A stretch of 46,783 nt of DNA from Bacillota bacterium (GCA_012520315.1 JAAYOM010000092.1:1-46783), one strand, 5' to 3'. Positions 1 to 46,783 are shown, numbered from the stretch's first letter. The notes: generated by a model from the letters alone, not told the origin. Program-made: numbers and translations.

Positions 1-144
1 GGATGTAAACAGAGCTACTGCAGGATCCAAGCCTGTCAGCAGCGGAACCAAGACAGTTGCACCAAACATTGCGAACAGATGCTGAACACCAAGTGCTAAG
101 TGTTGTCCTATCCCTAATTGCCCCTCGCTTAATTTCACGTTCAT
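1..144 (-). CDS. uraA: Uracil permease (uracil:cation symporter), N-terminal part only, truncated by window edge
   Basis: Not in ORF track. Translating the minus strand from ATG at 144 gives [48 protein letters not shown], typical of the NCS2 uracil permease N-terminus; lies directly downstream of pyrR. Confidence 0.85.
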
Positions 145-177
145 AATTATCCTCCTTTGAAGTCTCACTGGACTTAA

Positions 178-829
<652 letters not shown>

Positions 830-843
830 TACCTGTCAGGGGT

Positions 844-872
844 AGCGTACACCAAAAGCATAGAGTTGTCAA
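844..872 (-). promoter_or_regulatory. Putative sigma-A promoter for pyrR leader
   Basis: Minus strand TTGACA (867-872) - 17 nt - TACGCT (844-849); perfect -35, weak -10; overlaps the rluD 3' end. Confidence 0.5.
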
Positions 873-1789
873 CTCATCTGCCTCGCTTTTTCAAGAATTT
901 GCTGAAACTCTTCCCCTGGCGGCGACTGAAATTTGAGATATTTGCCGTTAGGATGCCGAAAACCAAGGAAGAATGCGTGCAGCGCCTGGCTCTTTGCCCC
1001 CAAATTATTGTGTCTGAAGCCATACAGCTCATCGCCTACCAGGGGATGATGTATGCTGGCAAAGTGCACTCTGATCTGATGGGTACGACCCGTAACTAAG
1101 CGGCACCTCACCAAAGAATGCTTGGAGAAAAGCTCCTCTACCCTAAAGCAGGTTTGGGCCTGCCGGCCCGAGGGCAGGACCGCCATCTTCTGACGGTTCT
1201 TTGGATGCCTGCCTATGGGCTTGTCTATGCATCCTTCCGGCTCGGACATCACCCCTTGCACTAAGGCCAGGTAATGGCGCTCTACCAGTCGATCTTTAAT
1301 CTGCCGCGCTAAATAAGCGTAGCTGTCATTGGTCTTGGCTACCATCATCAGACCGCTTGTATCTTTGTCTAGACGATGCACTATACCTGGTCGATCCGCA
1401 CCCGACCCTTCGGCCAATTCGTCAACCTGGGCCAAAAGTGCATTTACCAGCGTTCCTTCCCTGTTCCCTGCTCCGGGGTGGACCACCAAACCCTTTGGCT
1501 TATTAATGATCACCAGTTCAGAATCTTCATAGACAATTTCCAGGGGAATGGGTTCTGGCTTTAAGTCTATCGGGGTTTCTTCGGGAAGGAACACCATGAT
1601 CTTGTCGCCTTCCTGCACCAAATAGCCCGCTTTGACCGCAGCGCCGTTCACTGTGATCAGACCGCCATCGATCAGCCGCTTGATTTGGGAGCGGCTAACA
1701 TCCAGGTGCTCTCCGAGCCAGATGTCCAAGCGCAGCCCCAGGTTGTCCACTGCAACGAACTGAAGACTTTCACCCTTCTCTGCGGTCAT
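869..1789 (-). CDS. rluD: Pseudouridine synthase RluA/RluD family (S4 domain + catalytic domain)
   Basis: S4-like N-terminus, GIVHRLDKDTSGLMMVAKT catalytic motif, GRTHQIRVHFASIHHPLVGDELYG. Confidence 0.93.
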   Translation of the reverse strand: MTAEKGESLQFVAVDNLGLRLDIWLGEHLDVSRSQIKRLIDGGLITVNGAAVKAGYLVQEGDKIMVFLPEETPIDLKPEPIPLEIVYEDSELVIINKPKGLVVHPGAGNREGTLVNALLAQVDELAEGSGADRPGIVHRLDKDTSGLMMVAKTNDSYAYLARQIKDRLVERHYLALVQGVMSEPEGCIDKPIGRHPKNRQKMAVLPSGRQAQTCFRVEELFSKHSLVRCRLVTGRTHQIRVHFASIHHPLVGDELYGFRHNNLGAKSQALHAFFLGFRHPNGKYLKFQSPPGEEFQQILEKARQMS

Positions 1790-2216
1790 GAATCAGAACC
1801 TCCCAAAACAATAGGCCAACTCCAAGCACGATGGCCGCATCTGCCACGTTAAAGACGAAAATCCGAATGTCCACAAAGTCAATGACTGCTCTCCAGCGCA
1901 GGCGATCTATGAGGTTGCCAACAGCCCCTGCCAGAGCTATAATCACTCCCCAGCGCACAAATGCACTTTTCGCCATAATCTTGTTCCACTGAGTGAAAAT
2001 AAAAAGCAGACAGACTACTGCAATAGCTGACAGTAATGCAACCTGCCCCTGGAAGAACCCAAAGGCAGCCCCCCGGTTTTGTACATATGTGATGTACAAA
2101 AAAGGAGGGATGAGCGGAACACTCTCCCCTTCAGCCATGTTAGCCATTACCAGATATTTTGACAGGCGATCCGCGAGCAGAATCAAACCTGCCGTAATTG
2201 CATAACTCACCAGCAT
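1770..2216 (-). CDS. lspA: Lipoprotein signal peptidase (signal peptidase II)
   Basis: About 148 aa, 4 TM segments, NRGAAFGFF, GAVGNLIDRLRWRAVIDFVDI and FNVADAAIVLG motifs. Confidence 0.95.
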   Translation of the reverse strand: MLVSYAITAGLILLADRLSKYLVMANMAEGESVPLIPPFLYITYVQNRGAAFGFFQGQVALLSAIAVVCLLFIFTQWNKIMAKSAFVRWGVIIALAGAVGNLIDRLRWRAVIDFVDIRIFVFNVADAAIVLGVGLLFWEVLIHDRREG

Positions 2217-2276
2217 GGCCCCTTCCTATAACAATTATAGATCAATTCTGCGTTTGGAAGGATATCCCTGCCAGGC

Positions 2277-2801
2277 TCACCGCTTCTCTGACAAACTTGA
2301 GGTTCCATAGCGGGCTACTGCCTCCCAGGAATCCTCACCATCGAAAATCACACTGTCTTCTTCGTCTGTAAAGGTTCGACCGAATGGAGGAAAGAGCAGT
2401 TCCTCCTCAACGGGACGTCCTTCTAGGCTTTGCCCTTCCTTTTCACGTTGACATTGCATACACAGCAAAGTGCGGGGCAGCGCTAGCAGGCGCATCTCAG
2501 CAATGGAGCGTCCGCAGCTGCGGCAAAATCCGTACGTCCCTTCCTTAAGTGCCCTTTGCGCTTCTTCAATCTCGGCAATCTGCTGCCTGATATTTTCCAG
2601 TAGGCCAAGATCTTTGCTGCGTTCGTACATTTCACTGCCCAAGTCCCCAGGATGATTGTCATAGGCTGAGAGTTCACCGATTCCCTCCCGTAACGATGCC
2701 CCTAGTCCGTCAGCTCCTCCAAGCCTTGCCTCTACTTCCTGCAACTCCTTTTTTTCCTTAGCCAGTGCTTCTTTTTGTCTCTGTAATTGTTTTCTTTCCA
2801 T
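2277..2801 (-). CDS. TraR/DksA-type zinc finger protein (YteA-like)
   Basis: Coiled-coil N-terminus followed by YGFCRSCGRSIAEMRLLALPRTLLCMQCQ four-Cys zinc finger. Confidence 0.85.
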   Translation of the reverse strand: MERKQLQRQKEALAKEKKELQEVEARLGGADGLGASLREGIGELSAYDNHPGDLGSEMYERSKDLGLLENIRQQIAEIEEAQRALKEGTYGFCRSCGRSIAEMRLLALPRTLLCMQCQREKEGQSLEGRPVEEELLFPPFGRTFTDEEDSVIFDGEDSWEAVARYGTSSLSEKR

Positions 2802-2810
2802 ACCTGCCTC

Positions 2811-3125
2811 CTAGGGCCGAATGGCCAACTCATTTTGTACGATACGTGTCAATTCTGCTATGAATTCCCCTACAATTGGCAAGTTAAGGGAGGCAATTCT
2901 CCCCATGATGTAAAGAAAGAGTGCGCCCACAATGGTAAAACCAATGGCTAAACCAAATCCCCTAGCGATTCCGAACAAGAAGTTTAGGTATAGCATGCGC
3001 CTGGGCTTTCGGTATAATTCTATGTATTCGGCAATGCTCGCTTTTTCCAGCGATTGCGTCATTTTTTCCGCCTTAATCAGAAGGTTCTGCAGCAGACTGC
3101 TGTTGATGCGGTCGGCCAATTCCAC
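2811..3125 (-). CDS. Small membrane-associated protein, DUF5665-like
   Basis: YIELYRKPRRMLYLNFLFGIARGFGLAIGFTIVGALFLYIM pattern; located between ileS and the dksA-like gene. Confidence 0.65.
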   Translation of the reverse strand: MELADRINSSLLQNLLIKAEKMTQSLEKASIAEYIELYRKPRRMLYLNFLFGIARGFGLAIGFTIVGALFLYIMGRIASLNLPIVGEFIAELTRIVQNELAIRP

Positions 3126-3147
3126 CCACCCCTTTTAACTAGGGTAT

Positions 3148-3178
3148 GCAAAACCCCCTCCCGTATACGAGAGGGGGT
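3148..3178 (-). terminator. Intrinsic terminator downstream of ileS
   Basis: Minus strand ACCCCCTC-TCGTATACGG-GAGGGGGT-TTTG hairpin immediately after the ileS stop. Confidence 0.75.
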
Positions 3179-3188
3179 GAGCTGTTAA

Positions 3189-5963
3189 CTAGATAGCATC
3201 AGCGCAACGCTGGCAAATTTGAGAATGATTTGGGTCTTCGCTCATGGTTTCGAAGTACTTCCAGCAGCGTTCACACTTCTCACCACTGGCTTTGCTTACT
3301 GCCACTTTAAGCCCTTCTTCTGTGTACAGAGCTTCCTGATCTTCCTGGAAGTCCTTGACCTCAACCGCAGAGACGATGAACAGAAGTCTCAGATGATCAG
3401 CAAAGGCACTCAGTGTACTTTGATAATGCTCATTGGCATAAATTACTACCTTAGCCTCATTAGATGCCCCGATAGCCTTGTCTGCCCTAGCCAGTTCTAA
3501 ACCTTTAGAAACGACACGCCGAACCTCGAGAAGAGCTTCCCAACGCTGATCTAGTTCCTTATCCCAATACTCAGCGGGCAGCTCCTGCCAGGTGGTATAG
3601 TGTACGCTCTTTTCTGTCTTGACAGCCTCAGGCAAATGCTCCCAGATCTCCTCTGCAGTAAAGACCAGAATTGGGGCCAAGAGCTGCGTTAACTCCTTCA
3701 GGATGATCAAAAATGCAGTCTGGGCCGATCGCCTCTCCCGACTGTCAGCCTGGTCGCAATACAGGCGATCCTTCAATACGTCGAGGTAGAAACCTCCGAG
3801 GTCAACCGAAGCAAATCTGTGCACATCATGATAAGCGATGTGGAAATCACACTTCTCATAGGCAGTACGCATCCTTCTGCTCAGCTTAGTGAGCTGCATT
3901 AACGCCCAGCGATCGATTTCCTCCATTTTGTCAAATGGCACACTGTGCGCCGCAGGATCAAAGTCATGGATATTGCCCAGCATAAACCGGGCAGTGTTGC
4001 GGATCCGCCTATAAGCATCAGACAGCTGCTTGAGAATATCGCCTGAGATGCGAACATCTCCCCGGAACTCTGCCGAGGCTACCCAGAGACGAAGCACATC
4101 TGCACCGTACTGATCCCATACTTCGTCGGGACTCACCACATTGCCCACAGACTTTGACATTTTCTTGCCCTCGCCGTCTACTACCATGCCATGGGTGAGT
4201 ACGGCTCGATAAGGTGCCTGGCCGGTTGTTGCCACCGATGTTGAAAGCGATGACTGGAACCACCCACGATGTTGATCACTGCCTTCGAGATATAGATCGC
4301 AAGGCCAGGACAGATTTTCCCGGTTTGTCAACACAGCTCTATGGGATACGCCAGAATCGAACCAAACATCCATTGTATCAGTTTCTTTCCTGAAACTGTC
4401 ACCCCCGCAGGCCGGGCAGGTGAAGCCAGGGGGCAGAAGCTCGGCGGCAGATTTGCTGAACCAGGCATTTGAGCCTTCCTCTCCAAACAGCTGAGCCACA
4501 CGTTCGATTGTTTTAGGTGAGACAATTGATTCGCCGCAGTCACAATAGAAGGCTGGAATTGGCACTCCCCAGATTCTTTGCCTTGAAATGCACCAATCGG
4601 CTCGGTCAGCCACCATACCGCGGATACGATCGATACCCCAGCTGGGAATCCATTGCACCTTTTCAATGGCGGCAAGCATCTGGTCTCTAAACTGGTCGAT
4701 GGAAACAAACCACTGATCAGTAGCACGATACATTACGGGATTTTTACAGCGCCAGCAATGGGGATAGGAGTGTTCGACAAAATCCATCTTCAAAAGGGCC
4801 CCAATACTGTCGAGATCCTTCACCACCGCTTTGTTGCCCTCATCGAGGGTTAAACCTGCATAGGCCCCAGCCTCATCAGTGAATTTCCCCTGGCCGTCCA
4901 CGGGCGAGAGGATAGGCAGATTATACTGCAGGCCGACAACATAGTCTTCATGCCCATGGCCCGGTGCAGTGTGGACACAGCCCGTACCTGCATCCAGTGT
5001 GACGTGATCTCCAAGAATAACCACAGAATCGCGATTCATCAGAGGATGAGTGCAGACTATACCTTCCAGCTGAGAACCCTTAAATTCAGCCAAGACTTCC
5101 CTCGTCGTCAGGCCGAGTTCGTCTAAAACACCTGCGGCTAATTCTTTAGCCAGCACCAGTCTGCCCTTTTCTGTCTGAACCAAAATATAGTCATATAAGG
5201 GGTGCAGCGCTATGGCCAGGTTAGCCGGTATAGTCCAGGGAGTGGTAGTCCAGATCACAAAGTAAGTGTCTTCTTTATCTAAGACTCCCTGGCCGTCCTT
5301 GACTGGAAAACGCACATAGATGCTGGGAGATCGATGATCCGCATATTCGATCTCCGCTTCAGCCAGTGCGGTTTGACAGCTGGCACACCAGTATACAGGC
5401 CTCAATGCTTTGTAAACATAGCCTTTTTCAACCATTTCCCCAAACACTCGGATTTGGGCAGCTTCGTACTGGGGGTTCAGGGTTAAATAAGGGTTTTCCC
5501 ACTCACCCCACACCCCGAGCCGCTGAAACTGCTTGCGTTGATTGTCAACCTGCTCCAGGGCATAGGCTGCGCATCTCTCCCTAAATTCTACCGCAGACAG
5601 GTTATCCCTATCAGAACCCAAGGAGCGTACGACGTGGAGCTCAATGGGGAGACCATGTGCATCCCAGCCGGGTACATAGGGAACATGGTATCCAGCCAGA
5701 TTACGAGAACGCATCACGATGTCTTTGAGAATTTTGTTGAGTGCGGTTCCGATGTGAATGTCGCCATTGGCGTAGGGAGGGCCGTCATGCAGAATGTAAG
5801 TTGGCCTCCCCTGGGCCTTGCTCAACTCTTGCAGTTGGCCGTAGTAATCCTCCCGCTCCCACTTTGCCAGCATCTGAGGTTCTCTCTTGGGCAAGTTGCC
5901 CCGCATGGGGAAATCCGTCACAGGCAATTGCAGAGTCTCTTGATACTCAGATTCCTTTTTCAT
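3189..5963 (-). CDS. ileS: Isoleucyl-tRNA synthetase
   Basis: HGPPYANGDIHIGTALNKILKD (HIGH-type), KKMSKSVGNVV (KMSKS), C-terminal CERCWKYF...CQRCADAI zinc motif. Confidence 0.98.
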   Translation of the reverse strand: MKKESEYQETLQLPVTDFPMRGNLPKREPQMLAKWEREDYYGQLQELSKAQGRPTYILHDGPPYANGDIHIGTALNKILKDIVMRSRNLAGYHVPYVPGWDAHGLPIELHVVRSLGSDRDNLSAVEFRERCAAYALEQVDNQRKQFQRLGVWGEWENPYLTLNPQYEAAQIRVFGEMVEKGYVYKALRPVYWCASCQTALAEAEIEYADHRSPSIYVRFPVKDGQGVLDKEDTYFVIWTTTPWTIPANLAIALHPLYDYILVQTEKGRLVLAKELAAGVLDELGLTTREVLAEFKGSQLEGIVCTHPLMNRDSVVILGDHVTLDAGTGCVHTAPGHGHEDYVVGLQYNLPILSPVDGQGKFTDEAGAYAGLTLDEGNKAVVKDLDSIGALLKMDFVEHSYPHCWRCKNPVMYRATDQWFVSIDQFRDQMLAAIEKVQWIPSWGIDRIRGMVADRADWCISRQRIWGVPIPAFYCDCGESIVSPKTIERVAQLFGEEGSNAWFSKSAAELLPPGFTCPACGGDSFRKETDTMDVWFDSGVSHRAVLTNRENLSWPCDLYLEGSDQHRGWFQSSLSTSVATTGQAPYRAVLTHGMVVDGEGKKMSKSVGNVVSPDEVWDQYGADVLRLWVASAEFRGDVRISGDILKQLSDAYRRIRNTARFMLGNIHDFDPAAHSVPFDKMEEIDRWALMQLTKLSRRMRTAYEKCDFHIAYHDVHRFASVDLGGFYLDVLKDRLYCDQADSRERRSAQTAFLIILKELTQLLAPILVFTAEEIWEHLPEAVKTEKSVHYTTWQELPAEYWDKELDQRWEALLEVRRVVSKGLELARADKAIGASNEAKVVIYANEHYQSTLSAFADHLRLLFIVSAVEVKDFQEDQEALYTEEGLKVAVSKASGEKCERCWKYFETMSEDPNHSQICQRCADAI

Positions 5964-5989
5964 TTTCCACTCCTCCTAACAAACCATAA

Positions 5990-6235
5990 AAAAATCGCCC
6001 CAAAAAAGGGACGAATAAGCCGCGGTACCACCCTAGTTAAGACAGGTTGCCCTGTCTTCACTTCCTGGCGATAACGGCACCACCGGCTCAGCTTACTATT
6101 ACTCCTCACTTGAATTTCAGCAGGCAACTCCCGGGTGATTTTCCTTCACTGTTCCTGGCATCCGCTTTCACCTGACCGGACTCTCTGCAACCGTTTCCAG
6201 CAAGTACTCTCCCGTTCATCATCTTTCCGTATTAT
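5990..6235 (-). promoter_or_regulatory. T-box riboswitch leader of ileS
   Basis: Minus strand contains AGGGTGGTACCGCGG (T-box antiterminator core) followed by CGTCCCTTTTTTGGGGCG terminator-like sequence upstream of ileS; candidate Ile specifier ATC in GGAAAATCACC. Confidence 0.93.
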
Positions 6236-6239
6236 CGCT

Positions 6240-6268
6240 ATTATATCCAACGAACATCACGAAGTCAA
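6240..6268 (-). promoter_or_regulatory. Sigma-A promoter of the ileS T-box leader
   Basis: Minus strand TTGACT (6263-6268) - 17 nt - TATAAT (6240-6245). Confidence 0.8.
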
Positions 6269-6280
6269 CTGCGCCATTAT

Positions 6281-6817
6281 CTATTCCTCAACATCAGTCT
6301 CTTCTGCAGCCTTGGTCGAGGCAATCTCACGATACAGCCGTGTAGCTCCCGGTTCATTGCCATCATCTACCAGCACATTCCAGATCGTCTCCATCGTCAG
6401 ACGAATCTTTTCCCTTAATTGCAATTCTGCCCTTTGGGTTTTCTGCAGACGTTCTTCAGCCTCAGCCAGCAGCTGCTGGGCTTTAAGACGAGCTTCCACC
6501 AAAATTCGTTCTGCTTCCGATTGAGCCACATTGACCACGTTGTCTGCTTCCTGCCTTGCAATGGTCTTGGCCTCCTGAACAGTCTGCTTAGTTAAAGAAA
6601 TCAAATCCAGAATATCCTGTTCCTGATGATCCTGACCCTCTAACTCTGCCCGCAGCGCCTCGAGCTCAGCATGCAGCTTGCGGTTCTCCTGATAAATGGT
6701 TTCATATTTGACTAAGATGTCTGCCAGAAAATCATCTACCTCTTCGGGGTCATAGCCCCTCAATGTCCGTTTAAACTCCATATTGTGAATATCAATTGGT
6801 TTGAGCATATTGACCAC
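6281..6817 (-). CDS. divIVA: Cell division initiation protein DivIVA
   Basis: N-terminus LKPIDIHNMEFKRTLRGYDPEEVDDFLADILVKYE plus long coiled coil. Confidence 0.95.
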   Translation of the reverse strand: MVNMLKPIDIHNMEFKRTLRGYDPEEVDDFLADILVKYETIYQENRKLHAELEALRAELEGQDHQEQDILDLISLTKQTVQEAKTIARQEADNVVNVAQSEAERILVEARLKAQQLLAEAEERLQKTQRAELQLREKIRLTMETIWNVLVDDGNEPGATRLYREIASTKAAEETDVEE

Positions 6818-6820
6818 CTC

Positions 6821-7606
6821 CTAAAAGTAGCGATGCAGCACTATACTAGTGCGGCCTTTGCGAGTTGTGCCGCCCACCTCAGATACAACGACCCGTCCCC
6901 TGCCGCGAATAGAAAGGACATCACCTTCAGAAATCGCCAGGGCCGGATTGGAAACCGGCTTCCAGTTCAATTTGACACGCTCGCCTTTGATCTCACGCAC
7001 CATCTTGGAACGGGATGTCCCGAAACCTTCCGCAGCTACTGCATCCAGGCGCAACGATGCCACCGTGCCTTTAATCTCCTTAATTCGCTCAGGCTCTACA
7101 GCCAACTGTTCCTCGTCGATCTCCTTCAGTATAATCGGGACCCTGCCGACTTGTGTCCAATTGCTGAGCAAATAGTCCCCCACCTCAGCAGCGACTATGG
7201 CCTGGCAGCCACCTTCAAGAACCAGGATGTCCCCAATTTTGCCCCGTTTCAGTCCTGTACCTAAAATGGATCCCAGATAGTCACTGTGGCCAACCTTTTG
7301 GAAGGCGAAGCTGCCTGCAGCCTCTAATATCCGGAGTGTCGAGTCCACCGTCTCCAGAAGGTAGAACTGGGGATAGATTACTATGCGTGCACGCTCAGCC
7401 TTCTTATAACCTCCCTGCTGCAGATAGCCTACCTCAGGAATGCTGCCTAAGACACTTTGTGCTACCTTGCGTTCATATGGATCGTAGAAGTCTGTTTTTT
7501 GCGGGCGATTAGTCTCCCAGGCTTGACGAGCCAGGTCAAGAACATGTCTCCCTACAGCCTGCTCAGCTTCGCTGTGCAGATGATTTAGCAATTGCTCCTT
7601 ATTCAC
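6821..7606 (-). CDS. ylmH: YlmH-family RNA-binding protein (S4 domain)
   Basis: C-terminal S4-like region DAVAAEGFGTSRSKMVREIKGERVKLNWKPVSNPALAISEGDVLSIRGRGRVVV; adjacent to divIVA and yggT. Confidence 0.9.
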   Translation of the reverse strand: MNKEQLLNHLHSEAEQAVGRHVLDLARQAWETNRPQKTDFYDPYERKVAQSVLGSIPEVGYLQQGGYKKAERARIVIYPQFYLLETVDSTLRILEAAGSFAFQKVGHSDYLGSILGTGLKRGKIGDILVLEGGCQAIVAAEVGDYLLSNWTQVGRVPIILKEIDEEQLAVEPERIKEIKGTVASLRLDAVAAEGFGTSRSKMVREIKGERVKLNWKPVSNPALAISEGDVLSIRGRGRVVVSEVGGTTRKGRTSIVLHRYF

Positions 7607-7631
7607 TCATTTCAATCCTTCCTAACCAGCA

Positions 7632-7904
7632 CTACCAGAGCATGATCATCACCAGCAGCTGTCTCAAAAGAGAATAACCTAAGCGCAAAACCAAAAACAT
7701 AATTATTGGCGAAAAATCAAGGGCGCCAACAGGAGGAATAATGCCTCTAAAGGGCCGGACCAGCCAATCAGTTATCCTGTAGATAAACTGAATAGCCGGA
7801 TGTGAGTAATCCACATTAGGCATCCAACTCAGCAAAAAGCGAGCAATCAAAATCCAGGTATAGATCTGGAAAACTAAATCGGCTAAGGTTATTATTCTCC
7901 ACAC
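7632..7904 (-). CDS. YggT family membrane protein (YlmG)
   Basis: Two TM segments, ARFLLSWMP...YRITDWLVRPFRGIIPPVGALDFSPI. Confidence 0.9.
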   Translation of the reverse strand: MWRIITLADLVFQIYTWILIARFLLSWMPNVDYSHPAIQFIYRITDWLVRPFRGIIPPVGALDFSPIIMFLVLRLGYSLLRQLLVMIMLW

Positions 7905-7911
7905 TAATAAC

Positions 7912-8382
7912 TCACTCGCCTTCGTTTCGAATCATTTCAAAAAAATCAGTCTCTAAATCCCCTTCGATGGCAACTGAAGCCGGAGTAAAACAGAAGATGG
8001 TTTCACCTAACTTGCGCATATTGCCCTCTAGAGCATAGGTAGTACCGCTCATAAAATCCACAATTCGCTGAGCCTCATGCTTATCAACCAAATGCAGCCG
8101 TAGAATCAAAGATCTGCGACTCTTGAGGAACGATACGTACTCTTTAACATCTTCATACATTCTAGGCTCTACGATATGCATTTTTTGATTGGCATGACCT
8201 CCCGCAAGTCCCACTAAAGCAGGCTTGCTCTGTTCATTCGCTTCAGACTTTTTCTTGCGCTCGCGCCTTAAAGGCACTACATCTTCTTCTATCGGCTCAC
8301 TTACCCTGCCCATGCCCTCTTCATCTTCATAGTCTTCGGTAACACCAAGCAAGACCTTTAACTTATGGACAAAACCGCTCAT
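7912..8382 (-). CDS. sepF: Cell division protein SepF
   Basis: HIVEPRMYEDVKEYVSFLKSRRSLILRLHLVDKHEAQRIVDFMSGTTYALEGNMRKLGETIFCFTPASV. Confidence 0.95.
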   Translation of the reverse strand: MSGFVHKLKVLLGVTEDYEDEEGMGRVSEPIEEDVVPLRRERKKKSEANEQSKPALVGLAGGHANQKMHIVEPRMYEDVKEYVSFLKSRRSLILRLHLVDKHEAQRIVDFMSGTTYALEGNMRKLGETIFCFTPASVAIEGDLETDFFEMIRNEGE

Positions 8383-9059
8383 ACTGAATCCTCCTCCGAG
8401 AACAGAGCCGATCCAATCCTCACTAATGTGGCTCCCTCTTCGATAGCTACTTCAAAGTCATTCGTCATACCCATTGACAAGATGTCCCATGTCACACCTA
8501 ACTCCTGCTGCAAATCTTCGTACAACAGCCTGGTTTCACGAAAATACGGCCTAACAGCCTGAGGTTCCAATAAAGGTGCCATAGTCATTAAACCTCTGAT
8601 CCGCACGTTATCGCATTCTTGCAGTACTCTTTTGGCAAAGCTGCGCACTTCACTAGGGGACAATCCGGTCTTGCTCTCTTCGCCCGAGACATTGACCTGG
8701 ATCAACACATCCTGGATCTTGCCCCACTGCCCAGCCCTGGAGTCTATCGCCTGGGCCAGATTCCAGCGATCGAGGGAATGGATAAGTGCAAATTTCTCAC
8801 AAAAGCGCACCTTATTGGTCTGCAGCCTCCCTATAAAATGCCACTGAGCATCTGGGAACCGCTCCAAACGTGCCTGGGCATTTTGCACCCTATTCTCCCC
8901 TAAAGTTGTCAACCCTGCATCGATTAGTTCCTGCACCTGTTCGTCAGATGCATACTTTGTAACTCCCAACAGCTGAATATCTGACTCAGCCCGCCGAGCG
9001 AAACTGGCCGCTTGCCTGATGCGGGCTTGTACATTTTCCAAATTCTCTTTAATAGTCAT
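8379..9059 (-). CDS. PLP homeostasis protein YggS/YlmE family
   Basis: VTKYASDEQVQELIDAGLTTLGENRVQ, WHFIGRLQTNK, LIHSLDR, LSMGMTNDFEVAIEEGATLVRIGSALF. Confidence 0.95.
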   Translation of the reverse strand: MTIKENLENVQARIRQAASFARRAESDIQLLGVTKYASDEQVQELIDAGLTTLGENRVQNAQARLERFPDAQWHFIGRLQTNKVRFCEKFALIHSLDRWNLAQAIDSRAGQWGKIQDVLIQVNVSGEESKTGLSPSEVRSFAKRVLQECDNVRIRGLMTMAPLLEPQAVRPYFRETRLLYEDLQQELGVTWDILSMGMTNDFEVAIEEGATLVRIGSALFSEEDSV

Positions 9060-9091
9060 TACTTCCACCTTATCGTTCTTTTTCCTGCATA

Positions 9092-9913
9092 TTAAACTAG
9101 ATGAAGAATTACGACCAATGCCCCTACAGTCCAGGTATAGTAGGAAAACCAGATTAATTTGCCCTTCCTAACCAGATCAAGTAGAACACGGATGGCAATG
9201 TAGCCTGTCAACGCCGCTGCTATAAGCCCGGCAACGAGTGCATTACTACTAATTGTGACATTGCCTGCAAACAAATCGCCGAAGGACACAACCAGCGCAC
9301 CTAAGATGGCAGGTATAGCCAATAAAAACGAAAACCTGGCGGCGCTTTCCCGATCGAGACCTCTCAATAGCCCTACTGCGATAGTTGTGCCTGATCTGGA
9401 CAAGCCGGGAAGTATGGCGAGGGCCTGCCCGCAGCCAATTAACAAGGCATCTTTGGTCGACACTTTCTCCAATCCCTTGTTTGCCACGTGGCGGCGCTCC
9501 GTCAAGTAGAGGATGGTGCCCGTTACAATCAGCATCAAGCCCACAAATACACTGCTGCCAAAGAGCAGCTGGAGCTGTTCTTTTAGAATAAGAGCGACCG
9601 CCACCGCAGGGACAGTCCCTAGCACAAGGGCAAGGAGCAACCGGAAGCCTGGATCATCTGTTGCCAATCTCTTTGCATCCTTCGGATTTGCCAGGAACTT
9701 GAAAAAGGATTTGACTAAGACCCAGACTTCATTCTTAAAGACAACCAGGACAGCCAGTAACGTTCCTACATGAACGATAACTTCAAAAACCAGCGATGAC
9801 TCCTGGATATTAAACAACCTCGAGAACAAAACGAGGTGTCCTGAAGAACTGATTGGCAAAAACTCGGTCAGACCCTGGATAATTCCTAAGATCACGGCTT
9901 GAACAGTGGTCAT
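9092..9913 (-). CDS. uppP: Undecaprenyl-diphosphatase (BacA/UppP)
   Basis: GIIQGLTEFLPISSSGHLVL and LPGLSRSGTTIAVGLLRGLDRESAARFSFLLAIPAI motifs. Confidence 0.96.
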   Translation of the reverse strand: MTTVQAVILGIIQGLTEFLPISSSGHLVLFSRLFNIQESSLVFEVIVHVGTLLAVLVVFKNEVWVLVKSFFKFLANPKDAKRLATDDPGFRLLLALVLGTVPAVAVALILKEQLQLLFGSSVFVGLMLIVTGTILYLTERRHVANKGLEKVSTKDALLIGCGQALAILPGLSRSGTTIAVGLLRGLDRESAARFSFLLAIPAILGALVVSFGDLFAGNVTISSNALVAGLIAAALTGYIAIRVLLDLVRKGKLIWFSYYTWTVGALVVILHLV

Positions 9914-9946
9914 ATCCCCACTCCTATTGCGTTATTCCAAACACTC

Positions 9947-10891
9947 CTATTTATTCTTGTTCCGCAGCCGGATTCCTGCCCAAGCCCAAGCTAGATTGGC
10001 TAGTTTGTTCAAGAAAGGCAGGACGGCAAGCGCGGTAATACAGTTGAAAAGTGTATGGGCATGGGCTACCTGGCGGGCTGGGGAGCTGGATAAAGACTTA
10101 ATCAGCCTCAAAAACAGTGGAAAAAAGGGCATGATAACGAAGACTCCCCCCAAGTTAAAGAGAAAGTCCGCATAGGCAGTCGCCCGGCTAGCCCGACTCC
10201 GGCCCATACTGGCCAGGAGGGTTGTAATCACAGTGCCGACATTACTGCCCAGAGCAATGCCAATTGCCGCCGGCAGAGTCAGCAGGTTTCTCCCAGTCAG
10301 CCCTATTGTCAACCCTGTTACAGCGCTGCTGGACTGAACCACAGCTGTTAGTAAGATCCCGGCTAAAACGGCTAAGGGGGGCGTTCCGGCAAGTTCAACC
10401 AGGATTTTCTGCACTCCCGCCAGGCGCAGAATTGGAGCCACTGCACTTGCAGTAAAGTCCATACCAAAAAGGACGGCACCCAGACCAAAGACCGCTCTGC
10501 CTAGTGCTGGCCGCTTTGCTATGCCGATCAAGAGCAAACCAGAAAAGAACAGAGGAGTTGCCAGCTTGGTCACGGGTAAAGCCACTATTTGAGCTGTGAA
10601 GGTTGTACCAATATTAGCCCCCAGCATAACCCCAATCGCCTGTTGGATGCTGAGCACTTCGCTGTCGACTAAGATAACCATCGTTGCATTCACCACGCTG
10701 CTGCTTTGCACCAGCCCAGTGGTGACTAAACCTGCAAACAGACTTCTTGACTTCGTTGAGGTAAACTTGGTTAAAACAGCCCGCAGCCTAAAGCCTAGAA
10801 TGCTCGACAGAGTAGTTCCCAGCATGCGCAGCCCTAACAGAAAAATACTGATACCTACTGTAAAGTTGAGGACAAACAAAAAGATTCTCAT
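9947..10891 (-). CDS. Na/Pi cotransporter family protein
   Basis: Inverted-repeat motifs GLVQSSSVVNATMVILVDS and TAVVQSSSAVTGLTIGL with LGANIGTTFTA / LGSNVGTVITT. Confidence 0.88.
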   Translation of the reverse strand: MRIFLFVLNFTVGISIFLLGLRMLGTTLSSILGFRLRAVLTKFTSTKSRSLFAGLVTTGLVQSSSVVNATMVILVDSEVLSIQQAIGVMLGANIGTTFTAQIVALPVTKLATPLFFSGLLLIGIAKRPALGRAVFGLGAVLFGMDFTASAVAPILRLAGVQKILVELAGTPPLAVLAGILLTAVVQSSSAVTGLTIGLTGRNLLTLPAAIGIALGSNVGTVITTLLASMGRSRASRATAYADFLFNLGGVFVIMPFFPLFLRLIKSLSSSPARQVAHAHTLFNCITALAVLPFLNKLANLAWAWAGIRLRNKNK

Positions 10892-10925
10892 ACCTGACTC
10901 TATGAGAATCCCTTGCCCTTTAGAA

Positions 10926-11141
10926 TTATTTCAAGTCGATTACGGCCCCCGGTTGGCAGTGGGGCAACAAGTAGTGCTCAGGATCGGTGCTAAGCAAGCG
11001 GACCACCTTGGCTTGAAACCCGTCCAGCTGTTCAACCTCCAGACTGAGACCGCCTAGCTTGAGAACCATAGTGGGTGCCGGATCATCATCAATCCCTTCT
11101 AACACATCCTCCAGGGGAACTATGGTGTAGAGCACTGTCAC
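10926..11141 (-). CDS. YlzJ-like small protein
   Basis: About 71 aa, [15 protein letters not shown]..., end-to-start overlap with the tepA-like gene as in Bacillus-type loci. Confidence 0.7.
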
Positions 11142-11866
11142 TGAACACCTCCTTCCGCATCCGGCTCGATCATCTGGGCCAGCCGTGACAGGGCGACTCC
11201 AAGTCCTCCCACTTCATCAATGAGGCCGATCCGGACCGCCTCCTCGCCCACTAAAACTGTGCCCACGTCACGGACCAGCTCACCTGTGCGAAACATCATT
11301 TCCCTGAGTACGTCTGCCTTTACCCTGGAATGTTCCAGGATAAAACGAGTCACCCGTTCCTGCATCTTGTCCAGATACTCATAGGTCTGCGGCACACCAA
11401 TGACCAGGCCGCTGAGGCGAATGGGATGAATGGTCATGGTTGCGGTGGCAGAAATTAGGGAGTAATCTGCCGCAACTGCAATGGGGGCGCCAATGGAGTG
11501 ACCCCCACCTAAGACCAAGGAGACAGTAGGAGTTTTCATAGTATGCAACATTTCTGCAATGGCCAATCCTGCTTCAATATCTCCTCCAACCGTGTTTAGA
11601 ACCACAAGCAAACCCTTAATTTTCGGATTCTGCTCGATGGCAACCAGCTGAGGAATAACATGCTCGTACTTCGTTGTCTTATTGCGGGGCGGCAGGACCA
11701 TGTGTCCCTCAATCTGCCCAATTATTGTCAGGCAATGGAACGGTTGAACCTCTGGTTCCTGAGCCTGCGGCCTAGAAATCTGCCCAAGTTCTTTAATGTT
11801 CTGCAATACAGCCTTATCTTTAGATCCGGAGCCGCCTGGCGTTGCCGGTTGTTCTTGCCCATTCAT
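11138..11866 (-). CDS. tepA: ClpP/SDH-fold serine peptidase, TepA (translocation-enhancing protein) family
   Basis: [60 protein letters not shown]...[18 protein letters not shown]; synteny. Confidence 0.88.
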
Positions 11867-11929
11867 TAAAGCTCCCCCCTTCCCTACCACCTAGTATGGT
11901 AAGAAATGAGGGAGCTTAAACCCGAACAG

Positions 11930-13594
11930 TTAGATTTCCATAATAATGGGCAGAATCATCGGTCTGCGCTTAGTCTTTTCCCAGAGATACCGGTTGAGTG
12001 TATCCCGCACTGCCCCTTTAAGGGCACCCCAATCTGTATTGTTGAGGGCGAGACAACCTTCCAGTGCTTCCCTGGCCTTTTCCCGAGCCTCATCCATCAG
12101 AACTTCAGATTCTCGCACATACACAAATCCACGGGAAACAACATCTGGCCCTGCAACAACCTTGCCTGTCTTTTTGTTCATGGTGACTACTACAATTAAA
12201 ATGCCATCCGTCGACAGTTGGCGCCTGTCCCTGAGCACTATGTTGCCAACGTCGCCAACGCCCAGTCCATCCACGAACACTTGCCCAGAGGCAACCCTGT
12301 CTTTGACCTGTACACCTTGGGCAGAAAACTCTACCGGCAAACCTATTTCCCCAATGACAATGTTCTCCTTGCAAACCCCAGTGGCTTCAGCCAACTCCGC
12401 GTGTTTCAAGAGCATACGGTGCTCACCGTGGATAGGAATAAAATAACGTGGTTTGCACAGATTCAAAAGTAACTTGAGTTCTTCCTGCTGAGCGTGGCCT
12501 GAGGTGTGAATTCCCAAATGAGGCTCATAAACAACGTTGGCCCCTTCTTTAAACAACTGATTAATGATGCGGCCGACTGCTTTTTCGTTGCCTGGAATCG
12601 GTGATGCTGAAATGATCACGGTATCCCCAGGTGAAATTGCAATCCGGTTATGCTCAGCCATGGCCATGCGGCTCAAGGCAGCCATAGGTTCGCCCTGGCT
12701 TCCCGTGGTGATAATCACGGTCTGCTCCTTAGGCAGCTTATCCAGCCGATCCAAATCAACGAGGGTTCCCTCTGGAATGTCGAGATAACCAAGCTCAGTA
12801 GCTACTTCAACCACCCTGATCATACTGCGCCCTGTTACACTGACATAGCGTCCTTCCCGGACCGCTGCGTCAAAAATTTGCTGAATGCGATGGATGTTCG
12901 AAGCAAAGGTAGCAACGAGAATTCTACCCTTGGCATTGCTGAAAATGCGCGTAAAGGTTTCGCCCACAGACTTTTCTGAGGCGGTGTAGCCTGGACGTTC
13001 TGCATTAGTCGAATCTGACAGCAGACATAAAACCCCTTGTTTGCCCAATTTGGCGAAGGCATACAAGTCAGCCACTTTCCCATCATAGGGGGTCTGATCA
13101 AATTTAAAGTCACTGCAGTAGACAATTGCCCCTAAGGGAGTATGGAAGGCTAAGGCGACAACGTCGGCAATACTGTGATTAACATGGATGAATCCAACAT
13201 CGATGTTTCCAAGCTGAACCCTGTCTCCTGCTTTGATTTCCTTCATCTCGGTACTTCGTTCCAAACCGTGCTCAATGAGTTTTACCCGCAAGAGGGCCAG
13301 AGTCAGCTTTGTCCCGTATACAGGCACATTAAGCTGGCGAAGAACGTAGGGAACACCCCCGATGTGATCTTCGTGCCCGTGCGTCAAAAAGATGCCCTTA
13401 ACGCGACTGGCATTTTCCACTAAGTACGTGATATCAGGAATCACCAAGTCCACACCTGGCATATCCTCTTCTGGGAACATCACACCGGCATCCACAATGG
13501 CGAGATCCCCGCCGATCTCCACCACGGTCATGTTCTTGCCGATTTCGCCAAGGCCGCCTAAGGGCAGTATCCGTATTTTGTTTTTATCGATCAT
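11930..13594 (-). CDS. rnj: Ribonuclease J
   Basis: Metallo-beta-lactamase LTHGHEDHIGGVPYVL, YCSDFKFDQTP, SDSTNAERPG, IHGEHRMLLKHAELA. Confidence 0.95.
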   Translation of the reverse strand: MIDKNKIRILPLGGLGEIGKNMTVVEIGGDLAIVDAGVMFPEEDMPGVDLVIPDITYLVENASRVKGIFLTHGHEDHIGGVPYVLRQLNVPVYGTKLTLALLRVKLIEHGLERSTEMKEIKAGDRVQLGNIDVGFIHVNHSIADVVALAFHTPLGAIVYCSDFKFDQTPYDGKVADLYAFAKLGKQGVLCLLSDSTNAERPGYTASEKSVGETFTRIFSNAKGRILVATFASNIHRIQQIFDAAVREGRYVSVTGRSMIRVVEVATELGYLDIPEGTLVDLDRLDKLPKEQTVIITTGSQGEPMAALSRMAMAEHNRIAISPGDTVIISASPIPGNEKAVGRIINQLFKEGANVVYEPHLGIHTSGHAQQEELKLLLNLCKPRYFIPIHGEHRMLLKHAELAEATGVCKENIVIGEIGLPVEFSAQGVQVKDRVASGQVFVDGLGVGDVGNIVLRDRRQLSTDGILIVVVTMNKKTGKVVAGPDVVSRGFVYVRESEVLMDEAREKAREALEGCLALNNTDWGALKGAVRDTLNRYLWEKTKRRPMILPIIMEI

Positions 13595-13639
13595 GTATTT
13601 AAAAACACCTCCAGTAAACTATGACTTCTTAAGCATAGG

Positions 13640-13672
13640 GGTGACCACCCTTCCGCCATTAGGTGGTCTCAT
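13640..13672 (-). promoter_or_regulatory. Stable hairpin in the RNase J mRNA leader
   Basis: Minus strand GACCACC-TAATGGCGGAAGG-GTGGTC between the promoter (13705-13733) and the rnj start; no T-run follows. Confidence 0.45.
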
Positions 13673-13704
13673 ATCACTAAACCGAACAAGTCATGCATTC
13701 TTAT

Positions 13705-13733
13705 ATTATACACAGAGTGTCGCAAATAATCAA
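13705..13733 (-). promoter_or_regulatory. Sigma-A-type promoter for RNase J gene
   Basis: Minus strand TTGATT (13728-13733) - 17 nt - TATAAT (13705-13710). Confidence 0.7.
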
Positions 13734-13745
13734 ACGCAAGGCAAA

Positions 13746-13781
13746 TTTTAACCCCTACCCGATAGTCTCGCCAGGTAGGGG
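13746..13781 (-). terminator. Putative terminator downstream of dapA
   Basis: Minus strand CCCCTACC-TGGCGAGACTATC-GGGTAGGGG followed by weak TTAAAATTTG tract. Confidence 0.55.
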
Positions 13782-13801
13782 CAATGGTAAACGCTTTTCA
13801 T

Positions 13802-14683
13802 TTACGAGCCTAGGCCCATTTTTGTCAACACTTCCTTGATTGACTGGGCCTCATGTTCAGTAAGATCAACTAAGGGCAGACGCAAAGGTCCGGTTTCAAA
13901 TCCCATAAACTCCAGCGCCCGTTTTACCGGTACAGGATTTGTGGTTATGAACATGGCCTTAAACAGCGGCATGAGACTCAAGTGAATATCCCGGGCCTCA
14001 TCAACCTTCCCTGCACCAAAAGCCGAAATCATAGCCTTAATCTCCCGGCCAACTAAGTGAGAAGCAACACTCACCACCCCTGCCCCTCCAACAGCCAGAA
14101 TCGGCAGGGTCAAAGCATCATCGCCGGAATAGATGAGAAAGTCTTCAGGAACCAAGGTCTTCAGCACACTTACTTGTTCCAGGCTGCCGCTGGCTTCCTT
14201 GATGGCTGCAATGTTTTCTATCTTTGCCAGCTCTGCTACGGTTTCAGGCAGAATGTTTGTACTGGTTCGGCCTGGAACGTTATAAATCATTATTGGCAGC
14301 GACGTCTGCAGCGCAACCTCCTTAAAATGCTCGTACAATGCTTGTTGTGAAGGCTTATTGTAATAAGGCGTGACGAGCATAATGCCGTCTACTCCCGCGT
14401 TTTCAGCAGCCTTAGTGAGGGCTATGGTTTCCGAGGTGTTATTCGAACCTGTTCCGGCAATAATCTCTACCTGACCGCCTAGAGCGTCCGTTACGTCAGA
14501 AAACAGCTTTACCTTTTCGTCAAAACTGAGCGTTGGACTTTCGCCTGTGGTGCCGCTGAGCACCACACCATCTGACCCATTCTCTCCTAAACGCCTTGCC
14601 AATTCCACTGCAGCGCCGTAGTTCACCGCACCGTCTTTGTGCATTGGTGTAATCATTGCTGTGAAAAGTTGACCTAACTTCAT
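13802..14683 (-). CDS. dapA: 4-hydroxy-tetrahydrodipicolinate synthase
   Basis: [54 protein letters not shown]. Confidence 0.97.
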
Positions 14684-14695
14684 GGGTTAAACCTC

Positions 14696-15922
14696 CTAGA
14701 TACGATCAAGTTGAAATTCCCTGTACAAAGCCTTCACTGCCCTCGGTATGTGTTCCTCCATCACTAAACAGGAAATATTGGCGTGGGAATCGGTAGTCTG
14801 GTAGATAGGTATTCCCTCTTGCTCCAAGCAATTCACTACTCTGGCCATAACCCCGGGAACACCGTGCATGCCTGCACCAACAACCGATACCTTGGCAAAA
14901 CCTACCTCGATCTTAACACTTAATTCCAACGGAGTCAAAACACGCCGTGCTGTATCAACCTTGGCCTGATCGATGACAAAGGCAATCAGATCAGGGGACA
15001 TGTAGATCAGATCAACACTTACTCCCGCTTCAGCAAGCATTTTAAAGACCTGGGCACCTAGTCCGGAACTGTGAAAGTTACTTGCACCGGTGATCCTTAC
15101 TTGGGCGCGCTTACCAAGGTGGGCAATTCCTGTCACAACCCGATCAGATACTTGCTCCCCGTCGAAGGGCGTCTGGGTCTGCCTTCCCACAAGGGTTCCC
15201 CCTTTAGAGTGCACTACTGAGCGAATCTGAAGGGGAATGCCTCCCTCCATGGTAATTTCCGCAGCCCGGGGGTGCAGCACTTTAGAGCCCATATGACCCA
15301 TTTCCACAACCTCACGATAAGACATCACCTGTAAGGTAGGGGCATCCGGAATAAGTCTGGGATCTGCAGTTTTGATTCCGTCAACATCGGTAAAAATCTC
15401 TACCCTCTCGGCCTTAAGCACTACGCCCAACACCGCGGCCGTAGTGTCGCTCCCGCCTCTACCGAGGGTGGTCACCTTCCCGGCAGATGTTACACCTTGA
15501 AAGCCAGCCACCACTGGCACTGTGCCTTTCTGGAGCAGATCCCACAGTCTCTCAGCCTGTACGCTAGTGACCCTTGCTCCCAGATGAACATCATCGGTGG
15601 TAATTCCACACTGCCAACCTGTCAGGGCCGCAGCAGACAAGCCCAATTTTCGCAAACCCTCTGCGAAGATGGCGGCTGAGATAATCTCGCCGCAGGATAG
15701 AAGCAGGTCGGTATTGGCTTCATCAGGTTCAGGATTAGTATGATAGACAAAGTTCAATAGTGTATCGGTGGCATAAGGGTCTCCCTGCCGCCCCATGGCA
15801 GAGACGACAACAACGGGTGCAAGGCCTGCTTCCACAGTTTCCCTAACCCTTTGCATAGACTCAGTACGCATCGCAGAGGTGGCCAGTGAACTGCCGCCAA
15901 ACTTCTGCACAACAATTCTCAT
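14696..15922 (-). CDS. Aspartate kinase (DapG/LysC type)
   Basis: MRIVVQKFGGSSLA, GRGGSDTTAAVLG, FTDVDGIKTADPR and C-terminal ACT-like repeats. Confidence 0.96.
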   Translation of the reverse strand: MRIVVQKFGGSSLATSAMRTESMQRVRETVEAGLAPVVVVSAMGRQGDPYATDTLLNFVYHTNPEPDEANTDLLLSCGEIISAAIFAEGLRKLGLSAAALTGWQCGITTDDVHLGARVTSVQAERLWDLLQKGTVPVVAGFQGVTSAGKVTTLGRGGSDTTAAVLGVVLKAERVEIFTDVDGIKTADPRLIPDAPTLQVMSYREVVEMGHMGSKVLHPRAAEITMEGGIPLQIRSVVHSKGGTLVGRQTQTPFDGEQVSDRVVTGIAHLGKRAQVRITGASNFHSSGLGAQVFKMLAEAGVSVDLIYMSPDLIAFVIDQAKVDTARRVLTPLELSVKIEVGFAKVSVVGAGMHGVPGVMARVVNCLEQEGIPIYQTTDSHANISCLVMEEHIPRAVKALYREFQLDRI

Positions 15923-15933
15923 TCGCTCGCACC

Positions 15934-16977
15934 TCACCTCTTCGTAAAGGCACCCATCCGGTTAGCATACTCTGCGATTTGAACCGCGTTCAATGCTGCT
16001 CCTTTACGTATCTGGTCACCAACAACCCATAGGTTCAAACCATTTTCCACAGTCCGGTCCCGGCGAATACGCCCAACAAAGATCTGATCCTGGCCAGCTG
16101 CATAGAGAGGCATGGGGTAATCCTGTTTCTGCACATCATCGATTATTTCTATGCCTGGTGCGTTTCTCAGCAGTTCGCGACATTCCTCAGGCGACAGAGG
16201 AGATGCAGTCTCCACATTAATACTCTCGCTGTGAGAGCGCATGACGGGAATTCTGACTGCTGTGGGAGAAATCTTGAAACTAGGATCCTTAAACAGTTTC
16301 TGCGTTTCTCTGACCATCTTCCATTCTTCCCGGGTGTAGTCGTCCTCGTCAAAGACATCGATTTGGGGTATGGCGTTAAACGCGATTGGATAATGTTTGG
16401 GATCATTTGCCACCGGAAGAATAGCCGCTTCGAGTTCCCGGCCGGCCACATAATCTTCAGTCTGGCGGCGCAGTTCATCCATGCCCCGTCCGCCTGCCCC
16501 TGAGACCGCCTGATAGGTAGAAACCACCACCCGCTTAATCCCAGCTTTATCCAAAATCGGTTTAAGCACGATGGCCATGATGATCGTAGAGCAATTAGGG
16601 TTAGATATGATGCCGTTGTGCTTGAGGATCTCCTCAGGGTTAACCTCTGGAACGATCAAGGGAACATCGTCACGCAAACGAAAGGCACTTGTATTGTCAA
16701 TTACCAGCGCCCCTGCATTTACCGCCGTTTCAACCCAATCTTTACTGACCTGACCGCCGGCAGCAAAGAACGCTACATCTACACCTTGAAAAGATTCAGG
16801 AGCAGCCTGCTCAACGGCATATTCTTTACCGCCGACTAATACTCTACTTCCTGCTGAGCGAGCTGAAGACAGGAGGGTCAGGCTGCTCATGGGGAATTCT
16901 CTCTCCACCAGAACATCGAGGAGTTCTTGACCAACCATGCCTGTTGCACCCAATATTGCTACATGTAGACCGTTCAT
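15934..16977 (-). CDS. asd: Aspartate-semialdehyde dehydrogenase
   Basis: VAILGATGMVGQELLDVL, ISNPNCSTIIMAIVLKPI, STYQAVSGAGGRGMDEL, VRIPVMRSHSESINVE. Confidence 0.97.
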   Translation of the reverse strand: MNGLHVAILGATGMVGQELLDVLVEREFPMSSLTLLSSARSAGSRVLVGGKEYAVEQAAPESFQGVDVAFFAAGGQVSKDWVETAVNAGALVIDNTSAFRLRDDVPLIVPEVNPEEILKHNGIISNPNCSTIIMAIVLKPILDKAGIKRVVVSTYQAVSGAGGRGMDELRRQTEDYVAGRELEAAILPVANDPKHYPIAFNAIPQIDVFDEDDYTREEWKMVRETQKLFKDPSFKISPTAVRIPVMRSHSESINVETASPLSPEECRELLRNAPGIEIIDDVQKQDYPMPLYAAGQDQIFVGRIRRDRTVENGLNLWVVGDQIRKGAALNAVQIAEYANRMGAFTKR

Positions 16978-16997
16978 AAAAATCTCTCCTTATACTG

Positions 16998-17600
16998 TCA
17001 CTTCACTGCCCTGACCGACCTCTCAATCAATACAGGCTGCAGTTGCTTATTTTCCAACGCACATTCGATGGAGGGAATGAGCAATTCCATATCTGCCACA
17101 AGAGATCTTGGCTTGGCTTCAGGATTATCTTGCCCGAAGGGGACAAAGAACAGGTTTTGAACATTTAAGAGTGTTCCAATGTTTTTCGCATTAAGACCTA
17201 GAGCATCATTGGTTGAAATGGCTAAGATTACAGGTATCCCGTTTCTCAGTTGAGTCTTGGCTGCCATGAGTACTGCTGTGTCCGTTATAGCATTGGCCAG
17301 CTTTGCCAAGGTATTGCCGGTACACGGTGCTACCACTAGGCAATCAAGGATCCGGGCCGGGCCTAGAGGTTCAGCCTCAACAATGGTTGTAATCACCGGC
17401 CTTCCAGTCAGTTCAGAGAAATAGGCGATGATCTCCTTGCCAACACCGAAGCGAGTAGTGGTCTCAGCCACGGTCTGCGACGCAATAGGATATATTTCAG
17501 CCCCTAGCTCTCTTATCTTCCTGATCTGCGGCCAAATATCTTCATAAGTGCAATGACTACCGGTTAGGGCAAAGCCGATATTCTTACCTCTTATAGTCAT
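16998..17600 (-). CDS. dpaB: Dipicolinate synthase subunit B (SpoVFB)
   Basis: Flavoprotein-like GFALTGSHCTYEDIWPQIRKI...VVAPCTGNTLAKLANAITDTAVLMAAK; adjacent to dpaA and asd. Confidence 0.94.
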   Translation of the reverse strand: MTIRGKNIGFALTGSHCTYEDIWPQIRKIRELGAEIYPIASQTVAETTTRFGVGKEIIAYFSELTGRPVITTIVEAEPLGPARILDCLVVAPCTGNTLAKLANAITDTAVLMAAKTQLRNGIPVILAISTNDALGLNAKNIGTLLNVQNLFFVPFGQDNPEAKPRSLVADMELLIPSIECALENKQLQPVLIERSVRAVK

Positions 17601-18495
17601 TACTATGCTCCTCTCCTAACAGTTTTTCCAGTAGGTGAGGTATGGTCTTAATTAGAATGTCGGCAGCAGTCTTCGGCGCAACCTTGCCCGGGAGCGAAAG
17701 GGCATGAATGGCCAGAATCTCAAGTTCCTCCGCTGCAGCAAAATCTGTACCGCCAGGACCTGAGGCAATATCCACGATCACCGTAGCAGCATCCAGGAGC
17801 CTCAAATAGGAACGGGGCAGCACCAAGGCTGGAATTGTATTAAAGATAATCTGAAAGTCAGTCCTAAAATGCAAGTCCTCCAAAGGCAAAGGCTCACAGT
17901 TAAGCGCAACTGCCCGTGCCAGATCAGTTGCCGAACGGGAACTCACCGTCACATGGGCCCCCAGGCCGACGAGATTTCGCGCTAAGGTCGATCCGCAACG
18001 TCCTAGACCCAGCACCAAACAACGGGAGTTATGGATCGTAATCAAGGTGTTCTCCATGGCCACGAAAATCGCGCCTTCAGCCGTTGGAATTGAATTTAGC
18101 ACCGCAATCTCATCAATTTCAGCCATTTCCACAAGAGTTAGCCCATACTGCGTGGCCAGCCCCCGAATAATGGGCTTGGCAACCCCGATTAAAAGAGGGG
18201 TATAGCGTGGGATTTTGGGAATCACTTCAGCTAAGCTGATGGGCTCTTTGGCCCCTAGATCAGCAACAATCCGACCCTCTTCGTCAGTGTTGCTCATCGG
18301 TGCTATCGTAGCTTGTGTACCTCGGACAGCTTCAACTGGATCATCAAAGTGCAATGCCCGTTTGAGGGTACCCTCCCTGGGAAAACCCACCAGACGCAAG
18401 TCTGTCCCGAGATTAACCAATGCTTCTGCCAGACCAATTTCGCGCTGATCACAACCGAGCATTGTTATGGACACACCAGCAAGTTGACGACCCAT
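17584..18495 (-). CDS. dpaA: Dipicolinate synthase subunit A (SpoVFA)
   Basis: Rossmann-fold CLVLGLGRCGSTLARNLVGLGAHVTVSSRS, N-terminal GCDQREIGLAEALVNLGTDLRLVGFP; overlaps dpaB. Confidence 0.94.
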   Translation of the reverse strand: MGRQLAGVSITMLGCDQREIGLAEALVNLGTDLRLVGFPREGTLKRALHFDDPVEAVRGTQATIAPMSNTDEEGRIVADLGAKEPISLAEVIPKIPRYTPLLIGVAKPIIRGLATQYGLTLVEMAEIDEIAVLNSIPTAEGAIFVAMENTLITIHNSRCLVLGLGRCGSTLARNLVGLGAHVTVSSRSATDLARAVALNCEPLPLEDLHFRTDFQIIFNTIPALVLPRSYLRLLDAATVIVDIASGPGGTDFAAAEELEILAIHALSLPGKVAPKTAADILIKTIPHLLEKLLGEEHSNDYKR

Positions 18496-18526
18496 AACAA
18501 ACCCTCCTCACCAAAACTCACTAGTA

Positions 18527-19237
18527 CTATATGTCGGTGAAAAGAATGTGTTCTAGTCCTATGACGACTCCTTTAATGCGGGGAATCTGCCTAATAGCCA
18601 ACAAAACCCCTGGCATAAAGCTCTCACGATTATTAGAATCATGGCGAATAGTCAAAGTCTGTCCCGGCAGTCCTAAAATTACCTCCTGGTGGGCCACTAA
18701 ACCCGGAGAGCGGACACTATGAATGGGAATCTCCCTCGGATGAACTTCCTGCATAAGTTTTCGTGTCCGCAGGGCAGTTCCTGAGGGAGCATCAAGTTTT
18801 TGTGCGTGATGATATTCAATGATCTCGGCATGCTCAAAAAAGCGCACTGCTTCACTGGCGTATTTCATCATCAGAACTGCTCCAATGGCAAAATTCGGCG
18901 CAATGATGGCCTTCCAGTTCTCCTGCAATGCCCTGACCTGCCACTCTCTTAACTCTGATTCACTTAGTCCAGTCGTACCGATGACCATGGGAACATTGTA
19001 CTCTAGACATGTTTCCATGCTCTGACCTACCGCGGCAGGGGTGGTAAAATCGACAACTACATCAACATCGATAGCCTCGAGTGCATCCTTGAGATTCGCA
19101 AATGTTCGTGCACCGATTTGCAAAACCCTCTCTCTGGGATCTACGCCCCCTACCAGATGCAAATCTGGAGAGCCCTGCACCGCTTTGCACACTTCGGCAC
19201 CCATTTTTCCCCCAGCACCATTTACAGCAACTCGCAT
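18527..19237 (-). CDS. dapB: 4-hydroxy-tetrahydrodipicolinate reductase
   Basis: MRVAVNGAGGKMGAEV, VDFTTPAAV, VIGTTGLSESEL, EIIEYHHAQKLDAPSGTAL. Confidence 0.96.
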   Translation of the reverse strand: MRVAVNGAGGKMGAEVCKAVQGSPDLHLVGGVDPRERVLQIGARTFANLKDALEAIDVDVVVDFTTPAAVGQSMETCLEYNVPMVIGTTGLSESELREWQVRALQENWKAIIAPNFAIGAVLMMKYASEAVRFFEHAEIIEYHHAQKLDAPSGTALRTRKLMQEVHPREIPIHSVRSPGLVAHQEVILGLPGQTLTIRHDSNNRESFMPGVLLAIRQIPRIKGVVIGLEHILFTDI

Positions 19238-19310
19238 CCCTTTCCCCTCCTTGTAACCATTCCTGTCCATTCGATATTCAGCCCATACTTTCCTGCCGAA
19301 GAGGAGACAA

Positions 19311-19336
19311 GAAAAAAGGCCACCCTAGGGCAGCCT
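19311..19336 (-). terminator. Intrinsic terminator downstream of the stress-protein gene
   Basis: Minus strand AGGCTGCCCTAGGGTGGCCTTTTTTC hairpin (with G-U pairs) plus T-run. Confidence 0.65.
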
Positions 19337-19344
19337 CTTCCAGA

Positions 19345-19875
19345 CTAGTTTGTACTTTCTCCCCCGCCGTGGGATTCTACATCTTTAGCTCCATTCTGCC
19401 GGAGGATAGAACTGGCATCATTTACCTTGTCTTCGCTGGTTTCAATCACAGCCAGAATGCCTCCCTGCTTTATTTCTTCCTCATACTGTCGTCCCCGTTC
19501 TTCAGGGATGCCAAGATCAATCAGTCCCCCTGCGACTCCCCCCGTAACAGCTCCAGATAACACTCCTGCCAGGGGACCTGCAGCCACGATGGGACCAATT
19601 CCCGGGATAGCGAGTGCTCCAACTCCGGCTAAAAGGCCTGCTACTCCACCTAGCGCTCCGCCCCAGGTGGTTCCATCAGCGATGGAGTCGTTACTGCCAA
19701 AGTCCGAACCGGCTTCCATGTCAGAACCGCCCCGGCCTTGCTCGCTGTCTTTTGCTACAATGGAGATTTCATTATCTCTAAAGCCTTTATTTCTCAGAGC
19801 CTTTACTGCTTCCTCAGCGGTCTTGATATCCCTGAAAACACCAATAACAGTTGACAAAAGAATTCCCCCTTTCAT
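19345..19875 (-). CDS. General stress protein 17M-like / Gly-rich membrane-associated protein
   Basis: N-terminal STVIGVFRDIKTAEEAVKALRNKGFRDNEISIVAKD, central Gly/Ala hydrophobic segment, C-terminal ferredoxin-like half. Confidence 0.7.
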   Translation of the reverse strand: MKGGILLSTVIGVFRDIKTAEEAVKALRNKGFRDNEISIVAKDSEQGRGGSDMEAGSDFGSNDSIADGTTWGGALGGVAGLLAGVGALAIPGIGPIVAAGPLAGVLSGAVTGGVAGGLIDLGIPEERGRQYEEEIKQGGILAVIETSEDKVNDASSILRQNGAKDVESHGGGESTN

Positions 19876-19933
19876 TTCTTGAGAGTAGCTTACCCAATTA
19901 AAGGAGGCTTATTCCAACCTGCTAGGCGTCTGC

Positions 19934-20230
19934 CTAAGGATAAATAAACGGAAACCGCCGCGGTCGATCTTCAATCTTTTTCATGACCTCTGCATAGTCT
20001 TTGGCTGTTGTTAAGTCCACTATGATTAAGTCGCGCCCAATCTTCCTGATACCGCGCCAAGGGACAACTATGAGTTTAGGCCTAAACCAGCGATGACCAT
20101 AGGGAATTACAATTGACTCTACTTCACCGCTGCGCAAATTGATAATCAGGTCGGTATGATCCACCACCCCAAGCCGAATGCCTTCATCAATACAGATCAG
20201 CTCTTTGCCTGCCAGCTCCGAATAGCGCAC
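19934..20230 (-). CDS. YlmC/YmxH family sporulation protein (PRC-barrel-like)
   Basis: RYSELAGKELICIDEGIRLGVVDHTDLIINLRSGEVESIVIP; likely GTG start at 20230 rather than the ORF-track start at 20302. Confidence 0.85.
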   Translation of the reverse strand: MRYSELAGKELICIDEGIRLGVVDHTDLIINLRSGEVESIVIPYGHRWFRPKLIVVPWRGIRKIGRDLIIVDLTTAKDYAEVMKKIEDRPRRFPFIYP

Positions 20231-20274
20231 AGCCTCACCCCCGCCCGGCCCAGTATATGCGGCCGTCAAGTTAT

Positions 20275-21522
20275 CTAGAACTTCCAACCCCATGATATGC
20301 AAAAGCCTGGCGCCTGGTTAAAGCCCGAGCCTAGATTGCCCCGGTCGTATTCGCCGATCTCGAGCTGGAGGTGACTGCGTTCTCCGCTGTGCCGAATCAA
20401 GATGGAATAGTGAGAACGGTGGAGAGAAAAATCCTGTTTTGCAATTATGCGCCACTCCAAGCTCCCCTTGAACTTGTACTCTAGACGGGTAATCCAGCGT
20501 AGGGCATCAAGTCTCAGGCTCCACTGTCCCCCACCCAGCTGCCAGTCCATACGCAGCGTACCGTTTAGGGGATCGAACTGAAACAAGCTGCCGTCTGGTG
20601 CATAGCGCATAATAAACGCCTCTGTCGGCTGGATCCGCCACTCTAGACTGGTATGTCTGTCTTTAGCTTCGATTTTCCAGCTTAATTGATTGTAATCTCT
20701 GCTGCCCTCACGGTTCGTGTGCCGCCTGACATTGAATGAAAGTTCCACTTCACCGAGTTCTTTAGCTAGCTGCAGCTGCCATCCCTGCCGGTTCGGAGTG
20801 TAGCGGTTGGTCTTAGCTAGAAGGCTCTGGAAGTTGGGATCTATGCTTTGCATCACAAGACTGCCTGTAAAGCCAGAACCCTTACTTGTTAGTTCTAGTA
20901 CCGAACCTTGACTTTCTTCACCCTTGCAATCAATCTGCCATCCTTTAGCCGCCGTAACCTCAGTGGAACCAAACCTCCCGGCAGCCTGTACGGAACCGGC
21001 GCTTCCGCTCTCAGAAAAACCGGCATAGCGCATCTGCAGACCGCTTAAGGATATGCTTCCCAAGTGAAAGACACTTTCGGCAAAAACCGAGTCGACCACA
21101 TCCCTGCTTTTCAAGGGTACTTGGCGCAGCATTCCCATCTTGAGCTGGTCGGTCAAAAGAAGCATGGCCCCGCTTTCCGCCGTGTAATTGTTCTTGTTAA
21201 TCAGCCGAAAGATGTCCGACGAAGTGAAGTGGTCACTGTTGATGCAGAGGACCAACTGGGCGTGGTCAAGGAGACGAAAGGAAGCTTCCCACCAGGGGCT
21301 GGTCTCCCTCTGCCAACTGGGAAACAGTCTAATTTCACTCCGCAATCCTCCCTGGAAACTTCCCCAGGACAGGTTTTTCTCCAGGCCTATGGCAAAATCC
21401 ACACTCAATCCTGTGTCTGCCAGGGAAGTGGCCAGCTCACCGCCGATATGGACTGCCTGGGCGCCTGCGGTGCAACTTAGCAAGGCTAAAAAAACAGCAA
21501 AAAAAACCCCGCGCATGTACAC
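20275..21522 (-). CDS. Secreted beta-strand-rich protein, predicted outer-membrane beta-barrel-like; function unknown
   Basis: Signal peptide FFAVFLALLSCTAGAQA; repeated amphipathic strand pattern (e.g. WSLRLDALRWITRLEYKFKGSLEWRIIAKQDF) and terminal ...GFCISWGWKF ending in Phe. Confidence 0.55.
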   Translation of the reverse strand: MYMRGVFFAVFLALLSCTAGAQAVHIGGELATSLADTGLSVDFAIGLEKNLSWGSFQGGLRSEIRLFPSWQRETSPWWEASFRLLDHAQLVLCINSDHFTSSDIFRLINKNNYTAESGAMLLLTDQLKMGMLRQVPLKSRDVVDSVFAESVFHLGSISLSGLQMRYAGFSESGSAGSVQAAGRFGSTEVTAAKGWQIDCKGEESQGSVLELTSKGSGFTGSLVMQSIDPNFQSLLAKTNRYTPNRQGWQLQLAKELGEVELSFNVRRHTNREGSRDYNQLSWKIEAKDRHTSLEWRIQPTEAFIMRYAPDGSLFQFDPLNGTLRMDWQLGGGQWSLRLDALRWITRLEYKFKGSLEWRIIAKQDFSLHRSHYSILIRHSGERSHLQLEIGEYDRGNLGSGFNQAPGFCISWGWKF

Positions 21523-21568
21523 AAAAGAACATCTCCTTTGGACATATCCCTGGGCGCGGAGTACTTAA

Positions 21569-21597
21569 ATTATAGCATAACAGCCTATTTTTTCCAA
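21569..21597 (-). promoter_or_regulatory. Putative sigma-A promoter for the beta-barrel-like gene
   Basis: Minus strand TTGGAA (21592-21597) - 17 nt - TATAAT (21569-21574), overlapping the 3' end of the dUTPase-like gene. Confidence 0.6.
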
Positions 21598-21950
21598 GCA
21601 TATCCTTCTCTATCGGTCTCTCCCTTTTGACGGGAAAAATTTTCCTGGTTCTTGGCAACATAGGCCTGGTAAAGTTCTTCAGGTCCAATGCCTGCCTTCA
21701 GGCACATGCTCACAAAGAAATGCAGGACATCGACAATCTCCTCTTTAAGACGTTCGTGACTTATTTCTGTTGGATCCTTCCACCATTTGAAGTTAACCTC
21801 ATCGAGGATCTCACTCAACTCGGATATAATGGCCAGCACTTCTTTTTGAATCCAAATCTCAGGACTGTAATCGAGATTCCTGTGTTTAATCACTGCTTCA
21901 TCAAACTCTCGCTGCAGGCGGAAGATTTCCGTCAGCATATCTTTTGACAT
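21585..21950 (-). CDS. Dimeric dUTPase / MazG-like all-alpha NTP pyrophosphatase
   Basis: LQREFDEAVIKHR...KEVLAIISELSEILDEVNFKWWKD...LKEEIVDVLHFFVSMCLKAG, i.e. ExxE and ExxD metal motifs. Confidence 0.85.
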   Translation of the reverse strand: MSKDMLTEIFRLQREFDEAVIKHRNLDYSPEIWIQKEVLAIISELSEILDEVNFKWWKDPTEISHERLKEEIVDVLHFFVSMCLKAGIGPEELYQAYVAKNQENFSRQKGETDREGYAWKK

Positions 21951-23188
21951 AATTGTTCCCCCTTAATCAGATGCTTTGGCCCCAGTGCTACCCAGCTCCA
22001 TTCTTCAGGGTTGTATACGGTGTTGGCCAGTTCCAGAAAATCTGTCAAAGTAACCGCTTCGATGCGATTCATGATCTCTTCAGGAGTAACAATTGCCCCC
22101 TCGTCGATTTCACCTCTCAGCAGCCGATTCATTCGATTGCTGGTACTCTCCAGAGATAGAACCAAGCTCCCCTTAACCTGCCCCTTGGCCCTCTCCAGCA
22201 TTTCCAGGGTAATCAATCGGGGCAGACTCTTAAACAAATCATAGAGCACGTCCCACACCCGGCTCCAGTGTTTAGGGTTAAAACCCGCGTAAACTCCATA
22301 GGCACCAGTATCATCATAAAGGGAGGTAAAGGAGTATGTGTTGTAGACAAGGGCCCGTTCTTCCCTTAGTTCCTGGAAAAGCAGGGAACTGACACCGCCG
22401 CCCATTACAGTATCTAACAGGCAAAGGGCGTAGCGCCTTGGATCATGGCGAGAAAGGGCCGAACCTCCAAGGCAAAGGTGAACCTGTTCTGTGTCTTTAT
22501 CATGAAAGTGTCCCTGTCCCGAACAGTGCCTGGCCTGACCTGGCAAAGGCTTTTGACCCCGAGGCAGAAAACTAAAGGCCGAAGCAAAGGTCTCTACAAC
22601 CTGTTCATGGGTGATATTGCCGGCACTGGCAATGATCAGGCGATCCGCCGTATAGTGCTTCCCAAGGAATTTTCTAATCATCTCGGGACTAAATTCGTTG
22701 ATCGAATTTACAGATCCGATGATGTTACGGCCGAGGGGATCGTCCGGCCACAGGGTATCAGTAAAGAGATCGTGCACCAGCTCTTCAGGAGAGTCCTCGT
22801 ACATGTGCAGCTCTTCGAGGACTACATTCTTCTCCTTATCGACTTCGAGAGGAGAAAACAGCGAATGCAGCAGCATTTGCTGCAAGACCTCCGCTGCAGT
22901 GTAATAGTGTTCATCTAAAACTTTGAAATAATAGCAGGTTTGCTCCTTACCGGTAAAGGCATTAAGATAGCCGCCCCGCCGATCCATAATTTCGGAAATA
23001 TCCCGGGCAGAGTACTTTTCAGTTCCTTTAAACATCATATGTTCAATAAAATGGGAGAGGCCCCATTCTTGCAGTTCTTCATGGCGGCTGCCTACTTCAA
23101 ACCATGCTCCCAAAGTAACTGAGCGCAAATAGGGCAGATATTCAGTAATAATGCGAACTCCATTAGGTAAAACGGTGCGCTGATACAT
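21932..23188 (-). CDS. M16 family zinc peptidase (MlpA/YmxG type processing protease)
   Basis: GLSHFIEHMMFKGTEKYSARDISEIMD (HxxEH) and downstream GGGVSSLLFQELREERALVYNTYSF. Confidence 0.95.
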   Translation of the reverse strand: MYQRTVLPNGVRIITEYLPYLRSVTLGAWFEVGSRHEELQEWGLSHFIEHMMFKGTEKYSARDISEIMDRRGGYLNAFTGKEQTCYYFKVLDEHYYTAAEVLQQMLLHSLFSPLEVDKEKNVVLEELHMYEDSPEELVHDLFTDTLWPDDPLGRNIIGSVNSINEFSPEMIRKFLGKHYTADRLIIASAGNITHEQVVETFASAFSFLPRGQKPLPGQARHCSGQGHFHDKDTEQVHLCLGGSALSRHDPRRYALCLLDTVMGGGVSSLLFQELREERALVYNTYSFTSLYDDTGAYGVYAGFNPKHWSRVWDVLYDLFKSLPRLITLEMLERAKGQVKGSLVLSLESTSNRMNRLLRGEIDEGAIVTPEEIMNRIEAVTLTDFLELANTVYNPEEWSWVALGPKHLIKGEQLCQKIC

Positions 23189-23298
23189 ACTAACCTCCTG
23201 TACGCTGGGGAAATGACCCAGAACGTACTATTCTTTCCACTGATTTTTGCATATGCCTATGATACCATAGATTCGACAGACCAGAAAGGGGGATCCAG

Positions 23299-24507
23299 AT
23301 GAATCAGGGCATTATAGCAGCTGTACTGTCTATACTATTTTATCTAACCAGCCTGTTGAGCGGAGGGCAGGGACAAGCCATCCAGCCCGCAGGTCAACCG
23401 ATCGCGCAACAGTCTTATACAGTCTTAGGCCAAATGGGAACGATTACCGCCGACAGGATCACTATACGCAACAGTCCCAGTGCGGACGGGAAACCGCTGG
23501 GTACTTTAACTAGAAATACCGCCATTACTATCCTTGACCAAAGTGACAGCTGGTACAAGATCCGTCCCCGCCTTGGCGCTGAGGGCTGGGTTCCCGATTA
23601 CTCCGTTGACGTCCAGGACGTGCAGCGCGATAAGTCTGCCTATGAGCTCCTGGGATTTTATCCAGGCGGAGAACAGGCCTATGAAAGCCTGTTAGAAAAT
23701 GGAGCGAGACTCACCGGCATCGCCCCATTGGGTTGGCAGCTTGGCAGTTATGGACAGTTGACTGTCACTGCTGATTTTAATCCTGAAGAAACAGGACGCA
23801 GCCTGTATTTTGCCGGTAATCAAAAGATGGATACCTTCGCCCACATCTCAGTGGATTCAAACCCCTCACCTCTGCTCAGCGATGCCCACATGCAAGCTGA
23901 GAGCATCAGGCAGATTCAGGCAGCGGTCAGAGAATGGGGTCTAAAAGGTGTCTTAATAGACATCGCCTATATTCCTGGCGAAGAACAAACCGGGCTCTAT
24001 AGCTTCTTGAACAGATTAAAGACAGAGCTTGAGCAGGAAGAACTAAAGACCATTCTCGCCCTGCCATGGAGTGAAAATATTGACTATGCAATGGCAGCCA
24101 AATCAGGACAGTTCATTATGCTGCAAGGCAAGGGTTTGCATCAAGCAGGACCTTTGGCTTCTGTTACTGAGGTCAAGGCTATGCTGGAGGAAGTCACCTC
24201 CCTTGTGCCGGCTGAAAAGGTCATCCTGGCGGTGGCCGCAGGCGGCGTAGACTGGTCCAGGGCAGGCGTTCCTTCTCTCCTTTCACATCGGGAAGTACTG
24301 GAACTGGCAGCTCGCGAAGGTGCGAGCGTAAAGTGGGATACCGGCTCCAAGACTCCTTACTTTAAGTACAGTGCAGGCCGAGAAGTCTGGTTCGAAAATC
24401 GCTACAGCATTAAGTACAAGTTCGACTTAGCTAGAGAATTCGGCCTAGGCGGACTGGCTCTAAAAGATCTCGGTCAGGAAGATCCGGAGATTTGGACACG
24501 TTTGTAA
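23299..24507 (+). CDS. Secreted protein with bacterial SH3-like domain and GH18-like domain; probably spore/cell-envelope associated
   Basis: Signal peptide; TADRITIRNSPSADGKPLGTLTRNTAITILDQSDSWYKIRP SH3b pattern; C-terminal YSIKYKFDLAREFGLGGLALKDLGQEDPEIW typical of GH18-like sporulation proteins. Confidence 0.75.
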   Translation: MNQGIIAAVLSILFYLTSLLSGGQGQAIQPAGQPIAQQSYTVLGQMGTITADRITIRNSPSADGKPLGTLTRNTAITILDQSDSWYKIRPRLGAEGWVPDYSVDVQDVQRDKSAYELLGFYPGGEQAYESLLENGARLTGIAPLGWQLGSYGQLTVTADFNPEETGRSLYFAGNQKMDTFAHISVDSNPSPLLSDAHMQAESIRQIQAAVREWGLKGVLIDIAYIPGEEQTGLYSFLNRLKTELEQEELKTILALPWSENIDYAMAAKSGQFIMLQGKGLHQAGPLASVTEVKAMLEEVTSLVPAEKVILAVAAGGVDWSRAGVPSLLSHREVLELAAREGASVKWDTGSKTPYFKYSAGREVWFENRYSIKYKFDLAREFGLGGLALKDLGQEDPEIWTRL

Positions 24508-24524
24508 CTGGTGGAATCTTTGCT

Positions 24525-25499
24525 TTAATCAGCCAGCAGTTCCGACACAGTTACACACTGAAATCCTTTTTGCTCTAGATAATCTAGGATAACTGGCAGT
24601 GCTTCAAGGGTAGGCTTGGTCGGATGCATCAAGACCAGGGCCCCATTAGTTATGCCTGTTTTTACCCGATCTATTATCACTGTGGGCGCCGGCCTTTGCC
24701 AATCCACCGTATCAACTGTCCAGAGCACTGTTTTGTAACCCATTTCCCCAGCCACCGCCACAGCCTGTTGATTAAAATCGCCTGCCGGAGGCGCAAAAAC
24801 CTGCGGACGCTGGCCGGTGGCCTCCAAGATGAGGTCTTCACCTTCTTGAATTAGCCGGGTAACCTCTGCGCGGCTCATCTGGCTCGCTTCACCATGCCAG
24901 CCTCCGTGATTGCCAATTTCATGACCTGCCTGGGAAATCTGTTTAGCCAAATCAGGAGAGACCTGTACCCAGCGGCCAGTAGGGAACCATGTTGCCAGAA
25001 CCCCATGATGGGCAAAGACCTCCAGCATCCCTGGGATAAATTCGTCGCCCCAGTCCACATTAACCATCAAAGCCACCCTCGGACCACCCGAAGGTCCTCT
25101 GTACACCGGCTCGAAATGGGCACTTGTGATGGAGGGGATGATCTGAACAGTGACCAAACTTACAGATGAGTGAGAAGGTGCAGCCATCAGTGCATCAACA
25201 GTACCCTTAACGTCGACTAACTGGCCCACAACTTCTGCCGTCACCTTCCCGGTTGGCCAATGGAAGCTCGCATTATGGGCCTCCACGTAGAATGTCTCGG
25301 CCAGGCTTGCCACTACATCATAGAGTTCCTGCTCCAGGAGGCCTTCCACCAGCTGACCTTCTAGTGTAACTCCTGGTTTTACCCCATACAGACTGCGCTT
25401 GGCAAACTTGTAAATCCCCGGACCTAAGAGGCCCAAGGCGATGACTAAGAAAACACAGATGATCAGTACAAGCCCCCTCTTGGTAATGATCATCTTCAA
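24525..25499 (-). CDS. Polysaccharide deacetylase family protein (YlxY-like)
   Basis: NVDWGDEFIPGMLEVFAHHGVLATWFPTG...GHEIGNHGGWHGE...VLWTVDTVDWQRP; N-terminal TM anchor. Confidence 0.85.
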   Translation of the reverse strand: MKMIITKRGLVLIICVFLVIALGLLGPGIYKFAKRSLYGVKPGVTLEGQLVEGLLEQELYDVVASLAETFYVEAHNASFHWPTGKVTAEVVGQLVDVKGTVDALMAAPSHSSVSLVTVQIIPSITSAHFEPVYRGPSGGPRVALMVNVDWGDEFIPGMLEVFAHHGVLATWFPTGRWVQVSPDLAKQISQAGHEIGNHGGWHGEASQMSRAEVTRLIQEGEDLILEATGQRPQVFAPPAGDFNQQAVAVAGEMGYKTVLWTVDTVDWQRPAPTVIIDRVKTGITNGALVLMHPTKPTLEALPVILDYLEQKGFQCVTVSELLAD

Positions 25500-26266
25500 C
25501 GACCCCCTTTGGCAGGATGCTGGGTTCCGGAATGGTCAATGTAAAAATCTCCCTTGTGCAAGAGCTGGGAGACAGGAAGGATTTCATAGCCCTGTGCCAG
25601 CAAGTCTGGAATCAGACGGCGAACAGCCCCAGGAGTTCCTGGGGCGGCATTATGAAAAAGCACAATTGAGCCAGGTTCAACCTGGGCCATGACGCGATCG
25701 TAGATTTGGCTGCTAGTGAGGTCTTTCCAGTCCAACGAATCCACAGACCATTGGATGGTGTGGTACCCGAGGTTAGAAGCGACGCTGATTACTTGATTAT
25801 TGTACTCCCCGAAGGGAGGGCGAAAAAGTGTAGTGCGCTGTCCGGTTAGGTCTTCAATCAGGGCCGCGTTTTTTTGCAGCTCATAGGCGATTCCCTGTTC
25901 GCTCAGGGAATTCATATGGGGGTGGGAATAGCTGTGATTCCCGATCTCGTGGCCGGCTGCCGCTATTTTCACTACATAATCCGGATGTTTGTCTACCCAG
26001 TATCCTGCTAGGAAAAAGGTGGTCAATATTCCGTGATCTGCGAGAATGTCCAGAATCTCATCGGTCAATTCGGTGCCCCAGGTCGCATCAAAGGAGATTG
26101 CCAGCTGCTTTGCGTCTGTCTTGACTTGATAAATTGGCACCAGCCTGCCCCTGGACGTCACCGTAACAATCAGCGGCTCCCGCACCTGCGGTACAAGGCT
26201 CACAAAGGCTAAAAGCAGGAGTACAAACACATACCACCATCTGACCCTAACAACGTATACCCGCAT
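25496..26266 (-). CDS. Polysaccharide deacetylase, PdaB-like
   Basis: ISFDATWGTELTDEILDILADHGILTTFFLAGYW...GHEIGNHSYSHPHM...LFRPPFGEYN...IQWSVDSLDWKD. Confidence 0.88.
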   Translation of the reverse strand: MRVYVVRVRWWYVFVLLLLAFVSLVPQVREPLIVTVTSRGRLVPIYQVKTDAKQLAISFDATWGTELTDEILDILADHGILTTFFLAGYWVDKHPDYVVKIAAAGHEIGNHSYSHPHMNSLSEQGIAYELQKNAALIEDLTGQRTTLFRPPFGEYNNQVISVASNLGYHTIQWSVDSLDWKDLTSSQIYDRVMAQVEPGSIVLFHNAAPGTPGAVRRLIPDLLAQGYEILPVSQLLHKGDFYIDHSGTQHPAKGGR

Positions 26267-26293
26267 AACATCACCCCTGGGTAATCATATTAC

Positions 26294-26908
26294 CTAGAGC
26301 GTAAAGTTATGATTCCCGATCCTTTTGATCACCGGCTTGGTTGCCCAATAATCTGCTGCCTGAGTCGTTTGGGGATTATAGAAGAAAAGGGCTCCACCGG
26401 TGGGATCCTCCCCCCGTAAAGCTCTGTTCACAGCTTCTCTGGTTGTGTCGCCTACAGTTTGCGGCAGAGTGTTTCTTTCGATGGGGGTAAACTGTCCCGG
26501 CTGATGAATCACATCCCAGACATTATCGGGAAACCTGCTGCTTTGCACCCTGTTTAAAATAACAGCCGCCACTGCTATTTGTCCCTCTAAAGACTCACCC
26601 CTCGCCTCCGCGTACACCAAGCGAGTCAGCAGTTCTTTCTCCTGCGAGCTGATTGGCACGATGGTCTCGTCTGGCGCCAATGTCCTGAGCTTGGCATCTG
26701 CAGGCAGCCGCAACGTGGTGCCGATCTGCATAGTGGTCGGATCCTTGATCTTATTTAACTCGGCTAGTTCTTTCCAAGAAACACCGTATGCCAAGGAAAT
26801 GTCGTACAGAGTATCACCAGGCTTAACCGTATAAACTTGATGAGAGTTGGCTCTGCCGATGGAGAAAAACAGCAGCAAAGCCCCTAGAACCAAAAGAATA
26901 TTACGCAT
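26294..26908 (-). CDS. LysM domain + SleB-type cell wall hydrolase (spore cortex-lytic-like)
   Basis: YTVKPGDTLYDISLAYGVSWKELAELNKI (LysM) and LTRLVYAEARGESLEGQIAVAAVILNRV...QFTPI (Hydrolase_2/SleB). Confidence 0.9.
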   Translation of the reverse strand: MRNILLVLGALLLFFSIGRANSHQVYTVKPGDTLYDISLAYGVSWKELAELNKIKDPTTMQIGTTLRLPADAKLRTLAPDETIVPISSQEKELLTRLVYAEARGESLEGQIAVAAVILNRVQSSRFPDNVWDVIHQPGQFTPIERNTLPQTVGDTTREAVNRALRGEDPTGGALFFYNPQTTQAADYWATKPVIKRIGNHNFTL

Positions 26909-26965
26909 TATTGCCCTCCCTATTGCTCTGGTATCACTTAATTCCACAACAAGCATGCTTTTCCT

Positions 26966-27733
26966 TCACCTCCCCAACTGATCCAAGTAGCGTAAAAACC
27001 GATTAGACTCGATCACTTCTGAAAAAGAAACCCTTTCTGACAAAAGATTCAGCACAAGTAGGATCAGGGCAGCCCCTATTCTCACCGCAAGGGGCAGAAC
27101 GAGGACGCAGCCTAGGCCAAGCACTGCACCGAGAGGATTTGAACCTGAGTCCCCCATCATCACAACCCTGCGCAGATCCCAGGGCAGAAAGCCTCCTGCC
27201 GCACAGAGCATACCGAAGAGGGGACCTAAGCTCTTCGGTTCTACTAGAAACAGAACCAAGCCAAGAATAAGAAATGCCTTTCCAGCTCGACCTGGGCGAA
27301 CATCCAATAGGTTGAAAAAATTGGCCATTAGAGCAATAATAACACCATTTAGGGCAAATTGAAACCAATTGCTGCTCATAGGGGAAACAACTGCCAGTGA
27401 GATCGCCATCCCTCCCCAGGCCTTCAGTGCACCCGTGGTCAAGTTGCGGCTGGCCAGGTGACCCCGGAACCCTTTCCTACTCTGTTCGCCATAGGCATCG
27501 TCAAGCAAGCCCAGAATGGAGAAGAACAAAAGCACAAAGACAAAGGGCGCTGCATACCTCTCCGTACCCGAACGGGCGACAATGACTAGAGCCCCAGTAA
27601 GCACAAAGACCAAGCCAAGACCTGTCGGAATCGCCTCATTCAGGTAGTTGTGTTTCAGACTGCCCTGGAAAATCGGCAAGAAAATCGGAACTGAGATGTA
27701 GGTCAGAATGCCCGCTGCGATCCACCAGATCAT
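26966..27733 (-). CDS. Short MraY/WecA-like polyprenyl-phosphate glycosyl-1-phosphate transferase
   Basis: Multi-TM; GLLDDAYG, NFFNLLDVRPGRAGK and MMGDSGSNPLGA motifs. Confidence 0.8.
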   Translation of the reverse strand: MIWWIAAGILTYISVPIFLPIFQGSLKHNYLNEAIPTGLGLVFVLTGALVIVARSGTERYAAPFVFVLLFFSILGLLDDAYGEQSRKGFRGHLASRNLTTGALKAWGGMAISLAVVSPMSSNWFQFALNGVIIALMANFFNLLDVRPGRAGKAFLILGLVLFLVEPKSLGPLFGMLCAAGGFLPWDLRRVVMMGDSGSNPLGAVLGLGCVLVLPLAVRIGAALILLVLNLLSERVSFSEVIESNRFLRYLDQLGR

Positions 27734-28425
27734 CTATGCCACCCCTTTTTCCAACAATGCCACAGTGCACGCAGCACTGACAGGAACTGACTCCCGCGGT
27801 GCCTCATGCCTTTAAGCCCCCGGCCCAAAGCGCGATGTTTCATCTCGAGGGGAACCTCAAGGACGCTAAAACCATGGTGTAAAGCCCCTACAGTGAGGGC
27901 TGCCTCGACCCCGAAGCCAGGGGAAAAATCACCTACCGCTTCCAGTACCCTGACACTTACCGCCCGCTGTCCCGAAAGCGGGGCAAGTATCTTATGGCCT
28001 GTGAGGAGCCTGACACCCAAACTTGCGGTGCGGCGAACGAGTCCAAAGCCCATTTTAGCACCGGTCAAGCTTTGTTCATGTCCAAAGCGGGCGATCGTCA
28101 TATGAGCCTCCTGGAGCAAGACAGGCTCCAGGAGTTTTTGGGCCAAACCGGCTGTAGAACCCAAATCCGCGTCCAGAAGAAGGTAGATATCGGCCTTTAC
28201 CTGCTGGCGACCGTAGTTTAGGGCACCGCCTTTGCCCCTATTAGACTGCAAACGCAGTGCGGTGACTTTACTCAAGCCGCAAGTTGAAACCAAAGCAAAG
28301 GTTTCATCTGTAGAACCATCGTCAATCACAACGATCTCATCAACCGGAAGCTCTGCTGCGGCAGCGAGGGTCTGCAAAATGGATTCTGCCTCGTTATAGG
28401 CCGGAATCAGCGCCGCAACTCTCAT
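27730..28425 (-). CDS. Family 2 glycosyltransferase
   Basis: AALIPAYNEAESILQTL, EIVVIDDGSTDETF, NRGKGGALNYG, LLLDADLGST. Confidence 0.92.
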   Translation of the reverse strand: MRVAALIPAYNEAESILQTLAAAAELPVDEIVVIDDGSTDETFALVSTCGLSKVTALRLQSNRGKGGALNYGRQQVKADIYLLLDADLGSTAGLAQKLLEPVLLQEAHMTIARFGHEQSLTGAKMGFGLVRRTASLGVRLLTGHKILAPLSGQRAVSVRVLEAVGDFSPGFGVEAALTVGALHHGFSVLEVPLEMKHRALGRGLKGMRHRGSQFLSVLRALWHCWKKGWHR

Positions 28426-29075
28426 GGAAAAAGCCTCTGGGCGTCTTTTTGTCTCCCATAATGCCCTTGGCTTCCCCTACTTATGCCCAAAAGCAACGCT
28501 AATTGCCCCAGGGCAGTGTCGACACTGTCAACCTGGAGACTGGGGGGGAGCTTCTCTAAGGAGGGCGTTGTTGTGAGGTCCCAAACATAGACCAGATTGG
28601 CACCGGCAAGTCCAAGTTCATCCATCCTCTTAAGGTCTTCATCTGGCAGAGGATCTTGTGACAAGGGAAATACAAAGACCACATTCTGAAGATCACTGAT
28701 TTCGAACCGACCGGGAGCCAAATCGGCCCGCCTGACTTGCTGCACCTGGGCCCCTGCAGATTTTAGAACATTGACGAGCGGATGAAGACCTGACTCTAGG
28801 TCTACCAAGACGATTTCCTGATCACTAAGCAGATCTCCGGTCAGAGTCTCAAGCAGCTGCTCCCAGGCATGATTGGCAGCTTCCATTTCGCCTTTGAGCT
28901 GGGCTAGGTTGGTTTGAGCCTCCCGAAAGCGTTCCTCCAGCTCGGTGATGATTGTAGCCTGCTCATCGACCAAAACATGGTCAGGGAAAAGTGCTCCGCC
29001 AATGAGAATACCCAGGATAAGGCTGAAAAAGACAGCCACCAGAGATGCGACATGATAGCGAAAACCGAAATTCAT
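28422..29075 (-). CDS. SteB/MctB-like membrane protein (often annotated 'copper transporter')
   Basis: FGFRYHVASLVAVFFSLILGILIGGALFPD TM followed by coiled coil; adjacent to SteA-like gene. Confidence 0.75.
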   Translation of the reverse strand: MNFGFRYHVASLVAVFFSLILGILIGGALFPDHVLVDEQATIITELEERFREAQTNLAQLKGEMEAANHAWEQLLETLTGDLLSDQEIVLVDLESGLHPLVNVLKSAGAQVQQVRRADLAPGRFEISDLQNVVFVFPLSQDPLPDEDLKRMDELGLAGANLVYVWDLTTTPSLEKLPPSLQVDSVDTALGQLALLLGISRGSQGHYGRQKDAQRLFP

Positions 29076-29076
29076 C

Positions 29077-30192
29077 TCAGAGCCACCCCACAATCAGACG
29101 TAATTGCAGCCAAAAAAGCCGCAGATAGTGGCGCCACGGCGAGGCCAATCCCATGAAAATCAGAATAGGAATTAGGGTGGCCAAAATCACCGGGGCAAGG
29201 GAAAGTGGAGTAGTCGAACGATAAAGCTCACTTACTTTTTTGGCATCCAGCAAAATCGGTCCTATTTTGAGGCGGGTCAAAAAAGTGGACGCCATTCCGG
29301 GACGCCCTTTCTCCAGAAAATCAATCATGTTAGAATGGGAACCAACCAGGACAATCAGCTCGGCTCCTTGACTATGGGCCAGGAGCAGGCCGAGGTCTTC
29401 ACTTGTGCCTGGTGCAGGCACTACATGGAAGGGAACTCCCAGGCGCACCAGACGTTCACTGCTGGGGCAATGTCCGTCAGGGTAGGCGTGGGCGATGATC
29501 TGTGCTCCAGAATCGAGAGCGGTGTCGCTTACACTGTCCATATCCCCGATTATAATCTGCGGCTTGTAACCTGCAGAAATCAGGGCATCAGCTCCGCCGT
29601 CTACCCCAACTAAGATCGGTTTGGTCTCTTGAATATAAGCGCCGAGCACCCGCAGATCTTCCCTGTAACCAATTCCCCTGACTACAACAACCACTGCTTT
29701 TCCCTGCAAATCATGCCTCAACTCAGGGAAGACAATATCCCCTAGAATCACCTCTTTCTCTTTGTGAGCATAATCCAGAGTGTTGGTGACAAACCGATCA
29801 AGCTCACTTGCCAAGTTCTGCTTGGCCATACGCTGCCGTTCACTGATCACATACTCTGTAATCACATTACCGACTGCAACTACTTTACCCTCACTAAGCA
29901 CCTTGCGTCCCTGGATTTCGACTACATCCCCGTCTTTAAGCAGATCGAAAATTTTCTCGCCCACATTGTCTAAAAGGGGTACTCTATGCTCTAAGAGCAG
30001 CTGGGGACCTAAATTCGGGTAGCGGCAGGTGAGGGAACAATGGGCGTTGATTACCGCTAGGGCGCCTGCTTCAATCAGGCCTGCCGCTCCCACAGCATCG
30101 AGGTCTTCGTGGGCGATCACTGCTATTTCCCTTGGCTGCAGTAAAGCTGCCAGTTCTTTGGTTCGTTTCCCAAGCCTTACTCGCCCTCTCAT
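29077..30192 (-). CDS. SteA-like protein (thiamin pyrophosphokinase-like fold, C-terminal TM)
   Basis: GVDGGADALISAGYKPQIIIGDMDSVSDTAL (TPK-like) with EIAVIAHEDLDAVGAAGLIEAGALAVINA N-terminus and C-terminal TM helix. Confidence 0.8.
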   Translation of the reverse strand: MRGRVRLGKRTKELAALLQPREIAVIAHEDLDAVGAAGLIEAGALAVINAHCSLTCRYPNLGPQLLLEHRVPLLDNVGEKIFDLLKDGDVVEIQGRKVLSEGKVVAVGNVITEYVISERQRMAKQNLASELDRFVTNTLDYAHKEKEVILGDIVFPELRHDLQGKAVVVVVRGIGYREDLRVLGAYIQETKPILVGVDGGADALISAGYKPQIIIGDMDSVSDTALDSGAQIIAHAYPDGHCPSSERLVRLGVPFHVVPAPGTSEDLGLLLAHSQGAELIVLVGSHSNMIDFLEKGRPGMASTFLTRLKIGPILLDAKKVSELYRSTTPLSLAPVILATLIPILIFMGLASPWRHYLRLFWLQLRLIVGWL

Positions 30193-30215
30193 GCCTCCAC
30201 CCCCCAAAGTACACC

Positions 30216-30243
30216 TAAAAAGGGACGGTGCTCACCGTCCCTT
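30216..30243 (-). terminator. Intrinsic terminator downstream of spo0A
   Basis: Minus strand AAGGGACGGTG-AG-CACCGTCCCTT followed by TTT; near-perfect palindrome between spo0A and steA-like. Confidence 0.8.
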
Positions 30244-30268
30244 CTAGTATGCCTTTTTGGGGTTGTAT

Positions 30269-31024
30269 TTAGCCACGCTCACCGGCCTCCATAATGATCA
30301 AATCTACCATTTTGGCAATGAATGCCGAATTTGTCGGTTTGCCCTTGTTCTCCCTCACATAGGGGAAAAAGCTATAGAGCTGCTCTAGATTGCCTTTCTC
30401 CCAGGTTACATCAAGTGCGTAACGCATCGAACGCTCCACCTGGGAACCACTCACGTCAAAACGCTGGCCAATGGCTGGATACAAATTCTGGGTCACAGAG
30501 TTGAGCCAGGATGGATGGACTGAAACGAGCCAAATCCCCTCCATCAGGTAGCGATAGCCCTTGTAATGGGGCGGTATGCCCATCTGTTCAAAGAATGCTG
30601 TACAATTCTCCTGAACCTGTCGCCTCGACAACCCTTGGGGCACAGCACGGACGGGGGATTCCACGAGCTGCCTGATCCTTTTCTCCAAGACTATCAGATC
30701 GATCGGCCGCTGGACAAAATAATCCGCCCCTAAACTGGCCGTATGGGACAACTTCCATTCGGAGGCATCTTTGGAAGCTAACAGGATTATCTTGACCTCT
30801 TCGGAGGAGAACCTCGCCCGGATCTTCTCCAAAACCTCCAGGCCGTTTTGGGGCTGAAGGTCCGCATCCAGCAGGACGACATCAGGTGGAGGAGCGCCCA
30901 TGAGTTGAAATAAGTCTGCCTCGTCACTCACTCCCTGATAATGTATGTCCTGGAGCCGGCTGCAATATTCATTCATAGCTTGTAGAAACAAGGGATCGCC
31001 AGCGAGCTGCAAGATCCGAATCAC
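30269..31024 (-). CDS. spo0A: Sporulation transcription factor Spo0A (atypical receiver domain)
   Basis: C-terminal DNA-binding domain GIPPHYKGYRYLMEGIWLV...SQVERSMRYALDVTWEKGN...KGKPTNSAFIAKMVD closely follows Spo0A; N-terminal response-regulator fold; GTG start. Confidence 0.92.
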   Translation of the reverse strand: MIRILQLAGDPLFLQAMNEYCSRLQDIHYQGVSDEADLFQLMGAPPPDVVLLDADLQPQNGLEVLEKIRARFSSEEVKIILLASKDASEWKLSHTASLGADYFVQRPIDLIVLEKRIRQLVESPVRAVPQGLSRRQVQENCTAFFEQMGIPPHYKGYRYLMEGIWLVSVHPSWLNSVTQNLYPAIGQRFDVSGSQVERSMRYALDVTWEKGNLEQLYSFFPYVRENKGKPTNSAFIAKMVDLIIMEAGERG

Positions 31025-31052
31025 CTTAGCCGCCTCCCTCTCTTCTTCTGCC

Positions 31053-31919
31053 TCACCCCACCCGGCCAGCTAACAAGTAGGTCTTGGTGATCGGTGAGTA
31101 CTGGAAATTCTTGTCTAAGCGGAACCGTTCAATTGCGCCCGTTGAGGACATATGGATCCTCGGTCCTGAACAGGACAATTTTTCTTGGCCGATTAAAATG
31201 GTCTGTTCGTTGTAGACACTGATAGGCAGATCCTGTTCTATATAATCGAGAACTCGACGCTCTACCTCCTCTAGATCTACCTCCGGCTTGCGAGTAAACT
31301 CAATAACAAAACCCCGCCTGACGTCACTATGGAAGCGAGGCGCTTCAAATCCCATCTGTTCAAAAACTATTCCTGTCAGATCTTCTGCACTGTGGGCCAT
31401 TTTCCGGTAGACCAGAGACTGATAAGCCTCTTCCGCAAGCTCAGCTGGGAAAGGGCCAAAGATGGTTGGAACGGTCACCACCACTTCCTCCCCAATGCCA
31501 ATCAACATTTCGGCGTTGATGTTCAACAATGGATACAGCAGTTCAAAATGTTCTACCACTACGCGTCGGCCAGCCGACACTGCCTTTTTGACAGCGTCGG
31601 CCAGTTCCCACAGTTGAGTAAAGGCCATTTCGAAGCGTACATCCAAATGGTAGGTATGCGTTCGAAAGAATTCATTCTCAGCATCATCGAGGACAGGCAG
31701 GGGCCTTACATTCACACCCTCATCATCATTGGTCAGAACAAGGCCAGGGAACATACCCCGAATAATCAAAGACTTGCCTGCACCAGCATCTCCCATAATG
31801 CCAATCAACAGGTACTCTGCATCCAAATATCTCTGGGAAATCAGCATCCCCAGATGCATCAAGCGATGCCTGCCCCGGGGGGCATAGTATGATGCCTTCA
31901 CCAACGTGGTATAGTACAT
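31053..31919 (-). CDS. P-loop nucleotide-binding protein of unknown function (family sometimes annotated 'alanine-tRNA synthetase second additional domain')
   Basis: Walker A GIMGDAGAGKSLIIRGMFPG; TAATG stop/start overlap with upstream fumarase-like gene. The family name is from memory, not a search. Confidence 0.6.
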   Translation of the reverse strand: MYYTTLVKASYYAPRGRHRLMHLGMLISQRYLDAEYLLIGIMGDAGAGKSLIIRGMFPGLVLTNDDEGVNVRPLPVLDDAENEFFRTHTYHLDVRFEMAFTQLWELADAVKKAVSAGRRVVVEHFELLYPLLNINAEMLIGIGEEVVVTVPTIFGPFPAELAEEAYQSLVYRKMAHSAEDLTGIVFEQMGFEAPRFHSDVRRGFVIEFTRKPEVDLEEVERRVLDYIEQDLPISVYNEQTILIGQEKLSCSGPRIHMSSTGAIERFRLDKNFQYSPITKTYLLAGRVG

Positions 31920-32761
31920 TACAATACCGCCTCCACATGACGGGCGACATGGCAGTTGATATTGATTGCCACAGGCAACCCTGCAATGTGCGTTGGATAG
32001 GTCTCGACAAAGAGGGCTAGTGCTGTCTGGGTGCCTCCAAATCCCTGGGGGCCTACTCCTGTTTTGTTAACCAGCTCCAGGAGTTCCTCCTCCAGCTGAG
32101 CCACATGGGGCTTGGGATGCTTAGAACCGATCTCACGCATCACTGCCCTTTTTGCCAACAGGGCAGCTTTTTCCATGGTGCCGCCGATGCCCACGCCGAT
32201 GACTATGGGTGGACAGGGGTTGCCCCCTGCCTCGCTCACTGCCTTGACCACGAAGTCCTTAACTCCCTGTACGCCTTCGGCTGGTTTTAGCATGCGCAGT
32301 GCCGACATGTTCTCACTGCCAAAGCCTTTTGGAGCTACAATCAAGCGCATCTGATCTCCTGCCACCAAGGATACATGGAGCACTGCAGGGGTATTGTCCT
32401 TATTGTTCACCCGCTCTAATGGATCCCCCACTACACTCTTGCGGAAATAGCCTTCTTCGTACGCCTGCCGCACACCTTCGTCCACGGCATCCTGCAGCAG
32501 TCCGCCCTGGATATGCACATCCTGGCCCACCTCAGCAAAGACCACGACCATACCTGTATCCTGGCACAGGGGCATCTTCTTCTCTTTAGCGATGCGTGCG
32601 TTTTCCAGGATTGTGTCCAGAACATTCTGTCCAAGGGGCGATGCCTCATCTTTTTGAGCCTTGATGAGCGCGTCCCACACATCCTGAGGCAAATTGCAGT
32701 TGGCATCTAGGCAAAGCTCTTTAACTTGGGCAACAATATCTGCGTATTGAATGACCCTCAA
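31919..32761 (-). CDS. Class-I fumarate hydratase / mesaconase-type hydro-lyase, alpha subunit
   Basis: KKMPLCQDTGMVVVFAEVGQDVHIQGG, APKGFGSENMSALRML, GNPCPPIVIGVGIGGTMEKAALLAKRA, GVGPQGFGGTQTAL. Confidence 0.92.
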   Translation of the reverse strand: MRVIQYADIVAQVKELCLDANCNLPQDVWDALIKAQKDEASPLGQNVLDTILENARIAKEKKMPLCQDTGMVVVFAEVGQDVHIQGGLLQDAVDEGVRQAYEEGYFRKSVVGDPLERVNNKDNTPAVLHVSLVAGDQMRLIVAPKGFGSENMSALRMLKPAEGVQGVKDFVVKAVSEAGGNPCPPIVIGVGIGGTMEKAALLAKRAVMREIGSKHPKPHVAQLEEELLELVNKTGVGPQGFGGTQTALALFVETYPTHIAGLPVAININCHVARHVEAVL

Positions 32762-32775
32762 TGTTTATCCCCACC

Positions 32776-34017
32776 CTATTTTCTTTTCAATAAAGCAAGA
32801 GTACGATTCATCTCATTTGTGCAAATTGACAGACCCTCATCCACTCCCATGCCGGGTTTAGAGAGTATCTGCCTAGGTCTAGCTGCCAGGGCAATCTGCA
32901 CTGTAATTTGGGCAGATCGCTCTGTCTCATTACAGGTGCCTCCAAGATAGGGAATGGTTCCGTTTTCATGGCAGTAGAGCACAGCTTCTACGGTGTTGTT
33001 AATCCCGCCAAGATCGGGAGCCTTGATTTGAATCATATGACCTGCTTTGGCATCGCTGAACTCTTTGATATCATCTAATGTATTGCACCACTCATCGGCC
33101 ACAAATATACAGGGAATATTATGTTCGTCAACATAGGCCGTCAGTTCAGCCATGAGCTTGATCTGCTCTTCTTTCGAATCGACGTCAACTGGACCTTCAA
33201 TGGCAAGCGCATGGGGGGCCACCAGTTCTGTCAGCTCCCTGACGTACTCACCCATTTTCTCCACATCATTATTGAACGCTTCACCAATGGTACCATAAAC
33301 GTCAACTTGAAAATCAGGCAAATAGTCTGGATCCACTTTCAGCTCTGCTACCCTGTTTTTCAGCCAAAGCAAGTACTCCCTCAAATGTTCACCGTTCTTG
33401 CCGAGCTTGTTCACATTGTTGAAAAGTCCGTGGGGCAAGACATCGACATGCTTAATAATCATCCTGTCGGCGTTGAGCTTCCGATCATCACCTGTTTGGG
33501 TGAAAATCAAAACGGGTTCCGGCACGAGCTCCAAGTCGTACTCGTTTACCAAGACCTCTACCATGGTAAGGTGCTGCGCCCGAGCCACCGCATCAAGGAT
33601 TGCCTGGGTAACCCCATAGCGAATCGCTGTGTGCAGGGGTTTACCGTTCTCATCTTTAAGCTGATCTACTTTTTCCGCCAAAGCGCGGAAAGAAGTGAGT
33701 TCTGCATCGATTAACTCAGGCACAACGTATTTCTCAATCAGGGGCAGATAATCATCGGCTAAAAACAAGGGATCCCGGCCGCCGGCTCCTGAGTACTGCA
33801 CCGCAGCGCAATCACCGTAAGCAACCTGCCCATCTTCTAACACCAGCTGGACTGAAATGCTCTCGCCTGCTTGGCGAATCTTGGTAAAGCCTGGTGTTGC
33901 AGGTTCCCCATCGTAACTTAAGCCGTTTTCAACATAGTTACCCTGCCGAATGACTTTTTGGTCATCAAAGTAAAAACCGGTAAGACCCTTCGACAATACA
34001 ACATCTGTAATCCTCAC
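32776..34017 (-). CDS. mal: Methylaspartate ammonia-lyase
   Basis: MRITDVVLSKGLTGFYFDDQKVI..., QVDVYGTIGEAF, IEGPVDVDSKEEQIKLMAEL, FVADEWCNTLDDIKEF, MIQIKAPDLGGINNT. Confidence 0.96.
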   Translation of the reverse strand: MRITDVVLSKGLTGFYFDDQKVIRQGNYVENGLSYDGEPATPGFTKIRQAGESISVQLVLEDGQVAYGDCAAVQYSGAGGRDPLFLADDYLPLIEKYVVPELIDAELTSFRALAEKVDQLKDENGKPLHTAIRYGVTQAILDAVARAQHLTMVEVLVNEYDLELVPEPVLIFTQTGDDRKLNADRMIIKHVDVLPHGLFNNVNKLGKNGEHLREYLLWLKNRVAELKVDPDYLPDFQVDVYGTIGEAFNNDVEKMGEYVRELTELVAPHALAIEGPVDVDSKEEQIKLMAELTAYVDEHNIPCIFVADEWCNTLDDIKEFSDAKAGHMIQIKAPDLGGINNTVEAVLYCHENGTIPYLGGTCNETERSAQITVQIALAARPRQILSKPGMGVDEGLSICTNEMNRTLALLKRK

Positions 34018-34029
34018 TTGCTACACTCC

Positions 34030-34332
34030 TTAATATGTTAATTGGAATAATGGTGTGTGCTGTTGTGCACCGTAGACATCCGTTTCGCCCAAATCCCCTG
34101 AAGGCCGGGGACGAACAATTGTGATTTTAACTGCATAAGCCGGGGCGAAATGAATGATAGATAACACTTGTTCTTCTTCAATTTGGTACAATGCTGCTAT
34201 CTTATCCTTTGTTATGCTTTTCCCAACCTCGTTATAGGTAGCCTCGTCGGGAAACATCAAGTCAAAGGTCAACTCGTAGGGGCCGGCGTTCTTGCTGCGA
34301 ATCACCAAAGCAACATCTTTAACGTATCTCAT
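34030..34332 (-). CDS. DUF4387-like protein
   Basis: MRYVKDVALVIRSKNAGPYELTFDLMFPDEATYNEVGKS...; likely start at 34332, overlapping the AtuA-like stop, rather than 34554 of the ORF track. Confidence 0.8.
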   Translation of the reverse strand: MRYVKDVALVIRSKNAGPYELTFDLMFPDEATYNEVGKSITKDKIAALYQIEEEQVLSIIHFAPAYAVKITIVRPRPSGDLGETDVYGAQQHTPLFQLTY

Positions 34333-35692
34333 AGCCGCGCCTCCCGATCTTAATTGGAAATAGACTTTTCGGATCATCGACCTCAAGGAGATGATAGACA
34401 TTAAATTTATAGACTGCCCCTGCAGATACATCGGAGGGCGAATAGGGGAACGCCAGATTGCCGGCTGTTGACTTACGCCCTGGATAGCCGTAGTGGAGCA
34501 TCGTGGATCGGGCAAAACTGCAGATCGTATCCGCAATCTCCTGGGTGCGCGCAACCGCTTCTATCACCAGACCAAGCTCGTGGGCTGGTTCAGGATGGGG
34601 TTCCAATTGGCCCATAACGCCATTTTTCCCATAACAGTGCACATGCAGCTGGTAATCCTTAAGTTCCTGAAAGTTATCTGCAACCCGCTCCTTGACCCGG
34701 GCAATGACTTCATCGATTTGGCCTATCATGATAGGATCCCGCACGCCGGCGATACTGATAGTGCGATAGCCAATCAGACTGGCTCCCTCAAGTTTGAGAA
34801 AATAAGCATCTGTGGGCACAAATTTGGTACCCGCGACTTTAACCCTTCCCCCTGGTAGTTGTTCAAAAGTTGTCTCTCGCAAATCTAGGCTGCCGCCTGG
34901 TCCAGGCAGAGAATAGGGATCGCTCTTTTCGTAAAGGGTGTGGGCTGCAACAGAAATCCGCGTGCATTCCCGCTCGGGACTCAACGCCTCTAAGACAAAG
35001 TGATCGCCGGCTAAGGTGCCAAAAAGGCAATCGCTTCCACTGCCGGGGTTCGCGGCGATAGCAGCGCATTCAAGTATCTTCCCCATGTGCAAGGATAGAG
35101 CCATGTCATAACCCTTTAAAACCGGGAGAGCTGCAAACACAGTAGGATCGTAGGCCCGTCCTGCCAGAATTATTTCCGCCCCTTCCTCCAGGGCCTGCAT
35201 GATGGGTTCTAAACCCATCTGGGCCACAAGATTTGTGGAAGCTAAAATATCTTCTGCTGTTAATTCTCCAGCTGGACCAAGGGATTGGACTTTCCCCGCC
35301 TGCAGTTCTTCAATGAGAAACTCACGATCAATGTCACTGTAAATCACAGCGATCCGGGCAGTACGTTTTAATTCCTCCAGCAGTTCGTCAATAATGGCCA
35401 AGTTCCAATCCACATGGGGCCTGGCTCCGCTGCCTCCTGCAGTACCTATAATCAGAGGTATTTTCCTGTCAAGGGCAGCCTCAATCAGATAGCGCAAATC
35501 TCTTTTGACTGCAGAGCGCTGCGTAAACGAATCGCCAGACCCTAGGTAATAAGGCCCTGGATCAGTCGATCCAGCATCCACTGCAATTACATGGGGCTCC
35601 CGCTCTAGACCAACTTCAAAAGAGGAGAGTGGAAAACCGTAGCCTAGAATCGCAGTGGGGGATAAAATTCTCAATTCGGTCAAACTCATCAT
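34319..35692 (-). CDS. AtuA-like (acyclic terpene utilization / DUF1446) family protein
   Basis: LRILSPTAILGYGFPLSSFEVGLEREPHVIAVDAGSTDPGPYYLGSG, GTAGGSGARPHVDW, LAGRAYDPTVFAALP. Confidence 0.85.
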   Translation of the reverse strand: MMSLTELRILSPTAILGYGFPLSSFEVGLEREPHVIAVDAGSTDPGPYYLGSGDSFTQRSAVKRDLRYLIEAALDRKIPLIIGTAGGSGARPHVDWNLAIIDELLEELKRTARIAVIYSDIDREFLIEELQAGKVQSLGPAGELTAEDILASTNLVAQMGLEPIMQALEEGAEIILAGRAYDPTVFAALPVLKGYDMALSLHMGKILECAAIAANPGSGSDCLFGTLAGDHFVLEALSPERECTRISVAAHTLYEKSDPYSLPGPGGSLDLRETTFEQLPGGRVKVAGTKFVPTDAYFLKLEGASLIGYRTISIAGVRDPIMIGQIDEVIARVKERVADNFQELKDYQLHVHCYGKNGVMGQLEPHPEPAHELGLVIEAVARTQEIADTICSFARSTMLHYGYPGRKSTAGNLAFPYSPSDVSAGAVYKFNVYHLLEVDDPKSLFPIKIGRRGYEIR

Positions 35693-35695
35693 CTC

Positions 35696-37153
35696 CTAAC
35701 GAGGACGGCCAATCAGTCTGCCTTGACCAATGGCATAAATATCGTCGATGACCATCTGGAAATTCGGGGGACGCTTTTCTGCCTGCCCCCTTTCTGCCAG
35801 CTTTGCCCGGTGGAAATCCTGAATCTCTTTAGTGAAAGGCAGATTACCCCAGTTCAAAAAGCGGACGGCGCCTTCGTTGTCCCGGGCAGGCATAGTCCTC
35901 CCGGCGTTATAGGAACTTGGTGCGAAGGGCACATCAATCACGCCCGCCGCAAAGGCTCTAACTGCCCCTCTTGCCCAGTCACCTTCCCCTAGCTCCAGAG
36001 TTTTATCTAGAATCAGGCGTGTCTCCTGCAGAATAATTTCCCTTTCCTCAGCTAAACGGGGATTTTCTGGGTAAATTTGATCCTGCAGCATATTGAGAAC
36101 CTGCTTGGTGGCGCGAATACCTTGCGCATTCGCTTCTTTGGTAGGAATCCCCAACGCTTCGTGGGTGGTCTTCACAATCACCTTCGTTGCTTTGCCCAAA
36201 GCAGCAGTTATGCCCCCTAGGGAAATGACACCAAAAGCTTTGGCTTCATCAGCAGGAAATCCTCCCATCCATTGATGAAAGACGGTGGTAATGTCAACAT
36301 CATCAATTTCTTCTGCCTCCAGGTACTCTTCGGCCAAAATGGTGAGTGTCTGAAGCGCTGCTACGTCCTGGGCAATGTTTCCGCATTGACCATAGCCTAT
36401 GGTGATATTCTTGACACCCTGCTTGGCTGCTAGAATTGCTTCTATAACAGCTACACTGTGGGATATGCAGGGGGCCACCAGGGTGCCGGTTAACGGACCA
36501 AAGGGTTCACGGTTGATTGTTATGCCCTGTTCCTGATAATAGCCTACGAGGCGATCAACATATTGCCAATCTCGCAGACTCTGGTCGAGGGGCACTCTTT
36601 TGGCGTAGGGAATATTATACGAAATTCCGCCCCCTTCGTAAGCGGTAAAACCTGCAGCCAAGGTTATCTCTGCCAACAAACGTGCATCAGGCGTACCATG
36701 GCGCACCTGGACCGGAACGGACAAGGCCTCCACCAGGCTGCGACAATTTGCCACACCATGATTCACCGCAGGAAAGCCGTTGAGCAGCGATCTCCCTTCC
36801 CGCACACTTTCTGCCAGACCTTTCTCTGCCTCTTCATAGCGGTTTTGCCTGGTGTAGGAATCGATAGTGGTAGGAAGCAAATCTGCGCCGCCCTCATTTT
36901 GCAGGAAAAGAAGCAATTCCCGATGGCTGTTTAGATCAGCTACCCCAGCTCGGGGCTGGGACAGTGTTTTACCCTCCCCTTTGGCCTGGAGAAGGCGCAT
37001 GCCAAAATTCAGCTCCTGTGGCATTTTCCGATGATACTCCACTGCCTCGTCCAGATCCACTTCCTTGCCCGTTGGCCAGCTCGCTAGGACCGCCGTTCGT
37101 TCTTCCTGCAACTCATCCCAATCCAACCTGTCGTGCGTAATCTGTTCCGCCAA
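35696..37153 (-). CDS. glmE: Glutamate mutase epsilon subunit (methylaspartate mutase E)
   Basis: [48 protein letters not shown]...[10 protein letters not shown]...[19 protein letters not shown]. Confidence 0.95.
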
Positions 37154-38551
37154 CTAGATGTCCCTCCTTATAAGCTCTCGTTCACTCAGGGATTTCTGCA
37201 ATATTGTCAAGGCCGCCTCAGGCTGCTCCTGGGCCAGCAATCCCATGGAGGCCAAAATGTAACCGCCGTCTAAGAAATAGCTTGGATTCTCAGGCCTCAA
37301 TTCGAGGGCCAATGACTCCTGTCCAGCACCTTCCAGCATCATCAAGGGGTCCCGGCTGTTAATCAGCACACCACCAGTGCCAATTACCTTCGACACTTTA
37401 GAAAGATCCTTGCCATCTTGTATCCACACCAGACCCGAAGGGGTATAGAGCTCTGAGAGCCTGCCAACATGCCTGCCTACTCCGAGCTTTATGGCGTGAT
37501 ATCCTAAAATTTGGTCAAATCTCTCTTCTTCCGGATTTTGCGGCAATGTTTCGGGATCCTTATGCAGAGCCTGAACTCTGCTCTCGACCTGCTCTACAGT
37601 CCAACCCGTGTCTTGCGCTAAAACCCTTGCGTCCACCGCTTCGGTCAAGGAGAGAACACTGACACGTACTCCTAAATCCCCTTCTACTGTACGTTTGGCA
37701 AATGGTTCCGGCAGGCCGCGCACCACCACACCCGCCTTAGTCGGCAGTCCGACCCCGAGAGAATGGACATCGGTAGTCGCGCCGCCAACATCCACAATTA
37801 AGATATCTCCCCATCCCTTGGTAACCGCCGTCCCTTCGCTAAGCAGCTGCCCCGCCCGGAGCACTGCCGCGGGGGTGGGCATGAAGATACTGTCAATCAA
37901 ACGACTCGCCCGATTTAGGCCTTTGGCGTAAGTGATCTTCTCCATAAAGACCTTGCGAATAGACTCTCGGGCCGGTTCAACCTGCAGTTTGCCGATTGTA
38001 GGCATCACATTTGCCGAGATATAGGTACTAAAAGATTCAGGAAACGTGCGGGCGACTTCTTGGGCCACAGAACGATTGCCGGCAATGACGATGGGAACAG
38101 CCTTCGGCAGGGATGCTAAAACCTTGGCGTTGTGCAGAATGTTCTCTGAATTGCCTCCATCGGTTCCACCGGCCAGCAGAATGATATCAGGGTCAAGTTC
38201 GATTATTTCGGCACGATCTGCTTCAGTCAATTGAAAAGAATAAGTCTTTAAGACCCTGGCTCCTGCACCTAAAGCGGCGAGTTTAGCAGCTTTAGCCGTC
38301 AGATCTTCAACCAGACCAATGGCAACCATACGCAATCCACCAGCAGCGCTTGAACATGCCAAAACACGAGCCTCCTGCAGAGCCCCGCTAGTAAGTTCCA
38401 ACTGATCTAATGCATTTTGCAGCCCTACACTCACATCTGTTGGTGTTGTAGGGGCAAGGGACTGTGATAGGATGCTTCTTTCTCTGGTGTTCACCGCCGT
38501 TACTTTAGTAAACGTACTCCCGATATCAACCAAAATCATGGCTTCTGTCAT
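37154..38551 (-). CDS. glmL: Glutamate mutase reactivating protein GlmL (ASKHA ATPase)
   Basis: MILVDIGSTFTKVTAVN, LACSSAAGGLRMVAIGLV, LLAGGTDGGN, ILIVDVGGATTDVHS. Confidence 0.94.
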   Translation of the reverse strand: MTEAMILVDIGSTFTKVTAVNTRERSILSQSLAPTTPTDVSVGLQNALDQLELTSGALQEARVLACSSAAGGLRMVAIGLVEDLTAKAAKLAALGAGARVLKTYSFQLTEADRAEIIELDPDIILLAGGTDGGNSENILHNAKVLASLPKAVPIVIAGNRSVAQEVARTFPESFSTYISANVMPTIGKLQVEPARESIRKVFMEKITYAKGLNRASRLIDSIFMPTPAAVLRAGQLLSEGTAVTKGWGDILIVDVGGATTDVHSLGVGLPTKAGVVVRGLPEPFAKRTVEGDLGVRVSVLSLTEAVDARVLAQDTGWTVEQVESRVQALHKDPETLPQNPEEERFDQILGYHAIKLGVGRHVGRLSELYTPSGLVWIQDGKDLSKVSKVIGTGGVLINSRDPLMMLEGAGQESLALELRPENPSYFLDGGYILASMGLLAQEQPEAALTILQKSLSERELIRRDI

Positions 38552-38564
38552 TGAAAACCCTCCA

Positions 38565-38975
38565 TTACATACCAAGATCTTCCTTCAAAGTTGGAATGAA
38601 GTCTTCCGGCAATGTACTTGGAGGGTAAACGCGATCAAAGCCCAAGTTCTTGAACTTGGCTTCTACTTCAGTCCACTCTTGGCTGCCCACTACTAAATAG
38701 CCGCCAATGTACATCAAAGTGTCTCCGATGCCCGCCTCGATCAAAGCTTCCCTGAGACCCCGGACATCGATCTCGCCATGCCCATAGAGAGAGGAGACCA
38801 TGATGGCATCTGCGTTGGTTTCCAAGGCAGCTTCGACAAATTCCTTCTGTGAAACCAGTACCCCAAGGTTAACCACACTAAATCCTGCTTCTTTGAGGGA
38901 AATCTCCAGGATCTTGTTACCTACCGCATGTACATCAGAACCAATGACTCCTAAAACCAGCGTCTTTGCTTCCAT
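38565..38975 (-). CDS. glmS: Glutamate mutase sigma subunit (B12-binding)
   Basis: [17 protein letters not shown], i.e. the DxHxxG cobalamin motif; [26 protein letters not shown]. Confidence 0.95.
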
Positions 38976-38990
38976 TTTAACAGCCCCACC

Positions 38991-40349
38991 TCACCCACAT
39001 CTGTTCTCTATTGCGCCTAAAACACTTGTAATAAACTCTTTCTCTACATGCAAAAAAAAACCTTCCCGCGAAAACGATTGTTTCGCGGGAATTTCCTGAA
39101 TCTGCCCCAGCCCTGCCTCATAGACCATCCATTCAGCAAAGCTGCCATATCCTTTTGTGGGGTTGTTGACAAACACATGGGTTATTGCCCCTACCAACAT
39201 GCCGTTTTGTATGATGGGACTGCCTGACATGCCCTGAATAATTCCACCGGTCTCCCTTAACAGGCGTTCATCGGTAACCTCGATCACCATACCTTTTTCC
39301 CCAGGTCTGGTCTGATTGACCACTTTGACAATCTCTACACTGAAACGTTCCACCCGGTTCCCGTGGAGCACGGTTAAAATGTGTGCAGGGCCCAGCCTCA
39401 CTTGATGGGCGAAGGCCACAGGTACAGGCTCTGCAAAGTCACTTCCGGGAAGCGCTCGTTCCAGCTGACCGAAAATGCCAAAGCTGGTATTGGAGTCAAT
39501 GGTGCCTAACACGTCTTGGTCCCCGTGGAAAAATCCCACCTTTTCGCCGGGGAAACCTCTGCTGCCATAGCGGATTCCATCTATCGCAGCTTCGACAATG
39601 CTCCCGCTGACAATTTTCAGCGGGCGGCCCCTGCTGTCTGTTATGGTGTGGCCTAAGGCACCGAAACGTCCGGTCTCTTGGTCATAAAAGCTCATGGTTC
39701 CTACACCAGCCGATGGATCTTCCAAAAAAATACCTAGCAAGTACGCTGGCTCCTGCTGCCCAAACGGTCTGGACAAAACAGGTTCAACCTCCACGGTAAG
39801 CTGGCGATTATTGCGGCGAATCACTAGTTCCAGAACCCGTTTCTCTCTTGCTAGAGAGTTGACCAGTTGACTTACCTCTTCTGGCCTGCGCAGATTATGT
39901 CCTTCAATCGAAAGCAGAATGTCTCCGGGCTGGATTCCTCCCTCACGGGCTGGAAAACGTTCCATTCCATCAGCGTCCAAAACAGCTCCCAAATCTGCAA
40001 TGACTAAGCCGTCAGAACTTAGCAATACTCCGATGGACTGTCCTCCCGGGATAACCCGGACCAGCGGAACCACATCAACTACGACCTCTGTCAAGGGCAG
40101 CCAACCAAAGAGGTTTACCCTGTAGATGCTGGTTCCTAAGTTCTCTGTATTAAAGAGGCCTGTCACCTCAAGCCCAGACTGATCATGAATTGTAAAAGGC
40201 GGTTTCAGATCCAGAGACAGTTCCATTCCGGGAAAAACCTTCAATTCTCGGGGAATGCCCACTGCCGCCACCCAATACGGAACAGTAGCCAAAGCTAAGA
40301 GACAAGCCAAAACAAGTGTCAGCCCCACCCGGAGCAGTATTTTCCTCAC
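38991..40349 (-). CDS. spoIVB: SpoIVB serine peptidase (PDZ + S55) with unusual C-terminal tail
   Basis: PDZ region GIQPGDILLSIEGHNLRRPEE; GALGHTITDSRGRPL; GIIQGMSGSPIIQNGMLVGAITHVFVNNPTKGYGSFAEWM. Confidence 0.95.
   Translation of the reverse strand: MRKILLRVGLTLVLACLLALATVPYWVAAVGIPRELKVFPGMELSLDLKPPFTIHDQSGLEVTGLFNTENLGTSIYRVNLFGWLPLTEVVVDVVPLVRVIPGGQSIGVLLSSDGLVIADLGAVLDADGMERFPAREGGIQPGDILLSIEGHNLRRPEEVSQLVNSLAREKRVLELVIRRNNRQLTVEVEPVLSRPFGQQEPAYLLGIFLEDPSAGVGTMSFYDQETGRFGALGHTITDSRGRPLKIVSGSIVEAAIDGIRYGSRGFPGEKVGFFHGDQDVLGTIDSNTSFGIFGQLERALPGSDFAEPVPVAFAHQVRLGPAHILTVLHGNRVERFSVEIVKVVNQTRPGEKGMVIEVTDERLLRETGGIIQGMSGSPIIQNGMLVGAITHVFVNNPTKGYGSFAEWMVYEAGLGQIQEIPAKQSFSREGFFLHVEKEFITSVLGAIENRCG
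39052..39091 (-). terminator. Intrinsic terminator inside the 3' coding part of spoIVB
   Basis: Minus strand TTCCCGCGAAA-CAATCGT-TTTCGCGGGAA (11-bp perfect stem), GG, then TTTTTTTTT (9 T). Confidence 0.85.
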
Positions 40350-40439
40350 AAAGCCACCTACCCCCTCACTTACTTCATGGGTGTAGGTTACCCTGTGATC
40401 TGTAATGATATTGAAGGAACTAGCTGGCAGAATAAATCA

Positions 40440-42128
40440 CTAAAGCGTTGCTGAGCTGGTCTTTTTCAGCAATTCCCTAGCATGTTCCAGAGTAACGCGT
40501 TCCTGGGCAGAGCCCCCGAGCATGCGGGTCAATTCTTCTACCCGTTCATCCGGTGAAAGCAAACTCACACTGACGACAGTACGCCCTTGCTGTGAAGACT
40601 TCTGGACAGAGTAATGCTTAGTGCCATAACTGGCTACCACTGGCAAATGCGTTACACAGAGAACTTGGCGCACCTGGCTGAGGGATAGCAGCTTTTCACC
40701 TAAGTTCACTGCTGTTCTTCCCCCTATTCCGGCGTCGATTTCGTCGAAGACAATTGTTGGCGTCTGTTCCGTTTCTACCAAAATAGCTTTGATCGCCAAC
40801 ATCACCCGGGATAGCTCTCCGCCGGACGCTATCTTTGCCAAGGATTTCAAATCTTCCCCCACATTAGGTGCCAGCATGAACTCAACTTCCTCCTGGCCGC
40901 CCACGGCAGGAGTGTCTGCAGCCTGGGGCGTAAAGTGCACTTTAAACTTGGTGCTGCCCATGGAGAGATGGGAGAGCTCTGCCTCAATTAGCTGTTCTAG
41001 CCGAGCGGCTGCTTCTTTGCGGCTTTCGCTCAGTGCACCTGCCTCCTGGCGCCACCTATCTGCAAACAAGCGGCACTCTTCCTCTATAGTATCCGCCTGT
41101 ACCGAGGCGTTTTCCAGCCTGTCCAACTCACTTTCCGCCCCCTGCAGGTAGGTCTGGATCTCTTCTACTGTACTGCCATATTTGCGTTTCAAACCTTCAA
41201 TGAGATTGAGCCTGGACTCTATCTCATTCAGCCGCTCGGGGTCGGCAGGAAGCCTGTCCGCATAATGGCGAAACTCGCCATAGACATCGTGCAGTTCGAT
41301 GGACAACCCCACAAAGCGCTCTGTCAAAGGTGCCAGTGTCGGATCAAGCTCCGCCGCACGCTGCAGCTCAGCCTCCATAGCGGATAGAGTGTGGAGAAGA
41401 GAATCCCGCTCATCGTAGCTTTCCGCCATCAGATCAAGTGCGAAATGCAGACTGTGACGGATACGGTCTAGGTTGGCCAGGCGGTTCCGTTCCAGCTCCA
41501 ACCGATCATCTTCACCTAGCTGCAGAGCAGCACTGCTGATTTCTTCCACCTGAAATCTCAAAAGATCTATGCGCCTGTTTCTTTCCCTCTCATCCCGGTG
41601 CAGTCGATTAAGTTCCGAACGCAAAGAACTCCACTTGGCAGCGAGTTCATCAACGCGGCTTACCAGCTCAAGATGGGCTGGCCCGCCAAAGATATCCAAA
41701 AGCCGGCCATGACCCTTTGGATCCAGCAGGCTTTGACTGTCATGCTGCCCAACAATATCAACCAGGCAGCGTCCAAGCTCTGCCAGTTGACCCACAGTGG
41801 CCAAGTGTCCATTTAGCCAACATTTGTTGCGTCCGCTCGCGTTGATCTCGCGGGTAATAACAAGTTGCTCTTCTACGGGTATCCCCCACTTTTCCAGCAG
41901 GACCTTTGAAGTAGGATTGTGATCAAAGCACCCTGACACCCTCGTGCTTTCGGCACCGGTTCGAATCATCTCCGCTGAGGCCCTGGCACCTAAGAGCAGG
42001 CTAAGGGCATCAATAATGATGGATTTCCCTGCACCGGTTTCACCGCTCAAGACACTGAATCCAGAATAGAACGACAATTCCAGTTCCTCGATTAGGGCAA
42101 AGTTACGAATCTGCAACTCGTTTAACAA
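40440..42128 (-). CDS. recN: DNA repair protein RecN
   Basis: MLNELQIRNFALIEELELSFYSGFSVLSGETGAGKSIIIDALSLLLG; QHDSQSLLDP; ASGGELSRVMLAIK; VFDEIDAGIGGRTA. Confidence 0.97.
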   Translation of the reverse strand: MLNELQIRNFALIEELELSFYSGFSVLSGETGAGKSIIIDALSLLLGARASAEMIRTGAESTRVSGCFDHNPTSKVLLEKWGIPVEEQLVITREINASGRNKCWLNGHLATVGQLAELGRCLVDIVGQHDSQSLLDPKGHGRLLDIFGGPAHLELVSRVDELAAKWSSLRSELNRLHRDERERNRRIDLLRFQVEEISSAALQLGEDDRLELERNRLANLDRIRHSLHFALDLMAESYDERDSLLHTLSAMEAELQRAAELDPTLAPLTERFVGLSIELHDVYGEFRHYADRLPADPERLNEIESRLNLIEGLKRKYGSTVEEIQTYLQGAESELDRLENASVQADTIEEECRLFADRWRQEAGALSESRKEAAARLEQLIEAELSHLSMGSTKFKVHFTPQAADTPAVGGQEEVEFMLAPNVGEDLKSLAKIASGGELSRVMLAIKAILVETEQTPTIVFDEIDAGIGGRTAVNLGEKLLSLSQVRQVLCVTHLPVVASYGTKHYSVQKSSQQGRTVVSVSLLSPDERVEELTRMLGGSAQERVTLEHARELLKKTSSATL

Positions 42129-42132
42129 AGGC

Positions 42133-42621
42133 TCACCCCTTCATCAATTCCTGAATTCTCCCATAAAGCACTCCGGTTTTGCCAGGAGGCTTGCTTGGCA
42201 TAGGATCATCTGAGTGAGTCAAGATCAAGATAGCATCGTCACCTGCAAGACTGCCAATCATCTCGGGCCAGCCCAGTTCATCAATAACTGCGGCAACTGC
42301 ATGTGCACCGCCTGGAAAGGTTTTGATCATGATCAGGGGACCGCTAAAGTCCACGCTGCGCACGTAATCTTCGAAAATCCGCTTGGCCCTGCGTACCAGA
42401 TCTCCTCTTGTGACAGTCGATTGAATGGAGTATTTTGCTCCCCCCTGACCATCGGGAACTTTCACTAAACGAAGTTCCTTTATGTCACGGGAAATCGTAG
42501 CCTGAGTTACCTGAAAGCCTTCAAGCTGCAACAGCTCAAGCAATTCCTCCTGGGTCTCCACAGCCTGCCTCGATACAATTTCTAAAATTTTACTTTGTCT
42601 GCTACTCTTCAAGAATCCCAC
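42133..42621 (-). CDS. argR: Arginine repressor ArgR/AhrC
   Basis: SRQSKILEIVSRQAVETQEELLELLQLEGFQVTQATISRDIKELRLVKVP and GTIAGDDA-like SLAGDDAILIL. Confidence 0.95.
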   Translation of the reverse strand: MGFLKSSRQSKILEIVSRQAVETQEELLELLQLEGFQVTQATISRDIKELRLVKVPDGQGGAKYSIQSTVTRGDLVRRAKRIFEDYVRSVDFSGPLIMIKTFPGGAHAVAAVIDELGWPEMIGSLAGDDAILILTHSDDPMPSKPPGKTGVLYGRIQELMKG

Positions 42622-43441
42622 CCCAACTTTGAGGCATTTTAAGCCTACTATGCAATACCTGGAAAAAACCGCGCCCGCTCAACTTCACAAAGAGGGCGGG
42701 TTGATCCGCTCTGTTGATGGTCACACAATCCCCCGATTGAAGCGGGAACCCATGTTGGCCATCAATCGTCAGCATCACTTCTCCGCTAACACCCTTCAAG
42801 TGCACACTGACGGTGGCTTCAGCGCTGGTCACAACCGACCGGGAAGCTAAGGAATGGGCACAAATTGGCGTAATGCAGATACACTCCACCACCGGCTCTA
42901 TGATCGGCCCGCCGGCACTGAGGGAATAAGCAGTGGAGCCTGTGGGAGTGGCAACAATGACACCATCGGCTGAATAGTCCGTAACATGCTGCCCATCGAC
43001 AAAAATGCTCAGATCAATCAACCGGGCAAAGGTTCCCCTCGTAACCACGAAATCGTTGAGGGCAATGTTGCGGGAGATTTCTACTCCGCCGCGCTTTATC
43101 GACGCATTGATCAACATTCTCTCTTCAAGGGTGTAGTCCCCTGCAAGGAGCTTTTCCATGGCGGGAAAGAGCCCGTCTGTTTCCACTTCCGTTAAAAATC
43201 CCAGATGACCTACATTAATCCCGAAAACGGGCACTTGCACTTGACTGGTCAGGCGCGCAGCGTTCAGCAGAGTGCCGTCTCCCCCCAGTACAATTACAAT
43301 GTCAAAATGGCCTAGATTATTTAGGGCAGGATGGGTTATCACTTCGTAGGCTACGTCCCTGGCGCGCAGAAAGTTGCTCAGCTCCTCCACAAGGCTCATA
43401 GCTATATGTTTACCAGTATGTGGTACGATACCGATCTTCAT
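42602..43441 (-). CDS. nadK: NAD kinase
   Basis: VIVLGGDGTLLNAAR, GINVGHLGFLTEVE, NDFVVTRG, ADGVIVATPTGSTAYSLSAGGPII; ATGA overlap with tlyA stop. Confidence 0.95.
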   Translation of the reverse strand: MKIGIVPHTGKHIAMSLVEELSNFLRARDVAYEVITHPALNNLGHFDIVIVLGGDGTLLNAARLTSQVQVPVFGINVGHLGFLTEVETDGLFPAMEKLLAGDYTLEERMLINASIKRGGVEISRNIALNDFVVTRGTFARLIDLSIFVDGQHVTDYSADGVIVATPTGSTAYSLSAGGPIIEPVVECICITPICAHSLASRSVVTSAEATVSVHLKGVSGEVMLTIDGQHGFPLQSGDCVTINRADQPALFVKLSGRGFFQVLHSRLKMPQSWGGILEE

Positions 43442-44238
43442 AGTCCACCCTTCCTTCCACGCCACGCAGACATGATAACAGATGTGACCAAACCTGCAGC
43501 ATCAAGGGGCCGGCTGCCCAGGCGAAAATGGGCCAGGTATTCAATATTCCCCTTGGTTCCGGCAATTGGCGAAAAGTCAAAGCCTAAAAGCCCAAAATTA
43601 TCTCCCTGTAATTGATTAATTAAGGGAGGGAGGTATTTTTTATGTATGTTCATATCCTGAATGACTCCGTGCTTGTTCAAACCTTCACCCCCAGTTTCAA
43701 ACTGGGGTTTCATCAAAGCCACTACCTCAGCCTCTGAAGTAATCAGAGACTGCACAGCAGGAAACACCTTGGCTAAAGATATGAACGAAACGTCTATTAC
43801 AGCTAAATCAGCCAGTTCAGGCAACTGTTCGGGCGTAAGGTCACGAATATTAGTTTTTTCATAGACTCTGACTCTAGAATCACAGCGCAACTCATCAACC
43901 AGCTGGTCTTGGCCTACATCCACAGCCATCACCAGCCTAGCCCCGGCCTGCAGCAGACAGCTGGTAAAGCCTCCAGTTGATGCCCCCACATCCAGGGCCG
44001 CTTTCCCCTGGACATGAATGCCAAAGACCTTAAGGGCTTTCTCTAATTTCAGTCCTGCCCGGCTAGGATAAGCGAGAGGTGCACCCAGGACTTCTGTCTT
44101 GGCTCCACAGGGCACATCCGCACTAGGTTTTGTGATCTGTTTACCTTCGATTATGACCTGTCCTTGCAGGATCAGTTCTTTGGCACGCTGCCTGGATGGG
44201 GCAAAGCCCCTCTCCACCAAAAGTCGATCGAGACGCAT
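43438..44238 (-). CDS. tlyA: TlyA family rRNA methyltransferase/hemolysin-like
   Basis: MRLDRLLVERGFAPSRQRAKELILQGQV (S4), ALDVGASTGGFTSCLLQAGA, VDVGQDQL. Confidence 0.95.
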   Translation of the reverse strand: MRLDRLLVERGFAPSRQRAKELILQGQVIIEGKQITKPSADVPCGAKTEVLGAPLAYPSRAGLKLEKALKVFGIHVQGKAALDVGASTGGFTSCLLQAGARLVMAVDVGQDQLVDELRCDSRVRVYEKTNIRDLTPEQLPELADLAVIDVSFISLAKVFPAVQSLITSEAEVVALMKPQFETGGEGLNKHGVIQDMNIHKKYLPPLINQLQGDNFGLLGFDFSPIAGTKGNIEYLAHFRLGSRPLDAAGLVTSVIMSAWRGRKGGL

Positions 44239-44241
44239 GCA

Positions 44242-46131
44242 CTACAGATCCTTTCTAGCTACTGCCTTGAGAGGACGTCCAGACAAAGCCTTCCTAATCG
44301 TTGCTTCCACATGGTCCACACTCAGACCATATTCCTCATGCAAGCGGCTGATGCTTCCCTGGGGAATAAAGGTGTCGGGATACCCCAGGCTCTCGATTTT
44401 CAGATCCGGCTCCTCCTGGAAAAGTTCCAAGATACTGCTGCCGAAGCCGCCTGCCAAGACATGATCCTCCAGAGTGAGCAGGTATTTTCTGCCACCGGCC
44501 AAGCGCTTCAATTCACTCTCGTCCAGCGGTTTTAACGAACGAACATTAACCACACCGCAGCTGAACTCCGGTTCTAGGCGGTGGGCTGCTTCCAGGGCAA
44601 TCTCAACCATTGGCCCGACTGCAAAGACCACCGCATCACGTCCGGTCTTGACAACTGCAGCAGAAATCGGCCTCTTTGGATCAAAGACAGGCTGCAGCTG
44701 CTCCAGCGATGCGCCGCCCCTCGGGTAGCGAATTGCTACCGGACCTGACTGGTCTAACGCCCAAGCCAACATAGCTGAGAGTTCATTGCCGGTCCGGGGA
44801 GCTAGAATCGTCATGTTCGGTATAACACGCAAGAAGCTGATGTCAAACACTCCATGGTGGGTTGGACCGTCGTCACCTACGATACCGGCCCGGTCTACAC
44901 CAATCACAACCGGAAGCTTTTGCAGGGCCAGATCGTGGATGATCTGATCGTAACCTCGCTGCAGGAATGTAGAGTAGATAGCTACTACCGGGCGCAATCC
45001 TTCCTTAGCCATGCCCCCGGCCAGAGTCAAGGCATGCTGTTCCGCAATCCCCACATCGAAAAATCTGTCGGGAAAGCGCTTGGCAAATCCACTTAAACCC
45101 GTCCCATCGGGCATAGCTGCAGTAATGGCCACAATTTTTTTGTTTTCCTCAGCTAAAGCGGTTAGGGTATTGCCAAAAACTTGGGAATAGGACTGTACTT
45201 TTTTCTTACTAGGATCAACAACCCTAAGGGGGCTGACACCATGATAGCGCCGGGGATCTTCTTCTGCCAGAGCATGTCCCTTGCCCTTTTGGGTATAGAC
45301 ATGCAGAAGAACTGGTCCGCTCCGTTCCAGGCCGGACTTAATCGCCCTTTGCAGGCGGGCAATATTGTGCCCGTCAAATGGTCCTAGGTAGGCAAAGCCA
45401 AGATCTTCAAAGAGCTGCCCAGGCAGCATGTTCTTCAAAGCAAGCTTGCACTTGTGCGCTGCTTGGGCAAGGGGCTTGCCCAAAAGCGGTATTTTGCGTA
45501 AGAACGTGGAGAGGTCAGCCCGTGCTCTGTACAATGTACTGTCTGAACGGATTCTGCCTAGGTAGTCACTTAAAGCGCCTACATTTTTGGTAATAGACAT
45601 CTCATTATCGTTGAGAATCACCATAAGATCCTTGCCAAGCGATCCGATGTGACACAAGGCCTCGAAGGCCATACCGCCGGTGAGAGCTCCATCACCGATT
45701 ACGGCCACTATCTTGTGATTCTCGCCATTTAGATCTCTAGCAACAGCCATGCCGGCTGCTGCTGAAATTGAGGTAGAACTGTGACCTACCCCGAAATGGT
45801 CATGCTCGCTCTCACTTGGCACGGGGAATCCTGAAATCCCCTGCCATTGGCGCAAGGTATGAAACCGGTCCTTACGGCCGGTGATAAGCTTATGGGTATA
45901 ACACTGATGCCCCACATCCCAGATGATTTTGTCCCTTGGTGTTGAAAGCACGGAATGCAGCGCCAAAGTCAGTTCCACAACTCCAAGATTGGCGCCGAGG
46001 TGACCGCCGTTATCCTCTACGATGGAAATAATTGATTTCCGAATCTCCTGAGCCAAAAGCTCAAGGCTATGTACGTCAAGCTTCTTGATATCAGCTGGCG
46101 AACTAATACTGTCGAGCAAAGTACTTCGCAT
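44242..46131 (-). CDS. dxs: 1-deoxy-D-xylulose-5-phosphate synthase
   Basis: GGHLGANLGVVELTLALHSV, DVGHQCYTHKLITGR, GDGALTGGMAFEAL, DRAGIVGDDGPTHHGVFDISFLR. Confidence 0.97.
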   Translation of the reverse strand: MRSTLLDSISSPADIKKLDVHSLELLAQEIRKSIISIVEDNGGHLGANLGVVELTLALHSVLSTPRDKIIWDVGHQCYTHKLITGRKDRFHTLRQWQGISGFPVPSESEHDHFGVGHSSTSISAAAGMAVARDLNGENHKIVAVIGDGALTGGMAFEALCHIGSLGKDLMVILNDNEMSITKNVGALSDYLGRIRSDSTLYRARADLSTFLRKIPLLGKPLAQAAHKCKLALKNMLPGQLFEDLGFAYLGPFDGHNIARLQRAIKSGLERSGPVLLHVYTQKGKGHALAEEDPRRYHGVSPLRVVDPSKKKVQSYSQVFGNTLTALAEENKKIVAITAAMPDGTGLSGFAKRFPDRFFDVGIAEQHALTLAGGMAKEGLRPVVAIYSTFLQRGYDQIIHDLALQKLPVVIGVDRAGIVGDDGPTHHGVFDISFLRVIPNMTILAPRTGNELSAMLAWALDQSGPVAIRYPRGGASLEQLQPVFDPKRPISAAVVKTGRDAVVFAVGPMVEIALEAAHRLEPEFSCGVVNVRSLKPLDESELKRLAGGRKYLLTLEDHVLAGGFGSSILELFQEEPDLKIESLGYPDTFIPQGSISRLHEEYGLSVDHVEATIRKALSGRPLKAVARKDL

Positions 46132-46136
46132 TTGAC

Positions 46137-46703
46137 TTACCTCTTCTTCGTTTTTCCTGTCGTGGGACCAAGATGTATCCCTAATCGCTCTACGGAGTAT
46201 AAAAGGCGGCCTACAATAATTAAAATCCGAGTGGAATTGGAAATGGCAAAGTTCTTCCCCAGAGCCTTGCCGCCAACGGTCAAGGCGGCAATGAGTGCTA
46301 CCATAAATGTATTGGCTAAGGTCTCTCCAAGTCCTGCCGAAAGGCTCCCCAAATTGAAGATTATGGCTACTCCCACTGCTCCGCTGAGAGTTCCTGCTAC
46401 ATCACCAATGAGATCATTACAGAAAGTGGAAACAGAGTCTGCATTACGCACGAGCCAAATAGCCTGTTTCGCACCTGGAACACGATTTGATGCCATGGCA
46501 TGGAAAGGGGCCTCTTCGCCGGCAGTTGCCGAGACTCCTACAATATCAAAGATGACACCCACTAAGATAATAAAAAGTAGTAACACCAAGCCTAATGTCA
46601 ACGGTACAAACGACAATACGCTGTTACTACCCAAATTAAAGGCCAACGATACCAAAAAAGTAGCAATGGTCAATGTAAATATTTTCTTCCAACGTCTTTG
46701 CAT
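46137..46703 (-). CDS. Membrane protein of unknown function (possible DUF21/CNNM-like transmembrane region)
   Basis: Four hydrophobic segments; GVIFDIVGVSATAGEEAPFHAMASNRVPGAKQAIWLVRNADSVSTFCNDLIGDVAGTLSG; upstream of dxs. Confidence 0.5.
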   Translation of the reverse strand: MQRRWKKIFTLTIATFLVSLAFNLGSNSVLSFVPLTLGLVLLLFIILVGVIFDIVGVSATAGEEAPFHAMASNRVPGAKQAIWLVRNADSVSTFCNDLIGDVAGTLSGAVGVAIIFNLGSLSAGLGETLANTFMVALIAALTVGGKALGKNFAISNSTRILIIVGRLLYSVERLGIHLGPTTGKTKKR

Positions 46704-46783
46704 GAGTTCCCTTGGGACCTCTTTCTATGCTAAATACCGAGGTGAATGGCGATGGAATGAGTAAAGATTGTGGCTTAGGTCCA

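Follow-up and report, generated by a model that had tools for sequence, protein, structure and literature searches.

What is a glutamate-mutase/methylaspartate operon doing between spoIVB and spo0A, and which of the two, metabolism or sporulation, would govern the other? The locus lies on the minus strand of a 46,783-nucleotide stretch of DNA from a Bacillota bacterium (GCA_012520315.1 JAAYOM010000092.1:1-46783), hereafter the window. Open reading frames and family searches confirmed the coordinates and order proposed by an earlier sequence-only reading: spoIVB, eight same-strand genes and, 28 bp after the last of these, spo0A. Upstream, recN (40440..42128), called from its open reading frame and from the nadK-argR-recN-spoIVB order kept in relatives, flanks spoIVB (38991..40349; SpoIVB peptidase, TIGR02860, 402.6 bits). 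The TIGR02860 match stops at residue 413 of 452, and the C-terminal ~39 residues run beyond the model, through the hairpin and promoter element described below. The operon itself begins with glmS, encoding the S subunit of methylaspartate (glutamate) mutase (38565..38975; PRK02261 and TIGR01501, above cut-off), followed by glmL for the glutamate mutase accessory protein (37154..38575; NF040745, 581 bits against a cut-off of 475), whose likelier start is the ATG at 38551, and glmE for the methylaspartate mutase E subunit (35696..37153; TIGR01503, 738.8 bits). Next come two genes identified through Pfam, one for an AtuA-like protein (34319..35692; PF07287, 73.5 bits) and one for a 100-residue DUF4387 protein (34030..34332; PF14330, 123 bits), whose computed ATG start overlaps the AtuA-like gene. 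The operon closes with mal, encoding methylaspartate ammonia-lyase (32776..34017; TIGR01502, 559 bits), a gene for the alpha subunit of a class I fumarase/mesaconase-type hydratase (31919..32761; PRK06246, 416.8 bits), and a gene for a P-loop protein with a TsaE-like ATPase and an AlaX/ThrRS-type editing-domain fold (31053..31919; AF2 model and VIA structural matches). GlmS, GlmL, GlmE, Mal and the fumarase alpha subunit all scored well above their curated cut-offs in family searches. The final gene (30269..31024; Spo0A_C, PF08769, 105.9 bits; TIGR02875, 168.9 bits) encodes a Spo0A-family paralogue, here called copy 1, and beyond it, outside the transcription unit, lies a steA-like gene (29077..30207) that adjoins spo0A class-wide.

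We sampled relatives from the source genome's own genus, family, order and class and compared the DNA around their spoIVB-linked spo0A genes; f1 denotes the source's own family, made up of uncultured bacteria of spore-forming type, f5 the second family of the order that carries the operon, and f3 and f4 other families of the order. The reading we favour, with a probability of roughly two in three, is that the operon was captured between spo0A and its sigma-H-type promoter, leaving a single sigma-H-driven unit that includes a Spo0A paralogue. On this view the order's ancestor acquired, in a single event, a glutamate-mutase/methylaspartate operon ending in the P-loop gene, which landed downstream of the sigma-H-type promoter that follows spoIVB and separated it from spo0A. 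The promoter would have remained at the end of spoIVB, now ahead of glmS, where a terminator-like hairpin with which it shares its T tract would insulate it from recN-spoIVB. The eight genes plus spo0A would form one transcription unit ending at the terminator after spo0A; with sigma-H becoming active as the cell turns to sporulation, it would produce the Spo0A paralogue together with glutamate mutase and methylaspartate ammonia-lyase. The sequence itself shows which genes are present, their order and its conservation, that the operon genes form a single clade, the conserved hairpin and promoter-like element, the lack of any such conserved element before spo0A, and the two Spo0A copies with their residues; from it we infer that sigma-H is used, that the unit is co-transcribed, when it is expressed and what the paralogue does.

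Within the 3′ end of the spoIVB open reading frame, upstream of glmS, lies a conserved intrinsic-terminator-like hairpin with an 11-bp stem (39063..39091, minus strand) and a tract of 8-9 T. It has what an intrinsic terminator calls for, namely a stable GC-rich stem, a U tract and paired changes: the fold is stable (MFE -17.6, z -3.5), two pairs changed on both sides across 16 sequences (a covariation score matched by 1 of 500 shuffles), and the hairpin columns pair at 91%, as against 41-59% in slid controls. Hairpin and T tract precede glmS in all 16 f1 genomes checked, the window included, and in one f5 genome (G025); in many genomes this region is still spoIVB coding sequence.

Overlapping the T tract is a sigma-H-type promoter-like element, GAAGGTTTT-N11-AGAGAAA (39039..39065, minus strand). 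For sigma-H promoters a consensus has been published as (A/G)(A/C)AGG(A/G)(A/T)3-N11-12-(A/G)(A/G)(A/C)GAA(A/T) (PMC4754846), and the window site departs from RMAGGRWWW-N11/12-RRMGAAW by one mismatch, a T in the -35 where the consensus has A/G. All 15 f1 loci besides the window carry the pattern before glmS (0.4 expected), a count of related sequences rather than of 15 independent events. Other Bacillota Glm clusters (among them those of Pelosinus, Desulforamulus, Emergencia and Carboxydothermus) likewise contain glmS-glmL-glmE, often with mal, the AtuA-like gene, the fumarase alpha gene and the same P-loop protein. Unlike the locus in the window, the clusters examined all lie apart from spoIVB and spo0A, and the strict motif precedes glmS in 0 of 39 glm operons outside the order. 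Among class relatives outside the order, a looser form of the pattern stands before spo0A itself in 19 of 22 (2.2 expected). The source genome encodes SigH (TIGR02859, 377.8 bits). No 0A boxes are conserved before glmS.

It is unlikely that the hairpin and T tract are just the recN-spoIVB terminator, with the promoter match a by-product and the operon transcribed by read-through or from a sigma-A promoter that went unrecognised. In favour of this view, a T tract that follows a GG-ending stem often looks like AGGWWW, and the consensus is matched with one mismatch elsewhere in the window too (5 sites against 1.0 expected by chance). What a terminator would not call for is the downstream block: in f1 the T tract is continued by AGG-N15-AG[AC]GAA, with the 15-nt spacing kept constant across T runs of 6 to 9. 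The same design, AGGTWW-N15/16-GAA, also precedes spoIIAA in 13 of 14 f1 genomes (0.06 expected), which provides an independent reference, and it occurred 0 or 1 times at the other junctions tested. A second sigma-H reference gene was sought in SpoVG, which is absent from f1, and a genome-wide scan for GCAGGTWW-type sites returned eight matches whose neighbours, apart from spoIIAA, were mixed and uninformative. The descent of the glmS promoter from the old spo0A promoter we only infer, because the looser motif precedes just 2 of 10 spo0A genes in f3 and f4, and glmS in only one of two f5 genomes. As the conserved element upstream of glmS is of the sigma-H type, any coupling likely runs from the onset of sporulation to the glutamate operon.

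At the other end of the unit, the terminator that the sequence-only reading had placed after spo0A was recovered as a hairpin, AGGGACGGTGAGCACCGTCCCT-TTTTT (30216..30242, minus strand), and one of the same type follows spo0A in most f1 genomes. Intergenic gaps within the unit measure 2-28 bp in most genomes, no terminator lies between the P-loop gene and spo0A, and no conserved promoter was found where the P-loop gene ends. On these features the Spo0A-type gene appears to close the glutamate-mutase transcription unit, with co-transcription well supported; a weak or sigma-A promoter that is not conserved may still precede it.

A dedicated spo0A promoter inside the P-loop gene, which would make spo0A just the operon's neighbour, is distinctly improbable. 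In its favour, transcription of spo0A in B. subtilis starts from two dedicated promoters, Pv (sigma-A) and Ps (sigma-H) (PMC12090719). Against it stand the short gaps in most genomes, the missing terminator and the lack of any conserved trace of such a promoter, whether in the motif scan or at fourfold-degenerate sites, and for want of that trace we rejected it. The sigma-H-type pattern precedes operon-displaced spo0A in 0 of 22 genomes, and the end of the P-loop gene is under no synonymous constraint. Throughout the P-loop gene, identity at fourfold-degenerate sites stays within background levels (0.31-0.43; 0.35 at the gene's end), whereas at the end of spoIVB it climbs to 0.66 and 0.99. Together with the motif counts, this contrast shows that glmS is preceded by a conserved cis element and spo0A is not. 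The B. subtilis locus (PMC12090719) and the one in the window share their neighbours, recN-spoIVB-spo0A, and a sigma-H-type promoter after spoIVB; in the window, unlike in B. subtilis, eight catabolic genes separate promoter and spo0A, and the spo0A is a paralogue whose receiver is eroded.

The source genome in fact encodes two Spo0A_C proteins, as do nearly all of its class relatives. A fully supported branch of the Spo0A tree separates the two copies, which makes the pair an old one; the last per-group table from that analysis, in which f1 is mixed with f10-f16, was set aside. Copy 1, in the window, resembles the Spo0A of TIGR02875 in its Spo0A_C domain and VER-type recognition helix (VERSMRYALD, canonical against VERAIRHAIE), and it matches the solved Spo0A chains 1fc3 and 1lq1. 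Unlike that Spo0A, it scores below the equivalog cut-off of 200 bits and has a changed acidic pair, switch Thr and Lys. Set against the features of a phosphorylatable receiver (acidic pair, phospho-Asp, Thr/Ser and Lys), it keeps the phospho-Asp (LLDADL), but the acidic pair reads A-G-D-P, with the first acidic residue lost, the Thr block is LASK in place of ITAF, and Arg stands for Lys. Some f1 members have lost the phospho-Asp as well, and mean identity of copy 1 within f1 is 0.40 in the receiver against 0.62 in the C-terminal domain. Copy 2 (contig C13; L033:8094-8843), which is present class-wide, scores 259.6 bits, above the cut-off, and has a conserved receiver (V/A-DNN, LDITMP, TAFG, KPF) and an altered helix (GVEAAIRNA). 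In the source genome it lies between what we take, from their sequences, to be rsmB and rlmN.

Across the class, then, a Spo0A with a drifting receiver and a canonical helix is paired with one whose receiver is fixed and whose helix is altered. This pairing challenges the model in which a single Spo0A governs entry into sporulation, and opens that model to testing. Because copy 1 keeps its DNA-recognition helix while its receiver is eroded in most of f1, how active it is would depend more on its amount or on a partner than on the normal phosphorylation switch. A speculative extension, of low probability, is that the catabolic operon came under the sporulation-onset promoter of spo0A, that the downstream Spo0A turned dose-controlled, and that it shares control with the receiver-intact, helix-altered second Spo0A as a DNA-binding copy beside a sensing copy, maybe through mixed dimers. 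The receiver of copy 1 is still canonical in one f1 genome (G014) and in f5, and decay within f1 therefore probably came after capture. Insertion as the cause of the decay was rejected: in f5 the operon is present and the receiver canonical, whereas f3 lacks the operon and its receiver has decayed all the same.

These two copies bear on the direction of coupling proposed by the sequence-only reading, in which glutamate or B12 status controls a canonical Spo0A through read-through, so that metabolism gates sporulation. Part of that proposal holds, in that short gaps and the lack of an intervening terminator or conserved promoter favour co-transcription of spo0A with the operon, and with co-directional genes in one unit any inducer of the operon would raise the window Spo0A too. 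That the window gene is the sporulation master regulator is not supported: its product falls under the Spo0A equivalog cut-off, has an eroded receiver and is accompanied in the same genome by a copy that passes with its receiver conserved. Nor did the postulated link to amino-acid or B12 status find a sensor: no B12 riboswitch or other known RNA was detected at the locus at the Rfam gathering threshold. Metabolic gating of a canonical Spo0A is accordingly a very improbable reading. The sole Rfam match in the window is a T-box leader at 6004-6228, on the minus strand and distant from the spo0A locus.

With both mutase subunits, GlmL and the ammonia-lyase all above curated cut-offs, the operon can, by the established chemistry of its families, convert glutamate to 3-methylaspartate and mesaconate. 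For the class I hydratase that follows, whose sequence alone does not tell fumarate from mesaconate, the alpha subunit is in the operon and the beta subunit (PF05683) is unlinked, on contig C113. Citramalate lyase alpha (CitF type, PF04223) was not found in eight genomes, the source (88% complete) among them, so the classical citramalate lyase route to acetate and pyruvate is not supported and, judged by gene content, classical methylaspartate fermentation is incomplete. Our guess is that the AtuA-like and DUF4387 proteins belong to another exit from the pathway. In the literature searched we found no paper on DUF4387 and none mentioning glutamate mutase together with spo0A. The P-loop protein, which accompanies glutamate-mutase clusters in many Bacillota, was modelled with AF2 from 45 sequences (pLDDT 91); VIA matched residues 5-156 to TsaE/YdiB (Z about 10) and residues 167-288 to AlaRS/AlaX (Z 14-15). 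Editing activity is doubtful, because the HxxxH-type motif of that domain reads HSAED.

In f1 the gene order on every contig spanning the locus is nadK-argR-recN-spoIVB-glmS-glmL-glmE-AtuA-(DUF4387)-mal-fumA-Ploop-spo0A-steA-mctB, and f5 reads recN-glmS...Ploop-spo0A, without spoIVB. The source genome is fragmented (142 contigs), but an assembly or binning artefact is barely credible and, like chance, is excluded by a gene order that recurs through f1 and f5 across many independent assemblies, some of whose contigs measure from several hundred kb up to >1 Mb. MAG records such as UBA5420 and Peptococcaceae bacterium 1109 show the same arrangement. The gene-order comparison called for by the sequence-only reading thus finds the linkage kept across two families and dates it most simply to the ancestor of the order. 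glmE was found in 22 of 22 f1 and 3 of 3 f5 genomes, and above cut-off it was absent from every other class member sampled. In most f3 genomes and most other members of the class, spoIVB adjoins spo0A; two f3 genera (G033 and G034) have a lone fumarase alpha gene between them (L065:2099-2971 and L066:1780-2646), with its beta partner unlinked.

A species tree from RecN, NadK, ArgR and SteA places f1 beside (f4, f5) and f3, with support of 1.0 for the order. In trees of the P-loop protein, GlmE, Mal and AtuA, with at most 57 outside clusters, the order's copies fall on one side of a branch at moderate SH-aLRT values of 84-96, and the leftover f3 fumarase alpha groups with f5, then with f1. Because five gene trees and the leftover fumarase of the two f3 genera point that way, a single old capture in the order's ancestor, with later loss in f3 and f4, would be the simplest account. 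The order includes intact, leftover and empty states of the locus, and offers a case, open to testing, in which a metabolic operon has become part of the control region of the sporulation regulator and has been kept across a family.

Several further observations concern individual genomes and families. In one genome of the source's genus (G006), glmE (C135:32778-34548) is broken into separate matches, perhaps by a frameshift or an assembly error. No full SpoIVB peptidase was found in any of three f5 genomes searched, and sporulation may be altered or lost in that family; the f5 loci (L057, L059 and L061) have no SpoIVB peptidase gene, yet retain a canonical receiver in copy 1. In f4 (G024, L056:4156-14911) the same site has received a second insertion, unrelated to the first: the ~11 kb between spoIVB and spo0A there carries genes that, judged by eye, encode MoxR/vWA-type, membrane and HtrA-like proteins. 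Families f6 and f15 carry further short insertions between spoIVB and spo0A (L068:13274-15304 and L081:4560-5243).
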